This document shows positions 1-64,000 of a DNA stretch of 64,000 nucleotides, in pieces. Position 1 is the first letter of the stretch, and every line of letters starts with the position of its first letter. A program made the position numbers and the translations under genes. Below the pieces are notes generated by a model. It saw nothing but the letters and a program-made list of their open reading frames with translations. It made no database searches and had not been told where the DNA came from. Origin of the DNA: Bacteroidia bacterium (GTDB lineage: Bacteria; Bacteroidota; Bacteroidia; UKL13-3); NCBI GenBank assembly GCA_023151275.1, contig JAKLJI010000011.1:1-64000 (forward strand), read 5' to 3'.

Positions 1-48
1 AAATCAAACATACCGGATTATTCCGGAACCAACTCCTTTTTTTATGCC

Positions 49-330
49 CTAATTTTTAAACGTCTTGGACGGATGTGTATTTTGGTATGAAAAGTGGAGT
101 TGAAAATCATGTATAGTCTGAACCGTAATCTCTTTTCTGTTTAAAGCCTTTTCCATCCATAATAGTGTAGAAATAACTTTGGCTAATGTACTTTTTCCAC
201 TTCCTTGATTTCCGATAAAAATCGTGACTTTTTTAAGGTCTATCCATCCATCATTTTCTAGATAGCCTTCCTTGATTGGACCGAAATTTTTAACTCGTAT
301 TTTGCTCATGATTTTTGGAATCGTTGTCAA
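49..330 (-). pseudogene. Truncated AAA-family ATPase (N-terminal part only)
   Basis: The 93-residue product begins like the stand-alone AAA ATPases of the SMC/RecF-like group (KNFGPIKEG, then a strong Walker A motif GNQGSGKST near residues 41-49). Those proteins normally run to several hundred residues with Walker B and H-loop motifs; here a TAG stop ends the frame after about 93 residues, and the 48 bases left to the window edge do not clearly continue it. A more natural start is the internal ATG at 309 (MSKIRV). It is probably the remnant of a larger ATPase, perhaps of defence or overcoming-lysogeny type, but the missing part prevents any functional call. No partner gene is visible downstream because the window ends. 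Confidence 0.55.
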
Positions 331-473
331 ATTTAGTGCTTATTTAAATCTTTGGCTTCATATTTTATAGTTTTCAAAGATTCCTTATTTTATAATTCTG
401 TTTTGTAAGCCAGGTTCAACAGTTTTAAATAGGAAATTGGGCATGATTTTCTTGCCTGCCGCATTCATCCCTC

Positions 474-1241
474 TCAATTGTCAAGCCATTTTTTAAAATC
501 CGTGTATTTTTCCAGGCTTACAAATACATCCTTTTCCGGACTGGGATTCAATTGCAACTTTATCTTATTGGCTGCATACTTTGTCATCTTCTGGATACTT
601 GCACTCGAAATGATAAATTGCCGGTTAATGCGAAAGAATTGCTGCGGGTTCAAAAGTCCTATCAATTTGTCTAATGAAAAATCAATGGGAAACTGACGCC
701 CTGTTTTGGTTACCAAATAGGCCAATTTGTCTTCGGCATGGAAATAAGCAATTTCTGAAACTTCCAGGGTGTGGAAATTGCTGCCACTGGATACCAAGAA
801 CCGATTTTTGTAGCTTTCTTCCTTGGGAATAAAATTGGCTAACAAGGCTTTGAAATCAATTCCTCCGGTTGAAAAATGTGCATTCAGCTTTTTGTACTTT
901 TCAATGCTCTTTGCCAAATCATCTGCGTTGATGGGCTTTAGCAAATAATCAATGCTGTTTACCTTAAAGGCTTTGATGGTGTATTCATCAAAGGCAGTGG
1001 TGAAAATAACCGGCGCACTAATGTCCGCTTTTTCAAATATGGAAAAGCTCAAGCCATCTTCCAGGTGAATGTCCATAAAGAACAGATCTGGCTGCTTGTT
1101 GGTAGCCAGCCAGTTTACGGCAGCGCTTATCGACGATAAATGGGTGATGATTTCAATTTCAGGTTCGCATTTGCGAATCATCGCTTCAAGCCGTTTGGCT
1201 GCCAGGCTTTCATCCTCAATGATTAAGGCTCGTATGGTCAT
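474..1241 (-). CDS. LytTR-family response regulator
   Basis: This 255-residue protein has an N-terminal receiver domain (acidic pocket IIEDE near residues 7-11, phospho-acceptor D57 in FFMDIHLED, conserved T/K region in FTTAFDEY and LLKPI) and a C-terminal LytTR DNA-binding domain (about residues 145-250, with FFRINRQFIIS). It is the output half of a LytS/LytTR-type two-component system. Its ATG overlaps the TGA of the upstream histidine kinase gene in an ATGA junction, so the two are translationally coupled and almost certainly form a pair. LytTR proteins bind two short direct repeats about 21 bp apart; such a pair lies upstream of the kinase gene at 3683-3716. The regulated genes are not known. 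Confidence 0.93.
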   Translation of the reverse strand: MTIRALIIEDESLAAKRLEAMIRKCEPEIEIITHLSSISAAVNWLATNKQPDLFFMDIHLEDGLSFSIFEKADISAPVIFTTAFDEYTIKAFKVNSIDYLLKPINADDLAKSIEKYKKLNAHFSTGGIDFKALLANFIPKEESYKNRFLVSSGSNFHTLEVSEIAYFHAEDKLAYLVTKTGRQFPIDFSLDKLIGLLNPQQFFRINRQFIISSASIQKMTKYAANKIKLQLNPSPEKDVFVSLEKYTDFKKWLDN

Positions 1242-3610
1242 GTTAGGCTTTTGATTAAAGGAATCTTGGAAATATAACTTTGGTTGGAGATGTAAAATTC
1301 GGTTGGAATGGGTGTCAAAAGTTTGTAGCGTTCCTGAATGTTTTTTATCCCTACTCCTGTTGAGGGCATTTGTTGTTCGCGCAATTGCAGGTTGTTTTTT
1401 ACCAGCAATTCCTGATTGCTTGGGTTATATAGTTCAATAATTAAAGGACTTTGATTTGAAATGCTATTGTGCTTTACAGCATTCTCAATCAGCAATTGCA
1501 GAGTTAGCGGTGCTATGTAGTAATCTAGCACTTCTTCACTCAGGTTTATTTTCACCACCAGTTTGTCTTCAAACCTAATTTTTAAAAGAAAGGTAAAGGC
1601 TTCCACAAACTCTATTTCGGTTCTCAAGGTCACAAGTTCGTTGTCTTTTTGTTCCAACAAATACCGGTACGATTTGGCCAGTTGGTCAATGAACTTTTCC
1701 GATAAATTAGCATCGATATGCACCAGTGAGGAAAGTACATTCAAGCTGTTGAACAGAAAGTGGGGATTCACCTGGTTTTTCAGCGATTCAAACTGGGCTT
1801 GAGCAATTCCTTTTTCAATTTCTTCCTTCTCGGCATGCATGCGTTCTGTAATATCCCGGTTACTCCAAACCCGGCCTACAACCTGGCCTCGGATGAGTTG
1901 GGGCTGAAGTATTCCTTCTAAAACACGCTTGTTCTTTAGGTACATAACCATGCGCTTGCGTTCTTCCTGTTGTGTTGCTGCAATGCGTTTTATGGGCTCA
2001 AGCGCTTCCGGATTTTCAAGTTGCCCCACCAAATAGTCCAATACTTTGCTGTTTCGTTTTTCTTGTAGCACTTCATCGTCCAATTCCCACATGTCTTTGA
2101 AGTTTTGATTGTAATACAAAATCTGGTCTTCCATGTCGGTGAACAGGATACCCTCCGAGGTTGATTCAACAATGGCGGTATTTATCGACAACGAATGCTG
2201 GATTTCTTTTTCTGCCTGTGCCCTGAGCATAGACGATACCAACAACTCGCTTGCAATATGCAGCATGCCCAAATCTTCGGGTGTTAGTTGTGCATGGCTT
2301 TCCAACCGCGAATAGCCAATACAGCCGTAGTATTTCTCGTTACGGCTAACTGGAATCAGATACAACATTTCTGCATCTAAACGAGCACAAAGGCTTTCCA
2401 ATTCAGGTGAATTTGCATTTTTTATGCCTGAAACCAGCTTCTTCTGTTGCATTTCAGCAATCAGCCATTGCGCTTCTTTATAAGCAAGCTGCATGGCCCC
2501 GGGAGTTTCACTCTCCTTTCGATTTTTAACATCTTGCCAGAGCGCAAAACATGTCCATGCTAAATCTCGGCTTGTTTCCTGCTCAAGCAATAAAAAGGCC
2601 TTGTCGCTTCCGGTAAAGGTGCCGGTTTCTTGAAGCATGGTGTTTACCGCTTCCTTAAAATCTACATTTAAAAATTGTGCCGAAATTCGTGTAATCAGTT
2701 CGTTTAGTTCGTGTTGATGCTGTCGTTTCTTATCCATGTTCACCCGCTCGCTATTGTCGCTGCATATGCATATCAAGCCTTCAATCAGGGGTGTTTGTAA
2801 GGCATTTACCAGCTTGCATTCAATGGGTTTTTGTTCGCCCCATTTGGTTTGCATCCGCCATTCGCAAGTAATCGTTTCCGTTTCCCGGCTCAACCAAGTT
2901 TCAAGCTTCTCCTTAAAAGTTTGGGCATCTTGATCTACAAGAAGGGAGAAGAATCCCACTCCTACATAGAGTTCTTCAGGTTGGTAGCCGCTTAGTTTAT
3001 GGATAGAATTGCTGCAATACCGCAATTTGCCATCAGGTTGAATCACCAGAATCACATCCTGAATGTTCTCAATCAGGTTTTCAAAATACTTTTCCAGACT
3101 GCTCTCCAAGGCCTTTTCACGCTGTTGCTGAATGGCGCTGAAGTAGTGAAACAGGTTGATAAAGATTAAGTAGGAGTTGAAGATAAACAGACTAATGACT
3201 CCATCCAGGAAAAAGGTTTCCAGGTTTTGTTGCGGTTGCTCAAGTTGTTTGCTTTTGCTAAAACCATATAAAGGGTCCATAAGCTGGGGGAGGGCATAAT
3301 CGACCAAATAAACAATCGCATAGGTAAATAAAGTGCCCAGAAGCAAGGAGGCCACTAAACGCGAGTAAGGTTCAGTGAACCACGAATAGCGCTTTTCTGT
3401 AAGGGTAAAAGTAACCTGTGCCGCTTGCCACAAACCCAGCGAAAGCAGAAATACATTGGTGGTATAATACAAAAAGATAAACGGGTCGTCTTCACTTAGC
3501 AGGAAATGGTAGAACCCAAACAAGCTGCCCACCAACAGCGAGCTTATCACTTGGATTTTCCAACTGCTTGCCAGTATTATTTGTGCTTTTTCTTGTTTGG
3601 GGTAATGCAT
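1238..3610 (-). CDS. Membrane sensor histidine kinase, LytS type, with PAS-GAF-PAS
   Basis: The 790-residue protein starts with about four hydrophobic segments (residues 1-170), followed by a PAS domain (about 175-290), a GAF-like domain (about 297-455), a second PAS domain (about 470-590), and a His_kinase/HATPase module of the LytS class. The phospho-accepting histidine lies in NQVNPHFLFNSLN near residue 613, and the N box is in LLIENAVKHNS. It autophosphorylates at the inner membrane and passes phosphate to the LytTR regulator encoded immediately downstream with overlapping stop/start codons. The double PAS plus GAF arrangement suggests small-molecule or redox sensing in addition to the membrane input, but the ligand cannot be told from sequence. 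Confidence 0.92.
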   Translation of the reverse strand: MHYPKQEKAQIILASSWKIQVISSLLVGSLFGFYHFLLSEDDPFIFLYYTTNVFLLSLGLWQAAQVTFTLTEKRYSWFTEPYSRLVASLLLGTLFTYAIVYLVDYALPQLMDPLYGFSKSKQLEQPQQNLETFFLDGVISLFIFNSYLIFINLFHYFSAIQQQREKALESSLEKYFENLIENIQDVILVIQPDGKLRYCSNSIHKLSGYQPEELYVGVGFFSLLVDQDAQTFKEKLETWLSRETETITCEWRMQTKWGEQKPIECKLVNALQTPLIEGLICICSDNSERVNMDKKRQHQHELNELITRISAQFLNVDFKEAVNTMLQETGTFTGSDKAFLLLEQETSRDLAWTCFALWQDVKNRKESETPGAMQLAYKEAQWLIAEMQQKKLVSGIKNANSPELESLCARLDAEMLYLIPVSRNEKYYGCIGYSRLESHAQLTPEDLGMLHIASELLVSSMLRAQAEKEIQHSLSINTAIVESTSEGILFTDMEDQILYYNQNFKDMWELDDEVLQEKRNSKVLDYLVGQLENPEALEPIKRIAATQQEERKRMVMYLKNKRVLEGILQPQLIRGQVVGRVWSNRDITERMHAEKEEIEKGIAQAQFESLKNQVNPHFLFNSLNVLSSLVHIDANLSEKFIDQLAKSYRYLLEQKDNELVTLRTEIEFVEAFTFLLKIRFEDKLVVKINLSEEVLDYYIAPLTLQLLIENAVKHNSISNQSPLIIELYNPSNQELLVKNNLQLREQQMPSTGVGIKNIQERYKLLTPIPTEFYISNQSYISKIPLIKSLT

Positions 3611-3682
3611 TATGTTCGTGCTACAAAATTACTTCCTGAGCATTTTCCCAACCAGCCATTCCGGTCTGTTTGCCCATTTCGG

Positions 3683-3716
3683 GGAGTGAATCCCAAAAAC
3701 TCAGGAGTGAATGCCC
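3683..3716. promoter_or_regulatory. Candidate LytTR-type binding site (direct repeat, 21-bp spacing)
   Basis: GGAGTGAATCCC at 3683 and GGAGTGAATGCCC at 3704 share a 9-base identical core and start exactly 21 bp apart, two helical turns. LytTR regulators are known to use paired direct repeats of about 9 bp with this spacing. The site lies in the 341-bp divergent region between the histidine kinase gene and the small beta-barrel gene. Assignment to the neighbouring regulator is inference. Confidence 0.45.
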
Positions 3717-3922
3717 AATTGGAATAAATAAGGTAGTACCAAGATGCGGCATTTTGGGCAGATTGCCTAAAGGTTCATTCTGACTTCTTCAAAGATTCAG
3801 TGGCATATTTTCTTCCAAGGATTTAAAAAACCGGAGCACCAATTCACGAACATTTTTTTGGAGTTCAATCCAAATTCATCCGCATTCATGCACGCTCATT
3901 TTAGCAAGCCCAAACCTGCGAA

Positions 3923-3930
3923 TAAGTTTG
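3923..3930 (+). promoter_or_regulatory. Candidate -7 promoter element
   Basis: TAAGTTTG matches the Bacteroidota -7 consensus TAnnTTTG and lies 21 bases before the ATG of the beta-barrel gene, predicting a short leader. I do not see a convincing -33 TTG at the usual spacing, so activation by the neighbouring LytTR regulator could be needed. Confidence 0.35.
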
Positions 3931-3951
3931 CCAAAATAAATCATACAAACC

Positions 3952-4518
3952 ATGAACTACCTAGTAATTGCCTTAGTGCTTCTTGCCTCGCCGCTGTTAA
4001 GCCAGCCGCAGACCCTATCTGTAAAACCTGCATTTGAATTGGAAATAGATCCCCTGGCATATGCACTCAAGGGCTATTCCTTGCACGGCATTGTGCAGCT
4101 TAAGCAAACCCGATTCGATTTGGGTACTTATGGCATTGAAACCCCCGGAAAACTTACGGGCAACGAGGGCTTTTCGGTGCGCACAACCGGCTTCGGAATC
4201 AAAGTAAATCAGCTTTTTGGTACGGTAAAAGGCGTATATACCGGTATCGACTTTGGTTATGCCGAAACCACGGCAATCCACGAAAAAACACAGTTACAAG
4301 ATCAGGGACATTCCCTTAGCTTGGGTGCGCATCTGGGCTATCGGTATTTTCCTTTTCTAAAGAAAAGCAATGCCCTTAGAGGCATTTACTTAACACCTTG
4401 GGCAGGTATCAGCTATACACAACCCTACGATAAAATTAACCTTACTACCTACACAAACAATCGCCTGGGTTACTTCGCTGCGCTTCATTTGGGTTATAGG
4501 TTTAATGGTTGGCGCTAG
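3952..4518 (+). CDS. Secreted small outer-membrane beta-barrel-like protein
   Basis: The 188-residue product has a Sec signal peptide (MNYLVIALVLLASPLLSQ) and then alternating polar/hydrophobic strands with aromatic ends (YRYFPF, LGYRF), ending in LGYRFNGWR. This looks like an 8-stranded outer-membrane beta barrel or a lipocalin-sized barrel of the Bacteroidota type. I do not recognise a named family. It is divergent from the LytS/LytTR pair and the shared 341-bp upstream region holds a candidate LytTR site, so it may be the target of that system. Function unknown. Confidence 0.75.
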   Translation: MNYLVIALVLLASPLLSQPQTLSVKPAFELEIDPLAYALKGYSLHGIVQLKQTRFDLGTYGIETPGKLTGNEGFSVRTTGFGIKVNQLFGTVKGVYTGIDFGYAETTAIHEKTQLQDQGHSLSLGAHLGYRYFPFLKKSNALRGIYLTPWAGISYTQPYDKINLTTYTNNRLGYFAALHLGYRFNGWR

Positions 4519-4570
4519 CATATTTTGCAAGATAAAAACTGTTGGGGTAAATGTTATTTGTAAAGATTTT

Positions 4571-4656
4571 ACAGTTTAAACAAAAAGCCCTAAGATTGCC
4601 GAAAATAGCTATGCTTATTTTTGTCCTTTTCGTCTATTACGCTAAATGTAAACTGT
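4571..4656 (-). repeat. attC-like imperfect palindrome, copy 1
   Basis: An 86-bp stretch is bounded by a perfect 8-bp inverted repeat (ACAGTTTA at 4571 and TAAACTGT at 4649), with inner complementary tracts CAAAAA (4581) and TTTTTG (4618) and a central near-palindrome AAAATAGCTATGCTTATTTT. Its right part (4631-4660) is a diverged copy of 5512-5541: CGTCTAT, GCTAAATGT and CTGT are shared in order. On the minus strand it directly follows the stop of a broken kinase-like gene, the place where an integron attC site would sit. The R' core motif is imperfect, so the name is tentative. Confidence 0.35.
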
Positions 4657-4660
4657 AGTT

Positions 4661-5148
4661 TTACTTATTAGTCCAAAACTCTTTCGTAGTGTAAAAAACA
4701 GAGTCAATAAAATACAGCATGTCATTTTTTGTTAATACGTTCTCGTCATGCAAATCTTCTAATATTATTCCTAGGTCAGGATTAACATAATCGTTATTTC
4801 GATTGTTGATAAAACCGTTTGCCTCAAGAAATAACTTTACTTGTTCAAGTCTGTTTCTTGAGTTATTGTCACAAATGACTGTTTTACTACCGCGTAAAAA
4901 TTTCCACTTTCTTTTGTAAAGCCGATAAGTTCGTAAGCTGTGTCTGGGAAAAAGAAGTTGTGTAGAAGAAGATTATGAAAATAGTCTGTCCAAAAACTAT
5001 GGTAAATTGCATCGTTTAATTTTAGAACATGTTCGGAGTCTTTGATATAGACACGTTGTTCGGCAACCTCACTTACATTCTGAGAGAAGTCAATGTCCTT
5101 AATCCAAAGATTTCGTTCCGTTACGAAACTTTCTAACTTCTTTGTTTC
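4661..5148 (-). pseudogene. Broken kinase-like (phosphotransferase fold) gene
   Basis: The minus strand encodes, in one frame from about 5148 to 4837, a kinase N-lobe-like stretch (KKLESFVTERNLWI, EHVLKLNDAIYHSFW, FFFPDTAYELIGFTKESG) and, after a one-base frame change near 4840-4850, a matching C-lobe (VKLFLEANGF, then LGIILEDLHDENVL and LYFIDS, then TAA at 4661). HDEN and the following FID resemble the catalytic HxDxxxxN and DFG-equivalent loops of small kinase-like proteins found in Bacteroidota accessory DNA. No start codon is found after the in-frame TAA at 5149. The frameshift and missing start indicate decay. Product specificity is unknown; I infer a stand-alone kinase-like protein of about 170-190 residues. 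Confidence 0.6.
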
Positions 5149-5282
5149 TTATTCTCGGATTTGCTTTGAGCTTTCAATCTCATGGCTTGATTGCGAGCCA
5201 TTGTCAAGGTAACTGGCGATTGCTTGGATAATAGCTCTAAAGCTAACTTGGCTCTTTCCTGAAATGATATTGTGTAATTCAT
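5133..5282 (-). CDS. Small basic protein (49 aa) upstream of the kinase-like gene
   Basis: An ATG at 5282 opens a 49-residue frame beginning MNYTISFQERAKLALELLSK and continuing through MARNQAMRLKAQSKSE to TAG. The amphipathic helix pattern and the tight overlap with the downstream kinase-like frame suggest a real small gene translated together with it, as in two-gene cassettes. The longer 76-residue frame over the same bases has unlikely composition. Part of the same decayed island; whether it is still expressed is unknown. I do not assign a function. Confidence 0.45.
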   Translation of the reverse strand: MNYTISFQERAKLALELLSKQSPVTLTMARNQAMRLKAQSKSENKKQRS

Positions 5283-5453
5283 TCTTGGGATGATTATTCA
5301 GCGGGATGAAAGTACAAAAATTCATGCTGAACCGAAACCTTTTAAGGGAAGATAGTTGTTGTCCAATCAAAATGGGCAATTTGGTTCGGAATTTAGATCC
5401 GAGGATGAAGAAGTAGAGGTTTTATTTTCACTCCTAGCTTGGAGCCTGGTATC

Positions 5454-5535
5454 GGCCAACACGTTCTAGAACAAAAAAAATCCTGATGATGCTTAGCTTG
5501 TCAAGGCATTACGTCTATAATGCTAAATGTTAGCT
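5454..5535 (-). repeat. attC-like imperfect palindrome, copy 2
   Basis: Read on the minus strand the 82-bp element starts AGCTAAC and ends GTTGGCC, close to the attC outer motifs RYYYAAC and GTTRRRY, and these arms pair at 5 of 7 positions with one G-T. Inside, TTATAGAC pairs with GTTCTAGAA except for one mismatch and one unpaired base, as attC L boxes often do. It also holds two small perfect stems, GCATTA/TAATGC and GCTAA/TTAGC. It lies between two groups of broken minus-strand genes and shares its GCTAAATGT segment with the copy at 4571-4656. Confidence 0.4.
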
Positions 5536-5605
5536 GTTCGTGCCTTTTCTTAGCTGAGATGTTTTGCTTTGCTTTCCGCTTTGTTGATGTCGTGGCCCGT
5601 AAAGC

Positions 5606-5722
5606 CTAAAGATTGTGTTTTTCTTTGCTAGCACGAATGAAGTTGCTTATAGCTTTTTCTTCAGCTTCGGTCAATGGTCTTGTATCAACTACAAAATCAA
5701 CTTCAAGAAGTTCTCTTATTAG
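5606..5722 (-). pseudogene. Decayed small ORF fragment
   Basis: An open frame of 39 codons (LLEVDFVVDTRPLTEAEEKA, then ISNFIRASKEKHNL and TAG) has clearly coding-like composition but no start: it follows a TGA directly, and the ATA at 5719 stands where ATG is expected. A second coding-like tail (SENSREILLKIKETPIDLN, stop) lies just upstream between 5757 and 5820. Both look like remains of short accessory genes on the minus strand, upstream of the attC-like element. Function unknown. Confidence 0.4.
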
Positions 5723-5818
5723 TCAGCTATTTTTTCTCCTTAGAAATAATTGTTTGTTAATTTAAGTCAATAGGAGTTTCTTTTATTTTCAACAAAATTT
5801 CCCTTGAATTTTCAGATA

Positions 5819-8353
5819 TCAAGCCACATAATACATCTCTACAAAGCCCTTGTTTTTTGCTTGAATTTTTCCTCGGGCTTCAACCGCAATATCTTCACCT
5901 AACAGTTCGCGGGTGGCTTCACTAATGTTTATTTTTCCTGCTTCAGAGTTTTGTTCCATGCGGGCTGCAGTATTTACGGTATCGCCCCAAATATCGTATG
6001 CGTATTTTTTACTTCCAACAATTCCCGCAACTACTGGTCCACTGTGTATGCCTATCCGTATGCCAAAGCGTGAATTGCCTGATTCCATGTATTCACGTAT
6101 TTCAATTGCTGCTTTTACTACCCGTTTGGCATGGTCGTGTTGTGGCATGGGTAAACCCGAAACCGCCAGGTAAGCATCGCCAATCGTTTTTATTTTCTCC
6201 AATCCATGCCGTTCAATAATTTGATCAAATGCACTAAAACATTTGTCAATTTCATTTACCAGTTCTTCCGGATTCAATTGGGCACTTATTCCTGTAAAGT
6301 TTATAAAATCGGTGAAGAGTACCGTTACTTCAGGATACAAGCGCGCTCTCGATTTTCCATATTCTTTTAATTCCAATGCCACTTCTTCCGGTAAGATATT
6401 CAGCAATAAATCTTCTGATTTTTTCTTTTCAAGTGTAATCAGTTTGTTTGATTTAAGGGTGTTTGCATAGTTTCGGTAAACAAAGAAAATAAACAAGACA
6501 AGTAACACCGAACCTGCAATAAATGCATTGCGTTGCATGGCTTTCGATTTTAACTCAAGCCGTTGTACTTCCTGCACCTTTTCTTGGGTGCTTATTATGC
6601 CTTGTTGGATTTTTTTCTCCTGCTCCAATATGGTTAATTGCCTGAGTCTTTTCTCTTTTTCAAGTTGCTCTTTTTGCAATTCTGCCAAAATACGCAAGCT
6701 ATTGAGTTTCTCTTTTTCTTTTTGTTCTTTGGCCAGTTCCAATTCTTTTTGATTTAGCACCAAAGCCTGCTTTTGTTTTTCTGCCAGAAGCGATTGTTTA
6801 CTTAACTTTTCATCTGCAACTTTTCGCTCCGTTTCAAACAAGGAATTTAATTTGTCAATTTCATACTTGCGTTCGATGTTTGAAAACTCTCTAATTTTTT
6901 CCTGATTGAGAATACTCTCTTTTACTTTGCTGTATTGCTGAAAGTATTTAAAGGCACTATCGTATTGTCTTTTGTATTCATATCCTGAAGAGATACTGGA
7001 AAGGGCGGCACGTTTTGAATTGAGTAATTGCAAGGAGTCTGCCATTTCCAATGCACGTTTGCTGTTTCGAATTCCATCGTCCAGTTTTCCGCTGTTAACT
7101 TGCAGACTAGCCTTGTCGTTTAAAACTTTGACATAGAGCTCAAAATCACGGTTCTTTAAAGCCATTTGGATAGCTTGGTCGTAGCTTTCAAGGGCTGCTG
7201 CGTTTCGTTTAATCGATTCATTTACCCGTCCAATTCTCCATAAATTGGTTGCAACCTCAGACTTATCATCCAGCTTGCCGGCCACTTCTTTGGCTTTTTG
7301 AAAATAGGTCATGGCTGAATCAAACAAATTGTTGTTCCAGAAAATGACACCCATATTGCCATAGGCTTTGGCTATTCCTTTTCGGTTTTCAAGCTCCTCA
7401 TAAAGTTTGAGTGAATTGTTGCAAAAATGAATAGCCTGTTTCAATTCATTGTTAAACCCATACACTGAGCTCAATTGAAACAAATTGTTTGCTGCACCTG
7501 CTTTGTTTCCAAGCTCTTCATCAAGCCTTAATGCTTTTTGATAAAAATCCAGGGATTTGGGCAAATCGGTTAATTTGAAATAGGTATTTCCTAGGCTTGA
7601 ATAAATGTCAGATAACAGGTATTTATACCCTGCTCGTTCATAGATTTCTTGCGCCTTTCTAAATTCTGCTGCAGCAGTTTTAAAGGATGCATTCAACAGG
7701 TAAATTTGTCCGAATAATTTGTGGTTTGAAGCAAGGCCGGTCTGATTGCCAATTTTATTATTTACTTCAAACGATTTGCTATTCCATGCCAATCCAATAG
7801 AATCCTGACGTTGGTCAATAGCAACAGCTGCCATGCAACGGAATGCTCTCGAAATGCCATCCTCTTGCTTGAGTTCTTTGAAGGTTTCCATGGCAAGGAC
7901 GGCATGTTGCAATGCGGATTTTAATTGATGTTCAAGTAGCCTTTCAATTTCGGCTTCCATGAGCAGCGCCGAAGCTTTGACCTCTTTTTTGTCTAACCGT
8001 TCCGATTCTTGCTTAGCGGTTTCAATCCAATAGCGCGCTTGTTGTTTATCAGATAAGCTGAGGTAATTTCCTGCAAGTGCAATGGCAAATCTCGATTTCC
8101 AATACCAATCATTTGATTTGCTTGCCAATTCCCGCCCTTCTTGTCCATGGACAATGCCTTGTTTTGGCTGAATAAAGGTATAGCCTTGTGTTAGCCGTAG
8201 TAGCAAATCCAATCGTTGTGGTACTGTTACTTTATTTTGTTTTAAAGCCGTAACCAATGAATCAAAACGAACCAGACTCTGTGCTGCAGAGTCTGGTTCA
8301 AAGAATATCAGGGCAAAACCCAGAATGAATAAGTATGGTACTTTTTTAATCAA
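5819..8353 (-). CDS. TPR-repeat adenylate cyclase (class III), membrane bound
   Basis: The 844-residue protein has a signal peptide, about 400 residues of tetratricopeptide repeats (for example YEELENRKGIAKAYGNMGVI), a long charged coiled coil (about 490-610), a transmembrane helix (AFIAGSVLLVLFIFFVYRNY, near 620), and a C-terminal class III nucleotidyl cyclase domain. Metal-binding aspartates are in LFTDFINFT and TIGDAYLAV. The lysine in LEKIKTIGD and the aspartate in YDIWGDTVN are the adenine-selecting pair, and the transition-state Asn and Arg are in VNTAARME, so ATP rather than GTP is the likely substrate. The TPRs are placed in the periplasm and the cyclase in the cytoplasm. It sits 54 bp downstream of a universal stress gene on the same strand. 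Confidence 0.92.
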   Translation of the reverse strand: MIKKVPYLFILGFALIFFEPDSAAQSLVRFDSLVTALKQNKVTVPQRLDLLLRLTQGYTFIQPKQGIVHGQEGRELASKSNDWYWKSRFAIALAGNYLSLSDKQQARYWIETAKQESERLDKKEVKASALLMEAEIERLLEHQLKSALQHAVLAMETFKELKQEDGISRAFRCMAAVAIDQRQDSIGLAWNSKSFEVNNKIGNQTGLASNHKLFGQIYLLNASFKTAAAEFRKAQEIYERAGYKYLLSDIYSSLGNTYFKLTDLPKSLDFYQKALRLDEELGNKAGAANNLFQLSSVYGFNNELKQAIHFCNNSLKLYEELENRKGIAKAYGNMGVIFWNNNLFDSAMTYFQKAKEVAGKLDDKSEVATNLWRIGRVNESIKRNAAALESYDQAIQMALKNRDFELYVKVLNDKASLQVNSGKLDDGIRNSKRALEMADSLQLLNSKRAALSSISSGYEYKRQYDSAFKYFQQYSKVKESILNQEKIREFSNIERKYEIDKLNSLFETERKVADEKLSKQSLLAEKQKQALVLNQKELELAKEQKEKEKLNSLRILAELQKEQLEKEKRLRQLTILEQEKKIQQGIISTQEKVQEVQRLELKSKAMQRNAFIAGSVLLVLFIFFVYRNYANTLKSNKLITLEKKKSEDLLLNILPEEVALELKEYGKSRARLYPEVTVLFTDFINFTGISAQLNPEELVNEIDKCFSAFDQIIERHGLEKIKTIGDAYLAVSGLPMPQHDHAKRVVKAAIEIREYMESGNSRFGIRIGIHSGPVVAGIVGSKKYAYDIWGDTVNTAARMEQNSEAGKINISEATRELLGEDIAVEARGKIQAKNKGFVEMYYVA

Positions 8354-8407
8354 ATTTGGGTGAATGAAGTGTTATTTATTCCAGGCTTAGATGTTTTGTA
8401 AAATGGG

Positions 8408-9289
8408 TTATAAACTCATATTAACCATACTTGCAAGCCGCTCAGATTTATAGATGTTCTGAAGTGGATTTACGCACATCACAGGTATTTCGTGGGCATT
8501 GTTAATGACTTCTTGTTCAACAGGACCAAGTATCATTTCTTTCAACGACTTATCTGTGGTAGTTAGAATAATGATTAAATCGGCTTCAATGGATTTGGAA
8601 TAGGCCAGGAAATCACTTGCAAAATCCTTGTTGAATTTTTCTTGTTCCACCACTTCAAATTCAATTTGATGCTCTTTTAAATACCTTGTTACAAAGTTTA
8701 AATTCAGGTTAATTACATCAGTCAGGTAATCATCAAAACCTTTTTGTTTGTAGAGGTAAACCTTTGAATTAAAAATCTTGGCCATGCTAATGGTTTGCAA
8801 TGTTTTTTGCTTGGTTTCAGTGCTTGCATCAATTGGTGAAACAATATGTTCATAGGCGTTTCTGGAAGGGTGTTTGTCCTGCACAATAACAACAGGAACT
8901 TTACTAGAACCAACAACTTTCAGAGCATAGGCCCCAACCAATTTTTGAACCCCAACTACACCATGTGTTCCAAGTACAACCAGGTTTGCCTGAATTTCAT
9001 CTGCATATTCGCCAATGGTTGTGAAGATACTTCCCTCACATAAAACAGGAACAAAATTGGCCTTGTATTTTTGAGAAAAATCTGCTGCCAATTCTTCAAT
9101 TTTTCGCTCCAATTGAGATTTAACCGCAGGATTCTTTTTTATTTCGGATTGTTTTTCTTTGGTTATTACATGCAAGAGATGAATGGTATCTGAGGTTTGT
9201 CTTGAAATAACTGAGGCATGCGCAGCGGCAGATTCTGCAACTTTACTAAAGTCGGTAGGAACTAAAATACAGGATTTGGTTGTATTCAT
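8408..9289 (-). CDS. Tandem universal stress protein (two Usp domains)
   Basis: The 293-residue protein contains two UspA-fold domains. The first (about 5-140) opens with ILVPTDFSKVAESA and carries the ATP-binding signature GTHGVVG followed by VGSSKVPVVIV; the second (about 150-275) starts HIVSPIDASTETK and ends IPVMCVNPL, with a degenerate glycine motif (TTTDKSLKEMILGPVEQ). Double-Usp proteins of this size are common in Bacteroidota and respond to stress or growth arrest. It starts 10 bp after the HD-domain gene, so the two are an operon, possibly reading on into the adenylate cyclase gene. Confidence 0.9.
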   Translation of the reverse strand: MNTTKSCILVPTDFSKVAESAAAHASVISRQTSDTIHLLHVITKEKQSEIKKNPAVKSQLERKIEELAADFSQKYKANFVPVLCEGSIFTTIGEYADEIQANLVVLGTHGVVGVQKLVGAYALKVVGSSKVPVVIVQDKHPSRNAYEHIVSPIDASTETKQKTLQTISMAKIFNSKVYLYKQKGFDDYLTDVINLNLNFVTRYLKEHQIEFEVVEQEKFNKDFASDFLAYSKSIEADLIIILTTTDKSLKEMILGPVEQEVINNAHEIPVMCVNPLQNIYKSERLASMVNMSL

Positions 9290-9299
9290 GTTGTTAAGG

Positions 9300-9884
9300 T
9301 TAATGTGTTTTTACAAGTGATTTAATTGTATTTAGGTGACTTTCTTTCTTTTTCTCACGAAATGTTTTTGCGTAATGGGTGAAGTAATGGTGATTTTCCA
9401 GGAATTGCACTTGCAGTTTGTTCCATTGCTCTTCAGTTTTTAATACGCCCAAATCACACAATTCGCGGAACAGCAATTGGCCAATATCAAAAAAATCATC
9501 TCTACCCAAATAGTCGAGGTCGGCATCACAAATTATTTCTTCCAGAAGATTTTTAGGGGTTTGAGGAATCCTTGTTGCGCGAATAAGATCCTGGATTTGC
9601 AGAATATCCGTTTCAGTAAATCCGAATTGAGGTAAAATTCCACCGGCAATTTCACAGCTTCGTTCTTCATGCCCATTCGTTTGAAAAAGAAAGCCTGAGT
9701 CGTGATAATAAACTGCTGTGCTTAGCAGATTTTTTTCATAGGAGCTTAGTTTTTCCTTTTGAGCCATTGCCATTGCCTGCTCATGAACATCCAGCACGTG
9801 CTCCACGCTGTGGTAATAAAGCTTAGGTGATAATTCACGTTTAAGCTTTTCCAGTATAAATTGATTGGCTCCCGCTACATCCAT
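9300..9884 (-). CDS. HD-domain phosphohydrolase
   Basis: This 194-residue protein shows the metal-dependent HD fold: H in YYHSVEHVLDV (near residue 24), the HD pair in VYYHDSGFLF (near 60), a further H in GHEERS and the late aspartate in DADLDYLGR. Such small HD proteins cleave phosphate esters, sometimes nucleotides or signalling nucleotides; the substrate is not predictable here. It is first in a likely operon with the universal stress gene 10 bp downstream. A palindrome (9917-9936) lies about 33-52 bases before its ATG and may be an operator. Confidence 0.82.
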   Translation of the reverse strand: MDVAGANQFILEKLKRELSPKLYYHSVEHVLDVHEQAMAMAQKEKLSSYEKNLLSTAVYYHDSGFLFQTNGHEERSCEIAGGILPQFGFTETDILQIQDLIRATRIPQTPKNLLEEIICDADLDYLGRDDFFDIGQLLFRELCDLGVLKTEEQWNKLQVQFLENHHYFTHYAKTFREKKKESHLNTIKSLVKTH

Positions 9885-9916
9885 TCAACAAAGGAAGCGA
9901 GTATCAGTAGATTTTC

Positions 9917-9936
9917 ATCTCCCTAATTCGGGGGAT
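9917..9936. promoter_or_regulatory. Candidate operator palindrome upstream of the HD/Usp operon
   Basis: ATCTCCCTAATTCGGGGGAT is an interrupted palindrome (6 of 7 arm bases pair around TAATTC). A related palindrome lies 121 bp away in front of the divergent giant gene. The shared ATC-(T/A)CC ... AATT ... GG-GAT layout suggests one dimeric regulator binding both sides of the divergent region. Confidence 0.35.
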
Positions 9937-10037
9937 ATTTGGATAATTCGTCAGTCGAAATTTTATTACTTACACTAATCTTAGTTTTTCTACCAGTTAG
10001 TTTCTAGTACTCTCCAGTTATCTGAATTTAGCCCTTT

Positions 10038-10055
10038 ATCACCCGAATTGGTGAT
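10038..10055. promoter_or_regulatory. Candidate operator palindrome upstream of the giant secreted gene
   Basis: ATCACC-CGAATT-GGTGAT is a perfect 6-bp-arm palindrome ending just upstream of the candidate -33 element of the giant gene, a location suited to activation or repression. It resembles the palindrome at 9917-9936. Confidence 0.4.
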
Positions 10056-10058
10056 TTT

Positions 10059-10085
10059 TTGGTGAGTTTCGACAAAATACCTTCG
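10059..10085 (+). promoter_or_regulatory. Candidate Bacteroidota promoter for the giant secreted gene
   Basis: TTG at 10059-10061 (within TTTTTTG), 16 bases, then TACCTTCG at 10078, one base off the TAnnTTTG -7 consensus; the ATG follows 24 bases later. Confidence 0.4.
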
Positions 10086-10109
10086 AGGCATACTACAAAT
10101 CCCTGAGTT

Positions 10110-13100
10110 ATGAGAAATTTATTGTTAATCCTATTTAGCGTATTGAGTTTGGGCCTATGGGCACAACCAGCTCCACCCGCTGTGAGTATTCAATCCGGGC
10201 CTCGTTTAAACCGCCTATCCTGGGCACCTGTGGCGGGTAATGCTATTCGCTACCAGATATTCAGAGGAACAACACCTTCAAACAAGGTCTCGGTTGCAGT
10301 AATTAGCTCAGCTACCACCTTTAGGGACAATAATCTTACTCCCGGTGTTCGATATTATTACGAGGTTAAGGCGCTAGAGGGAACACTTTCCAGCTCAGCT
10401 TCCAATGAGGTTTCTGCTGTTCCCAATCGTGTTTTTTATGTGGCTAAAAGCAATCCTAATAATCAGGATGGAACAGAATCAAATCCCTTGCTTTCCATTG
10501 CTTCGGCATTGAATCAATGCATGGCGAATGATACCCTGATTCTGTTGCCGGGTACCTATACCGAACCAATTTCAGCTAGCAAGGCTGTTTCCATTGGAAG
10601 CCGCTTTTTAATCAGTAAAAACCCAAGCGATAAACATACTGCCGTGGTGGATGGCTTTCAGGCCGTTGGTTCCACTTATTTTTGGACTTTTCCTTTTCCT
10701 GGTGCGAATCAGATAAATCGCATTTCGGGCATTCGGTTTACCCGACTTAATTTTAGTGGATTGTTTGTTTCTGGTGCAAGTATAGAAGATTGCCGCTTTG
10801 ATCAAGTTTCAAACAGTCAAAGCAATTCGGTGGTATTGAATTTGCAAGCAGCAGTCCAGTTTAAGAACAATCAATTTAGCAGTGTTAGCTTGCCAAATGG
10901 TTTTGCAATTGTGGCTATTTATCACCAGAAAGATTCATCTTCATTTGATTTTAGTGGCAACAGCTATGAAAATTGTATCTCGAAGTCGAATTTCATTTTA
11001 TTCTTCAGTAGTGGTAAAAAACAGGAACTTTTATTTAGCCGTAACCAATTTCGCAATTGCAATCTAAATACCACATTAAACTACTTGGGTTTTCAGTCTG
11101 GGGCCAACAAAAAGGTAATTATAGAAAATAATTTACTTGTTAAATCAGGTGGATTAAGTATTGCTGCTGACAGCATTTTTCTTCAGAACAATACGCTTTA
11201 TGGTTTTCCTCTTTTTGGATTTCGCACAAGTGCCTCTTTTGGTAAAACCCCCTTTGCAGTTGTTCGTAATACCATTTTTCAATCCTCTGGTTTGGGTACA
11301 AGCACTTATGTGTTAGGTGTAAATTCGGGTTCCATTGGAACCATTCAATTTGAAAACAATACATTGGGAAGTACTGGTCAGCCTGCTCAAGCGGTTTATC
11401 CGGGCGCTAAATCAGGCATTCAATTGCTTTCAGGAAACCTCGCTACCTATCCTCAGTTCGCCGATACTCTTGCAGGTAACTTTACCTTGCAATCCAGCAG
11501 CCCGGCTATCAATTCAGGAAAGTTGGTAGCAGGAATGGCAACAATTGATTTGAATGGAAATGCACGCGTAGTGAGTGGATTACCCGATATGGGTGCTTAT
11601 GAATTTCAAGGGCAGAATCTTTCACTTAACCTCGAATTAAGTTCCGCAGCCAGATTGGTTGATTTGAAATGGAATGGTTTGAATATTCCGAACATTAGCT
11701 ATAAGGTCATTCGAACAGGCTCTTCTGGTCCACAAGTGCTTGCAACTGGAATTACCTTGAATCGCTTTGCAGATTCAACTGCGGTATTGTATGAGCCCTA
11801 TGAATACCAGATTGAGGCCATGGTTAATTCAACTTCAGTGGCTTTTTCAAACACCCAAATTGGAGCTGCCAATCGTCTGTTTTACATGTCGCCAGCCGGT
11901 TCCGATAATTTCCCAGGAAGTGCCCTTCATCCCAAGTTAAGCTTTGCTGCTGCAGCTTTGCGTGCCCTTGTCAATGATACAATACTCTTGCTTCCAGGTA
12001 CCTATTCCGATCATTTTTACCTGGCCAATCAGCAGTTGGTAATTGGCAGCTTGTTTCTTACCACAAACGATAAAAGTTATATCTCAAGCACTATTCTTTC
12101 CGGTGCCTTATTTAGCGATACGCTTCCTTTGGTTTACGATGCTACAAATGCTACATCCTCCAAGCTTATTGTTGGATTTACCATTCGTGATGGCCGGGGA
12201 GAGGCGCTCAAATTGGTAAAGGCCAATGTGCAAAACATGGTGATTGAGAACAATTACACTTATCCCTTTACCATTGGTCAATTTCCAAGGTATGCAGTGT
12301 ATTTGAGAAATGCATTGAACTTTTCAAACAATCAAATTCTGAATAACCTAAACCCCTCCATTTGGGCTACTGTATTTTTTGAACAAAATTCTCCATCTCA
12401 TGATTTGACGATTCATTCAAATACCTTCAAAGGAAACTTTGCTGTGAGCAATGTACTTGGAGTTACCGGCCCCATGACTCAATCTGTTTATGTGGAAGCC
12501 AACCGCTTTGAATCGAACAATTCAGCCTATTCAGACCCCGATTTAATTTGGTATTACAATGCAGGAGTAACTACAGCTTCTAAGGTTTATATCCGAAAAA
12601 ATTTATTGGTAAATAATCCCATTTACCGAGCTATTCATTTTCAAGCCAGTGAACAAGATACCTTGTTTATAGCCAACAATACCATCGTCCACAATAAGGT
12701 TGGTATTCGTGTTAATGCAAACTCAGGAAAGCAAACCTATATCGCCAATAACCTCATTTTGCGCAACGGAATCAATACCACATTTAGCCAGATTTTTATT
12801 GGAGGAAATGTGGGGCCAATCAACCAAAAAGTAACATTCTTAAACAATATCATCAGCGATAGTTCAATGACCCATGTGCTGGCGCAGGTGGCGAATATTG
12901 GTAGGGTGGATACCTCTGGTTCAACCCAAAACTATGGAGCCAAAGTTGTTTTTGTGGACTCGTTAAATGGAGATTTCCGACTTGCAGATGCGAGTCCGGG
13001 TTTAGGGGGAGGACAACTGTTGAGTTATCTGGCAACAACTGATTTTTCGGGCAACTCCATTCCATTGCCTGCCGGTTCAAACCCGGATATGGGTTGTTTT

Positions 13101-16100
13101 GAGTCGTTCAATATAACTCCCGTTCTAATCTCGGCAGTACCAGAACCCGATGGCATTCGCTTGAGTTGGAATGCAGTATCAGGAACCGGAATAAATTATG
13201 GTGTTGAACGTAGTTTGAATGGATCTTCATTTGTTGAGTTGCAAAGAGGAATTACAGCTACAAGCTATTATGATTCAAGTGCGGTTTTGAATGAATTGTG
13301 CAGCTATAGGGTATTTGTTCATACTGGTGCGGGCAGCTCTCAACCCAGCAATACCATTAGTGCCTTGCGCAGACGCATTTGGTACGTTTCAACTACCGGT
13401 GTGAATACCAATTCCGGTTCGGAAACCTCACCACTTCGTACCATTGCCAATGCCATTTCACGTGCTTTATCGGGAGATACCATTTTATTGGAGCCAGGCA
13501 ATTATACAGAACGTATCAATTTTGGTTCAAAAGACCTGGTAATAGGCAGTCGTTATTTGTTGACTTTTAATCCCGCTTTCATTGGGTCTACTGTATTAGA
13601 TGGATTTACAGTATCGAATTCCGGAGTCTTGATTTTCTCGTCTGGGACAGTGCGAAGTTTCCCTTGTGGAATAGTGGGAATGACTATAACCCGTTCAAAA
13701 ACCAGCATCACAGAAATAGCTGATTTTATCTTACGTCGCTGCATAATTGAAAACAATGGAAGTAGCTTATTTCCGCAAGCAGATGCCTTACTCAACCTGG
13801 GTGGAAACAGTACAATTGATAGTTGTATTATTCGGAACAATACCCAGAATCTTCCTTATACCTTGGTAAGTATGCCTGGTATGACTTCAGAATCTCATTT
13901 TGAAAACAATGAAGTGTACAACAATGCCGTTGTTTTGACCACGATTTCAATTGGTGGTAAGCTGCGCATCGTAATGAACAATAAAATTTATTCAAATTCT
14001 GGAGGATGGTTTTATGGCACATTAGCTATAGGTTCTGTTCCCGGCTATCCTGCCAGCAGATCGTATATTGGAAATAACCTTATCGTTAAGAATTCCAATT
14101 TTGGATTAGTTACACTCGGTCAAAATAATGGAGATAGTGCCTTTATATTTAACAATACCATTTCTGAAAATACAACGAGTGGTTTACACCTTAACGCAGA
14201 TAACAATTGTTATACGCAATTGGAAAACAATATTTTCTCCAACAATGGCTCCTATTTATCGAGCAGTAATATTTCGGTTTCTGGTACACCGGTAACCTTA
14301 TTGCATAAGGCCAAATTATACAACAATGCTATTTCTCCTTCAGTTTCTTCGCCTCTTTCTGTGATAAATGGTATTGAGTTCTTAGATATTCTTGATTCTT
14401 CAGGTAATGTGAATTTTGTTCCCATGTATGTGGATACCACTACAAATATTTTGAATTACCGTTTGCAGAATACGAGTAAACTTATTGGTGCCGGATTAAA
14501 TTCCATGTTAACACCGGCAGTCGATTTAGCTGGAGCTACACGTCCATTCCCGCTCCAAACTTCGCACGATATAGGCTGTTACGAAAATCAAGGTGCTTTA
14601 CCCGCACCAGTTCTTGTTGAAACAGAAGCGGGCAATCAACAAATTCGCTTGTACTGGGAAAGACCATCTTCTCCGGCAATTGTTCGCTACCGGATCTACA
14701 GAAGCCAATCACCATTTAGCAATTTGGGATCGGCCACCTTACTGGTAGAATTTGATGTAAAAGCGCCTTTTCATTATTTGGATACAACGCAATTGCAAAA
14801 CAATCAAACCTACTATTACAGCATGACAGCCGGCGATGAATGGGGAAATTGGAGTCTAATTGGTAATCAGCTTCTAGGAATTCCACGTGTGCCACCTTCT
14901 ACTCCTACGAATTTTGTTGTTTCAGGAGGAGGTCGTCGTATTTATGCGCAATGGAATGCTGTACCTGGAACTGGTATTCGTTATCAGTTGTTCAGAGCAT
15001 TGGGCACCGATTCCTTGAGTCTCTACAAGGATAGTATTCTTCAAGCTTCCTTCAACGATTCACTGGTGGTGAATTACCAAAAATACCGCTATGCAGTACG
15101 CGCGGTGAATAGCTTCAATACCCGAAGTGGATTTAGTGATACGCTTCAGGATTTTGCACGTCGCATTTTTTACGTGGGAGTAAATGGCAGCAATTTGCAA
15201 GGCGGCTCAGAACAATATCCTTTGGCTACTTTTGCCTTTACAGTAAATGCCATTCAGAATGAAGATACCTTGTTAATTCTTCCCGGAACCTATCACCAGC
15301 GCTTGCCATTTGCAGATAAAGCATTCTTGATTGCAGGAAAGTATTTGTTCACCAAAGACACCGCCGATATATTCAACACTGTTATAAATGGTTCAACACT
15401 TTCCAATTCAGTTCCCTTGGTTTTTCAAACGGGTAACATCAGCGGCTTAAGGAGAATTGTTGGTATTCGCCTGACAAAATCGAGGGGTCAACTTCTTGCG
15501 CTTCACAATTGTAAGGTGCTTCGCATTATGGCCGATAGTAATTTTACTCAGCCCTTCACTTTGAATGGAGGACTTATTGAATTGGCTGGGGAAGCTGGTT
15601 TTGACAGCAGTTGGGTAATCAACAATTACCAAAATGCACCGACAAACCTTGTGGATTTTTCAACGAATCAAGTGACTGGGCCTACAACAGTTCGCGGAAA
15701 CCTGTTCCAAAATAACCGTTATGGCTCGGACTTGGTTTACCATTGGACAACTTATTTTTCCGGATTGAATTTCCAAGTAGATGGAAATCGTTTCGTTCGA
15801 AATTTCGGGGATGCCTTCAATGCCAAGTTGCTGTTCTTTCACAATGCCAATGGCTCAATTGGCCAGAAATTCTTTGTGAGAAATAACCTCTTTGCAAGCA
15901 ATATTGGTTGTGCTATTGGTACAAGTCCATCCAACAATGACAGTGTATTTGTATTAGGCAATACCCTGGTGAATAATACAATGGGAGGCTTGTTTCTTGA
16001 GACTGGGATGGCCGGAAAAGTATGGATTCATAACAATATTTTTAACAATTCCATTTCCGGTAATTTAGAGATAGGAACCTTTGGTCCCCCTTCCCCAAAC

Positions 16101-18317
16101 ATGAGCTTTTCGTTGAGGAATAATTTAATCGGTTTCAGAGAGGATAGTTTTCCAATGAAGGATGCTTTATTCCTTAACAATATCGGTATGGTAGATACCT
16201 TCAACAACTGGGGGGCTTATGCACTATTTCAAGATTCGAGTACAGTTGCTAATTACCGCCTAAAAGTTAATAGTCCTGCAATTGGACTGGGGACATCCTT
16301 GGCCATGTCGGGAACTACCGATATTACAGGAGCTCCAAGGAATCAACCTGTTGGACAAAACCAAGATGCTGGATGCTATGAAAGCAATGGACGTTTTTCT
16401 GCACCGGTTATTGTAGCCAGTGAAGCCGGAGATCAGGCCATGGAATTGTTTTGGAAACGCTCTGTTTCTTCAGGGGTTACGCGTTATCGCATTTACCGTT
16501 CAACCCAGCCTATTCCGGATGATGCTATGACTTCCTATACCTATGAATTGCTTGGTCAGCCCGATACCTATTTAGACCAACAAGGACTTCAAAACCTGAC
16601 TACCTATTATTACCGTTTACGAGCCGGAAATGCCAACGGTGAATGGAGCGAAATGAGCAATCAATGGATAGCCATTCCAAGGGTTCCTGCGCCTGCGCCA
16701 GCTCAATTGGTAGCCAAAACAGGGCCTAGAAGAATTGCATTATCATGGACTCCTGTAGGATTGCCAAATCACTATTACCAAGTGTTTAGAGATACTTTAC
16801 CTAATCCGAAGCAACTCTACAAAGATTCACTTCTAAGCAGCTTTGTTGTGGATTCGGGATTGGTTCCTTATAAAACCTATTATTACAAGGTTCGTGCGGT
16901 TGATCAATACAATACAAAAGGATACGCTTCATCCATTTCAGGCTTTGCAAACCGCATTTGGTTTGTAGATACCGCGGGTAGTAATAGTGCATTTGGTTTG
17001 AGTGATTCCCCTTACAAAACCTTTGATTTCTGCTATCAGGTAGCTTCAGCTGCTGATACCATTGTGTTGAATCCAGGGGTTTACAAGGAGCATTTCAATG
17101 TATTTTTAAAGCGATTGGTTATCGCCAGTCGCTACATCCTGGATGGTAATGAACAGCATATTGCCAATACCATTATCGACGGTTCAAATGGCTTAGGAAC
17201 TACTACGCTGATAACCGATATGTCGAATGGACATAATCTAGGTAGTACTGAAATGCATGGACTGATAGGCCTTACTTTGAGGAAATCAAAAGGCGCCTTG
17301 ATTGAATTAAGCAATGCATGTTTGCGCCGCTTAATCATCACTGATAATGTCACTCAAGCCAATACCAGTAGTCCACTCATTTACCTTGGAGGGATTATTG
17401 TAATGGATAGCTGTCAAATAATAGACAATCAAAACTTCAGGCCGGCAAGCTTGGTTAATATCACTGGTGGTTATGCAAGCAACAATTATGCAATACTCAG
17501 AAATAACACTTTTCAAAATTCGCGCTATCAAAATGTAGGACTCTTTTTTGGGGATGCTGCAAATCCATATTATCGGATTATCGAGGGAAATCGCTTAACT
17601 AACTTATCCGGACAGGGAGTTCATTATGTGATTCAGTTATATACCACCTCTGCTGTACCTGTTAATTCAACTTACAGAAACAACCTGATAGCTCGCAATA
17701 CGGGAGGTGCATTAGCTTATCAAATTGGCAACAATGATTCATTGTGGATTGAAGGCAACACCATCACACAAAACTCCTCCGGATTAACAATGGTATCAAC
17801 CACAGGTCGCTTTGTGCAGATTGCGAATAACATCATTGCTCACAATTCAACCAATAACAGCAACCAGGTAGCGGTACAAGGAACTCCTAAATCGCCTAAG
17901 GTAAGGCTCCTGTTCAGAAACAATTTCTTAAGTACAAGTTCAGTAACCAATGCCTTTGCCAATACCACTTTGCTGCATTATTTTGATACGGTGGGTTCAA
18001 TTCAAAACGTGGGTGGACTGGCTGCTTTTGCAGATACCGTTGCTCAAGACTATCGACTGAGTTCTATAAGCAGAGCCATTGGTAGGGGATGGTTGAATTC
18101 AAAAACCTTGAGTTTTGACTTAGCAGGAACAGCTCGTTCCCTTCCAGCTGGTTCCGCTCCGGATATGGGTTGTTTTGAACATCCGGCAAGCATTACTGCT
18201 CCACGTTTGGATGCACTCCGTTCGGATACTTCAACTATCAAGATTACGTATTTTGCTACTTGGTGTACAAGGGTGCAGCAGATTCTTCAATTGCCTATTA
18301 TGCAACGCTTCCGGTAG
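10110..18317 (+). CDS. Giant secreted FN3/right-handed beta-helix protein, N-terminal part (frameshifted)
   Basis: The frame gives 2735 residues with a signal peptide (MRNLLLILFSVLSLGLWAQ). It repeats one module of about 480-600 residues five times: a fibronectin type III-like domain, then a right-handed beta-helix (pectate-lyase-like, DUF1565-like) starting with an R-[IV]-[FW]-YV line and a DTI-LLPGTY line, and ending with PDMGCFE or a variant. Module starts lie near residues 107, 587, 1087, 1683 and 2280. The helix coils are rich in Asn and in FxNN/IxNN turns. The last residues (after STIKITYF, near 18255) switch to unrelated sequence, while the next frame carries on with CYLVYKGAADSS, so this ORF and the next are one gene interrupted by a one-base loss. 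Likely a surface or secreted adhesin/glycan-binding protein. Confidence 0.85.
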   Translation: MRNLLLILFSVLSLGLWAQPAPPAVSIQSGPRLNRLSWAPVAGNAIRYQIFRGTTPSNKVSVAVISSATTFRDNNLTPGVRYYYEVKALEGTLSSSASNEVSAVPNRVFYVAKSNPNNQDGTESNPLLSIASALNQCMANDTLILLPGTYTEPISASKAVSIGSRFLISKNPSDKHTAVVDGFQAVGSTYFWTFPFPGANQINRISGIRFTRLNFSGLFVSGASIEDCRFDQVSNSQSNSVVLNLQAAVQFKNNQFSSVSLPNGFAIVAIYHQKDSSSFDFSGNSYENCISKSNFILFFSSGKKQELLFSRNQFRNCNLNTTLNYLGFQSGANKKVIIENNLLVKSGGLSIAADSIFLQNNTLYGFPLFGFRTSASFGKTPFAVVRNTIFQSSGLGTSTYVLGVNSGSIGTIQFENNTLGSTGQPAQAVYPGAKSGIQLLSGNLATYPQFADTLAGNFTLQSSSPAINSGKLVAGMATIDLNGNARVVSGLPDMGAYEFQGQNLSLNLELSSAARLVDLKWNGLNIPNISYKVIRTGSSGPQVLATGITLNRFADSTAVLYEPYEYQIEAMVNSTSVAFSNTQIGAANRLFYMSPAGSDNFPGSALHPKLSFAAAALRALVNDTILLLPGTYSDHFYLANQQLVIGSLFLTTNDKSYISSTILSGALFSDTLPLVYDATNATSSKLIVGFTIRDGRGEALKLVKANVQNMVIENNYTYPFTIGQFPRYAVYLRNALNFSNNQILNNLNPSIWATVFFEQNSPSHDLTIHSNTFKGNFAVSNVLGVTGPMTQSVYVEANRFESNNSAYSDPDLIWYYNAGVTTASKVYIRKNLLVNNPIYRAIHFQASEQDTLFIANNTIVHNKVGIRVNANSGKQTYIANNLILRNGINTTFSQIFIGGNVGPINQKVTFLNNIISDSSMTHVLAQVANIGRVDTSGSTQNYGAKVVFVDSLNGDFRLADASPGLGGGQLLSYLATTDFSGNSIPLPAGSNPDMGCFESFNITPVLISAVPEPDGIRLSWNAVSGTGINYGVERSLNGSSFVELQRGITATSYYDSSAVLNELCSYRVFVHTGAGSSQPSNTISALRRRIWYVSTTGVNTNSGSETSPLRTIANAISRALSGDTILLEPGNYTERINFGSKDLVIGSRYLLTFNPAFIGSTVLDGFTVSNSGVLIFSSGTVRSFPCGIVGMTITRSKTSITEIADFILRRCIIENNGSSLFPQADALLNLGGNSTIDSCIIRNNTQNLPYTLVSMPGMTSESHFENNEVYNNAVVLTTISIGGKLRIVMNNKIYSNSGGWFYGTLAIGSVPGYPASRSYIGNNLIVKNSNFGLVTLGQNNGDSAFIFNNTISENTTSGLHLNADNNCYTQLENNIFSNNGSYLSSSNISVSGTPVTLLHKAKLYNNAISPSVSSPLSVINGIEFLDILDSSGNVNFVPMYVDTTTNILNYRLQNTSKLIGAGLNSMLTPAVDLAGATRPFPLQTSHDIGCYENQGALPAPVLVETEAGNQQIRLYWERPSSPAIVRYRIYRSQSPFSNLGSATLLVEFDVKAPFHYLDTTQLQNNQTYYYSMTAGDEWGNWSLIGNQLLGIPRVPPSTPTNFVVSGGGRRIYAQWNAVPGTGIRYQLFRALGTDSLSLYKDSILQASFNDSLVVNYQKYRYAVRAVNSFNTRSGFSDTLQDFARRIFYVGVNGSNLQGGSEQYPLATFAFTVNAIQNEDTLLILPGTYHQRLPFADKAFLIAGKYLFTKDTADIFNTVINGSTLSNSVPLVFQTGNISGLRRIVGIRLTKSRGQLLALHNCKVLRIMADSNFTQPFTLNGGLIELAGEAGFDSSWVINNYQNAPTNLVDFSTNQVTGPTTVRGNLFQNNRYGSDLVYHWTTYFSGLNFQVDGNRFVRNFGDAFNAKLLFFHNANGSIGQKFFVRNNLFASNIGCAIGTSPSNNDSVFVLGNTLVNNTMGGLFLETGMAGKVWIHNNIFNNSISGNLEIGTFGPPSPNMSFSLRNNLIGFREDSFPMKDALFLNNIGMVDTFNNWGAYALFQDSSTVANYRLKVNSPAIGLGTSLAMSGTTDITGAPRNQPVGQNQDAGCYESNGRFSAPVIVASEAGDQAMELFWKRSVSSGVTRYRIYRSTQPIPDDAMTSYTYELLGQPDTYLDQQGLQNLTTYYYRLRAGNANGEWSEMSNQWIAIPRVPAPAPAQLVAKTGPRRIALSWTPVGLPNHYYQVFRDTLPNPKQLYKDSLLSSFVVDSGLVPYKTYYYKVRAVDQYNTKGYASSISGFANRIWFVDTAGSNSAFGLSDSPYKTFDFCYQVASAADTIVLNPGVYKEHFNVFLKRLVIASRYILDGNEQHIANTIIDGSNGLGTTTLITDMSNGHNLGSTEMHGLIGLTLRKSKGALIELSNACLRRLIITDNVTQANTSSPLIYLGGIIVMDSCQIIDNQNFRPASLVNITGGYASNNYAILRNNTFQNSRYQNVGLFFGDAANPYYRIIEGNRLTNLSGQGVHYVIQLYTTSAVPVNSTYRNNLIARNTGGALAYQIGNNDSLWIEGNTITQNSSGLTMVSTTGRFVQIANNIIAHNSTNNSNQVAVQGTPKSPKVRLLFRNNFLSTSSVTNAFANTTLLHYFDTVGSIQNVGGLAAFADTVAQDYRLSSISRAIGRGWLNSKTLSFDLAGTARSLPAGSAPDMGCFEHPASITAPRLDALRSDTSTIKITYFATWCTRVQQILQLPIMQRFR

Positions 18318-20860
18318 GAGCATCAACTGCCCTTTATACCGATTTGAATCCGCGTTTGGATAAACAGGAGTACTACCGATTCAGAGCAATAAGCAATGCA
18401 GGTGATACAAGTTTATTTGGCAATCTCCTAAATGCGGTTGCACTATCTACTCCAGATTTGTTGCTGCCTGTGAATAATGCGAACTCTGCATCAAGAACGC
18501 CTAGGTTGATTTGGAAAAAGAATCCCGAGGCTGTGAATTACCGCATGCAATTGGGTCGAAACAAAGCCTTCACCAGTTTGGTTCATAAGGATACTACCAC
18601 TGCTGATACACTTTACAATGCCACAGGCCTGTTGTACAATACCGTTTATTATTGGAGAGTTCGTGCTAACAATTCAACAGGCTTTAGTTGGTGGACTGAA
18701 ATAGATAGCTTCCAAACCGAAGTACGTGTTCCATTGATTAACTCCTTGGTGTCAAACGGGAATAAAATTACCCTTACCTACAACGATGGTTCTGCTACTG
18801 GCATTCAGTATTACTTGATTGAACGCTTGAACAATCAAACTATGGAAATTCGAAGGGATACAGTAAGCGCAGGAAAATATCAGTTTGTTGACTCAACCCA
18901 TAGTCCCGGCTTCTTATATACCTATTCGGTAAAAGCTGTTAATTTGAATGGGGTACCAAGCCTGGCTTCAGGTATTCGAAGCATTTATGCCTTAATGCCT
19001 CCGGGATTGCTTTCCCCTGCTGATTTTTCAGTTTCCGGTTCACGCATTCCGAAATTGGAATGGAACAAAAACCAATTGGCATCCTCGTATAAAATACAGC
19101 TTGCAACCAATTCCAATTTTACGCCCCTTCAAGTGGATACCATTCGTCCGGATACCTTCTTGCAATTGGCTAAATTGTTGTTGCCGAATACCTACTACTA
19201 TTGGAGAGTGCAAAGCCGCGATTCCTCGGGAGCAGGCATTTTTAGCCAGCCTTTCGGGTTCCAAACTGAATTGAGTGTTCCTAATTTTTATGCCATCACT
19301 GCGGCCAATCAACGCCTTACCTTGCATTTCAATGATACAGGTAGCGCCAATGTGGTGAAGTATTATATCTACCGCGATTTTGGTCCGGTTATCAATCAAT
19401 TGTACGATTCATTACCCGGCAATTCAACAAGCTATGTGGATTCAAACCTGACCAATGGATTGGTTTACAACTACCGCATTTCGGCTGTTAATGCAATGGG
19501 GATTTCAAGTCCATTAAGCATTCAACGTTCTGGTATGCCTTATGAAGTTGTTGATACCATTTTCGGAAACAAAGGTCCACGCAGGAATTTTGTGTATTGG
19601 AAGGCTGTAAAAAATAATCCGGTAAGCTATCAGGTGTTTAGAGGATTGAATCCTATTGCGTTGACATTGATAAAAGATGCCTTGGTTGATACCTTCTTCC
19701 TGGATACATTGGCTTTACCTCAAATCAACTATTACTACGCAGTTCGCAGTTTGGATACATTGAATAACTACTCTGTATTTAGCCGCGATACCTTATTGCA
19801 AGCCAATCGAATCTGGTATGTGGCAACCCAATCCGCAACCAATGCATATGGTGGAGATTTGGCTCCCTATTCCGATTTACCATTGGTGTTAAGCAAAGCT
19901 CAGCTTCAGGATACCGTGTATTTCTACCGCGGAACCTATTCAAACCGAGTTCAGCTGAATGGAAAAGAACTCACCTTGGTATCTGCATTCCCTTGGTCGA
20001 AACTGGCCATTGATAGAGATTCAACCATTCTTGATGGTTCAGGACTTGGTGTAGAGCCCTTGGTATCAGACAGTACCAAAAAGCATTTTACCGTGCAGGG
20101 ACTTCATTTGAGCAATGCGCTTCAGGTGGCAATTGAAAGTCAGGCAACGGGTGCAGGAGAAACACGTATTCTGGATTGTGTAATTAGTAAATCCGGAACC
20201 TTGATAAATGAAGGGTGTATTCGAATTAAAAAGGGAAGGATTGTGCGTTCCAAAATCGAACAATCAAAAGCAAGTCAACTTGTGGTTGGTGGCGATTATC
20301 AAGCCAATACCCGTTTGCATATTCAAGCTTCTTCTTTTGTAAACAATCAGGCGCAAGAAGCATTGATTTTTGCAAACAATGTAGCTCTTGAAAATTCACT
20401 CATTGCAAATAATGTGGCTCCAACCATGCTTATCGGTGAATCTGCAACACAAAATTCAGATACCGTAATCTGGATCAATCATTCAACCCTTGCTAACAAT
20501 ACCGGCAAAGGAATTAGTTTGGGCGGTGCCGGTAGATTCTACTGCGATAATTCAATCCTCGCTCATAATTCAGATACATTTGATTATGTGGCAACCACTC
20601 AGTTTGCGAGTTTAAGGTTTAGGAATAACCTGATAGAAGGCTTTAATTTAAAACCAATTCCTAGCACCTTTACAGCAGAATTAGCCAACAACTATAGCTC
20701 GGGTGCCTATTTTCAAGATACTGCTGCCATGAATTACCGCTTGTCGTCGGTGAGCTTTGCCATAGGAAAGGCCAATGCCTTCAATAATCCAAACACGGAT
20801 TTAGCCGGAGGGGCACGTCCTATGCCAATGGGTTCAGTGGCCGACATGGGAGCTTTTGAA
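10430..20860 (+). repeat. Six protein-level FN3 plus beta-helix modules
   Basis: The module opener (R/N-R-I/L-F/W-Y/F) occurs at about 10430, 11872, 13371, 15160, 16951 and 19805, and the closing DMG/DIG/DAG-C/A-F/Y-E signature at about 11584, 13085, 14567, 16364, 18160 and 20840. Copies are well diverged at the DNA level, which points to old duplications rather than recent slippage. Confidence 0.8.
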
Positions 20861-23365
20861 TCTTCTGAAGCCATTAGTGCGCCGCGCATTGTTGTGTTAA
20901 CTAGCCAGGCTGATACAATTTTCTTCAGCTTTGAAAACAGTGTTCCTGCCACAAAACACTTGCTCTTGCTTGAAAAAGACGCCAATCAAAATTGGATTGT
21001 AACAGATACCTTGAACGCCTCACTTAATCAGTGGAAAAAATGGGGATTTGCTGAAGGCTCTCAACATGAATTTGCTATGATGGCAGAGGATTTAACCAAT
21101 CAAGTTTCTGCATTAGGCAATTCTGAAAGAATAGGCATCTTGTCAACTCCGCAAGGCTTTAGTCCGGCAGATGAAAGTAAGTTTGTTTCCCTGAGTCCTG
21201 AGTTTAGTTGGACAAGAAGTTCATTCGCTGTGGGATATCAATTGCAATTGGGTAATCAAGTTGATTTTTCAGGAGCATTGATTGATACATTAGTTGAGGA
21301 TACTGCATTGATGATTCCAAATCTGCTGCCGAACACCGTTTATTTCTGGCGCGTAAGGGGCCGTATGGAGCAAGGGTTTAGCAGTTGGGGACAGCCGCTT
21401 CGATTCACCACCCGATTTGAATCCACAGATTTTGATTCATTGGTGGCAGGCAACAAGCACATTGCTTTGTATTGGCACTTGAAAGACAAACGCGATATGA
21501 GTGGGGTGCGCATTTACAGGGCAAGTAATTCCTCATTTAGCGACGAAGTATTGGTGAAAGATACTGCCAATAGTGATGCGGTTTCGTTTGTAGATAGGAA
21601 CTTAAAACTGGATACAAGTTATTGGTATCGTTTGGTTACTTACAATGTTGAAGGCACTCCCTCAGAACCCGGAAACGGTGCAGTTGCAATCCCATTCAAT
21701 ACCAAGCCAGTTGCGGCAGGATTGCGTGATACTGCCATTTGGAATGCGGGTAGAAATTATTATGTGAATTTGAACTTTAGTTCACTAGGTACTGTTGACC
21801 CCGATGGTCAGGTAGATTCACTGGTATGGTTTGTGAATAATAAGCGTATTAGTTCAGGAACTGCACTCGCTTACGATTTCAGACAGGGTACATCCATTGT
21901 TTCACTCAAGGTTTATGATAATGATTTGGCCATGGATAGCTTGGGAGCCAAAGTGAATATTTCAACCTGGGAAAAGCTCATGCGAGGACCAGTAAGTGCA
22001 GGTTTGAGTGCGGCCAGTTCAAATCGTATTTATGCTACCGATGAGTACGTGGATGCATTTGGATCAACCCTGTTCCAATTGGATTCAAACGGCGTAACCC
22101 GCGCTCAGCCTAGCTTTAGCGATATCATTACCTCAACACCTTCTATTACCCCGGATACATCCTTGCTCGTTACCAATGGCGTATTGCTAAGTTCGATTGA
22201 TAAAACCAATAACAATTTATGGCCCGGAGGTTCTGTTTTCTTAGCAGGAAATTCGACCATTACTGCAACAGTTGATTCAAACTTTAAGCGGGTGTATATT
22301 GGTTTGTCGAATAAGAATTTCAATGCCTACGATTACCTCAGTGGTGGAACAGCGATATGGTCTTTCCAATGCGATAATCAGGTAGTCGCATCAGCGGTTA
22401 TTTCATCCGATAGAAAGCTAATCTTCCCGGATGCTTCAGGCACATTGTATGGTTTTGATATTTCAACACCTACATCAACCAAACAAGGAACTGCCCCAAT
22501 TTGGAAACGCAGTTTCCTGGATAGCGTGAATACCTCTCCGGCAATTGATAAAGATGGATTTGTTTATGTAGGAACACAAAGCGGTAAAATGCTTAAGCTT
22601 GAATTCAGGGCCGACAGCACCATTCAAACCGTTTGGACCTGCAACCTGTCTGGGCCTGTATCCAATTCACCGGTAATTGATGCAAATGGGTTTGTGTTTA
22701 TTGGTTGTTCAAACGGCGATTTCTTCAAGATTGACCCTGTTACAGGTGTAGTGCGTTTGGTGTATCAAACTGCTGCCTTGATAAAATCAACGCCGGCTAT
22801 TTCAAGCAGAGGTAAGATTTACCTGGCTGCATCCAATGGCATACTGCATGTAATTGACACCGCCTTTACACCTTACTGGTATTACGAAGATGAAAGTCCT
22901 TTGCTTGCAAATGTATTGCATACCGGAAATACCACCTATGTAGGTACCATGGGCGGACGAGTACTTGCATTTTGGGATGATGAAATGCCCTTTGGTCGCA
23001 AAAAAGCAGAACCTGAAAAAGAGCCCATGTGGGGTACATTCCAGGGCAATGCCAGAAGAACTGGAGCTCAACCTTATGATACCGCAAGAACAACTCCGGT
23101 TGGTTTGATTAAGGCAGCACCTGGCTCATCATTTGGACTGTTGGTGTATCCAAATCCAAGTACAGGAAGTTTCAATTTGGAAGCGAGTGAGAAAATGCTT
23201 TCACTGGAAATTTACAACAGCACAGGGACGCTCATTTATGAGTCGAAGCCAGGTTCTGATTTTGTGGAATTGAATGCTGAAGGATGGAATGACGGAGTGT
23301 ACCTCGGAATCGTGAATACTAAATCAGGGGAGCGTAAGCATTTCAGAGTATTGATTGCTCGTTAA
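18260..23365 (+). CDS. Giant secreted protein, C-terminal part: FN3, sixth beta-helix, PQQ-like propeller, T9SS tail
   Basis: The 1701-residue frame opens at a TTG that is probably not a true start; it continues the upstream gene after a frame change. In order it holds FN3-like domains (WRVRANNSTGFSWW and WRVQSRDSSGAG mark two), the sixth beta-helix (opener near residue 515), another FN3 pair, a PKD-like domain (DPDGQVDSLVWFV), a PQQ-type propeller (repeats of SPAIDKDGFVYVGTQSG and SPVIDANGFVFIGCSNG), and a type A T9SS sorting domain (VYPNPSTGSFNLE ... FRVLIAR). Joined with the upstream frame the product would be about 4,418 residues, exported by Sec and type IX secretion and anchored or released at the surface. 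Confidence 0.85.
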   Translation: MVYKGAADSSIAYYATLPVGASTALYTDLNPRLDKQEYYRFRAISNAGDTSLFGNLLNAVALSTPDLLLPVNNANSASRTPRLIWKKNPEAVNYRMQLGRNKAFTSLVHKDTTTADTLYNATGLLYNTVYYWRVRANNSTGFSWWTEIDSFQTEVRVPLINSLVSNGNKITLTYNDGSATGIQYYLIERLNNQTMEIRRDTVSAGKYQFVDSTHSPGFLYTYSVKAVNLNGVPSLASGIRSIYALMPPGLLSPADFSVSGSRIPKLEWNKNQLASSYKIQLATNSNFTPLQVDTIRPDTFLQLAKLLLPNTYYYWRVQSRDSSGAGIFSQPFGFQTELSVPNFYAITAANQRLTLHFNDTGSANVVKYYIYRDFGPVINQLYDSLPGNSTSYVDSNLTNGLVYNYRISAVNAMGISSPLSIQRSGMPYEVVDTIFGNKGPRRNFVYWKAVKNNPVSYQVFRGLNPIALTLIKDALVDTFFLDTLALPQINYYYAVRSLDTLNNYSVFSRDTLLQANRIWYVATQSATNAYGGDLAPYSDLPLVLSKAQLQDTVYFYRGTYSNRVQLNGKELTLVSAFPWSKLAIDRDSTILDGSGLGVEPLVSDSTKKHFTVQGLHLSNALQVAIESQATGAGETRILDCVISKSGTLINEGCIRIKKGRIVRSKIEQSKASQLVVGGDYQANTRLHIQASSFVNNQAQEALIFANNVALENSLIANNVAPTMLIGESATQNSDTVIWINHSTLANNTGKGISLGGAGRFYCDNSILAHNSDTFDYVATTQFASLRFRNNLIEGFNLKPIPSTFTAELANNYSSGAYFQDTAAMNYRLSSVSFAIGKANAFNNPNTDLAGGARPMPMGSVADMGAFESSEAISAPRIVVLTSQADTIFFSFENSVPATKHLLLLEKDANQNWIVTDTLNASLNQWKKWGFAEGSQHEFAMMAEDLTNQVSALGNSERIGILSTPQGFSPADESKFVSLSPEFSWTRSSFAVGYQLQLGNQVDFSGALIDTLVEDTALMIPNLLPNTVYFWRVRGRMEQGFSSWGQPLRFTTRFESTDFDSLVAGNKHIALYWHLKDKRDMSGVRIYRASNSSFSDEVLVKDTANSDAVSFVDRNLKLDTSYWYRLVTYNVEGTPSEPGNGAVAIPFNTKPVAAGLRDTAIWNAGRNYYVNLNFSSLGTVDPDGQVDSLVWFVNNKRISSGTALAYDFRQGTSIVSLKVYDNDLAMDSLGAKVNISTWEKLMRGPVSAGLSAASSNRIYATDEYVDAFGSTLFQLDSNGVTRAQPSFSDIITSTPSITPDTSLLVTNGVLLSSIDKTNNNLWPGGSVFLAGNSTITATVDSNFKRVYIGLSNKNFNAYDYLSGGTAIWSFQCDNQVVASAVISSDRKLIFPDASGTLYGFDISTPTSTKQGTAPIWKRSFLDSVNTSPAIDKDGFVYVGTQSGKMLKLEFRADSTIQTVWTCNLSGPVSNSPVIDANGFVFIGCSNGDFFKIDPVTGVVRLVYQTAALIKSTPAISSRGKIYLAASNGILHVIDTAFTPYWYYEDESPLLANVLHTGNTTYVGTMGGRVLAFWDDEMPFGRKKAEPEKEPMWGTFQGNARRTGAQPYDTARTTPVGLIKAAPGSSFGLLVYPNPSTGSFNLEASEKMLSLEIYNSTGTLIYESKPGSDFVELNAEGWNDGVYLGIVNTKSGERKHFRVLIAR

Positions 23366-23382
23366 AAGATTGATCCCCTATA

Positions 23383-23423
23383 AATCAAAAGAGGCTGTCG
23401 CAAAACGACAGCCTCTTTTGATT
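23383..23423. terminator. Bidirectional intrinsic terminator
   Basis: AATCAAAAGAGGCTGTCG and its exact complement (18 bp) flank the loop CAAAA, with T/A-rich ends on both sides, between the convergent giant gene and the PhaJ-like gene. It can end transcription in both directions. Confidence 0.9.
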
Positions 23424-23440
23424 ATATTAAGGTTTAAGTT

Positions 23441-23857
23441 TTACCAAACGTATTGTTTTTTGTTCATTAACAAAGCTTCTCCGGTAATGGTTTCTGTTCC
23501 GGTTGCCTTGTCAATCACTTTGGTTTCATACAGCACGCGATTCTTTTCAGGGAAAATTTCTTTAACTGTAATCACAGCCTGATAATCGGTATCAACAAAC
23601 ATAGGGCGAAGGAAAGTGGTATTTTGTTTCATGTATATGTGGCCATCAGCATACAGTAAGGTGCCGAAGATTTTAGTAAATACGCTGGCACTGAAATGGC
23701 CATGAATAATGCATTTGCCAAACATACTGGCAGCTCCTACTTCCTGATTGATATGCAAAGGATTGGTATCGCCGCTAATTTTTGCATACAAATCAACTTG
23801 TTCCTGTGTGTAGCGAATGTCGTGTGTGAATACATCGCCTTGTTTTGGTGAACTCAT
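23441..23857 (-). CDS. phaJ: MaoC-like (R)-specific enoyl-CoA hydratase
   Basis: The 138-residue hot-dog protein carries the full hydratase 2 motif, YAKISGDTNPLHIN followed by the conserved Ala/Ser, with catalytic D30 and H35, and the second motif IIHGHFSASVF. Short stand-alone MaoC proteins of the PhaJ type hydrate trans-2-enoyl-CoA from beta-oxidation to (R)-3-hydroxyacyl-CoA, the monomer of polyhydroxyalkanoate. It is divergent from a PhaE-like/PhaC pair, which supports monomer supply as its role. Related MaoC proteins act in other pathways, so the symbol rests largely on context. Confidence 0.75.
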   Translation of the reverse strand: MSSPKQGDVFTHDIRYTQEQVDLYAKISGDTNPLHINQEVGAASMFGKCIIHGHFSASVFTKIFGTLLYADGHIYMKQNTTFLRPMFVDTDYQAVITVKEIFPEKNRVLYETKVIDKATGTETITGEALLMNKKQYVW

Positions 23858-24009
23858 ATTTTTTGAATTTTAGTTCCCCATACTAGGAAAAAAACTTCAA
23901 TTGCGGAACGAAAAAATGAAATTTAGAAAAGGGCCTAAAAAAAATGTGCCTGAAGCCTCAAGCCAGACAAGGCTTTGCACGAATTAACAAAGAAATTATC
24001 CTTAGGCTA

Positions 24010-24038
24010 TTGAAAATTAATAAATTATACTAATTTTG
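24010..24038 (+). promoter_or_regulatory. Bacteroidota promoter of the phaE-like gene
   Basis: TTG at 24010-24012, 18 bases, then TAATTTTG at 24031-24038, a full match to TAnnTTTG. Transcription would start near 24045, which rules out the upstream in-frame start and supports the ATG at 24096. Confidence 0.65.
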
Positions 24039-24095
24039 CGCCCGATTTCGGGAACGAAGTTAAAACCCCATAAAAAAACAATAATAACCATTAAA

Positions 24096-25412
24096 ATGGA
24101 AAATCCAAACATGTTCAACTCTTTTGCAGATATGCAGAAAAAGGCGGTAGAGCAATTCACTCAGGCAGCTGAAAATATGAAGAATGCTATGCTCAATGCA
24201 AACGGTGTTGATTTTAACTCTGAATTCTTCAAAAAGTGGTATGATTCACAAATGTCTTGGTTCAACAAGCACCAAGATGGTTCAAACAACCAAGCGTTCG
24301 ACTTTTTCCGTAACTGGATGAATGCCCAAACCGACATCGCACGTCAGTGGTTTGATATGTCGCAAGGTATGATGAAAACCATGCCAATGCCGGGTATGGA
24401 AAACATGAACTGGAATAACCAATATTCCAACATGATGAATATGTTCAATTCATGGAAAGATTCTATGAATACTGCATATACAGATATGTTGTCTCAGTTC
24501 AGCAATGGCACCAACAAAGAAACTTTCTCAGGCATGTTTAATAATGCTGAGATGTATATGAAAATGTTCCAGTTCTGGATGCCAATGATGAAAAGCCTTC
24601 AGGATAAAACATTTACTCCTGAAATGTTCCGCAGCATGTTCAATGCTCCTGCCTACAAAGAAATGATGGACAATATGTTCAACATGCAGCCTGATTTCAT
24701 GAAGAACTTCTACAATCAGTCGCTCGACATGATGAAAAACAATGGTGGCAACATGATGGATATGGGTAAAAACATGTTCGATCAAATGAAAGGAAACATG
24801 AACAATGCCATGAATCAATTCATGCCAGCCAACATGTTTACAGCCATGCTTGATTCATACAACAACTGGTACACACAAATGCACCAAGCTGCTGCACCAA
24901 TGGCTCGTTTGGTTGCTAATGGTCCTGCCAAACAAAGCGCAGAAGCCATGCAGGAGTTGATGAACCACATGAACATTTATCAGTTGAAAAATGCTCAAAT
25001 GCAATACATGATGTACACTACAGGTATGAAAGCCATGGACGAAATGGCAGAGTCCTTGTACACACGCATGCGCAACGGCGAGGAGTTTACCAATTTTATG
25101 AAAGTATATCAAGAGTGGTTGAACAATAACGACAAGCATTTCGTTAACCTGTTCCAATCCGATGAATACTCTAAATTGATGAGTGAAGTGAGTGCTTTGC
25201 AACTTGGTTTGAAGAAAAAAATCGAGAACCAAATGGAAAAGGCTCTTTCAAACCTTCCTTTGATTAACCGCACTGAAATGGATGAGTTGTATCAAACCAT
25301 TCAAACCCTGAAAAACAGAATCAACCAGCTCGAGAAACAAATCGATATGGAAACTGATTCTACTGAAGCCAAAGAGGCAAAACCTCGCAAAGCTTCAAAA
25401 GCTAACGCATAG
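24096..25412 (+). CDS. phaE: PhaE-like PHA synthase subunit, Met/Asn-rich
   Basis: The product is 438 residues from the ATG at 24096; the frame could extend upstream, but the promoter lies there. By my count about 62 residues (14%) are Met, and Asn is also very high, mostly between residues 90 and 270. The C-terminal part resembles PhaE (ALQLGLKKKIENQMEKALSN then a coiled stretch MDELYQTIQTLKNRINQLEK), the region that contacts PhaC in class III synthases. The extreme tail (EAKPRKASKANA) is Lys/Ala-rich as in granule proteins that touch DNA. PhaE has no catalytic site; it activates PhaC. The gene directly precedes phaC with a hairpin between. Similarity over the central Met-rich part is unclear, so a phasin-like scaffold is the alternative. 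Confidence 0.75.
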   Translation: MENPNMFNSFADMQKKAVEQFTQAAENMKNAMLNANGVDFNSEFFKKWYDSQMSWFNKHQDGSNNQAFDFFRNWMNAQTDIARQWFDMSQGMMKTMPMPGMENMNWNNQYSNMMNMFNSWKDSMNTAYTDMLSQFSNGTNKETFSGMFNNAEMYMKMFQFWMPMMKSLQDKTFTPEMFRSMFNAPAYKEMMDNMFNMQPDFMKNFYNQSLDMMKNNGGNMMDMGKNMFDQMKGNMNNAMNQFMPANMFTAMLDSYNNWYTQMHQAAAPMARLVANGPAKQSAEAMQELMNHMNIYQLKNAQMQYMMYTTGMKAMDEMAESLYTRMRNGEEFTNFMKVYQEWLNNNDKHFVNLFQSDEYSKLMSEVSALQLGLKKKIENQMEKALSNLPLINRTEMDELYQTIQTLKNRINQLEKQIDMETDSTEAKEAKPRKASKANA

Positions 25413-25438
25413 TTTCTGTTTGTTTATAGTGTTATAAA

Positions 25439-25471
25439 GGCCATGGGTTGAGGGACCTGTGGCTTTTTTTT
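25439..25471 (+). terminator. Hairpin plus T-run between phaE and phaC
   Basis: GGCCATGGGT ... ACCTGTGGC forms a 9-bp stem with two wobble pairs around TGAGGG, followed by eight T residues. It could end or reduce transcription between the two genes and so set the PhaE:PhaC ratio. No clear separate promoter for phaC is seen in the remaining 70 bases. Confidence 0.6.
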
Positions 25472-25542
25472 AACCTATACTTAAAAAAATCTTGAATTTA
25501 AGCTGAAAATTTTCCTATTTCCATTTAGAAATAACAATAACT

Positions 25543-26598
25543 ATGATGAATATGAACCTGGCCGGTATGATGGAAGAAATGACCAAAACCGGTGAAAAAA
25601 TTGTAAAAGGGTATGAACTGCTTTCCAAGATGGAGGAAGTGGAAGTAGGTGCAACTCCTAAAGAATTGGTTTGGCAAAACGACCTGGTAAAGTTGTACCA
25701 CTATAAGCGCGAAACTCCGGCTACCTGTAAAATACCTGTGCTGGTATCTTTCGCTATAATGAACCGCCACGATGTACTCGACCTTCAACCCGACCGCAGC
25801 TTGATGAAAAAGTTTTTGGACGAAGGTCTTGATGTGTATATTATGGATTGGGGATATCCAAAAAAGCAGCATCGTTACCTCACCATGGAAGATTATATTT
25901 TAACCTTCATGGATGGTGCAGTTGATTTTATTCGCAAGAGCACCGGTAACGACAAAATTCATAAAATGGGCATTTGCCAGGGTGGTACATTCTCTACCAT
26001 TTATGCAAGCTTGTTCCCTGAAAAATTGAAGTCGCTTACGGTATATGTAGCACCATTCGATTTCAGCGGAAACGAGTGTATGTTGTACCGTTGGACCAAA
26101 GACATTGATGTAGATGCCATGGTAGATTCTTTGGGAATTATCCCGGCTGATATGTTGAATGCTGGTTTTGGTGCGCTTAAGCCTAGCATGGATATTAGCA
26201 AGTACTTTGGTGTTGTTGATATGATGGGCGACGAGGCTAAGATGGCCAACTTCCTGCGCATGGAAAAATGGAAAGCAGATTGTCCGGATCTTGCCGGCGA
26301 AATGTTCCGTAAATACATCAAGGATTTATTCCGCGATAACAAACTGATAAAAGGCGAAATGGAGTTAGGTGGACATAAGGTTAATCTGAAGAATTTAACC
26401 ATTCCATTCCTTAATGTTTACGCTACTGAAGACAATATCATTCCGAATACATCAACCATTCCGGTAAACGATGCAATTGGTTCAAAAGACAAAGAATTGT
26501 ATGCTTTCCCGGGCGGACATATTGGTGTATTTGTAGGCGCTAAGTCTCAAAAAGAGTTGGCTCCAAAAGTTGCCAATTGGGTTAAAGACAGAAGCTAA
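25543..26598 (+). CDS. phaC: Class III poly(3-hydroxyalkanoate) synthase, catalytic subunit
   Basis: At 351 residues the protein matches the class III PhaC size (about 355). The alpha/beta-hydrolase fold carries the lipase-like box GICQGGT with nucleophile C145, the aspartate D297 in YATEDNIIP, and H326 in FPGGHIGVFVG; the Allochromatium triad is C149, D302, H331, so spacing agrees closely. The VYIMDWGYP segment and YRWTKDID are also typical. It polymerises (R)-3-hydroxyacyl-CoA into storage polyester together with the PhaE-like subunit encoded upstream. Ketothiolase and reductase genes (phaA, phaB) are not in the window; the divergent MaoC gene may supply monomers. Confidence 0.93.
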   Translation: MMNMNLAGMMEEMTKTGEKIVKGYELLSKMEEVEVGATPKELVWQNDLVKLYHYKRETPATCKIPVLVSFAIMNRHDVLDLQPDRSLMKKFLDEGLDVYIMDWGYPKKQHRYLTMEDYILTFMDGAVDFIRKSTGNDKIHKMGICQGGTFSTIYASLFPEKLKSLTVYVAPFDFSGNECMLYRWTKDIDVDAMVDSLGIIPADMLNAGFGALKPSMDISKYFGVVDMMGDEAKMANFLRMEKWKADCPDLAGEMFRKYIKDLFRDNKLIKGEMELGGHKVNLKNLTIPFLNVYATEDNIIPNTSTIPVNDAIGSKDKELYAFPGGHIGVFVGAKSQKELAPKVANWVKDRS

Positions 26599-26620
26599 TT
26601 GAACGAATTGTTTCTGAAAT

Positions 26621-26657
26621 AAAAAAGCCCGTCTTGCTAAGCAAGACGGGCTTTTTT
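26621..26657. terminator. Bidirectional intrinsic terminator
   Basis: AAAAAAGCCCGTCTTGC and its complement form a 17-bp stem around TAA between the convergent phaC and double-ligase genes, with A and T runs on both flanks. Confidence 0.92.
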
Positions 26658-26659
26658 GA

Positions 26660-29338
26660 TTACTTCCCTTTCTTCAGTTTCAATCGTTCTTTTCCAAATT
26701 CAAGGAGAGCATCAATAAATTCATAAGGCTTATACCCGTTCAATGCACATTGGTGGAAGATGGCAGTTGCCGGAGTCATACCCGGTAAGGAGTTTATCTC
26801 AATGATAATTACTTCTGGTTTTTTGCCTTTCCAAACCCGAACAAATGCATCAATGCGGCAATAGCCTTCAACACCCAATGCCTTTGCAGCTGCTTTCAAA
26901 ACGTGCTGCACCTCTTTGCTAATGGACTTATTGGCTGAAGGTGTTTTGGCATATCGCGCTGGTGTAATGTTTTGACCTTGTCCCGCAAGGAATTTTTCTT
27001 CTAGGGATAGAATTTCACCTTCAGCAAGCGATTCACTCGGCTCAAAAGTTTCAAACACCAATTTGCCTCCTTTGTACTTGGTAAGCATTCCCCCCGTAAC
27101 TTCCAGAAAATGGTGTGCATATTCTTTCTCTACAAATTTCTCAACTAAAAAATGGGGCTTCTTAGGAAACTCTTCTTTGGGTTTTAGTCCAAGTCGTTCT
27201 GCCAGTTCTGCATTGATTTCAAGGCTAGGTCTGAAGGCGCCATCCGCAAAGGCAATGAGCTGTTCCCTGGTTTTAATTTTCTTTACCGCAGAACTACATC
27301 CATCGTCGGCAGGTTTGGCAATGAGTGGGTAACCAATAGCTTCAATATGCTTAATTACCTCGTCTTTGTTTTTTTTCCACTCCTCTTCTAAAACCAATGC
27401 ATGGTCGGCAACCAAGAATCCTTTTTTTCGAAGTAGGGCATTGGTTTCAAATTTGTTGATGGTGATTTGCGAACTTTCAACACCCGAGCCATTGTAAGGA
27501 ATTTTAAGTTTGTTCAGTTCCTTTTGAATGGTCCCATCTTCTCCCGGTCTGCCATGAAGGGCAATGAATACAGCATCCGCTAATTTCTTCAATTCGGCAT
27601 AGCTGATTTCTCGTGGTTCAAACAATTCGGTCTTGCTGTATTTGTGAAGAATATCACTACACTCCGCAGCAATGGAATTCATGATTTGAGGCCGATGGTA
27701 ATGCATCACTTTATCGCGAATATCATCGGCATTGTCCTTCAGCATAACATGAATAGGCAAAAGGTATAGCGAATGCAATTGGTCATTGCCTGTTACAAAA
27801 ACCGGGAAGGGTTCGTATTTTTCGGAGGAGGCAAGTTTCTCGTAAATGTTTCTTCCACTTTCTACCGATATATGCCGTTCTGTTGAATACCCACCCATCA
27901 TAACCGCCACCCTTGTCTTTTTGGTTTTTCGGCTTGATTGAAGTTTCAGTTCAGCATCCAATTTCTGCAACAACTTTTCAAAAGCTGAATGTTGACCAAT
28001 ACTTGCAATGCGTTCTGCCAGCGAAGTTCGGATGATATAAGTTAAGAACTGCGATGGATTCAAACCAATTTCGGCAGCCTGATGAAAGAAGAAAGACGAT
28101 GGCATCATGCCGGAAGTGGTATTCGGATCATTCAAAAAAAGTTGTCCATCTTTAGCTAGAAAGCCGTCGATACGGGCATACACATGAAAGCCAAAATGAA
28201 CAAACAAGTGCTCGCAGGCCTTCCGTATTTTTTGAATGCCTTCATCATCCAAGTCAATTGGCGTTACTTTCCTGCTTAAACCAGGAAGGTACTTGCTTCG
28301 GTAATCAAAAACTTCTTTGCCTTTCACAATTTCTGTAGGAGGCAAAGCAACTGCACTTCCATCTTCTTTTCGTAACACAATGCACGAGAATTCCCGCCCT
28401 TCGATAAAGGCCTCGGCAAGCACTTCTGTTTCTGCTGCAAGACTTTCTAGTACAACTTCATCCTGTTTTTTGAATTGCTTATCGAGGAAATCCCAACACG
28501 CATCCGGATGCGTAATTGTGGTGTGTCCGCATCGTGCAGGTAAACCAATGCCTTCTTTTACATCGCTTAGTTTTTGAATGAATAAATACTTGCCATTCTT
28601 ATCTAAAGAAGTCCATTCTTGTTTTTTAATTTTTTGAATGAAGAATGCCCTGAGAACGGCTTGTTCAAATGCCTCAAATGAGTTGTGATTAATCACTGAA
28701 ACACCAACCGAGCTGCCTTGATTAGCCGGTTTTATAACAAATGGAAGACCTGGTTTGGCAAGCATTTCGGCATGAATTTCTTTCAAACGCCCAAGTTCAT
28801 TTCGGTGAATGCTTGCATAAGCAGGAACCTGCATTCCTGCAGCCAGCATAAGGTCTTTTTGCATGCGTTTATTCATGCCTAGGGCACTTGGCAAAATACC
28901 GGAGCCTGAGTAGGGGATACCATGCCATTCAAGCAATCCCTGTATCGTACCATCCTCGCCAAAATTGCCGTGAAGGGCAAGGAACGCGAAGTCTATATAG
29001 TTTTTGAGTTCAGAGAATTGCAGAAGCTTGCCCAATTTTCCAGCCATTTTTCGGCCTTGATCTGCATGAGCCTCCTCAAGATGTTCTGCATATACTTGAA
29101 TTCCGTATTTGTTGTCTTTTAAATAAGAAACAGGAGGATAAAAGTCGCGGATTGAACCCTTGTAAATGTATTGCCAATCCAACAGGATAATCTGATTGAA
29201 ACTGTCAACAAACAGCGGTACAGCTTCAAACAAGGATTTATCGAGGTTGTCGTAAACTGTTCTTCCACCTGCAAATGAAACTTCCCGTTCTCGGGAACTC
29301 CCCCCGAAGAAAATGCCAATACGAATGCGATTGCTCAT
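26660..29338 (-). CDS. Tandem (double) D-alanine-D-alanine ligase-like protein
   Basis: The 892-residue protein is two complete Ddl-type ATP-grasp units in a row. The first (about 1-455) has GGSSREREVSFAGG, ALHGNFGEDGTIQG, VIKPANQGSSVGVS and NDPNTTSGMMPSS; the second (about 475-890) has MMGGYSTERHISVESG, ALHGRPGEDGTIQKE, LIAKPADDGCSSAVKK and EINSLPGMTP. Canonical Ddl is about 310-360 residues and acts as a homodimer, so this may be a covalent dimer, or the halves may have different substrates. The first unit replaces the usual E-(V/I)-N with ND-PN at the metal site; the second lacks the canonical SSVGV in its phosphate loop (CSSAV). Neither half is clearly inactive. Cytoplasmic peptidoglycan precursor synthesis or another dipeptide ligation is inferred. 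Confidence 0.85.
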   Translation of the reverse strand: MSNRIRIGIFFGGSSREREVSFAGGRTVYDNLDKSLFEAVPLFVDSFNQIILLDWQYIYKGSIRDFYPPVSYLKDNKYGIQVYAEHLEEAHADQGRKMAGKLGKLLQFSELKNYIDFAFLALHGNFGEDGTIQGLLEWHGIPYSGSGILPSALGMNKRMQKDLMLAAGMQVPAYASIHRNELGRLKEIHAEMLAKPGLPFVIKPANQGSSVGVSVINHNSFEAFEQAVLRAFFIQKIKKQEWTSLDKNGKYLFIQKLSDVKEGIGLPARCGHTTITHPDACWDFLDKQFKKQDEVVLESLAAETEVLAEAFIEGREFSCIVLRKEDGSAVALPPTEIVKGKEVFDYRSKYLPGLSRKVTPIDLDDEGIQKIRKACEHLFVHFGFHVYARIDGFLAKDGQLFLNDPNTTSGMMPSSFFFHQAAEIGLNPSQFLTYIIRTSLAERIASIGQHSAFEKLLQKLDAELKLQSSRKTKKTRVAVMMGGYSTERHISVESGRNIYEKLASSEKYEPFPVFVTGNDQLHSLYLLPIHVMLKDNADDIRDKVMHYHRPQIMNSIAAECSDILHKYSKTELFEPREISYAELKKLADAVFIALHGRPGEDGTIQKELNKLKIPYNGSGVESSQITINKFETNALLRKKGFLVADHALVLEEEWKKNKDEVIKHIEAIGYPLIAKPADDGCSSAVKKIKTREQLIAFADGAFRPSLEINAELAERLGLKPKEEFPKKPHFLVEKFVEKEYAHHFLEVTGGMLTKYKGGKLVFETFEPSESLAEGEILSLEEKFLAGQGQNITPARYAKTPSANKSISKEVQHVLKAAAKALGVEGYCRIDAFVRVWKGKKPEVIIIEINSLPGMTPATAIFHQCALNGYKPYEFIDALLEFGKERLKLKKGK

Positions 29339-29455
29339 GCCTCAAACTTAGGGTTTGATTCCCACAATTGTTAGCTTTCGTATGGGTCTTCTTCTTAGAT
29401 TTGATGTTGAAAATTCATTTTTATTGAAAAATCTTTTTTAAGATTGGCAAGACTT

Positions 29456-29483
29456 TTGCAGAATTTAGAAATGTGTAAATTAG
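29456..29483 (+). promoter_or_regulatory. Candidate promoter of the TlpA/subtilase operon
   Basis: TTG at 29456-29458 (in TTTTG), 17 bases, then TAAATTAG at 29476, one base off TAnnTTTG. The ATG follows 31 bases later. Confidence 0.45.
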
Positions 29484-29514
29484 CCCTGATTTTTCAACCT
29501 CTAGAAACCATATC

Positions 29515-30018
29515 ATGAAAAAGTTAAGCATCCTGCTTGTTTGTCTCTTTATTGCTGCCTCCTCCTTTGCTCAAAATGCCAATCAAACCTTACCTGACCT
29601 GGCATTGAAAGATGTTAATGGTAAGCCCAAAAACATGTCCGATTATTCTAAGGCTAAAAAGATCATCATCGTTAGCTTTTGGGCTACCTGGTGCTCGCCT
29701 TGTAAAAAGGAACTCAACAATATCAATGAATTGTACGAAGAATGGAAAACCAAATACAACCTTGAATTGGTTGCTGTTTGCACCGATAATGCCAGAAACG
29801 TGAGTAAGGTAAAACCTTATGTAGATGGACAAGGCTGGGATTATGATATCATTATGGACGTAAATCAGGACTTTCAGCGGGCTATGAATATTGTTCAGAT
29901 TCCGCATACATTGCTTCTCGACCAAAATGGAAATATTGTTTACAGTCATAGTGGTTATGTAGAAGGTGATGAGTTTATGCTGGAAGAGAAAATCAAAGAA
30001 CTGCTAGGCAAAAAATAA
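29515..30018 (+). CDS. TlpA-like periplasmic thioredoxin
   Basis: The 167-residue product has a signal peptide (MKKLSILLVCLFIAASSFAQ) and a thioredoxin fold with the redox motif FWATWCSPCKKEL, cysteines 60 and 63, and the cis-proline region VQIPHTLLL. It belongs to the TlpA/ResA disulfide reductase group acting in the periplasm. Its stop is followed after two bases by the ATG of a secreted subtilisin-like protease, so it is co-transcribed and may keep cysteines of secreted proteins reduced or help the protease fold. Confidence 0.9.
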   Translation: MKKLSILLVCLFIAASSFAQNANQTLPDLALKDVNGKPKNMSDYSKAKKIIIVSFWATWCSPCKKELNNINELYEEWKTKYNLELVAVCTDNARNVSKVKPYVDGQGWDYDIIMDVNQDFQRAMNIVQIPHTLLLDQNGNIVYSHSGYVEGDEFMLEEKIKELLGKK

Positions 30019-30020
30019 GT

Positions 30021-32537
30021 ATGCAATTCAGGAGCTTATTTGCTGCACTATTTGCGGTGCTGAAGCTTTCGGCACAATCAAACGAAGTAAAAGATGCTCC
30101 TCCCTTTTTTAGTACTGATCAGGGCTCTTATTGTGAATATGAGGGCCCTGATTTTTTTGGTAAACCTCAATATATCTGCACGCATTCCAACTTGAATAGT
30201 GCGAAAATGCTTGGCACCGATAAACTTTGGAATGGCTTTCCTTCTCTTCAAATCCAAGGAGCCAATCTAGATAAGCTAGCCATTTGGGATGGAGGTGCAG
30301 TTCGAACCACTCACCGAGAATTTGGAGGTAGAGTTCGGAACATGGATTCGGTTTCCTTGAGTTCACACAGTACCCAAGTTGCAGGCAATTTAGTTGCATC
30401 CGGAGTTTTGGCCGACGCAAAGGGAATGGCTCCATCTACCCAGTTGAGGGCTTGGAATTTTACAAACGATAACAATGAAATCATTGCCAATGCCGCTTCC
30501 CTTTTTGTAAGCAATCATTCCTATGGAACTACTGTTGCCTGGCAAAATATCGGTGGTCAAATCTATTGGTACGGGGATAGTTCTCTCAACCAGTTCCGCG
30601 ACTGGAAATTTGGCTATTACGATAATCGTTCAAGAATTTGGGACAGCGTTCAATTTGCCAATCCTTATTACTTGATGGTTAAAAGTTCCGGAAATGACCG
30701 CGGCTCTGGAGTTGCACCCGGTACTCCTCATTATTATTGGAATGGTTCAGCTTGGGCCTTAACTTCTACAACCCGCGATACAGTTGGCCCTTATGATTGC
30801 CTGGCAACATTCTCCAATTCAAAGAATACCCTGGTAGTGGGTGCTTGCCAAACTGATACCGGATTTTTTTCCGGAATAAAAGATGCGGTCCCCTTTAGTT
30901 ACAGCAGTCGTGGCCCTACTGATGATGGCCGTATAAAGCCGGATTTGGTGGCACCCAGTGGTTTGGTTTATTCTTCAACAAGCACCCATGATTCAGCTTA
31001 TGCCTTTTTGGGCGGCACATCCATGTCGTCACCTGCGCTTGCCGGTTCTGCTTTGGGATTGCAAGAATTGCACCAAAAATTAACGGGAAGATGGATGTGG
31101 AATTCCTCCCTAAAGGTGCTGTTAATCCATTTCGCCAGGCCTTGTAAGTCGAATAGCTGGGGGCCGGATTATGACTGTGGTTGGGGAATTCCCAATGTGA
31201 AGCAGGCAGCTGATTTCCTCATTGCAAATAAACATGCTCCGGTCCAGGAATCTACCTTAATCCATGGAACCCAACGTCAACTTAAGCTTCGTGTAGCATC
31301 CTCAACAGATACCCTAAAAGTGAGTTTGTGTTGGACAGATCCACATGCGCAAACTGCTGCACCAGCCTATAACGATTCAGCCCTTAAGTTGATTAACGAC
31401 CTTGATATGCGCTTGCTACAAGGTAATTCAGTAAGTGTTTATCCTTATGTGCTTAATCCAAATGTTCCCGCAGCTCCCGCCATACGAGGAGATAATTATA
31501 GAGACAATGTTGAGCAACTCAATCAAACCGGATTAAGTCCGGGCATTTATACCCTTCGCATTTCGCATAAAAACAATTTGCAACAGGGCGCTCAAAATTT
31601 TAGTTTAATCAGTAACCAACTTATTGAACCCATGCAAGGGGCAAGCCAGCTTCAATTGGTAAGTTCGAGTCCTCAGCATATTCAATTAAGTTGGAAAAAA
31701 GGAACAGGTGCAAAACGTTTGGTATTGGCTTCTGCTGCACCCTTGAATCAAATCTATCCACAAGATGGAATTTCGTACAATGCCTCTTCCAGTTGGATGC
31801 AGGGAGATTCACTTGCAAGCGGCGTGTATGTAGTTTATAACGACACTGGCTCAGCGCTTACCATTACAAATCTTTCGCCCAATCAAACCTTGTTCTTTCG
31901 TATAATTGAGTACAATGGAAACGGTAATCAAATTCTTTATGCCGATTCGCAAGGATTGGATGGAAATTTTCAAACGCTACCATTTCGCTTATTGGCCTTT
32001 AGTGCAGAGCAGGTTTCAGACAATCAAATCAACCTGTCCTGGACCAGCGTTCAGGAAATCAACACAGATAGTTTTTTAATTGAACGAGCAGCTGAGGATT
32101 TGCCTTACCAACAGGTTGCTGCGCTTAAAGGTGCGGGTTACTCCTTAAGTATTCATAAGTATTATTTTTCGGATACCCTTGGAGTGGCTAAAATCAAAGA
32201 GTATGCGCGTTACCGATTGGCACAACGCAATTCCGATGGCTCCTATTTTTATAGCCGCGAAATCCGTGTAAATGTATTACGCCCATGGACGTTGGACCTG
32301 CTATATCCAAATCCATTTACCAATCAATTCACCTTGAAGTTCACCACAAACTATCCTATGCCATTGGATTTGGAAATTCTCGACCCTGTTGGCAGGTTGG
32401 TTCAGTCAGAAAAAATAAGTATCAGCAACCAGTTGATTGTAACTGTCAGCACAGTTAATCTTCAACCCGGAGTTTATTATATCCGCCTGAGCTCGGGCAA
32501 TTACAGCAAGGTTTTTAAAGGGATAAAAACCAATTAG
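30021..32537 (+). CDS. Secreted subtilisin-like serine protease (S8) with T9SS tail
   Basis: The 838-residue preproprotein has a short signal peptide (MQFRSLFAALFAVLKLSAQ) and a peptidase S8 domain with D90 (AIWDGGAV), H116 (SSHSTQVAGN) and S334 (GGTSMSSPALAG). A jelly-roll-like P-domain-type region follows (about 400-535), then FN3-like sequence and a type A T9SS C-terminal domain (LYPNPFTNQFTLKF ... YSKVFKGIKTN). There is no long propeptide before the catalytic Asp. It is exported by type IX secretion and likely degrades external protein. It is co-transcribed with the TlpA gene, and its stop codon overlaps that of the convergent dapA by 4 bp. Confidence 0.92.
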   Translation: MQFRSLFAALFAVLKLSAQSNEVKDAPPFFSTDQGSYCEYEGPDFFGKPQYICTHSNLNSAKMLGTDKLWNGFPSLQIQGANLDKLAIWDGGAVRTTHREFGGRVRNMDSVSLSSHSTQVAGNLVASGVLADAKGMAPSTQLRAWNFTNDNNEIIANAASLFVSNHSYGTTVAWQNIGGQIYWYGDSSLNQFRDWKFGYYDNRSRIWDSVQFANPYYLMVKSSGNDRGSGVAPGTPHYYWNGSAWALTSTTRDTVGPYDCLATFSNSKNTLVVGACQTDTGFFSGIKDAVPFSYSSRGPTDDGRIKPDLVAPSGLVYSSTSTHDSAYAFLGGTSMSSPALAGSALGLQELHQKLTGRWMWNSSLKVLLIHFARPCKSNSWGPDYDCGWGIPNVKQAADFLIANKHAPVQESTLIHGTQRQLKLRVASSTDTLKVSLCWTDPHAQTAAPAYNDSALKLINDLDMRLLQGNSVSVYPYVLNPNVPAAPAIRGDNYRDNVEQLNQTGLSPGIYTLRISHKNNLQQGAQNFSLISNQLIEPMQGASQLQLVSSSPQHIQLSWKKGTGAKRLVLASAAPLNQIYPQDGISYNASSSWMQGDSLASGVYVVYNDTGSALTITNLSPNQTLFFRIIEYNGNGNQILYADSQGLDGNFQTLPFRLLAFSAEQVSDNQINLSWTSVQEINTDSFLIERAAEDLPYQQVAALKGAGYSLSIHKYYFSDTLGVAKIKEYARYRLAQRNSDGSYFYSREIRVNVLRPWTLDLLYPNPFTNQFTLKFTTNYPMPLDLEILDPVGRLVQSEKISISNQLIVTVSTVNLQPGVYYIRLSSGNYSKVFKGIKTN

Positions 32538-33400
32538 CGCAATTCCTTGTGCAAGGTTTCCAATTGCTGGTAAACTTCAGATTTTACAGGAGCCAAAGGC
32601 AATCGAACCACATTTTTGCAAAGCCCCAGCATGCTCATAACAGCTTTGATGCCACCCGGATTCCCATCCAGGAAAATGGCTTTCATCATGCTATAGAGTT
32701 GATAATGCAATTGACGAGCCTCTTCAAAACGTCCTTCCAAGCCTAAGCGAACCATGGTGCTGAATTGGGCCGGATAAGCCTGGCCAATCACTGAAATTAC
32801 ACCACTCATGCCCATAGCTAAAAAAGGGAGTGTTAGGTTGTCATCGCCACTAATTACCAAAAAAGAATCGGGAGCACCCTGAAGGATATCCATGAATTGT
32901 TCGGAGTTTCCGCTGGCTTCTTTGATCGCAATGATATTGGGATGATTAGCCAGTTTAAGCGTGGTGCTAACTGCCATATTGCTTCCTGTTCTACCCGGTA
33001 CATTGTACAGAATTACAGGAACCGGACTCGCATCTGCAATAGCTTGGTAATGCTGGAAAATGCCCTCTTGGTTGGGTTTGTTGTAGTACGGACTAACCGA
33101 TAAAATAGCATCGTATCCCTCAAAGTTGAATTCGGAAATTGTGCTCAGTACTTCGGCTGTATTATTGCCGCCAATGCCTGCCGCGCAAGCCACACGTCCA
33201 GCAGCTTTATCTGCAACAAAGCGGTAAACTTGTTCCTTCTCCGCTTTGGAAAGGGTAGCCGTCTCTCCGGTTGTTCCTAAAGCAACCAGGTAATCAACAC
33301 CACCTGAAATGCAATGGTCTATAATCTTTTCAAGTGAATCAAAATCTATACTGAAGTCTTCGTTAAATGGGGTAATAAGTGCAACGCCTGTTCCTCTCAT
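32534..33400 (-). CDS. dapA: 4-hydroxy-tetrahydrodipicolinate synthase
   Basis: The 288-residue TIM-barrel protein has the substrate loop ALGTTGETATL (residues 40-50), Y132 in LYNVPGRTG and the Schiff-base lysine K160 in AIKEASGN, agreeing with E. coli Y133 and K161. It condenses pyruvate and aspartate semialdehyde in the lysine/diaminopimelate pathway, which also feeds peptidoglycan. It appears to be a single gene, convergent with the protease gene with overlapping stops and no terminator between. Confidence 0.95.
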   Translation of the reverse strand: MRGTGVALITPFNEDFSIDFDSLEKIIDHCISGGVDYLVALGTTGETATLSKAEKEQVYRFVADKAAGRVACAAGIGGNNTAEVLSTISEFNFEGYDAILSVSPYYNKPNQEGIFQHYQAIADASPVPVILYNVPGRTGSNMAVSTTLKLANHPNIIAIKEASGNSEQFMDILQGAPDSFLVISGDDNLTLPFLAMGMSGVISVIGQAYPAQFSTMVRLGLEGRFEEARQLHYQLYSMMKAIFLDGNPGGIKAVMSMLGLCKNVVRLPLAPVKSEVYQQLETLHKELR

Positions 33401-33470
33401 GGTTGTAAGTTTTTCAAGAATTCAAAGGTATCGGAAATTTGCAGGTTTAGGCAAAAGGTGGAAAAAATCA

Positions 33471-33503
33471 GGGCAGTATTAGATGGTCAAATGCGTTTTC
33501 CGG
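33471..33503 (+). repeat. Solo right terminus of the TIR element family
   Basis: GGGCAGTATTAGATGGTCAA followed by ATGCGTTTTCCGG repeats the right end of the elements at 62537-62714 and 62722-62886 with only a few differences. No left end is seen, so this is a fragment between dapA and the exonuclease gene. Confidence 0.7.
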
Positions 33504-33576
33504 AGTGAATACGGAGTGTGAATACGTTGATATTTATCAGTGGTTCAGTTTTATTTTCCGTTTTACTTTCGACAAC

Positions 33577-34875
33577 GTGTACGCACTAGTTGACATTGAA
33601 ACCACGGGAGGTCAGCCTTCCGGAAATTCCATCACCGAAATCGCCATTCTGATAAGTGATGGTGAGCGTATTGTGGATAGTTTTCAAACCCTCATAAATC
33701 CCGGAGCACCAATCCCTCATTACATACAAGCCTTCACAGGTATTGATTATTCCTTCATCAAACACCAGCTTGAAGCTTGTGGTTTAACCTTAAATGCTAA
33801 AAAGCTGTGCACCGTCCGACTATCACGCAAGGTGTTTCCGGGTTATCGTTCGTATTCGTTAGGCAATATTTGTGCCTCCTTAGGGATACGTTTGCAAGAC
33901 CGTCATAGGGCAGGAGGTGATGTCAGGGCAACTGCCGAACTTTTTCATAGGATCCTCCGGGAAGACAAAGCGGGCGTTGTTGCTGAAAGCTTGAAGAAAG
34001 GAGCGCGGGAGTATGTGTTGCCTCCAAATATTCCGAAAGAACAAGCTGATAAATTACCGGCAGGCGCCGGGGTCTATTATTTTGTTGATGAGCGTGGATT
34101 GGCACTTTATGTTGGAAAGGCAAAAAACCTGAAGTCGCGCGTGTATGGACACTTCTCGGGTACCCTGAAAAGTGCCCAAAAGCAAAATTTCCTGCGTGCA
34201 ATTCACGGCTTAAGTTTTACCCCAACTGGAAGCGAACTGCTAGCCTTGCTACTCGAAAGTCATGAAATACGCCGGCTTTGGCCCGATGAAAATAAAGCCC
34301 AAAAGCGAGTAGCTCAAGTGTATGGCCTGTTTGATTACCTCGATCAAAATGGAAAAATACGCTTTGGCATAGATAAAGTAAGAGGTGGAGTAAAGCCCTT
34401 GCTGGTATTCTCAAACCGACTTAGTGCCATGCAATACCTGGATAAAATGGTTGATATGTTCCAACTATGTCCAAAGCTTTGCAACCAGCAAACCAATCCC
34501 GGGCCTTGCATTGCTATTGAAAAGGAAGTTTGCGGAGGCGAATGTCAGGTAAAGGAAAATAAGGAAGCATACAATGCCAAAGCACAAGCCTTTTTTGACA
34601 GTTTAAATCAGGAAAAGCGTATTTATTTTATCGTAGGAAAAGGCCGCAACAACAAAGAAAAATCGGTAGTCATATACGAGCCAGGAAGGACCCTTTCCTA
34701 TACCTTTTTGCCCAGCCGGCAGCAATTGGATTTTGAATTGGTAAGAGAGCAGGCAAATCACCTCAAACTAAACCCGGTAATGGAGTCTATACTTGCACCT
34801 GTTATTAGCGGTGAGCAGCAAAAAGACTACAAAGTATTCACCCAAACCCAGTTTAATTTTTCAGAAAACGGATAG
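33577..34875 (+). CDS. DEDD exonuclease/GIY-YIG fusion lacking the Exo II motif
   Basis: From the GTG at 33577 the protein is 432 residues (an in-frame extension to 33505 is possible but unlike the family). An N-terminal DnaQ-type 3'-5' exonuclease domain has Exo I (VDIETTGG) and Exo III (HRAGGDVRATAELF), followed by a GIY-YIG nuclease domain as in UvrC (AGVYYFVDERGLALYVGKAKNLKSR, split here: AGVYYFVDE then LYVGKAKNLKSRV), then a Cys-rich stretch (CPKLCNQ, CGGEC). Related proteins have about 40 residues between FTGI and DYSFIK containing the Exo II motif (HNxxFD); here FTGIDYSFIKHQLE joins directly, an in-frame deletion of roughly 120 bases. The exonuclease is therefore probably inactive while GIY-YIG looks intact. 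Role in DNA repair inferred. Confidence 0.82.
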   Translation: MYALVDIETTGGQPSGNSITEIAILISDGERIVDSFQTLINPGAPIPHYIQAFTGIDYSFIKHQLEACGLTLNAKKLCTVRLSRKVFPGYRSYSLGNICASLGIRLQDRHRAGGDVRATAELFHRILREDKAGVVAESLKKGAREYVLPPNIPKEQADKLPAGAGVYYFVDERGLALYVGKAKNLKSRVYGHFSGTLKSAQKQNFLRAIHGLSFTPTGSELLALLLESHEIRRLWPDENKAQKRVAQVYGLFDYLDQNGKIRFGIDKVRGGVKPLLVFSNRLSAMQYLDKMVDMFQLCPKLCNQQTNPGPCIAIEKEVCGGECQVKENKEAYNAKAQAFFDSLNQEKRIYFIVGKGRNNKEKSVVIYEPGRTLSYTFLPSRQQLDFELVREQANHLKLNPVMESILAPVISGEQQKDYKVFTQTQFNFSENG

Positions 34876-34983
34876 ATATCCGTCAAATTACCATCGCTTT
34901 TCCGGAGGGCAAACCTGCCATCAACATCCATAAAGAACAAAAATTTAGTGCAGGCAGGCCGGGCCATGCACTGCTAGTCCTCG

Positions 34984-35062
34984 CCGGAATAAACCGCTGC
35001 TGTATGGCGTGGGCAAGAGCTTCTTGGGTCGCTTTGCCCACGCCACAGCAGCAGGTTTTTCC
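34984..35062. repeat. GC-rich long hairpin element 1
   Basis: Within the 598-bp gap after the exonuclease gene, CCGGAATAAACC-GCTGCTGT-(AT)-GGCGTGGGCAA pairs with TTGCCCACGCC-ACAGCAGC-A-GGTTTTTCCGG, leaving only small bulges: a stem of about 30 bp around a 17-base loop. GC content is well above the surroundings. No T-run follows, so it is not a simple terminator. The rest of 34876-35344 shows no gene I can support. Confidence 0.7.
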
Positions 35063-35344
35063 GGCTGTGGGCTATCCGTTGCTGTCCCTTTTGCCGGGGG
35101 CATTCCTTTGCCATATTCCTGTAAGATGAGCAAGAGCTTGACCGCGCAATTTGTTATTCTGAACAAGGAGAATGACCTTGCACGGAGTAATTTACATTGG
35201 GCCTGCTGATTAACGCGCATTGTATTGATTGTGCAGATAGTAACCCGGAAAAAATGAATTCTTCTGCAAGGCTTTGAAACGATACTTTTGGGTAAAATTA
35301 GTTAAAGATGCAGCATTTTTTCCAGAACACTAATTCAGCTCCAC

Positions 35345-35442
35345 ATCATCTTCTTCAGATAAGGGTGAACAGCTGTACGAAAGTACGATCTGCAAGCCTT
35401 ATCCTCGAATCTGATGCAGATCTGAATATAACAGCAGACCCT
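35345..35442 (-). repeat. Dispersed repeat, copy 1
   Basis: The reverse complement of 35395-35442 matches 55040-55087 at 43 of 48 positions (AGGGTCTGCTG ... GATTCGAGGATAAG), with weaker similarity continuing to TCTGAAGAAGATGATG. It lies just upstream of a lipoprotein gene. No coding content recognised. Confidence 0.65.
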
Positions 35443-35473
35443 ACATACTTGGCAAAACGTAATTTAATGATTT

Positions 35474-35947
35474 ATGAAAAATGTATTTGGTGTTTTAGTA
35501 GCCATATTGGTTGGCTTTAGTTTTCTAATTTTTGCATGCCAGCCAGCTGTTAACAAGGCTTCAACTTCGCAACTCGATTCAGTTTCAAGCAAGGATGAAC
35601 ATCACCATGAAGACACGGAGGCCATCTTGTTAAATGGTACAGAAAAATGGAAGGTTGATGAAAACATGATGGTTCATATCCGGAACATGGAGGCAGAAAT
35701 ACTCGCGTTTGATGCAATAAAAAATAAGGATATTCAATCATTGGCAAAGAACCTTGCAGGAAGCATAGATTTACTAACTTCTAATTGCACCATGAAAGGA
35801 CAAGCCCATGATGAATTGCACAAGTGGTTATTGCCTTATATTGAATTGGTAGATGAAATAAAAGAGAAAGGAAATGCCTCCAACGGGGATATGTACCATC
35901 AAAAATTGAAGGAAGCATTTGAACAATTTAATTTGTATTTCTACTGA
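35474..35947 (+). CDS. Small lipoprotein with a histidine cluster
   Basis: The 157-residue protein has a lipoprotein signal ending FLIFAC (Cys 22), then an acidic, His-rich linker (KDEHHHEDTEA), then a helical domain with WKVDENMMVHIRNME, NCTMKGQAHDELHKWL and LKEAFEQFNLYF. Proteins of this layout recur in Bacteroidota as unassigned lipoproteins; the His cluster and CxMxGxxHDxLH region suggest metal binding, but this is inference. Single gene between two repeats. Confidence 0.8.
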   Translation: MKNVFGVLVAILVGFSFLIFACQPAVNKASTSQLDSVSSKDEHHHEDTEAILLNGTEKWKVDENMMVHIRNMEAEILAFDAIKNKDIQSLAKNLAGSIDLLTSNCTMKGQAHDELHKWLLPYIELVDEIKEKGNASNGDMYHQKLKEAFEQFNLYFY

Positions 35948-36040
35948 ACTGACCATTAATAAGAGTAGGGTTGTTTTGAAAATGGCTTCGCGGAAAATAA
36001 ATCAAGCTAGCTCAAATTGCTGAGTTTAGAAAGCCTTAAA

Positions 36041-36297
36041 ACCCTTCATTTCCTTCATTCCTTCATGGTAAAAATAAACTAGAAATGCATGAATGAACAG
36101 GAGAAATTCAATCGCTAAAAATTAATAAATCTGAGTAAAATACTTAACTAAAAAAATCTTCATACCCTTCATTCCTTCATGGTAAAAAAACTGAATGGAT
36201 AAATGTACAGAAGAAATTGGTTCACACAAAATCAATAAAACTCAGTAAAAAACTTTACTAAAAAAAACCTCATACCCTTCATTCCTTCAGGGTTAAA
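36041..36297. repeat. Tandem repeat, about 110-bp period, three copies
   Basis: CTTCATTCCTTCATGG-type cores occur at 36053, 36167 and 36277 (periods 114 and 110), each followed by an A-rich stretch and partly conserved intervening sequence (AATCAATAAAACTCAGTAAAA). It fills the gap between the two lipoprotein genes; no open frame of note is present. Confidence 0.75.
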
Positions 36298-36305
36298 TTT
36301 CAGGG

Positions 36306-36686
36306 TTAATAAGAACCCGTTAGCGGATTACTCGCCGGCGTAGTTGTCATACGAATACGGAGTTTGCGATTCTGCGTATCGATAGTATCGATTTTATAAT
36401 ACACCACTGAATAGCCATTCCAAAGGAAACTGGTATCTGAATTTTGTATGAAAGTTCCTTCGCATCTGGAGGAGTCTTTTCCTGCAATCTGACGTTTCCA
36501 GCAATAATTTCCCTCTTCGGAAAAGTTAATACCTATATACCCATCCGATTTAATGGAAGTATCTCTTAAATACCAGCCTTTAAGTTTGTAATTGATTGTA
36601 TAATTGCTTGATGTTGTTTCATCTTTGGAACAAGCGCTAATCAAGGCTATTGCCAAAGGAATTAGTAGGAAGCGTTTTATACTCAT
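36306..36686 (-). CDS. Small lipoprotein of unknown function
   Basis: The 126-residue product has a lipobox (IALISACSKDE, Cys 19) and a beta-rich body (YTINYKLKGWYLRD, CWKRQIAGKDSSRCEG with two cysteines that may pair, LRIRMTTTP). I do not recognise a family. It faces the 110-bp tandem repeat and lies 24 bp downstream of the next minus-strand gene, so the two could be co-transcribed. Confidence 0.7.
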   Translation of the reverse strand: MSIKRFLLIPLAIALISACSKDETTSSNYTINYKLKGWYLRDTSIKSDGYIGINFSEEGNYCWKRQIAGKDSSRCEGTFIQNSDTSFLWNGYSVVYYKIDTIDTQNRKLRIRMTTTPASNPLTGSY

Positions 36687-36710
36687 GGGTTCAAATAACG
36701 CAAACCCGAT

Positions 36711-37166
36711 TTAATTTACAAACACTTCTAGTTCAGTAGGAAGTTTTATTTCTTGAAGCAATTGCTCCTCCAGCATATTGGCCCAGGCATTCAAGTAATC
36801 CGCGAGGTCTTGGCGGTTGTTGTTTTTGAGTTCACGGTTGCCAAGGCGCATCTTGATTTCCTTGTTAGATAGAAACTCCAGCTGCTGCAAATCTTCTGTA
36901 CTCAAGCCTTTTTCGAGCAATGAAAAAATCATTCTGTCCATTTCCAGTCCGGAGGTAGGACAATAATCGTTTACCTGTTCCGACCAATTTCCTGTGCGTG
37001 TAAGTGCCAGGTTGTGAATTTCGGCTTTGCTCATGTTGAGTAGGGTTTGTGCCAGATTTCCGCAGTTGCATGCGCCCATATGTCCCCATTCATAAGGTTT
37101 GCCTTCCATTAATGCTTCAGCGGTTTTTCTGAAGGCTTGAATTAAAAGTAAGGATGCTTTTGCCAT
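36711..37166 (-). CDS. Conserved hypothetical cytoplasmic protein
   Basis: From the ATG at 37166 (MAKASLLLIQAFRKTAEAL) the product is 151 residues; an upstream start adds eight residues of poor character. It is mainly helical, with EWGHMGACNCGNLAQTL near residue 30, a CNCG pair that might bind metal, and DYCPTSG. The layout is familiar from unassigned Bacteroidota proteins of about 150 residues. No signal peptide. Function unknown. Confidence 0.72.
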   Translation of the reverse strand: MAKASLLLIQAFRKTAEALMEGKPYEWGHMGACNCGNLAQTLLNMSKAEIHNLALTRTGNWSEQVNDYCPTSGLEMDRMIFSLLEKGLSTEDLQQLEFLSNKEIKMRLGNRELKNNNRQDLADYLNAWANMLEEQLLQEIKLPTELEVFVN

Positions 37167-37300
37167 GTTTTTTAAAAATTTTAATTGCAAAATTGTTTCG
37201 TGTTGGAGTGAATTTTACAAACACAAATCCTTGAAATCGGTATTTGTATCAGCCTAATTAGATAAAGTAAATTGTTAAGGATGAGGAGTTAGAATCTTTG

Positions 37301-37507
37301 GGGGTTTCGGCTTAGGGATGGACGAGGAAAGCCTTTTAGACGCGGAGCTTGCAGATGTGTATGTTTGCCGGCTACCCCAGTAGACCGGCAAACATACAAC
37401 AGCTGCTGCTCTGCATCTAAAAGCTTGGAACAACAGCCCGGCCTGGCGGCTGGAAGAGGTTTTGCAATTCTTGAAAATTTTGAAAAGCCGACGGGAAAGC
37501 CCCAAAA
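37301..37507. repeat. GC-rich palindromic element 2
   Basis: Nested inverted repeats share one centre: TGTATGTTTGCCGG (37358) with CCGGCAAACATACA (37385), a perfect 14-bp stem; CTTTTAGA (37333) with TCTAAAAG (37416); and TCGGCTT (37307) with AAGCCGA (37485). The whole 200-bp block fills the gap between two genes and is GC-richer than its surroundings. Short frames inside are by-products of the palindrome. Confidence 0.7.
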
Positions 37508-37508
37508 A

Positions 37509-38162
37509 TCAAGGATTGTAAACCTTGCGGTAGAGCTCTTTGTCGGTATTGAGTTGTTGGATGATGTAGCTATCTATTGATTTCGCGGTTTTATTGGCCA
37601 TGCGATAAGCCAGATTCATAATATGGTGTCTGTTGAAACCTAGCGGCAGCCATGCGTAGTTGTCTTTCCTTGTTACCAAATGCTCTTTGGGCCAAACCCA
37701 GGTTGGCAGCACTTGTCCTTTAGGAATGGGGAAAAAGGTGTAATTTTCAGGAATGCTATCGGCACTTTGAATCAGCGTTTTCTGTTTTCCTTCAAGTAAA
37801 AACAGCGATTCTGCCTTAAAAAATCGCAATTGAATAGGTCCATCATTGCTGCTAAGCTCGCGTAGGCCAGTTCCAAGCAAATCTGTACCTCCTTTTTTGA
37901 GTTCAAACCAAGCAGCACAATTCCGACTATCCAATTGGTATCCTCTTTCTTCTAGGGCCTGTTCCAAATAACCGAGAAAATAATAATCGTACCAATCGAT
38001 TGCGTTTGTATTCAGAAAAGTATCTGGTTTTACGGAGTTTATGGTGTAATCGAGTGAATCTTTTTTAATCTGAATACAGATTTTTCCGAATTTGGGTTCG
38101 AACAGACTTGAGCACGATGCGAATAGCAAGGCAAGCGTTGAAATGAGCAAAGAATTTTTCAT
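37509..38162 (-). CDS. Lipoprotein of unknown function
   Basis: From the ATG at 38162 (MKNSLLISTLALLFASCSS) the product is 217 residues with a clear lipobox (LFASC). The body has SLDYTINSVKPDTFLNTNA, YYFLGYLEQALEERGYQLD, and a C-terminal stretch LPLGFNRHHIMNLAYRMANK. It could be a periplasmic ligand-binding lipoprotein, but I recognise no family. It is divergent from thrS, 104 bp apart. In-frame ATGs at 38168 and 38183 are also possible starts. Confidence 0.72.
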   Translation of the reverse strand: MKNSLLISTLALLFASCSSLFEPKFGKICIQIKKDSLDYTINSVKPDTFLNTNAIDWYDYYFLGYLEQALEERGYQLDSRNCAAWFELKKGGTDLLGTGLRELSSNDGPIQLRFFKAESLFLLEGKQKTLIQSADSIPENYTFFPIPKGQVLPTWVWPKEHLVTRKDNYAWLPLGFNRHHIMNLAYRMANKTAKSIDSYIIQQLNTDKELYRKVYNP

Positions 38163-38266
38163 AGCCATGTTCTGATTTGTCACAAAGTTCAGGCCGAAAG
38201 CGAATAAAATGCTGATTTTTTGAACATTTTTTTTCGCTTTGCCTCGATTGGCTTATTTTGCGGGCT

Positions 38267-40186
38267 ATGATCAATATTACCTTACCAGACGGGTCCGTTC
38301 GTTCGTATGAACGGGGCACCACCGGACTGGAGATTGCGAAGTCAATCAGCGAAGGACTTGCCAGAAATGTTTTGGCGGCCAAAGTAAACGGCGAGGTGTG
38401 GGATGCCACCCGTCCAATTCATGAAGATGCTCAGGTTCAATTATTAACCTGGAACGACAAAGAAGGAAAGTCCACGATGTGGCACAGTTCTGCACACTTA
38501 ATGGCCGAAGCATTGGAAGCTTTGTACCCCGGAGTGAAGTTTGGAATTGGCCCTTCAATTGACCACGGTTATTATTACGATGTTGACTTCAATGGCCTTC
38601 ATTTTCATGCAGATGATTTGAAGAAAGTGGAAGACAAAATGGTAGAGCTGGCAAAAAAGAACAGCATTTACCAGCGTCGTGAGGTTTCTAAAGCAGATGC
38701 CATTGCCTATTTTACGGAGAAAGCAGATCCGTATAAATTGGAGCTTTTGCAGGATTTGCAGGATGGTTCAATTACCTTTTACGAACAGGGTAATTTTACC
38801 GATTTGTGCCGTGGACCTCATATTCCGAATACCGGTTTTATCAAGGCCATTAAATTGATGAGTGTTGCGGGAGCCTACTGGAGAGGAAGTGAAAAGAACA
38901 AGCAGCTAACCCGAATTTATGGCATTACATTTCCAAAGAAATCGGAACTGGATGAGTACCTGAATATGCTGGAGGAAGCCAAGAAGCGCGACCACCGCAA
39001 ATTGGGCAAGGATTTAGAGATTTTTACTTTTGATGATGATGTAGGTCCGGGCTTGCCACTTTGGTTGCCAAATGGTGCTGCGATCATTGAGCAATTGGAA
39101 GCATTTGCCAAGAAGAATGAAGAAGCAGCTGGATATGTTCGGGTGAAAACTCCGCATATTGCCCGTGAAAGTATGTATTTAAAGAGCGGTCACCTACCTT
39201 ATTATAAAGATAGCATGTTTCCACCTATGGAAATGGATGGCGATGTGTATTATTTAAAGGCGATGAATTGTCCACATCACCACAAAATTTTTGCGGCTAC
39301 TCCAAAATCGTACAGGGATTTACCATTGCGTTATGCAGAATATGGAACCTGCTACAGGTATGAGCAAAGTGGGGAATTGTTTGGTTTGATGCGTGTGCGT
39401 TCACTTCAAATGAACGATGCACATATTTATTGCACTGAAGCTCAATTTGAAGAGGAGTTCAGAAGTGTAAATAATTTGTACCTAAAGTATTTTGAAACCT
39501 TTGGAATTAAGGATTATGTAATGCGTTTTTCGAAGCATGATCCTGCCAGATTGGGAGAAAAATACATTGACGCACCTGAGCTTTGGAAGAAAACCGAAGA
39601 CATGGTAAGGAAGGTATTGGTTAATTTGGGCGTAAATTTTGTGGAAGTTGAGGATGAAGCCGCATTTTACGGACCTAAAATTGATATTCAGATTTACAGC
39701 GCCATCGGTAGGGAATTTACTTTGGCAACAAACCAGGTAGATTTTGCTCAGGCAGAGCGTTTTGATTTGTCGTTTACCAACGAGAAAAACGAAAAAGAAA
39801 GACCGATTATCATTCATAGGGCTCCATTAAGCACCCATGAACGGTTTATTGGCTTTTTGTTGGAACATTACGCTGGAAATTTGCCGGTTTGGCTGGCACC
39901 AAAGCAGGTATCTGTTTTGCCAATCAGCGACAAGTATGTTCCTTACGCTCAAAAACTTGTTGATATTCTGAAAAATGCAGATATTCGCGCCTTGTTTGAC
40001 GACCGAAATGAGAAAATCGGTAAGAAAATCAGGGATGCGGAATTGAAAAAGGTTCCGTATATGCTGATTGTCGGCGAACAGGAAATGCAGGAAGAGGCAG
40101 TGGCTGTGCGAAAGCATGGAGAAGGCGATAAAGGCCGCTTGTCGATTCAGGATTTCATAGACCAACTAAAAAAGGAATTAAAGTAA
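38267..40186 (+). CDS. thrS: Threonyl-tRNA synthetase
   Basis: The protein is 639 residues from the ATG at 38267 (MINITLPDGSVRSYERG). It shows the TGS domain (1-65), the SAD editing domain with HSSAHLMAEAL and DLCRGPHIPNTG, the class II catalytic core (GPGLPLWLPNG, MNCPHHHKIF with the zinc cysteine and histidine, RYEQSGELFGLMRVRSLQMND, and the motif 3 region IIHRAPLSTHERF), and an anticodon-binding domain (WLAPKQVSVLPIS). It charges tRNA-Thr. It heads the conserved thrS-infC-rpmI-rplT cluster; infC follows after 9 bases. Confidence 0.97.
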   Translation: MINITLPDGSVRSYERGTTGLEIAKSISEGLARNVLAAKVNGEVWDATRPIHEDAQVQLLTWNDKEGKSTMWHSSAHLMAEALEALYPGVKFGIGPSIDHGYYYDVDFNGLHFHADDLKKVEDKMVELAKKNSIYQRREVSKADAIAYFTEKADPYKLELLQDLQDGSITFYEQGNFTDLCRGPHIPNTGFIKAIKLMSVAGAYWRGSEKNKQLTRIYGITFPKKSELDEYLNMLEEAKKRDHRKLGKDLEIFTFDDDVGPGLPLWLPNGAAIIEQLEAFAKKNEEAAGYVRVKTPHIARESMYLKSGHLPYYKDSMFPPMEMDGDVYYLKAMNCPHHHKIFAATPKSYRDLPLRYAEYGTCYRYEQSGELFGLMRVRSLQMNDAHIYCTEAQFEEEFRSVNNLYLKYFETFGIKDYVMRFSKHDPARLGEKYIDAPELWKKTEDMVRKVLVNLGVNFVEVEDEAAFYGPKIDIQIYSAIGREFTLATNQVDFAQAERFDLSFTNEKNEKERPIIIHRAPLSTHERFIGFLLEHYAGNLPVWLAPKQVSVLPISDKYVPYAQKLVDILKNADIRALFDDRNEKIGKKIRDAELKKVPYMLIVGEQEMQEEAVAVRKHGEGDKGRLSIQDFIDQLKKELK

Positions 40187-40195
40187 AACAGATAC

Positions 40196-40795
40196 TTGGC
40201 AACACCAACTAACCCAACCCCCGCCGGACCAGGTCCGAGACCGCACAATCCGGCATTTAATCGAGGCAGAAGAAGCCTTGAGCCTGAACATAAGATCAAT
40301 AACCGTATTATGTCACCACAGGTTCGCCTGGTAGGAGACAACATTACAGTTGGGGTGTATTCACTGTCTGAGGCATTGAAAATTGCCGAAGAGCAGGAGA
40401 TGGATTTGGTAGAAATATCTCCAAATGCAGACCCACCGGTATGTAAGGTAGTTGATTACAAGAAGTTTTTGTACGAACAGAAGAAGAAGAAGAAAGAGCA
40501 AAAAGCCAATCAGGCCAAGCAGGATGTAAAAGAAATCCGATTTGGACCAAATACGGATGAGCACGACTTCGAGTTCAAACTGAAACACGCAGAAAACTTC
40601 ATCCAGGAAGGCCATAAAGTGCGAGCTTATGTGTTTTTCAAAGGACGTGCCATCGTATACAAAGAGAGGGGAGAAGTATTGCTGTTGCAGCTGGCTCAAC
40701 GCTTGTCTGAAATTGCAAAGGTTGAGCAATTGCCAAGATTGGAAGGAAAGAAAATGTTCCTGATGATGAGTCCGAAAGGAAAAGCAGTTAAGTAA
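40196..40795 (+). CDS. infC: Translation initiation factor IF-3
   Basis: The 199-residue protein starts at a TTG codon (40196); infC is known for atypical start codons that allow IF-3 to limit its own translation, and no ATG is available in frame nearby. The N-terminal domain begins [16 protein letters not shown] and contains [20 protein letters not shown]; a Lys-rich linker ([14 protein letters not shown]) joins the C-terminal domain ([31 protein letters not shown]). The Pro-rich N-terminal extension ([16 protein letters not shown]) is longer than in E. coli but usual in Bacteroidota. Confidence 0.96.
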
Positions 40796-40836
40796 AGAAA
40801 AGCCGTTTATTCAATAAATAAGGAGAAATCAGTAAG

Positions 40837-41037
40837 ATGCCTAAGGTAAAAACCAACAAAGCCGCTGCAAAACGTTTTAAAGTAACCCCTAGTGGTAAAA
40901 TTAAGCGTGCACAAGCTTTCAAAAATCACATTTTGACCAAGAAAACAACAAAGCAGAAGCGTGCATTAACCAAAATGGTTACTGTATCTGAAGCAGATAT
41001 GGGCTTGGTTAAGAACTTGCTCGGAATCGGCAAATAA
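40837..41037 (+). CDS. rpmI: 50S ribosomal protein L35
   Basis: The 66-residue basic protein has the family signature [17 protein letters not shown] and [18 protein letters not shown]. It is the normal length and lies in its usual place between infC and rplT. Confidence 0.97.
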
Positions 41038-41138
41038 ATCCAGATTTCCTCGGTTTCAATTATCAGTTAACCCGAATCAAGGCACCTAAGAACCAGTAGA
41101 ACCGACTGGTCGCCCAGGTTCAAAAAACAAAGCAAACT

Positions 41139-41483
41139 ATGCCACGTTCAGTCAATTCCGTAGCGTCAAGAAGACGCCGCAAAAAACTTCTCAAGTTAGC
41201 CAAAGGCTTTTGGGGAAAACGTAAAAATGTATTAACCATAGCCAAGCATACCATCGATAAAGGTTTGGGGTATGCTTACCGTGACCGTAAAACCAAGAAA
41301 CGCAATTTCCGCAGCTTGTGGATCGTGCGTATCAACGCTGGTGCAAGGTTACATGGCTATAGCTACAGCCAATTCATGGGAATGGTTCATAAAAAAGGTT
41401 TGGCTTTGAACCGTAAGGTTCTTGCCGACATGGCGATGAATCATCCTGAAACCTTCAAAGCAATTGTTGATTCAGTAAAATAA
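41139..41483 (+). CDS. rplT: 50S ribosomal protein L20
   Basis: The 114-residue protein begins [20 protein letters not shown] and contains [31 protein letters not shown] and [16 protein letters not shown], all typical of L20. It binds 23S rRNA early in assembly. Last gene of the translation operon, followed by a terminator. Confidence 0.97.
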
Positions 41484-41502
41484 ACTTAGAAAGAACGGCT
41501 TT

Positions 41503-41536
41503 AACTCCGGGTTCGCAAGAGCCCGGAGTTTTTTTT
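41503..41536 (+). terminator. Intrinsic terminator of thrS-infC-rpmI-rplT
   Basis: AACTCCGGGTTC and GAGCCCGGAGTT pair at 11 of 12 positions (with one G-T) around GCAA, followed directly by a run of T. Confidence 0.92.
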
Positions 41537-41847
41537 GCCTAAAATTTTTCATTGGACGAGCTTCGGCAATCGAAATCAAAAGCCCAATTTGAATTTGACC
41601 ACCGATTAGGATGGTATCCTTTTGTTTATAATTATTACGAACAGTCAAGTATTGATAATAAATAAGCATTGTTTGACTGGCCCACGAAAAATAACCTTGC
41701 AAGCGACCGGAAAAGAAATGCGAATGAGTTGCTTTCAAATGAGGATTTAAAAAAATCGCCAATTTTTATAGGGTTATCCCTGAAGCACTGATTTAAATCT
41801 TGCTCATTTTCTGGAAAATAGCGCAAATAAAATGCGTTTTGGCTTTT
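41537..41847. other. Intergenic stretch without a supported gene
   Basis: Minus-strand frames of 96 and 63 codons overlap here in different frames, but their composition is not coding-like, one crosses the terminator, and neither has a recognisable motif. I see nothing else in it. Confidence 0.5.
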
Positions 41848-41875
41848 TTGAGTTGAGAAAAAAGTGTTAGATTTG
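41848..41875 (+). promoter_or_regulatory. Bacteroidota promoter of the LruC lipoprotein gene
   Basis: TTTTTTG (TTG at 41848-41850), 17 bases, then TAGATTTG at 41868, a full match to TAnnTTTG; ATG 52 bases downstream. Confidence 0.65.
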
Positions 41876-41927
41876 ATTAACCTTTATCAAGCATAGAAGT
41901 AAATTTTATGCTTCCATTTTTCAGACT

Positions 41928-43937
41928 ATGAAAAAGTTCATACTTATTGCCCTCAGCGCTGGTTTAATCGGTTCTTGCAAACGGGAATTACCCAATTCTT
42001 CAGGAAATCCAAATTCCAATCCGGGTTCAATTTTTGAGATGACTGTTCCCAATGGGTTCACCTACGAATCTGCAAAAGATTTTGACTTGGAGATTGCTAT
42101 TTTGAATCGTGAAGACCAATTGGTTGCAGGTGTTCGAGTTGATTTGTATTCGGCTTTGCCAGAGGAAGGTGGTAAATTGATTTTTAAAGGTCTAACCGAT
42201 AAGAATGGAGTGTTAAAATCCACAGTAAGGATCCCATTGGGTTTGAAAAATCTATTTTTAGAGAGCAGTTTTGCCGGCATTCCAAGTGGGATACAAATTC
42301 CAGTACAGGGAAATTCAATTAAATTCCAATTGGGAGGAAGTAATCCACAGTATGTCCAAACCCGCAACCCTGAATTCAAATTCGCTACTGGTAGCAATTT
42401 GATGAAGAATTTGGCCAAGGTGTCCAATAAAATTGTTCCTATTTGGAATGCCAATGGAGTTCCCTCCAACCTGGTTTCCCGTGATGTAGTGCCCAATGCT
42501 TTGGTTAATGATATCTGGGCTACTTTACCATCGCGAGTATCTGTACCTCAAAATAGGCCACAATTGCTTGATGAAAACGCCTACCAACGGAATATCGTTT
42601 TGACCAAACAAGCTGATGTTTGGGTTACCTTTATTACAGAAGGTGCCGGCTTCAGAAACACCTTGTTCTTTTATCGCTACAACAAAAATAATCCTCCAAC
42701 AAGTGTAAGCCAGATTGATACCTTGTTTTTGATTTTCCCGAATGCCTCACTTCAGAATTCAAATGGCGGTTTGCTAACCGGTGATAAAGTTTACTTGGGA
42801 AGGTTTGGAGCAGATACCGTTATTTCTTATGGAATCATTGCCAATGGATTTGATGCTGCAACCTCAACAGTAGGCGCTGGATTCTGGTTCCTTTATGGAA
42901 ACAAAAACTTCAATCCCGAGCCTCAAGATAGCTTGAAGCAGCACATGGTGATGCTTTACGACAATGCAGGCAAGCGTTTCATCATGGGCTTTGAAGACAT
43001 CAACCGCACTGCCTCCGGATGTGATCACGATTTTAATGATGTGTTGTTTTATACCACCTCCAATCCGGTAGATGCTATTTCAACCTCAAATATTGCAGTT
43101 TTACCTCCAAGTAGCGACCGTGATGGTGATGGTGTGAATGATGTGGATGACGAATATCCGGATGATAATGCCAGAGCATTCAACAATTATTATCCATCCA
43201 TTGGCGCAAAGGCTACAGTTGCTTTTGAGGATTTGTGGCCTTTTTATGGCGACTATGACATGAATGATGTTGTGGTGGATTTCAGATACAAGTTGGTAAC
43301 CAATGGTCAAAACGCAGTTAAGGACGTAGTAGCAGATTATACACTTCGGGCATCAGGAGGACAAATCGACAATGTATTTGCTGTTGAGTTTCCAGCTTTG
43401 AGAACCAATGCTACAGCCGTTCAGGGCGCATTTTTGGAAGCAGGCCAGACCAATACAGTATTAACTATTTTTCCAAATATTCGTGGTTTGCAAAATCGTT
43501 GGAATACAGTTCCGGGCGAGCCGCTTTCTGATTCGGTGAATAAATCGGTTTCATTTAGTTTGACAACTCCGGTTGCCATATCCAGTTTTGGATTAGGTGC
43601 CTTCAATCCATTTATCTATGGAACTACCAATGGGAAGAACCGTGGAATGGAAATTCACCTGCCGGGTAGAAAACCAACCAATCTTGCAGAGCGTTCGGTT
43701 TTGGGAACTGGAAACGACAGGTCGAATACTGGTAGCAACCATGAATACCTGAGCGAGCATAATTTACCTTGGGCAATTGAAATCCCTGAACGTTTTGATT
43801 ACCCAATTGAACGTTCTGAGATTACCCAAGTTCATTTGAAATTTGCAGCTTGGTCGCAAAGTGGCGGCGCCCAATTTCAAGATTGGTATAAAAACCTGAA
43901 TGGCTATCGGAATTCTGAATTGATATATAAACGATAA
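41928..43937 (+). CDS. LruC-domain lipoprotein with DUF4114 and calcium-type repeat
   Basis: The 669-residue protein has a lipoprotein signal (MKKFILIALSAGLIGSCKRE, Cys 17), an N-terminal carboxypeptidase-regulatory-like region (VRVDLYSALPEEGGKLIFKG), a DUF4114-like part (FIMGFEDINRTASGCDHDFN) and then the LruC domain, with an Asp-rich calcium-binding segment DRDGDGVNDVDDEYPDD (about residue 395) leading to VAFEDLWPFYGDYDMNDVVV. LruC proteins are named from a Leptospira lipoprotein and are widespread in Bacteroidota; function is not established, likely surface or envelope. It is a single gene with its own promoter and terminator. Confidence 0.88.
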   Translation: MKKFILIALSAGLIGSCKRELPNSSGNPNSNPGSIFEMTVPNGFTYESAKDFDLEIAILNREDQLVAGVRVDLYSALPEEGGKLIFKGLTDKNGVLKSTVRIPLGLKNLFLESSFAGIPSGIQIPVQGNSIKFQLGGSNPQYVQTRNPEFKFATGSNLMKNLAKVSNKIVPIWNANGVPSNLVSRDVVPNALVNDIWATLPSRVSVPQNRPQLLDENAYQRNIVLTKQADVWVTFITEGAGFRNTLFFYRYNKNNPPTSVSQIDTLFLIFPNASLQNSNGGLLTGDKVYLGRFGADTVISYGIIANGFDAATSTVGAGFWFLYGNKNFNPEPQDSLKQHMVMLYDNAGKRFIMGFEDINRTASGCDHDFNDVLFYTTSNPVDAISTSNIAVLPPSSDRDGDGVNDVDDEYPDDNARAFNNYYPSIGAKATVAFEDLWPFYGDYDMNDVVVDFRYKLVTNGQNAVKDVVADYTLRASGGQIDNVFAVEFPALRTNATAVQGAFLEAGQTNTVLTIFPNIRGLQNRWNTVPGEPLSDSVNKSVSFSLTTPVAISSFGLGAFNPFIYGTTNGKNRGMEIHLPGRKPTNLAERSVLGTGNDRSNTGSNHEYLSEHNLPWAIEIPERFDYPIERSEITQVHLKFAAWSQSGGAQFQDWYKNLNGYRNSELIYKR

Positions 43938-43983
43938 TAAAAATGACTTTCTGAAAAGTCATAATTTGTTCGATATTAAAATG

Positions 43984-44019
43984 ATAAAGGCCACAAGTTT
44001 CAAAACGAGTGGCCTTTAT
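43984..44019. terminator. Intrinsic terminator, likely bidirectional
   Basis: ATAAAGGCCAC and GTGGCCTTTAT form a perfect 11-bp stem around AAGTTTCAAAACGA, followed by TTTTTA; it separates the LruC gene from convergent obgE. The remaining 190 bases before obgE show nothing notable. Confidence 0.85.
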
Positions 44020-44211
44020 TTTTACTAGGCAGACTGATAAAATTTCTTTGAGACGACTTCTTTCGTTTTTCTGAGTAGAATAGGAATCTAATGTTGTATT
44101 TCTTTCTGGCTTATCCCCTACAAGTTGCTAATGAAAACAAGTCTTTAAAGAGTAAAAACCTAGGGAGAGAGTAAGATGTGAAATTCAAACGAAGGAAATG
44201 GAAATTGCCAA

Positions 44212-45198
44212 TTAGGAAATCATTTCCCAAAGCTTATCCTTAAGTTTATCAATGCCTCTACCTGTAGCTGAGGAAATAAAAACATGCTGAATACGTGGTA
44301 ACTCTTTCTTTATCTCAGCAATTCGCTCCTCATCAACTAAATCACATTTGGTAATGGCCAACAGTTTGGATTTTTTGCCCAGTTCCTTGTTGTAGAGTTT
44401 CAATTCCTTCATCAAGATATTGTATTCCTCTTTGATATTTGGGCTTGTTGCAGGGACCATGAACAGGAGTGTAGCATTTCGTTCGATATGGCGGAGGAAT
44501 CGCGTTCCAAGTCCTTTGCCTTCATGCGCACCTTCAATAATTCCGGGAATATCAGCCATTACAAAGGAGCGAAAATCGCGGTATTCAACAATGCCCAGGT
44601 TTGGAACGATAGTCGTGAACGGGTAATCTGCTATTTCAGGTTTGGCAGCAGAAACAACGGAAAGCAAGGTTGATTTACCGGCATTGGGAAATCCAACTAA
44701 ACCCACATCGGCAAGTATTTTTAGTTCAAGAATTTTCCATTCTTCTTTTCCTTCCTCTCCGGGTTGGGAATGGCGTGGTGCTTGATTGGTTGCAGATTTA
44801 AAATGGTTATTTCCTAATCCGCCACGACCACCGGCTAGAAGAACAAACTCTTGTCCGTGTTCAGTGATTTCAAACAAAATTTCTCCGGTTTCGGCATCCT
44901 TGGCAACAGTTCCCAATGGCACATCCAGGATTTCATTTTTCCCATCTTTTCCTTTCCGAAGGGCAGATTCTCCAACCGCTCCCGGTTCTGCAATAACATG
45001 TTTTCTGTATTTCAGGTGAAGTAGGGTCCAGAGTTGACTGTTTCCACGTAAAATAATACTTCCCCCTTTTCCCCCATCGCCCCCATCGGGTCCACCTTTG
45101 GCGGTATGTTTATCGCGGTGAAAGTGCATACAACCAGCTCCGCCTTTACCGGAACGGCAGCAGATTTTTACGTAATCAACAAAATTAGAATCAGCCAT
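44212..45198 (-). CDS. obgE: Obg-family GTPase
   Basis: From the ATG at 45198 ([17 protein letters not shown]) the protein is 328 residues. The Gly-rich Obg fold ([28 protein letters not shown]) is followed by the G domain: P-loop [12 protein letters not shown], switch [14 protein letters not shown], NKxD variant AITKCDLVD and SSATGRG. Obg binds the 50S subunit and couples ribosome assembly to growth and stringent response. It lacks the extra C-terminal domain found in some bacteria, as usual here. It lies 42 bp downstream of adk on the same strand. Confidence 0.96.
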
Positions 45199-45240
45199 AA
45201 AGGGCAAAGCTAAGCAAAAGCCCTGGGCTCAGCAAACCAA

Positions 45241-45822
45241 TTAGCTATTCGCTTTGGCGTCAATTTGGTCGCAAAGGGCTGTGAAAATGGCTTCAACTTC
45301 GCCAATTCCGTTTACACCTTTGTATTTGTTTTGTGCCAAGTAATAATCTCTTACTGGAAAAGTTTCTGCATTGTACACATCAATTCTTTTCTGGATAACG
45401 GCAGGGTCCTGATCATCGGCACGGCCACTGTCTTTTCCACGAAGCAAGAGTCTGCGTTTAAGTTCTTCTTCTTCAACTTCCAGGGCAAGCATGAGGCTAA
45501 TGCTGGAATTCATCGACTCAAGTAGAGCATCAAGTGCAGCAGCTTGAGCGGATGTGCGTGGAAATCCATCAAAAATAAAACCTTTTGCATTTGGATTTTT
45601 CTTCACTTCTGCAGAAAGCATATTGATGGTAACTTCATCCGGAACCAATTGGCCTTGGTCGATAAAGCTTTTGGCAAGAACACCCAATTCGGTTTGGCCT
45701 TTAATATTCGCTCTGAATATGTCGCCGGTAGAAAGATGAACCAGGGAATAACGGTCAATCAATTTGGTGGATTGAGTTCCTTTGCCGGCACCCGGAGGGC
45801 CAAAAAGTACGATGTTAAGCAT
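45241..45822 (-). CDS. adk: Adenylate kinase
   Basis: The 193-residue protein has the P-loop FGPPGAGKGTQ, HLSTGDIFR for AMP binding, FDGFPRTSAQA, and a short LID (LLLRGKDSGRADDQDP) without the zinc-binding cysteines. It converts ATP plus AMP to two ADP. It lies between hpt and obgE on the minus strand, a gene grouping common in Bacteroidota. Confidence 0.96.
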   Translation of the reverse strand: MLNIVLFGPPGAGKGTQSTKLIDRYSLVHLSTGDIFRANIKGQTELGVLAKSFIDQGQLVPDEVTINMLSAEVKKNPNAKGFIFDGFPRTSAQAAALDALLESMNSSISLMLALEVEEEELKRRLLLRGKDSGRADDQDPAVIQKRIDVYNAETFPVRDYYLAQNKYKGVNGIGEVEAIFTALCDQIDAKANS

Positions 45823-45897
45823 GGATGAAGTTTTATAGACGCGAAATAAAACAAAGATTTCAATTCGGCAATCCGAAGATTATCAAACTGAAAAATT

Positions 45898-46440
45898 TCA
45901 GCTTTTTTCTTTTTCAACAAAAATCCCTTTTAGGTTTCGTCCGTACCCATCATAATCCAAACCATAACCCAGTAAAAACCGAGGTTCGGTTTCAAAGCCA
46001 CAGAAATCAGGTTCAATATCAACCTGAAGTGCTTTCGGTTTAAAAAGTAAGCTTACTGTAGCAATGGAAGCAGGATTTTGGAGTTGCAATTCGTTCAAAA
46101 TAAATTGAAGTGTAAGGCCGGTATCCACAATGTCTTCAATCACAATCAGGTGACGGTCTTTAACCGAATTACCTAGACCCAGAAGTTCCTTTACTTTGCC
46201 GCTACTACTGGTTCCTGTGTAGGAGCTAACCCGCATAAACGTAATCTCGCAGGGCATTTCCATTTCGCGGTACAAATCGGCTGCAAAAATGAACGAGCCG
46301 TTGAGAATACCAATAAAAAGAGGGTTTTTATCCTTGTAACGTTCATTGATTTCCTGGCCTATTTGGCGGATTCTTTCGGCAATTTTTTCAGCAGAAATGA
46401 AAGGAACAAATGTGCGATCAAGTACCTGAATTGAATTCAT
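45898..46440 (-). CDS. hpt: Hypoxanthine phosphoribosyltransferase
   Basis: From the ATG at 46440 (MNSIQVLDRTFVPFI) the product is 180 residues, the normal Hpt size; the open frame extends 12 codons upstream but without family similarity. The PRPP-binding motif is VIEDIVDTGLT, and the flexible loop region is RVSSYTGTSSSGKV. It salvages hypoxanthine or guanine to IMP or GMP. Divergent from the glycosyltransferase gene by 46 bp. Confidence 0.94.
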   Translation of the reverse strand: MNSIQVLDRTFVPFISAEKIAERIRQIGQEINERYKDKNPLFIGILNGSFIFAADLYREMEMPCEITFMRVSSYTGTSSSGKVKELLGLGNSVKDRHLIVIEDIVDTGLTLQFILNELQLQNPASIATVSLLFKPKALQVDIEPDFCGFETEPRFLLGYGLDYDGYGRNLKGIFVEKEKS

Positions 46441-46486
46441 CGGCCAAAAATAGGCTAATTCCCCGCAATCCTGCATATTTGTCGTG

Positions 46487-47620
46487 ATGGGTACTCAGCG
46501 TCGCATATTAGCAATCATTTCTTATCCTTTTTTGCCTGCAACCACAGGTGGTGAAATTTCAACCTTGAATATTTTGAATTTTATGGGGAAGAAAATGCCA
46601 CTTACAGTATTTACAGTTGAACCCTATAAACCCGTTGATAAGAATAGTTTTTCTTTTGAACTGATTTTTGGAATGCCTTTCAAAGCCTGGCGTTACCTCA
46701 ATCCGTTTTACCTTATTGCGATACACAAGTTAATCAAATCAAAAAATTGCAATACCATTTTCTTTGATCAACCTTGGATGGGTTGGATGATTCCCATTTT
46801 GAGGTTTGTGTTTGGCAAGCAGGTTTTTATTCGAAGCAATAATATTGAATACCTCCGTTTCAAAAGCATGAATAAAAGCTGGTGGTCGGTTTTGTACATG
46901 TACGAGAAACTGGCTTATTTGAGTGCCAATCTTGTCATTTTTGTAAGCGATATCGACCAAAATAAGGCCATTGTTGAATTCGGGTTATCACCGGATAAAA
47001 CTTTACTTACGCCTTATGGGGTTCCGCATAATCAGCTCCCTGAAAAAGTTCTGAATGCGCGCGAAATTCTGTTGAATCGTTACCGGATTAATGCAGATGC
47101 CAAGTTGTTTTTATTCTTTGCCACTTTATCCTATAAACCCAATGCGGAAGCGGTTGAGTTGATTTGTGGTCCTTTACTCGAACAATTGCGTTTGCGTTTT
47201 GGCAATTTTAAAATTCTAATTTGTGGCAAGAACCTGGACGATGAAATTCAAAAGCAAATCAATACCCTTCCTGAAGTAATTTATTGCGGATTTGTTGAAG
47301 ATATTGAAACCTATATCGATGGTGTAGATGCGATGTTTAATCCCATTGTAAGTGGGGGAGGAATCAAAACAAAAGCTGTTGATACCCTGGCAAGGGGGCA
47401 AAGGGTTATTTCAACAAGAACCGGCGCTGAAGGAATTGCTTCTGATTATTGTGGGAATTGCCTACAAATTGTTGAGGATTTTGATTGGGAAGGATTTGCG
47501 GATCAAGTTGTGGATTCCTTGAACGGTGCAGCTCCTGAATTGCCAAACCGTTTTTTTGAGCGGTACAGTTGGCCCGGGATTATCCAGGTTTTGCAAGATA
47601 AACTAGCGCAATTGCAATGA
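46487..47620 (+). CDS. Glycosyltransferase (GT4-like)
   Basis: The roughly 377-residue protein has a GT-B fold: N-terminal domain with PATTGGEISTLNIL, a mid segment (FIRSNNIEYLRF), and a C-terminal donor-binding part (FFATLSYKPNAEAVE, NPIVSGGGIKTKAVDTLARG, STRTGAEGI). A GTG three bases upstream is an alternative start. It is the first of four genes joined by short overlaps: its TGA overlaps the start of dgkA (ATGA). The grouping with DgkA, DUF1361 and CHAP proteins suggests a role in envelope glycolipid or polysaccharide synthesis; the sugar is unknown. Confidence 0.88.
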   Translation: MGTQRRILAIISYPFLPATTGGEISTLNILNFMGKKMPLTVFTVEPYKPVDKNSFSFELIFGMPFKAWRYLNPFYLIAIHKLIKSKNCNTIFFDQPWMGWMIPILRFVFGKQVFIRSNNIEYLRFKSMNKSWWSVLYMYEKLAYLSANLVIFVSDIDQNKAIVEFGLSPDKTLLTPYGVPHNQLPEKVLNAREILLNRYRINADAKLFLFFATLSYKPNAEAVELICGPLLEQLRLRFGNFKILICGKNLDDEIQKQINTLPEVIYCGFVEDIETYIDGVDAMFNPIVSGGGIKTKAVDTLARGQRVISTRTGAEGIASDYCGNCLQIVEDFDWEGFADQVVDSLNGAAPELPNRFFERYSWPGIIQVLQDKLAQLQ

Positions 47621-48012
47621 AGAAAAATGCTTCATTTTCCATCAAAGCGAGACTAAAAAGCTTTTCTTATGCTTTCAAGGGGTTCAAGCATTTGGTAATC
47701 AATGAACCTAATTTTAAGATTCATTTGGTTGCTGCAGTTCTTGTGTTTTCAGCAGGGTTTTATTTTCAGATTCAGGTAATCGAATGGGCATTGCTAGGAA
47801 TTTGTATTGGTGCTGTTTTATCTGCCGAAGCTTTTAACACTGCCCTGGAGTTGTTATGCGACGAAATTTCACCTGAACAAAATCCAACAATTGGGAAAAT
47901 AAAGGATATGTCTGCTTTTGCTGTACTAATTGTTTCACTTGTGGCGTTAGCAATTGGTTGTTTACTATTTATCCCTTATTTGTCTGATGCATTTAGCCAA
48001 AATTTCAGCTGA
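47617..48012 (+). CDS. dgkA: Diacylglycerol kinase family protein (DgkA-like)
   Basis: The 131-residue integral membrane protein has the DgkA hallmarks: KSFSYAFKGFKHLVINEPNFKIH at the N-terminus (key part KGFKHLVINEPNFKIH), AEAFNTALELLCD in the active site, and KDMSAFAVLI, with three hydrophobic helices. Members phosphorylate diacylglycerol or undecaprenol; in Bacteroidota the undecaprenol role is plausible because it would feed lipid carrier to glycan synthesis. Its start overlaps the glycosyltransferase stop, and its end overlaps the DUF1361 gene by about 26 bp. Confidence 0.92.
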   Translation: MKKNASFSIKARLKSFSYAFKGFKHLVINEPNFKIHLVAAVLVFSAGFYFQIQVIEWALLGICIGAVLSAEAFNTALELLCDEISPEQNPTIGKIKDMSAFAVLIVSLVALAIGCLLFIPYLSDAFSQNFS

Positions 48013-48652
48013 AACCCGAATTTTATTCGCATGGACTTTATTCAGTATTGCCCTGTATTTGGTGCGAGTTGAAGTCCATCAAAAATGGAATTACCTGTTT
48101 TTGAATTGGAACCTTGGACTTGCGGCCATTCCCTGGTTTTTGAGTTTATTGCTTCCCAAGCAGGATGAGCGAATTGCTTTTCGTTTATTGGGTTGGATGA
48201 TTATTCCGGTTTGGCTCTTGTTCTTCCCCAATGCACCTTATATTATTACCGATTTAATCCATATTCGAAGCGGTAAACCTTCCTTGAAATGGTTTGATAT
48301 TTTTATGATTAGCTCGTATGCGATTTCAGGGTTGTTGTTTGGATTATTAAGCCTTCAGCGCATATTGAAATGGATTGCGCCTCAAGCTGGAATCCGTGCC
48401 ACTTTGTTTTTTGGCTCCTTGTTGTTGATACTCGCGGCATACGGAGTTTACCTGGGCCGCTTTTTGCGTTGGAATAGCTGGGATTTGTTCACTCGTCCGG
48501 AAGATCTGTTGAGCGATGTGTATTTCACACTTCGTCATCCCTATTCCAATCCAAGGGCTTGGGGAGTTACCTTGGTTCTTGGTTTAATGCTCAACCTAAT
48601 TTTCTTTTCTTTTGTAAAAATCTCCAGCCTAAGAAAGCAGGAGCGTTCATGA
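47987..48652 (+). CDS. DUF1361 membrane protein
   Basis: From the ATG at 47987 (MHLAKISAETRILFAW) the product is 221 residues with six or seven hydrophobic helices and the DUF1361 core LFFPNAPYIITDLIHIR plus YGVYLGRFLRWNSWDL. The molecular function of the family is not known. The start lies inside the 3' end of dgkA and the stop overlaps the CHAP gene start (ATGA), so it is translated as part of the coupled operon. Confidence 0.88.
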   Translation: MHLAKISAETRILFAWTLFSIALYLVRVEVHQKWNYLFLNWNLGLAAIPWFLSLLLPKQDERIAFRLLGWMIIPVWLLFFPNAPYIITDLIHIRSGKPSLKWFDIFMISSYAISGLLFGLLSLQRILKWIAPQAGIRATLFFGSLLLILAAYGVYLGRFLRWNSWDLFTRPEDLLSDVYFTLRHPYSNPRAWGVTLVLGLMLNLIFFSFVKISSLRKQERS

Positions 48653-49236
48653 GAACTTTAGCTTGCTTGTCTGGCTTAATTGCTCTTTTTTCAGGATTGT
48701 TACCTGGATGCCGGTTTGTCAATCAATCATCCTTTTCTATTGGAGATAAGGTGGACAGTTTGAATGGGGTTTATGTTTATTACAATGGTCCAGTAAGTCA
48801 TCAAGCAGGCAGACATTTAACTAAGGACGGATACAATTTAGGTCTGAAATACCAATGTGTTGAGTTTGTAAAGCGATATTATTTTCAATTTTACGGGCAC
48901 AGAATGCCAAATTCGTATGGGAATGCAAGCGATTTTTTCAATCCAGCGCTTCATGACGGGGAATTGAACAAGGAGAGAGGATTGGTACAGTTTTCCAATA
49001 ATTCCTCGGAAAAGCCTCAGGTAGGAGATTTGTTAGTTTTTGGTGCAACACCAATAAATAAGTATGGACATGTTGCCATAGTGGCCGGGGTTTTTAATGA
49101 TGAGCTTGAAATTATTCAGCAAAATCCCGGGAAGTTTGGAAGCTCAAGGGAGCGAATTGGTTTGAAATTAAAATCGGGCAAATGGCAGCTACAAAGCCCA
49201 AGGATACGCGGTTGGTTACGCTTGCCGAAAAACTAG
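48649..49236 (+). CDS. CHAP-domain lipoprotein (putative amidase/peptidase)
   Basis: From the ATG at 48649, which overlaps the DUF1361 stop, the protein is 195 residues with a lipoprotein-like signal ending LLPGC (Cys 21). The CHAP (NlpC/P60-like) fold has the nucleophile C70 in LGLKYQCVEFVKRYY, the histidine in YGHVAIVAG, and IIQQNPG. Such enzymes cleave peptidoglycan peptides or glutathionyl-type amides. Location in the envelope operon favours peptidoglycan remodelling. Confidence 0.88.
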   Translation: MRTLACLSGLIALFSGLLPGCRFVNQSSFSIGDKVDSLNGVYVYYNGPVSHQAGRHLTKDGYNLGLKYQCVEFVKRYYFQFYGHRMPNSYGNASDFFNPALHDGELNKERGLVQFSNNSSEKPQVGDLLVFGATPINKYGHVAIVAGVFNDELEIIQQNPGKFGSSRERIGLKLKSGKWQLQSPRIRGWLRLPKN

Positions 49237-49346
49237 CAAATTACGCAAACGTTTGTGTAATTCATTTCTTATTGACTTTCAATTCATTGTTAAAACCTAC
49301 TTAAAATTTTAAATTCTTTCTCGAAAGGAGTCAATATTTTGGACCG

Positions 49347-49958
49347 ATGAAATCATTTTGGGAAGAACGATACGCTGAGGAGGACTATATTTATGGAGAG
49401 TTGCCTAATGCGTATTTGCAACTGAAATTAAAGGGTTTAAAGTCGGGAAAGATCTTGTTTCCTGCTGATGGAGAAGGTAGGAATTCAGTGTATGCAGCCG
49501 GTATGGGTTGGCAGGTTTTTGCGTATGATTTTAGTGAAAAAGCCAAAGAAAAGGCATTTAAACTCGCGAATCGCAAAGGAGTTGAGATAAATTATACAGT
49601 GGGGAATATTAAAGAGGTGCAATTCGAAAAAGAATCATTTGATGCAATTGGCCTAATTTATTCACATGTCCCAACCGATTTGAGAGCGGCATTATTTCAA
49701 CAAGTTCATTATTGCTTAAAGCCTGGAGGTCGTTTGATTTTTGAAGCATTCAGTAAAAATCACAACCTCTATCAACAAGTGAATCCAAATGCCGGTGGCC
49801 CAAGGGATATCAATATGCTTTATTCTGTAGAGGAATTACAAGCCGGTTTTGAAGGATTTACCTGGAAAGACCTGAAAGAAGAGGTTGTTGATTTGAACGA
49901 AGGTCCCTTTCATCAGGGAAGATCCGCTGTAATTCGGGCTTTTGGGGTGAAAAACTAG
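49347..49958 (+). CDS. SAM-dependent methyltransferase (TehB/thiopurine-like class I)
   Basis: The 203-residue protein opens FWEERYAEEDYIYGELPNAY, typical of the small TehB-like group, and has the SAM motif ILFPADGEGRNSVYAA, the acidic residue in VFAYDFSEKA, the VGNIKEVQF region and LKPGGRLIFEAF. Substrate unknown; tellurite or thiol methylation is described for relatives. It lies 110 bp after the CHAP gene and probably has its own promoter. Confidence 0.88.
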   Translation: MKSFWEERYAEEDYIYGELPNAYLQLKLKGLKSGKILFPADGEGRNSVYAAGMGWQVFAYDFSEKAKEKAFKLANRKGVEINYTVGNIKEVQFEKESFDAIGLIYSHVPTDLRAALFQQVHYCLKPGGRLIFEAFSKNHNLYQQVNPNAGGPRDINMLYSVEELQAGFEGFTWKDLKEEVVDLNEGPFHQGRSAVIRAFGVKN

Positions 49959-49972
49959 CTGGAAAAATTTTC

Positions 49973-51943
49973 TCAATCCTGCTTTACCAATTTTACCAAC
50001 TTGGTGCCCAGCCTGATGAAATAAATGCCCGGGACATATTTACTTAAAGAAATTTGAGATTTTCCTTCCACAATTCCTGATTCAAGTTCTGTTCCAAGGA
50101 TATTCGTTAAGGTCCATATTTCCTCCTTGGGCGATTCTATTGTGAGTTTACTCTGAACCGGATTTGGGTAAATTAAAACTCCTGGTTCTAATTGATTTGG
50201 AAAGATTGAATTCAGCAGGACGGAATAGCATAGGCTGGAATCCTTGCAATTTCCTTTACTCAGAATGGCTTTGTAAATGCCTGATTGTTTGGCAATCAAT
50301 TGGAGATTAGTTTCTCCTGCTAAATGTTTCCCACTGGAACAATCAACCCATTGAACCTTCGCTAGGGTGTCAAGAACCTGCAGTTCGGTCCCATTTTGTT
50401 TAATTCCGGTATTAATGGTTGTTTCTGTCAAAAGGAGGTAGTATAGGGAATCGCACCCATAAACCGGTTTAGTAACTACTGAATAAATCCCGGGAACAGC
50501 AGAAACTTTTGTGTTTCGAAAAAAAATTTCATTGTCACCTTTGCAGAATGTAATAGAAATGCTTGGTTCAGCCAGGCTGCATGGTTTTCCAAATTCATAA
50601 ACAGAACCTGCATTTTGAACATAAAATTCATTGGATGAATCCTGGTCATCAAAAGGTGCTTGAACAAATATTCTGTTTATTCCCAATGCGAATTCTGTTC
50701 CAAATCGGTCACTTTCAGAGAATCCTTCTTTTCTGTCTGCGGCAACTAACTTTTTCAAGTACGAGTAATTTTGATTGGGAAATTCCCGGTTAAACAAAAA
50801 AACTGCCCCGGTATTATTCAACAAAAGTGAGTCTCGCCAATTTGTATCATCGAGTGGGGCTGAAATTGCTATTTGGTCTTTCTGAATTGCCACTTTGTAA
50901 CCAAATTGGTCATTCAATCCGGGATGAGGGCTTTTAAATGTTTGACTTAATGTCCAATTGTTGTTAACGAGGGTGTATAAATAAGCCAATCCTACAGGGC
51001 CTGCAAGGGAATCATCCGGGTTCACATCTGTATGGGAGCCAACCAAGAATTCATTTCCATGTAATGCAATTGATTGTCCGAACCGCGTTTTATAAGTTCC
51101 TGTAAAAGCATAGGGCGGTTTTATGCTATCGTATTCTTCCCAAATATTGCTTTGATTTTTTTTATACAAATAAATGCGTGTATTGCTGCCAATTTCACTT
51201 CCCTGATAGTTTATGCTATGGCTACTTACAAAACAAAGGCTATCGTTTAAGGCAATCTGACTTCCAAAAAATGTTGTTTGTGAGGACCTATTTGAAGGAC
51301 AAATTTTCCTTTGCCATTCCCATGTATTGGAAGGGCTTAATTTAAAAACATGAACCGAGCCTGTCCACAAAAAGGGATTTAGATTATTGCTGTCGGTATT
51401 GTCATAGGGCACTCCAACGAACAGAAAACTGTCAGACATTGCAAGGGAGGCTCCAAACCTAAGATTTGTAACAGGGAACGGTGCAGTTAGCCGTTGTACT
51501 TCAAGCCATTTATTTCCCGATTTTTTAAAAACATAAACAGCGCCTACTTTGCTTTCACCAGCCACAGTTTCTTCATAAGCGCTAATTGCCAGCCAGTCTT
51601 TATAAAAAGAAATTGCATGTCCGAATCGAGCATTTTGTATCCTGTTTTCAGGTTGAATAAATTGGATGAATTCAAGCTGCTGTTCATGAATGGAATAGCA
51701 ATATACTGCCCCTGAGAAGGATTTTGAAACTATTCCGGAACTATCCAGGTGTTCGTTTTCGGAGCCAATAAAGCCAAAACTATCATTCAATTGAATGCTG
51801 TTTCCAAAAAAAAGGTCCGTGCTTCTTATTCGAGCAGTATGTTTGTTATAAGGTCGCGAAAGGTCGGATTGAGCGAAAAGAATCGCATTTCTGAAAAAGA
51901 TAAGTAGCAATAATAGAAATAGGGGAGTTGCTGTATTTTTCAT
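49973..51943 (-). CDS. Secreted FG-GAP/beta-propeller protein with T9SS tail
   Basis: The 656-residue protein has a signal peptide (LFLLLLLIFFRNAILFAQ), seven or so FG-GAP-like repeats, each with FG or RFG at the start and VYVFKK or VHVFKL later (for example NLRFGASLAMSDSFLFVG), then a short region with cysteines and a type A T9SS domain (VLIYPNPVQSKLTIES ... LVKLVKQD). It probably forms an extracellular propeller for binding. Convergent with the methyltransferase gene, 14 bp apart. Confidence 0.88.
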   Translation of the reverse strand: MKNTATPLFLLLLLIFFRNAILFAQSDLSRPYNKHTARIRSTDLFFGNSIQLNDSFGFIGSENEHLDSSGIVSKSFSGAVYCYSIHEQQLEFIQFIQPENRIQNARFGHAISFYKDWLAISAYEETVAGESKVGAVYVFKKSGNKWLEVQRLTAPFPVTNLRFGASLAMSDSFLFVGVPYDNTDSNNLNPFLWTGSVHVFKLSPSNTWEWQRKICPSNRSSQTTFFGSQIALNDSLCFVSSHSINYQGSEIGSNTRIYLYKKNQSNIWEEYDSIKPPYAFTGTYKTRFGQSIALHGNEFLVGSHTDVNPDDSLAGPVGLAYLYTLVNNNWTLSQTFKSPHPGLNDQFGYKVAIQKDQIAISAPLDDTNWRDSLLLNNTGAVFLFNREFPNQNYSYLKKLVAADRKEGFSESDRFGTEFALGINRIFVQAPFDDQDSSNEFYVQNAGSVYEFGKPCSLAEPSISITFCKGDNEIFFRNTKVSAVPGIYSVVTKPVYGCDSLYYLLLTETTINTGIKQNGTELQVLDTLAKVQWVDCSSGKHLAGETNLQLIAKQSGIYKAILSKGNCKDSSLCYSVLLNSIFPNQLEPGVLIYPNPVQSKLTIESPKEEIWTLTNILGTELESGIVEGKSQISLSKYVPGIYFIRLGTKLVKLVKQD

Positions 51944-51986
51944 TTACTGGCTTTTCATAAAGGTAAGCATTTCAGGCCAAAATTAA

Positions 51987-52715
51987 TCAATCCACTACAC
52001 TGATTTGATCCTCTCCCAGTAAGGGTAGCCGTTTAAATTTCATCAGCAGTTGTGCAACTGTTACAACATCTTTTTGGCAATAGGTGCGAATCCGCTCCAA
52101 ATCTCTTTCTTTCCAATACACCATCCAGACCATGCTTCCATCAATATCATCTTTGGGAGTTGGAATACCAAAGGTGCTTGCCAATAAAACCAATGAGGTG
52201 AAGCTCTTGTAGTCGCCAAATTTCCAAAGCTCCATGGTGTCGAGCAAATTGACTTCCCAGGGTTTCTTGCCAGCAATGTCAAGTAAATCCGGGATTTCAA
52301 GTCCATTAATCAGGCATCTTCTAGCAATAAACGGATAATCAAATTCTTTACCATTGTGGGCGCAAAGCGAAGCTCCCAAATCAGAGAAAGGTCGCTTACG
52401 AAGAAGTCCTGAAAAGCCTTCCAGAATTTGCTTTTCATCATCTCCATAGTAACTCTTCACCCTGAACTGGTAATTGCCATCCATATCGCGCAAAAAGAAA
52501 CCGCAGGAAATACAAACTATTTTGCCAAATTCCGCATAAATACCTGCTCGTGGATACAAGTCCAGTTCGTTCTGACCTTCTTCCCTTCGCAATCCCTGGG
52601 CTTTCTTCATCCACAAATCGCGCCAGGTTTCATCTAATAAATCAAGACTTGGATACTGTGGTACCGTTTCAATGTCGATTACAAGTACCTTGCTTAGGTC
52701 GGTTTGATTGAGCAT
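51987..52715 (-). CDS. 3'-5' exonuclease, PolB-like DEDDy family
   Basis: From the ATG at 52715 (MLNQTDLSKVLVIDIETVP) the product is 242 residues. The catalytic motifs are VIDIETVP (Exo I), LCAHNGKEFDYPF (Exo II) and YCQKDVVTVAQLL (Exo III). The domain resembles predicted PolB-type 3'-5' exonucleases found alone in many Bacteroidota. It would act in DNA repair or RNA/DNA turnover; it is not linked to other repair genes here. An in-frame ATG five codons upstream is less likely. Confidence 0.9.
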   Translation of the reverse strand: MLNQTDLSKVLVIDIETVPQYPSLDLLDETWRDLWMKKAQGLRREEGQNELDLYPRAGIYAEFGKIVCISCGFFLRDMDGNYQFRVKSYYGDDEKQILEGFSGLLRKRPFSDLGASLCAHNGKEFDYPFIARRCLINGLEIPDLLDIAGKKPWEVNLLDTMELWKFGDYKSFTSLVLLASTFGIPTPKDDIDGSMVWMVYWKERDLERIRTYCQKDVVTVAQLLMKFKRLPLLGEDQISVVD

Positions 52716-52792
52716 ATAACAAAGGTGCAAAACAAAAAGAGGACCTGCTAATGCAAAGTCCTCTAATTTGTAATGAATTATTTAGGTATTCC

Positions 52793-54175
52793 TTAGTGAA
52801 TGCCGTGCATCATCTTCTTCAATTGGTTTGAAATAATCAATACAGTCAAACCAAGTACAATTACTACAACCGAAATAATGGTGAAGATGGTTTGCGCTCC
52901 CATGGTTGCAAAAAACTGAACAAGGTAACCCGATAGGAAATTAGCTATGAAAGAGCTCAGGAACCAAACACCCATCATCAATGAACCCAAACGCAGAGGT
53001 GCTAACTTGGTAACCATGGATAAGCCAACAGGACTTAAACAAAGTTCACCCATAGTATGAATTAAGTAAGTTCCAACCAACCACATCAGGTTCGCTTTAA
53101 CAGCAGTATCTGCAACGTCTCCGCCACGTTCAAGAGCGGCCCCAATCATCAAAAAGAAACCCACTCCCAGTAAAATCATGCCTAATCCCATTTTAATAAT
53201 GGTATTGGGCTCTTTTTTGTTTTTGGCTAAATAGGTCCATAACCAGGTAAATACAGGTCCCAACAATACAATAAACAAGGGGTTAACGCTCTGGAACCAG
53301 CTGGTAGGAACAGTCCAATCCAACATGCCAACGTGACGATCAATATAACGGTCGGTGTAGAGTGAAATTGAAGAACCTGCTTGTTCAAATCCTGCCCAGA
53401 AGAAAATATTGAACAACATCATGATAACGATAACCGAAAGGCGATTTTTTTCTTCTTTGGTTAATGGAGGATCTACCTGACCAGATTTTGCAGCTTCTGC
53501 TTTTTGCAATTTTGCACCGGGCTCTTTTCCAAGTTCGCCCAGGTATTGCTGACCAAGAATATTAAACAGCAATTGACCAAGTACCATACCAATACCGGCA
53601 GCTAAGAAGCCATAATTAAATCCATAGGAAAGAATAGCTCCAGTTGCGCCGTCTTTTACAGCAAATAAATCTTCTGCCAAATAGCCACAAACCAAAGGCG
53701 CTAAGAATGCACCCAGGTTAATGCCCATGTAGAAAATGGTAAATGCCGCATCTTTACGGGTATCACCAGCCGGATATAGCTGTCCAACAATGGTTGAAAT
53801 ATTTGGTTTGAAGAAGCCATTACCTATAATCAACAAAATCAATCCCAGGTAAAAGAAAGGAAGCGCGTTGGCTGACGACATAAACAAAGAAAACTGACCC
53901 AAAGCCATCATGATACCACCAATGGTGATTGAACGCCTTTGTCCAATAAAATTATCGGCTAACCAACCTCCAAAAATTGGGGTTAAGTAAACCAAACCGG
54001 TATAAATTCCATACAACAAACCTGCATTGGCATCATCAAATCCCAAACCACCTTCAATGGTTGCTTTGGTTAAATAAAGTGTAAGAAGGCCACGCATGCC
54101 ATAATAGCTAAAGCGCTCCCACATTTCGGTTGCGAAAAGTAGGTAAAGACCCTTTGGATGTCCGGTATTACTCAT
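52793..54175 (-). CDS. POT/PTR-family proton-coupled peptide transporter
   Basis: From the ATG at 54175 (MSNTGHPKGLYLLFATEMWE) the product is 460 residues; the longer frame to 54364 overlaps the divergent lipoprotein gene and is rejected. Helix 1 carries the ERFSYYGMRGLL family motif, followed by GGWLADNFIGQRR and the PTR2 signature region FKPNISTIVGQLYP ... FTIFYMGINLGAFLAPLVCG, and about 12-14 hydrophobic helices. It imports di- and tripeptides with protons across the inner membrane. The neighbouring protease and peptidase genes may supply substrates, though not in the same operon. Confidence 0.94.
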   Translation of the reverse strand: MSNTGHPKGLYLLFATEMWERFSYYGMRGLLTLYLTKATIEGGLGFDDANAGLLYGIYTGLVYLTPIFGGWLADNFIGQRRSITIGGIMMALGQFSLFMSSANALPFFYLGLILLIIGNGFFKPNISTIVGQLYPAGDTRKDAAFTIFYMGINLGAFLAPLVCGYLAEDLFAVKDGATGAILSYGFNYGFLAAGIGMVLGQLLFNILGQQYLGELGKEPGAKLQKAEAAKSGQVDPPLTKEEKNRLSVIVIMMLFNIFFWAGFEQAGSSISLYTDRYIDRHVGMLDWTVPTSWFQSVNPLFIVLLGPVFTWLWTYLAKNKKEPNTIIKMGLGMILLGVGFFLMIGAALERGGDVADTAVKANLMWLVGTYLIHTMGELCLSPVGLSMVTKLAPLRLGSLMMGVWFLSSFIANFLSGYLVQFFATMGAQTIFTIISVVVIVLGLTVLIISNQLKKMMHGIH

Positions 54176-54257
54176 AGTATCGTTTAGGTTAAGAAAATGC
54201 AATATAGAGGGAAAGGTCACATTTGCAAAATCCATGTCAATACCGCAGATTTGTTGT

Positions 54258-54995
54258 ATGAGAACACTCCGCATATTCAGCCTTCTGCTTTTAACTTCTG
54301 CTTCATTTCTTGTTGTTTCCTGCGAAAAAATTGATACCATCTTGCAAACAGTTGGACTTTCCAATGAAGAAGTGATTTTGGGCTTGAAAACAGCTTTGAA
54401 TGTGGGTTCGGATACCTCGGTAACTGTTCTCTCTAAAGTAGATGGATACTACAAAGATGAATTGGTGAAAATCCTTCTTCCGGATGAAGCACAACCCGTT
54501 TACGATGTAGTGAATAAAATTCCTGGAGGAAGTTTATTGATTGACAATGCCGTGCTGGCCATCAATAGAGCCGCAGAAGATGCCGCTCCTCAGGCCAAAC
54601 CTATATTTGTAAATGCAATTACCGGCATAACCATTGCCGATGGTTTCTCCATATTAAACGGTGGTGATACGGCTGCCACCATTTACCTGAAAGGCAAAAC
54701 TTACGATTCATTGACTATGGCTTTTAGTCCTAAAATTAATGCATCGCTTTCCAAGCCGGTACTGGGTTCGGTTTCGGCTGCATCTGCTTATAAGGATTTG
54801 GTTGATGCCTACAATACTGCTTCATTAGGTGGCATTTTGTTTCCGCAAATCACTACCAATACCTTAGGAGAGCATGTTACCAAAAAGGCATTGGATGGAC
54901 TTTATTACAAAGTTTCTGAAGAGGAACGCAAAATTCGCAAGGACCCTTTGCACCGGGTAAGCGAAATTCTTCAAAAGGTGTTTGGGGCGAAATAA
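54258..54995 (+). CDS. DUF4197 lipoprotein
   Basis: From the ATG at 54258 (MRTLRIFSLLLLTSAS) the product is 245 residues with a lipobox (LVVSCEK) and the DUF4197 body: LSNEEVILGLKTALNVGSD near the start, LLIDNAVLAINRAAEDAAPQ and ITIADGFSILNGGDTAAT in the middle, and VTKKALDGLYYKVSEEER at the end. The family is common in Proteobacteria and Bacteroidota, function unknown. Divergent from the peptide transporter by 82 bp. Confidence 0.9.
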   Translation: MRTLRIFSLLLLTSASFLVVSCEKIDTILQTVGLSNEEVILGLKTALNVGSDTSVTVLSKVDGYYKDELVKILLPDEAQPVYDVVNKIPGGSLLIDNAVLAINRAAEDAAPQAKPIFVNAITGITIADGFSILNGGDTAATIYLKGKTYDSLTMAFSPKINASLSKPVLGSVSAASAYKDLVDAYNTASLGGILFPQITTNTLGEHVTKKALDGLYYKVSEEERKIRKDPLHRVSEILQKVFGAK

Positions 54996-55039
54996 AATTG
55001 TCTGGTTTTAGCCAAAGTCAACACAACCCAAATACAATT

Positions 55040-55137
55040 AGGGTCTGCTGTTAAATTCAGATTTGTATAAGATTCGAGGATAAGCCTGGTGGATTGTGCT
55101 CCTATACTGCCATCCATGCTTTTCTGAAGAAAATTAT
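55040..55137 (+). repeat. Dispersed repeat, copy 2
   Basis: Matches the reverse complement of 35345-35442, 43 of 48 in the core. It stands in the 604-bp gap between the DUF4197 and TonB-type receptor genes. No gene is supported in that gap. Confidence 0.65.
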
Positions 55138-55273
55138 GCGATTATAAATTAACGAAACAAATAGAATGCCGCAAGGCTAAAGCTGCAAAATCCATAAAAA
55201 CCGTTTCTAAGCCTTCCAGATGATTTTCCCATCCACGATTTAAATTCTTTTCAATCAGCAAGTCCTATTTGGT

Positions 55274-55446
55274 CCGGAATACGCATTTGAACATGAATGC
55301 AATTGTTCAACTATTCCATTTCAAAATGCCTGTGAAATTGACTCCTTCTCGCACTCAGTAAACCAAAACGGGTATGCCTTACTCGTGAATCTGCCAATTT
55401 GCTTTGCTTTTTGGCCGTCATGACGAATTTCAAATGCATAATCCGG
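55274..55446 (-). repeat. TIR element copy (173 bp)
   Basis: On the minus strand this starts CCGGATTATGCATTTGAA, passes through GGCCAAAAAGCAAAGCAAAT, TGGCAGATTCACGAGTAAGG and TCAATTTCACAGGCATTTTG, and ends TCAAATGCGTATTCCGG. It is a diverged copy of the two elements at 62537-62886. A 70-codon frame overlapping it is a by-product. Confidence 0.8.
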
Positions 55447-55599
55447 GTTTTAGATGATTGAATGAAATCAGATTTTTTTTGTAAATTTTTAAGCATACGA
55501 ATTTCCCCTTTTGCAGCGTTCATTAAACCGCTAGTGTAAAATTTCTGTCATCAGTCCGTATTTTTCTGCCTTTTTACATTTGCAATAACCCCCATCAGC

Positions 55600-58374
55600 A
55601 TGCGATTAAAAGCCTTTCTGGCTGCTTTTGCAGTCTTTTTTACCTGGTTTCAGGTTCACTCCCAATCTATCCGGGGAGAACTTGCAGATACCATCAATTT
55701 TAAACCTCTGGCTTTTTCCAGCGTTAGCCTGATTCGGGAGTCAGATTCCATTCTGATTGCCCATCAATGGACCGACCAGCAAAATCGATTTCAGTTTGAG
55801 TCGGTTCCTGAAGGAATTTATATCCTACAAATTACGCGTCCCGGGTTTGCCGATTACGAAGATAGAATACGCTTTGGCAATCAGGATGTTGATTTGGGGG
55901 CCATTTCTTTGATAGCCAAAGCAAATTTGCTGAGAGAGGTTATTATCCGCGAAAAATTAGATGCCATACGCCTGAAAGGAGATACAACTGAATTTCTTGC
56001 CGATAGTTTCCAAGTTAGGCAAGGCGCAACAGTTGAGGATTTACTTAAAAAGCTTCCGGGCATTCAAGTGGATAGAACCGGGAAAATTACTGCCCAAGGC
56101 GAAACCGTTAAGCAGGTGCTGGTAGATGGTGAAGAGTTTTTTGGAGATGACCCTACCGTTGCAACCCGCAACCTGAAAGCAGAAAATATTGAAAGTGTTC
56201 AGGTCTTCGACAAGAAAAGTGAAACGGCGCTTCAAACCGGTGTGGATGATGGAGAAAAGAATAAAACCATCAACCTCAAATTGAAGGATGATGCCAAAAA
56301 GGGTTATTTCGGTAAAGCGAGTGCCGCTGCAGGAACCAAGGTGGAAAACAAAAATCGCTACGAGGCTGATGCGATGTTCAACTTCTTCAAAAACAAGCGG
56401 AAATTCTCAATTTACGGTGCGGGCGCCAATACCAATAAAACCAATATGAACTGGCGGGATGCCAATAAATATGGCGCAGGCGATGATAATGTCACCTTTG
56501 ATGAGGAATCAGGAATGGTTTATTCCTTTTACAACGAAGATGAATCGGATATTAATTTTGATGGGAAAGGAATTCCAAGAACCTGGTACACGGGTGCACA
56601 TTACTCCAATAAATTCAATGAGAATAAAACCGGAGTAAATGTCAATCTTACCCGCAAAGAAATGCGCGTGGATGGATGGGATTCAACGTATACGCAATAC
56701 ATATTACCGGACACGCTTTACTCAGATCGCCAAAGCAATATTTTTTCTCAATTCAAAGCAGCAACCAAAGGCTCTGCCATTCTCGATTTTAAACCCGATT
56801 CACTAACAAGTATCCGTTTTAAATCTCAGTTTAGTCAAACCGAAACCCAGGATAATTCCCTTTTTGGCTCACAAAACCTAAACGAAAATGACCTGTTAGT
56901 GAATTCCAATTCACGAAAAAATACCCAGAATTTCATCAGCCAAAATCTGGAGAATACACTTACCTACAATCGCAAGTTTGCAAAAAAGGGCAGGAGCCTC
57001 AACCTAAGTTTTAATCACCAATATAGAAATACAACTGGCGATGGTTTGCTGGGGTCCAGAAGCAATTTCTTCAATGGGGTTCAGCAAATAATAAGTTCTG
57101 ATTCCATCGACCAATTAAAAACAACCGAATCGGGTTCAACCCAATTGGGAGGAAAAGTGGCTTATACCGAACCCCTTTCAAAACTTTGGTTCTTGGTAAC
57201 CGATTACAACCTCAATCATACGGCCTCCTTTGCCAAACGCTCTACATTGGGTCGCATTGGTCAAGGTTATTCCGATTTTGTTGATTCACTTAGCAGTAAT
57301 TTCGATTACGATATTTGGGCTCACAATTCAGGACTTACCTTAAGACGAGTTACCAAGAAGCTGAATTATTCCTTTGGTGGACGAATGGCTTATACTGTGC
57401 TTGATCAATTCGACAGATTGAAGGATTCAACCCAAAGCCGTAACTTTATTAATTTCTTTCCTTCTGCCGGCTTAAATTACAAAGTAAGTACAACAACATT
57501 TTTCGGAATCAACTATTCAGGTCGTACCCAGCAGCCAGCAATTCAAGCCTTGCAACCACTTCGTGATAATACCAATCCCTTAAACCTGTATATTGGAAAT
57601 CCTGGTTTAAAGCAAAGTTTTACGAATTCAGTATCCTTCAATTTCAATACGTTTAAGCCCATTTCTGGAAGAGGAATGTATGCCAGTTTGAACTATTCCA
57701 TTACCAACAATGCCTTTGCATCCAGCAACTATGTGGATGCTCAAGGAAGAAGAATTTACCAAACCGTTAACGTGGATGGAAATCAAAATTTAGGAACCTA
57801 TATTTATTATTACATGACATTAAAATCCCTGAATGTGGATTTGAATGCGAGCCTGAATGCCAACATCAGCAAGAACCGAAACTTTGTAAATTTTGTCGAA
57901 AACGTAAACAACAATCAAAACCTGAACATAGGCTTTTATCCCAGTTACAGTTTGGGCGAATGGTTAGAAGTGGGCTTCAATTGCAGCTGGAACTTTACCC
58001 GTTCAACTTCAAGCCTGCGTCCGGATGTGGTTACCAGTTTCTGGACAAGTACCTATACACCCTGGCTAAACCTGGTTCTGCCTTACGGATTTAGGTTGGA
58101 TAACGATATTGATTTCAACCGCCGCCAAACAGCTTATGAATCAAGCCAAAACCTAAATACCATGATTTGGAATGCCCGATTGAATTGGAAAATACCGAAA
58201 CACGAGCAATTTCAATTTGGCATAAGTGGCTATGATTTATTGAATCAAAATGTTGGATTTAGCCGCTATGCCAGTTCCAATTTCGTAACGCAAAATGTGT
58301 ATTCAAATTTGAAGCGTTATGTGTTATTCTCCCTCACTTACAATATCAATAATGCGCCCGGTGATGACGACTAA
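55600..58374 (+). CDS. TonB-dependent-receptor-like outer-membrane protein with carboxypeptidase-regulatory domain
   Basis: The 924-residue protein has a signal peptide (FLAAFAVFFTWFQVHSQ), a carboxypeptidase regulatory-like beta-sandwich (about 24-110: IRGELADTINFKPLAFSSV), a plug domain (VEDLLKKLPGIQVDRTGKI, KQVLVDGEEFFGDDP) and a long outer-membrane barrel rich in Tyr/Asn/Phe strands (OMP_b-brl_3 type). The DGEEFFGDDP loop is typical of this sub-group. No TonB box is evident. The downstream GLPGLI gene overlaps its end by 11 bp; such pairs are frequent in Bacteroidota. Substrate unknown. Confidence 0.92.
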   Translation: MRLKAFLAAFAVFFTWFQVHSQSIRGELADTINFKPLAFSSVSLIRESDSILIAHQWTDQQNRFQFESVPEGIYILQITRPGFADYEDRIRFGNQDVDLGAISLIAKANLLREVIIREKLDAIRLKGDTTEFLADSFQVRQGATVEDLLKKLPGIQVDRTGKITAQGETVKQVLVDGEEFFGDDPTVATRNLKAENIESVQVFDKKSETALQTGVDDGEKNKTINLKLKDDAKKGYFGKASAAAGTKVENKNRYEADAMFNFFKNKRKFSIYGAGANTNKTNMNWRDANKYGAGDDNVTFDEESGMVYSFYNEDESDINFDGKGIPRTWYTGAHYSNKFNENKTGVNVNLTRKEMRVDGWDSTYTQYILPDTLYSDRQSNIFSQFKAATKGSAILDFKPDSLTSIRFKSQFSQTETQDNSLFGSQNLNENDLLVNSNSRKNTQNFISQNLENTLTYNRKFAKKGRSLNLSFNHQYRNTTGDGLLGSRSNFFNGVQQIISSDSIDQLKTTESGSTQLGGKVAYTEPLSKLWFLVTDYNLNHTASFAKRSTLGRIGQGYSDFVDSLSSNFDYDIWAHNSGLTLRRVTKKLNYSFGGRMAYTVLDQFDRLKDSTQSRNFINFFPSAGLNYKVSTTTFFGINYSGRTQQPAIQALQPLRDNTNPLNLYIGNPGLKQSFTNSVSFNFNTFKPISGRGMYASLNYSITNNAFASSNYVDAQGRRIYQTVNVDGNQNLGTYIYYYMTLKSLNVDLNASLNANISKNRNFVNFVENVNNNQNLNIGFYPSYSLGEWLEVGFNCSWNFTRSTSSLRPDVVTSFWTSTYTPWLNLVLPYGFRLDNDIDFNRRQTAYESSQNLNTMIWNARLNWKIPKHEQFQFGISGYDLLNQNVGFSRYASSNFVTQNVYSNLKRYVLFSLTYNINNAPGDDD

Positions 58375-59113
58375 AATCAAGATACTACTAAGCACTTTCT
58401 TTCTTCTTGCAGCGTTCCTTCCTGCCTTTTCACAACAGCTTATTTTACAAGGAAAGGTTCAATACGAACGCAAGGAAAATATCCATAAGCAATTCACCGA
58501 AGAAAATGAATGGACCACTGAATTCAAAAAGCAAATGCCCAAGTATCGAACCGACCAATTCGAATTGGCATTCAACAGCCGCAAAACCCATTACAAAGTC
58601 ACTCAGGAGTTTGAATCCAATTCACGTATGATGGATTGGTTCAATGTATGTAAACTCAATGTGGTTGAGCAAAATCTGGAGCAAAAGAAATTGCATGCCA
58701 TCAAAACCGTTTACGATAAAACCTACAACCTACAGGATTCACTTCCACAATTCAGTTGGAAAATTCACAACGAGTTTAGAACCATTGCAGGTTATTCATG
58801 CCGGAAGGCTTCAACCATAATCCTGGATTCGGTTTATGTAATTGCTTTTTATACCGATGAAATTCCAGTAAGTGCAGGTCCCGAATCCTTCAACGGTTGT
58901 CCGGGCATGATCCTAGGACTTGTAATTCCTCGTTTGAATTGCACCTGGTTTGCCACGCGAATCGACCACGTTTCGGTTTCCGAGGAACAACTCAAAATGC
59001 CTCCGGCTAAAAAAGGGCTGGTTAGCTTCATGCAATTCCTCAAAGAAATAAAACAAGCCACCAAAGATTGGGGGAAAGAATCCGCTTCCATCATTTGGCG
59101 TTCCATCATTTAA
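58364..59113 (+). CDS. GLPGLI family secreted protein
   Basis: From the ATG at 58364 (MTTKIKILLSTFFLLAAFLP) the product is 249 residues with a signal peptide ending FSQQ. It contains QGKVQYERKENIHK, a Cys pair in YSCRKAST and FNGCPGM, and the family motif here as CPGMILGLVIP, a variant of GLPGLI. Function of the family is unknown; the genetic link with outer-membrane receptors suggests assembly or periplasmic support. The start overlaps the receptor stop. Confidence 0.9.
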   Translation: MTTKIKILLSTFFLLAAFLPAFSQQLILQGKVQYERKENIHKQFTEENEWTTEFKKQMPKYRTDQFELAFNSRKTHYKVTQEFESNSRMMDWFNVCKLNVVEQNLEQKKLHAIKTVYDKTYNLQDSLPQFSWKIHNEFRTIAGYSCRKASTIILDSVYVIAFYTDEIPVSAGPESFNGCPGMILGLVIPRLNCTWFATRIDHVSVSEEQLKMPPAKKGLVSFMQFLKEIKQATKDWGKESASIIWRSII

Positions 59114-59118
59114 TAAGG

Positions 59119-59300
59119 AAGGGCGTTGCCCACCTTATCCCAATTACGTTCCTATTCCAAATCCGCGCAGGTGGGCCCTTGTGTCCGCGCCTACTCCGCT
59201 TTGTCTGCCACCGGGTTTGTAGTGGCTTAGCCGGGCTTCTAAGGTCGCCGGCACGCTCACACAAACGCCAGGTGCCAGCCAAAACGGGGTATCTGCTCCC
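59119..59300. repeat. GC-rich palindromic element 3
   Basis: AAGGGC-GTTG-CCCACCT (59119) pairs with AGGTGGGCCCTT (59169); GCCAC/GTGGC and GGCAC/GTGCC form further small stems. The block is clearly GC-richer than its neighbours and fills the gap before the next gene. The 95-codon frame over it lacks protein-like composition. Confidence 0.6.
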
Positions 59301-59405
59301 CCAAGTAACGCAAATTTCGTGTCAAATGAAGGAGCCGTTTCTTAATGCTTTTTAAGAAAAATTACTCCTGAAATTCAAGTTAATTCGTAAACAAACCCCC
59401 ATCGC

Positions 59406-61997
59406 ATGAAAAAATTTTACCAATCAAAACTGAAAATAATAATCCTGTTTTGTTTGATGAGCTTCGTAACCTTCACCAGTTACAACTACAGCAGCAACCC
59501 GCCAACCGGAATGACAAATGCTCCCGGTGAACAAAACTGCACCAGTTGCCATTCAGGTTCCCCCATTTCAAGTGGAACTGAATGGGATGGAATTACCTTA
59601 ACAGGACTGCCCGTAGGTGGCTATGCTCCTTCAACTACTTATTCACTCACCCTGAGTGGTGGAGCCGCCGCAACAAGTAAGAATGGATTTTCATTAACCG
59701 TCCTAAACTCAACCAACACCATGGCCGGAACCTTAATTTCCGGCACCGGTTCTGCCGTGCAAATTGGCTCAGGAAGAAATTACCTCAACCACACAGCCAC
59801 GGCACAATCCTCGTATTCGTTTTCGTGGACCTCTCCGTCAACCCCTTCAGGTACCTTAACATTTTATGTGAGCTGGAATGGAAGTGACGGTAGCAATGGA
59901 ACATCGGGTGACGATATTTACACCAAAACATTTACTGTTAACTCAGGAGGAAACCCGCCGGTTGCAACGATCACACCTTCTTCAACTACCATTTGCTTAG
60001 GAGATACCTTGTTTCTTCAGGGTTCTGCTACCAATAACCCAACAGGTTGGAGCTGGCTATTTCCGGGAAATGTTCCTTCTTCTTCCTCCCTACAAAATCC
60101 AAAACTTGTTTATACCACCACAGGTACAAAACAAGTTAGGTTAACAGCCTCCAATACATTTGGAAACTCGGCCACTGTAAGTGTAAACATCAATGTAGTT
60201 GCTAAGCCAACCGCCACAATTACTACAGCTACAACTTCAATTTGTGGAAATGATTCGGTATTGCTAACTGCAAACTCCGGTGCCAATCTCAGTTACCAAT
60301 GGTTCCCCACTGGAACCGGAAATTCTGCCTCTGTTTTCGTAAAGGATTCCGGCTCTTATTCGGTAAGGGTTACCAATGCTTCCAATTGCAGCGTTACAAG
60401 TGCTCCAACAAAAATTTCAAAGCGCAACCGTCCGCTTGCCCAATTGCAAGTTTCTTCAGCTCAGGTTTGTGAATCAGATACAATTCAACTAATTGCCTTG
60501 CAAACCGGGACGGGCTTAAGCTATCAGTTTTATTTGGATACAAGCTTACTCAATTCATCATCAACCGCTCAAATTCAATTAGCAGGAGTAAAATCCGGAA
60601 ACTACAAGCACAGAACATACGATGGATTTTGTTTCTCGGTTTTTGATTCACAAGCTGTGTTCGCGGAATCATTGCTGCCGGCACCCATTTTAAATTGTGC
60701 AGAAGCAGAGGCCACCCAAATTCGCTTCAATTGGTTGTCTGTTCCCGGTGCTCAAGCTTATTCGCTTAGCACCGATAGTGGTCAAACCTGGATTCAAACT
60801 CAGGATACCAGCTATGTTTTGCAAGTGGGTTCAGGGATTCAAAGCCGCATCATTCAAGTTAAAGCACAAGGTTCAGGACTTTGTGAATTTGGAAAATTGG
60901 CCGTTTTCAGTTGCTCGAATGCCGGTTGCCCAAAACGAATTGCTAGCATTCCGCATCCTGATTCACTTTGTTTGGGTGCAGACTCTTCTTTTGTGCTAAG
61001 TATTCCGCCATTTTCAAGCGGTTCAGCCAGCATACGTTTGCTCATCAACCAAGCTCAGATTTGGTTCAAACCTGGCGACTCAGTAAAACTTTTCCTAAGC
61101 AAAGGTTTGAATAACTTCCAATTGAGTTTGTTTGATTCTACATTGACAGGTTGTTCAATTGATACTTCTATTTCGGTACTCGCTCATGCTCCGTTTAATC
61201 AAAACCTGAGTTTCAATTACAGTGGATTATCAACCGGATTATGCAGTTACCAAAACGAGCTTCTTCTGTCCACCAATCGTCTTGCACAAGCCGATTCGGC
61301 TTGGTTCACCATCTATGCCAATGGCAATGAAAGTAGGGTTTACCCAACTGGATTGGACAGTTCATTAAACTTCAATTTAGCTGCATCAACAACATGGCCA
61401 TTTGAGGTTTCTGCCTCCTGGAAAAATTTGGCCACCGGTTGTGAATTGCATTCGCCAAAAGGAAGCTTTAACCGCTTACCTGTAAATAAAGCCGGTTTTG
61501 TGGCGTATTACCTCACCAAAAAAAGGAACCCACTTGGGCTTGAAGATACAACCAGTTTTCCGATTAAAAGCCGCTTGTGGTTATTTGGTGATGGAGAATC
61601 AGATACCCTTCGTAGAGTGTTTCACCTATACCCGGAAGATAAGTATTACGATTGCCGCTTAATTCTTGAGGACACCAATGGTTGCTTAGACACAGCTTTG
61701 CAAAGCGTATTTGGAAATCCCGGTGGGTTGCAGGATTTGGCAGGAATTGGAAAAGCCGAATTGTTTCCAAATCCGGCCACCGATAACCTGAATCTTCGCA
61801 TCACAACCCTAAAAAAGGGCCAACTTGAATTCAGAATTTACGATGCAGAAGCCCGACTCCATTCCCGTTTTAGCGATAGGCTAAATGCCGGAGAAAATGA
61901 ATTCCGCTTCCCACTCGAAAATTTAAGTCCGGGTATCTATTTCTTGGAAGCTGATTTGGATGGAGTGGTTTCAAGAATTCGCTTTTTGAAGAACTAA
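59406..61997 (+). CDS. Secreted Reeler-like/CxxCH protein with PKD, Ig-like and T9SS domains
   Basis: The 863-residue protein has a signal-like N-terminus (IIILFCLMSFVTFTSYNY) followed by NPPTGMTNAPGEQNCTSCHSG: a single CxxCH heme c-type motif, then a Reeler-like/choice-of-anchor V beta domain (about 45-190: TYSLTLSGGAAATSKNGFSL). Further on are a PKD-type domain (SWLFPGNVPSSSSLQNPK), Ig-like domains (ICGNDSVLLTANSGANLSYQ) and a type A T9SS domain (LFPNPATDNLNLRI ... SRIRFLKN). The layout is known from Bacteroidota surface proteins; whether heme is really bound is unknown. Single gene. Confidence 0.88.
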   Translation: MKKFYQSKLKIIILFCLMSFVTFTSYNYSSNPPTGMTNAPGEQNCTSCHSGSPISSGTEWDGITLTGLPVGGYAPSTTYSLTLSGGAAATSKNGFSLTVLNSTNTMAGTLISGTGSAVQIGSGRNYLNHTATAQSSYSFSWTSPSTPSGTLTFYVSWNGSDGSNGTSGDDIYTKTFTVNSGGNPPVATITPSSTTICLGDTLFLQGSATNNPTGWSWLFPGNVPSSSSLQNPKLVYTTTGTKQVRLTASNTFGNSATVSVNINVVAKPTATITTATTSICGNDSVLLTANSGANLSYQWFPTGTGNSASVFVKDSGSYSVRVTNASNCSVTSAPTKISKRNRPLAQLQVSSAQVCESDTIQLIALQTGTGLSYQFYLDTSLLNSSSTAQIQLAGVKSGNYKHRTYDGFCFSVFDSQAVFAESLLPAPILNCAEAEATQIRFNWLSVPGAQAYSLSTDSGQTWIQTQDTSYVLQVGSGIQSRIIQVKAQGSGLCEFGKLAVFSCSNAGCPKRIASIPHPDSLCLGADSSFVLSIPPFSSGSASIRLLINQAQIWFKPGDSVKLFLSKGLNNFQLSLFDSTLTGCSIDTSISVLAHAPFNQNLSFNYSGLSTGLCSYQNELLLSTNRLAQADSAWFTIYANGNESRVYPTGLDSSLNFNLAASTTWPFEVSASWKNLATGCELHSPKGSFNRLPVNKAGFVAYYLTKKRNPLGLEDTTSFPIKSRLWLFGDGESDTLRRVFHLYPEDKYYDCRLILEDTNGCLDTALQSVFGNPGGLQDLAGIGKAELFPNPATDNLNLRITTLKKGQLEFRIYDAEARLHSRFSDRLNAGENEFRFPLENLSPGIYFLEADLDGVVSRIRFLKN

Positions 61998-62048
61998 ATT
62001 CAGGTTTGATTTTTTTGATATTGGTTCTTCAGATTTACCTTTAGACCC

Positions 62049-62534
62049 ATGTCTAAGACCTTTAGCTTTCATTCAACGCTAGAGCCGCTTTCCGGAAATC
62101 CTTCCTATACCGGAATTACGGTTCCAGCAGAAATTGTTGTTCAGTTACCTGAAAAGGGGAGGCTCCGTTGCAAAGGAACCGTCAACGGAGCCTCCTTTAA
62201 CTTGGCTATTCAAGGCAGAAAGAATGGTGCAGGTTTTTTAATGGTAGGAGGAGCCTTGCGTAGAGCTGCAAAAATAAAGGCCGGAATGCCCGTTTTTGTT
62301 GAATTTGAATTGGTGGATCCCGACGAACTTGAACTGCCCGAAGAATTGCTGGAAGTGTTAACCCAAGATGAAGATGCTTCGCGCTTTTTCTATGGGTTGT
62401 CGGTGGCAAAACAGCGCGGACTTGCACATTATGTTCAAAGTGTAAAAAGTACAGATAGCCGAATTAAGCGTGCATTAGAACTTGCTCGTAAAATCAAAAA
62501 CGGGGAATTGTACATGCAAAAACATCCCGATTAA
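62049..62534 (+). CDS. DUF1905 plus YdeI/OmdA-like protein
   Basis: The 161-residue cytoplasmic protein has an N-terminal DUF1905 beta-barrel (FHSTLEPLSGNPSYTGITVP, RLRCKGTVNGASF, LMVGGALRRAAKIKAG) and a C-terminal bacteriocin-protection (YdeI/OmpD-associated) helical part (ASRFFYGLSVAKQRGLAHYV, RIKRALELARKIKNGE). Members are widespread, with roles in stress or bacteriocin resistance suggested but not firmly assigned. Its stop codon is directly followed by a TIR element. Confidence 0.88.
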   Translation: MSKTFSFHSTLEPLSGNPSYTGITVPAEIVVQLPEKGRLRCKGTVNGASFNLAIQGRKNGAGFLMVGGALRRAAKIKAGMPVFVEFELVDPDELELPEELLEVLTQDEDASRFFYGLSVAKQRGLAHYVQSVKSTDSRIKRALELARKIKNGELYMQKHPD

Positions 62535-62536
62535 AG

Positions 62537-62714
62537 CCGGATTGTGCATTTGAACTTCGTCATAGGATCAAAAGGCCAAAGGTATAATGCAGAGTTATGG
62601 GGAGTGAGGGAAACTGAGTTTACATCCAATTTCACAGGCCTTTTTGAACGTAATAGCTGAACAATTGAATTGTTCAGGTTCAGGGCAGTATTAGAAGGTC
62701 AAATGCGTATCCGG
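62537..62714 (+). repeat. TIR element copy A (178 bp)
   Basis: Starts CCGGATTGTGCATTTGAA and ends GGTCAAATGCGTATCCGG, imperfect inverted termini. Interior shares GGCCAAAGG, GAGTGAGGGAAACTGAGTTT and CAATTTCACAGGC with copy B. It begins 3 bases after a stop codon and is followed after 7 bases by copy B. Confidence 0.85.
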
Positions 62715-62721
62715 GTTAAAC

Positions 62722-62886
62722 CCGGATTATGCATTTGAACTTCGTCATGAGGGCCAAAAGGCCAAAGAAATTGGCAGTTTCACGAGCAAGGCATAATGCA
62801 CCGTTATGGTGAGTGAGGGAAACTGAGTTTACGCCCAATTTCACAGGCATTTTGGGCAGTAATAGATGGTCAAATGCGTATTCCGG
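62722..62886 (+). repeat. TIR element copy B (165 bp)
   Basis: Termini CCGGATTATGCATTTGA and TCAAATGCGTATTCCGG pair at 15 of 17 positions. Inside, GAAATTGGCAGTTTC and GGGAAACTG...CCCAATTTC are also complementary, so the full element can fold into one long hairpin. It ends one base before the rluA-type gene's stop codon. Confidence 0.85.
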
Positions 62887-62887
62887 G

Positions 62888-63550
62888 TTAAAGCTTGAGT
62901 AGATATTTTGAATTCTTCAAACTAAGTTGAATCATTTCATCTTTTACCGGATGCTTAAATTCCAATTCAATGGCCTGCAGTTGAATGCTATGGTCTGCCA
63001 AAGGCTTAGATGCTCCGTATTTGTAATCTCCAACTATAGGGCAACCCATGGCAGACAGTTGAACCCTAATCTGATGTTTTCTTCCGGTTTCTAAATCAAT
63101 CTGTAACAAAGTTTTTTTGCCCTGGCTTTGCAATACTTCATAACGTAGGCTTGATTCCAATCCATCCTTCACCGGAGATTCAAAAGCTTTAGTAAAGTTT
63201 TTCTTTTCATCTCGTTTCAAGTAATGCACCAATCTGCCACTAGCTGCCGGTGGTTTTCCTTCAACAATGCACCTGTAGCGTTTGCTAATCTCCCGGTCCC
63301 GAAAGCTTACATTCATGCGGGTAAGTGATTTCGATGTTTTGGCAAACAATACAATGCCCGAAACCGGCATGTCTAATCGATGAATGACACCTAAATAAAC
63401 CGCACCGGGTTTTTGGTAAGTATGTTTGATATAAGCTTTGGTTTCTTCTTCTAAAGATTCCGGCTTTCCGGGCTCAGGTTGAACAGTCTGACCGCTGCGT
63501 TTCAAGACAGCTATCAAATGGTTGTCTTCAAATAAAATTTCAGGAAACAC
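62888..63550 (-). CDS. RluA-family pseudouridine synthase
   Basis: The 220-residue protein starts with GTG (63550) and has the catalytic aspartate D60 in VIHRLDMPVSGIVLFAK, plus RYRCIVEGKPP, LETGRKHQIRVQLSAMGCP and IVGDYKYGA, all typical of the RluA family without an S4 domain. It converts uridine to pseudouridine in rRNA or tRNA; the target site cannot be told. Its start follows the panB stop after one base, so they are co-transcribed. Confidence 0.92.
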   Translation of the reverse strand: MFPEILFEDNHLIAVLKRSGQTVQPEPGKPESLEEETKAYIKHTYQKPGAVYLGVIHRLDMPVSGIVLFAKTSKSLTRMNVSFRDREISKRYRCIVEGKPPAASGRLVHYLKRDEKKNFTKAFESPVKDGLESSLRYEVLQSQGKKTLLQIDLETGRKHQIRVQLSAMGCPIVGDYKYGASKPLADHSIQLQAIELEFKHPVKDEMIQLSLKNSKYLLKL

Positions 63551-63551
63551 C

Positions 63552-64000
63552 TTAGTATTGCTCTTTCTGATTCGGGAAATCTACGCTCTTCACATCTTCC
63601 ACATAGCGTTCCACTGCGTTTTTAATTTCATCGTACAAATTCAAATACCTGCGTAAGAATTTGGGTGAAAAGTCTTTATTGATTCCTAGCATATCGTGCG
63701 AAACCAATACCTGGCCGTCCACATCAGGGCCGGCACCAATCCCTATTACAGGAATTTTTACCATCTCGGCAACGTCTTTGGCTAATTTAGAAGGTATTTT
63801 TTCGAGGACCAAGGCAAAACATCCGGCTTCTTCCAACAGGCGAGCGTCTTCCAACAATTTGGCTGCTTCTGCTTCCTGGCGGGCGCGCACCTCGTAAGTG
63901 CCAAATTTATAGATGCTTTGTGGGGTAAGTCCCAAATGGCCCATAACCGGAATACCCGCTGTTAAAATTCGACGAATGGATTCTACAACTTCGGAACCTC
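63552..64000 (-). CDS. panB: 3-methyl-2-oxobutanoate hydroxymethyltransferase (partial)
   Basis: About 148 C-terminal residues are present; the frame stays open to the window edge ([20 protein letters not shown] leads into [15 protein letters not shown]). The conserved parts are GHLGLTPQS, the catalytic glutamate region [15 protein letters not shown], and [21 protein letters not shown] then LGI. It makes ketopantoate for pantothenate and CoA synthesis. The 5' part lies beyond 64000. A pseudouridine synthase gene follows directly. Confidence 0.96.

Follow-up and report, generated by a model that had tools for sequence, protein, structure and literature searches.

A probable class III polyhydroxyalkanoate synthase locus with a methionine- and asparagine-rich PhaE-like subunit in a member of the Bacteroidota

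Positions 23441-26598 of the 64,000-nucleotide stretch of Bacteroidia bacterium DNA analyzed here (the window) very probably encode, to judge from sequence, a two-subunit class III polyhydroxyalkanoate (PHA) synthase together with an enzyme able to feed it, and PHA synthesis is our best reading of the locus. A MaoC/PhaJ-type hydratase on the minus strand and genes for a PhaE-like subunit and for PhaC lie together as originally predicted; the coordinates of hydratase and PhaC proved exact, and the start of the PhaE-like protein was reset by us to the ATG at 24096 (the listed open reading frame begins with TTG at 24036). Cys145 would carry the thioesters through which PhaC polymerizes (R)-3-hydroxyacyl-CoA, and His326 and Asp297 would activate the thiol and the hydroxyl, in line with the cysteine thioester chemistry of PhaC enzymes, in which histidine and aspartate play these parts. 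PhaE, which co-occurs with PhaC, may bind, activate or tether it at the growing granule. The divergently transcribed hydratase would convert enoyl-CoA from fatty acid oxidation into (R)-3-hydroxyacyl-CoA, as its family and motif suggest, and 3-hydroxybutyryl-CoA may in addition come from a thiolase and a FabG-like reductase encoded elsewhere. Points against this reading are the missed cut-off of the PhaE model TIGR01834, a PhaE structure model of low confidence (pLDDT 44.4) and the lack of a PhaB above cut-off and of a depolymerase among the one family and four hydrolases checked.

The phaC gene (25543..26598, plus strand) encodes a protein of 351 aa whose assignment as catalytic subunit of a class III PHA synthase is supported by sequence model, AlphaFold model and tree. 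It scores 415.3 bits against the NCBI class III model TIGR01836 (E 1.8e-124, cut-off 365.3), and 151.3 and 75.9 bits against the class I and II models, far under their cut-offs. The complete triad of the original prediction is present, i.e., C145 (within GICQG, the catalytic cysteine of PhaC enzymes sitting in a G-X-C-X-G motif), D297 and H326, and is conserved wherever covered: cysteine occurs in 47/47 PhaC rows, aspartate and histidine in 46/46, the 47th row, probably that of the contig-cut G006, being gapped at the latter positions. In a 26-row tree the protein groups with class III references and apart from class I (branch support 100/100), the references comprising two class I sequences on a long branch and five class III sequences only. 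The AlphaFold model has a pLDDT of 85.5 and its best 15 structure matches are all PhaC chains (7 entries). A non-PHA alpha/beta hydrolase, the outcome named beforehand as speaking against a synthase, was ruled out, as PhaC models and structures are ahead by a wide margin and matches above cut-off in the phylum score at least 368.4 bits, the next only 34.6 bits.

PhaC proteins from plasmid and phage records are more distant, with best identities of 40.6% and 24.9-25.3%, respectively. As in the window, plasmids of Rhizobium indicum and Sinorhizobium meliloti carry a two-gene phaE-phaC arrangement annotated as class III, and their PhaC is 38.5-40.6% identical to that of the window; unlike in the window, no MaoC gene is present in the stretch shown, for which the gene table is incomplete. 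A Haloferax larsenii plasmid shares with the window a MaoC gene on the strand opposite to phaE-phaC and a class III PhaC, but an AbrB-type and a hypothetical gene lie between, and the archaeal PhaC forms a separate branch. Within the Bacteroidota, groups f20 and f49 resemble the window in combining a TIGR01836 match above cut-off with a PhaE match, yet their PhaC proteins branch outside the window clade.

The PhaE-like protein (438 aa, 24096..25412, plus strand) was recognized by Pfam family PF09712 (63.7 bits, E 2.3e-17, cut-off 25.7), by co-occurrence with phaC and by composition. Because it fails NCBI model TIGR01834 (44.8 bits, cut-off 154.95), we refer to it as PhaE-like, a variant, although the predicted presence of such a subunit at the locus holds. 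Among the 64 genomes of the family, phaE is found in 27/27 with a phaC gene and in 0/37 others, one of which carries a phaC remnant, and 10/10 independent pairs on well-supported branches agree on this co-occurrence. Outside the family, a PhaE match was obtained in all 18 further phaC-bearing genomes, three of which (f20) match at 30-37 bits only and some of which have broken frames. The two genes lie within 1 kb of each other in 22 of the 27 phaC-bearing family genomes. No phaE is found near phaC in the five family genomes G033, G035, G036, G037 and G044 (phaC being close to a contig end in G033 and G044) and in eight Chitinophagaceae-type loci, and an HMM search detected none in the latter eight stretches either, nor in those from G080 and G338 and the second one from G346. 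A PhaC without PhaE was nevertheless ruled out, since phaE is present elsewhere in the genomes lacking it near phaC. By the measure of co-occurrence, PhaE behaves as an obligate partner of PhaC. This pairing had not been mentioned in the original prediction.

A candidate promoter, TTG-N18-TAATTTTG (24010..24038, plus strand), a pattern match to what we take to be the Bacteroidota-type consensus, lies ahead of phaE, 86 nt from its start. Of 18 related, hence not independent, loci, 11 show the pattern at 86-94 nt before phaE and the other 7 lack it within 200 nt; shuffled intergenic sequence gives a chance expectation of about 0.003 per 200 bp. Over both strands of the whole window there are 15 matches (about 4 per strand in shuffles), and neither sigma-70 type promoters (7 vs 9.6 in shuffles) nor terminators (4 vs 2.9) are in clear excess.

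An unexpected feature that the original prediction did not contain is the composition of the PhaE-like protein, which consists of 14.2% Met and 13.0% Asn, ends in a short Lys/Ala-rich C-terminal tail and has a share of merely 2.8% Leu, Ile and Val together in residues 1-245. The rhizobial reference PhaE proteins are 197-232 aa long and contain 5.6% Met and 2.2-4.1% Asn, that of H. larsenii is 182 aa long and contains 4.9% Met, and those of f20 and f49 contain 3.1-7.8% Met. Among 314 ORFs examined, the 20 most Met-rich all encode PhaE, and Met amounts to 9.7-19.1% in these 20 PhaE proteins, all from the family. Judged by sequence, the PhaC is of a known class and the Met/Asn make-up of its partner is unusual. 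A literature search yielded no paper joining 'methionine-rich' with both PHA terms, and phmmer returned no related solved structure up to E 1.

PhaE appears to have turned Met/Asn-rich in this lineage, and one may speculate that it presents a hydrophobic and flexible face to amorphous polyester; that it contacts the granule is our guess. The hydrophobic set as a whole shows significant helical periodicity in the PhaE of the window (p 0.001, 0.002), but Met alone shows none at 100 degrees (p 0.105, 0.06), and copper binding, oxidant scavenging or drift, instead of granule contact, is a possible, if doubtful, cause of the Met/Asn richness. Copper-type motifs are not clearly enriched (MxxM z 1.3, MxM z -1.1), whereas helically spaced MxxxM, one of nine patterns tested, shows mild enrichment (z 2.6), and drift alone is unlikely because the bias is present in all 20 of these family PhaE proteins. 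The M domain of SRP is an analogue for a flexible 'methionine-bristle' face. Very tentatively, and with more doubt than belief, we propose by this analogy that a novel kind of synthase partner arose in the lineage: a long PhaE, in obligate combination with PhaC even if their genes have separated, in whose amphipathic helices Met and Phe would replace Leu, Ile and Val, Asn would be the principal polar residue, and the flexible face may hold amorphous polyester or nucleate granules.

The hydratase gene (23441..23857, minus strand, 138 aa) is divergent from phaE-phaC as predicted and encodes a PhaJ-like MaoC-type enoyl-CoA hydratase matching PF01575 (57.6 bits, E 1.2e-15, cut-off 27), with D30 and H35 in the motif GDTNPLH. 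The nearest solved structures by sequence are the (R)-specific enoyl-CoA hydratases 5cpg and 1iq6, PhaJ proteins of the MaoC family; the Asp/His motif aligns, but similarity is modest (60.7 and 54.5 bits) and stereospecificity is only predicted. GDxNP[LIV]H is found in 33/33 homologues examined (in the full hydratase-2 motif we relaxed the last position to allow Gly). A homologue is present in 26/27 phaC-bearing family genomes, of which one has it at 52% identity and another has it cut by the contig end, and in 4/37 others (85, 78, 51 and 30% identity), and in 19/27 it resides within 1 kb of phaE, including G036 and G037 where phaC lies elsewhere. Proximity and co-occurrence thereby support that the hydratase is tied to the locus. 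Somewhat unlikely, in our view, is a role in ordinary fatty acid metabolism as a mere neighbor, with monomers stemming from thiolase and a FabG-like reductase. This would agree with G040 and G048, which carry the hydratase (78 and 85% identity) without phaC, and with G010, which has phaC but lacks the hydratase, its contig extending 1.9 kb past phaE, so that the hydratase may have another job; the co-occurrence and the retained proximity to phaE argue for its link to the synthase.

As predicted, neither phaA nor phaB resides beside phaC, and the locus is therefore not a phaCAB-type PHB operon. Two thiolases elsewhere in the genome exceed the TIGR01930 cut-off (G000:C2:77348 and C22:164646), the nearest thiolase match lying about 51 kb from the locus on the same contig. 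The PhaB model has no match on that contig, and no SDR exceeds the cut-off genome-wide. One SDR (G000:C11:443898) falls between models (FabG 279.1 bits, cut-off 297.75; PhaB 256.4 bits, cut-off 302.1). By our reading, its gene is close to that of a putative acyl-CoA synthetase. This SDR and the thiolases would also fit the hydratase as a bystander. The proposed supply by beta-oxidation via the hydratase is in keeping with three acyl-CoA dehydrogenase matches in the genome and with the linkage of the hydratase, but because of the two thiolases monomers need not come from the hydratase alone. The sole genome match to depolymerase family PF06850 is PhaC itself, and none of four other hydrolases scanned in this genome reaches a depolymerase cut-off. 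With this family and these hydrolases checked and no PhaB above cut-off, the PhaC/PhaE pair might make, in place of storage granules, a short oligo-hydroxybutyrate without storage function (complexed PHB) or some other polyester; we regard this as quite improbable, as both the PhaE partner and the linkage of the hydratase recall class III loci already described.

Class III PHA synthases are indeed rare in the phylum, with 8 of 395 genomes, including that of the window, above the TIGR01836 cut-off. Class III phaC has already been published for 13 Bacteroidetes genomes (PMC8312272), and a term search of the main text of the paper describing UKL13-3 (PMC5248499), a bacterium reported from a co-culture, gave no hit for polyhydroxy, phaC, PHB, storage or granule. 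The locus had been suggested to be resident on account of its composition and surroundings. Its GC content is indeed ordinary (0.386-0.415 in four 1-kb steps vs 0.41 for the window). Two nearby proteins, scoring 31.4 and 41.5 bits against the T9SS sorting domain model TIGR04183 (cut-off 23), are predicted T9SS cargo, but secretion machinery was not matched among five flanking proteins scanned. Residency is supported in part only: it is in line with this GC content and with 27/64 phaC-bearing family genomes, but phaC is missing from the three other genomes of the genus (one 79% complete), and by parsimony on the best ThrRS tree, a single gene, its presence changes 15 times. A recent import into the genome instead of an old family trait would explain why two congeners with the neighborhood read retain the neighboring ligase without phaC, and in several places the PhaC tree disagrees with ThrRS, in that G028 (g4) stands beside g2, G049 (g10) groups with g13/g14/g4, and both g9 and g7 join the out-of-family G080. 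We nonetheless consider such an import unlikely, since the GC content is ordinary, the PhaC of the window, sister to genus g2 plus G028 (SH-aLRT 87%, under the 95% mark), is placed broadly as in ThrRS, and g8, g9, g14 and, at 74%, g2 each form a single group in the PhaC tree.

For one Bacteroidota family (27/64 genomes), our observations argue clearly at the genomic level for PHA synthesis, class III being rare in the phylum. That phaC and phaE occur together, including in genomes that have them at separate places, speaks for PhaE being indispensable, and the Met/Asn-rich PhaE provides a natural variant for asking what part PhaE plays at the granule.

Three genes occupy window positions 23441-26598: a MaoC-type hydratase (138 aa, 23441-23857, minus strand) and, on the plus strand, a PhaE-like protein (438 aa, 24096-25412) and PhaC (351 aa, 25543-26598). 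The original prediction of a class III PhaC with a complete catalytic triad is borne out. The protein scores 415.3 bits against TIGR01836 (cut-off 365.3), and C145, D297 and H326 are kept in every covered row of 47 PhaC sequences, that of the window included. In a 26-row tree with a long class I branch and a small reference set, the window clade falls among the class III references, and a 100/100 branch separates these from the two of class I. A structure search with its AlphaFold model (pLDDT 85.5, from 22 sequences) placed PhaC crystal structures at ranks 1-15, with a lipase next. A Bacteroidota-type promoter candidate, TTG-N18-TAATTTTG, lies 86 nt upstream of phaE; the pattern occurs 86-94 nt before phaE in 11 of 18 loci, which are related to each other, and is absent in seven.

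Judged by its sequence, the 438-aa protein is PhaE-like, a variant, because it passes PF09712 (63.7 bits, cut-off 25.7) but misses the TIGR01834 cut-off (44.8 versus 154.95 bits). The evidence that it partners PhaC is their co-occurrence. PhaC matches are present in 28 of the 64 genomes of the family, one of which, G052, was scored phaC-negative since its match is a remnant of 38 residues within a frame of 43 aa. The family genomes with phaE are exactly the 27 with phaC (27/28 if G052 is counted as positive), including one with a contig-cut phaC (G006) and one with a stop inside the match (G002). On the starred branches of a ThrRS tree, the two genes agree in every one of ten independent pairs. 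This tree, a single-gene stand-in for the family phylogeny, covers 56 of the 64 genomes, the eight without a usable ThrRS row all being phaC-negative. Within the 27 genomes, phaE resides at most 1 kb from phaC in 22 and on a separate contig in the remaining five. All 18 further phaC-bearing genomes have a PhaE match, that in three genomes of the Bacteroidota group f20 reaching just 30-37 bits, with some frames broken. In several of these 18, namely at eight Chitinophagaceae-type loci and in genomes G080 and G338, phaE lies outside the stretch around phaC. Two genomes, G346 and G404 (stretches L102, L103, L105 and L106), each contain two different class III phaC and two PhaE matches. The G052 remnant, a PhaC C-terminus at C12:4167-4280 (L036), is situated inside a 66-kb contig of a genome with no phaE match and is possibly a trace of loss.

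The window PhaE consists of 14.2% Met and 13.0% Asn, as compared with 4.9-5.6% Met in three reference PhaE; mean Met over the window ORFs is 2.15%. Residues 1-245 reach 17.6% Met, 15.5% Asn and 10.2% Phe, with Leu, Ile and Val together at 2.8%. When 314 distinct ORFs (250 aa or longer, taken from 31 stretches that mostly surround pha genes) are ranked by Met, the top 20 are all PhaE (9.7-19.1%), followed by two PhaC at 6.6%. Because these 20 are homologues, their Met richness is one evolutionary trait, not 20. The family member G033 has 9.2% Met. Nine homologues of full length, which come from Chitinophagaceae, Saprospiraceae and unplaced Bacteroidota, have 8.9-12.6%, two fragments have 5.7 and 7.8%, the out-of-family genome G080 has 6.8%, and groups f20 and f49 have 3.1-7.8%. 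The window's Met positions are occupied in 19 other PhaE rows by Met (63%), Leu (10%) and Phe (5%). The hydrophobic set as a whole has helical periodicity. Contact with the granule is a guess, because the periodicity of Met alone falls short of significance and the predicted model, though helical, is of low confidence. A search of open-licence papers gave no account of a Met-rich PhaE.

Of the 27 phaC-bearing family genomes, 26 have a hydratase homologue, which in G033 is 52% identical and in G054 is cut by the contig end; in 19 of the 27 it is no more than 1 kb away from phaE. Four of the 37 others have one too (G048, 85%; G040, 78%; G052, 51%; G055, 30% identity). The one phaC-bearing exception, G010, may truly lack it, because its contig extends 1.9 kb past phaE. 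In the window protein, the Asp and His of GDTNPLH line up with their counterparts in 5cpg and 1iq6. In Haloferax larsenii a MaoC gene likewise opposes phaE-phaC. On two haloarchaeal plasmids (L293, L294) a MaoC gene directly precedes class III phaC, and the stretch shown has no annotated phaE. Monomer supply from beta-oxidation via the hydratase, as originally proposed, is a possible route, perhaps alongside others: the genome has three acyl-CoA dehydrogenase matches and two thiolases over the TIGR01930 cut-off, one closest to 3-oxoadipyl-CoA thiolase models and the other to acetyl-CoA acetyltransferase models. No SDR in the genome exceeds the PhaB-model cut-off of 302.1; of the top two (259.7 and 256), the TIGR01830 cut-off identifies one as FabG, and the other is ambiguous. 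A partial search of the genome identified no PHA depolymerase, which is a gap in the storage reading. In a Chitinophagaceae genome (L125), phaC adjoins genes read, without HMM, as acyl-CoA and 3-hydroxyacyl-CoA dehydrogenases.

PHA potential within Bacteroidota is already known from published reports: class III PhaC in 13 Bacteroidetes genomes (PMC8312272), Parapedobacter in a table of PHB producers (PMC9957297), most Bacteroidetes strains fluorescing as whole cells with no granules seen, in a study whose primers miss class III (PMC7464897), few or no PHA synthase genes in most Bacteroidetes with seaweed-degrading potential (PMC9676036), and phaC on phage sequences from PHA-producing cultures containing Bacteroidota (PMC12013262).

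Eight of 395 evenly drawn Bacteroidota genomes, the window's own among them, passed TIGR01836. Among the 64 family genomes, those at least 95% complete average 3.58 Mb with phaC (n=21) versus 2.88 Mb without it (n=19), uncorrected for kinship. The three other genomes of the window's genus, one 79% complete, have no phaC. The gene next to the locus (26660-29338, minus strand) encodes an 892-aa protein of two tandem D-Ala-D-Ala ligase-like halves, 69% identical in two congeners. The two congeners whose neighbourhood was read retain the ligase, a thioredoxin-like gene and a gene read as dapA; a subtilase-like gene is shrunk to an ORF of 105-122 aa and other genes occupy the position of the pha genes. 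The best ThrRS tree requires 15 changes in phaC presence. In the PhaC tree the genera g8, g9 and g14 each form a single group, as does g2 at 74%, and g4 and g13 are split; in conflict with the ThrRS tree, g9 and g7 group with G080, and G049 with g13, g14 and G029. The claim that the locus is resident rather than a recent import is partly supported, tempered by the congeners without phaC and the 15 changes. Although one marker is not enough to prove such a history, we read the pha locus as an old trait of the family, with many losses and some transfer.
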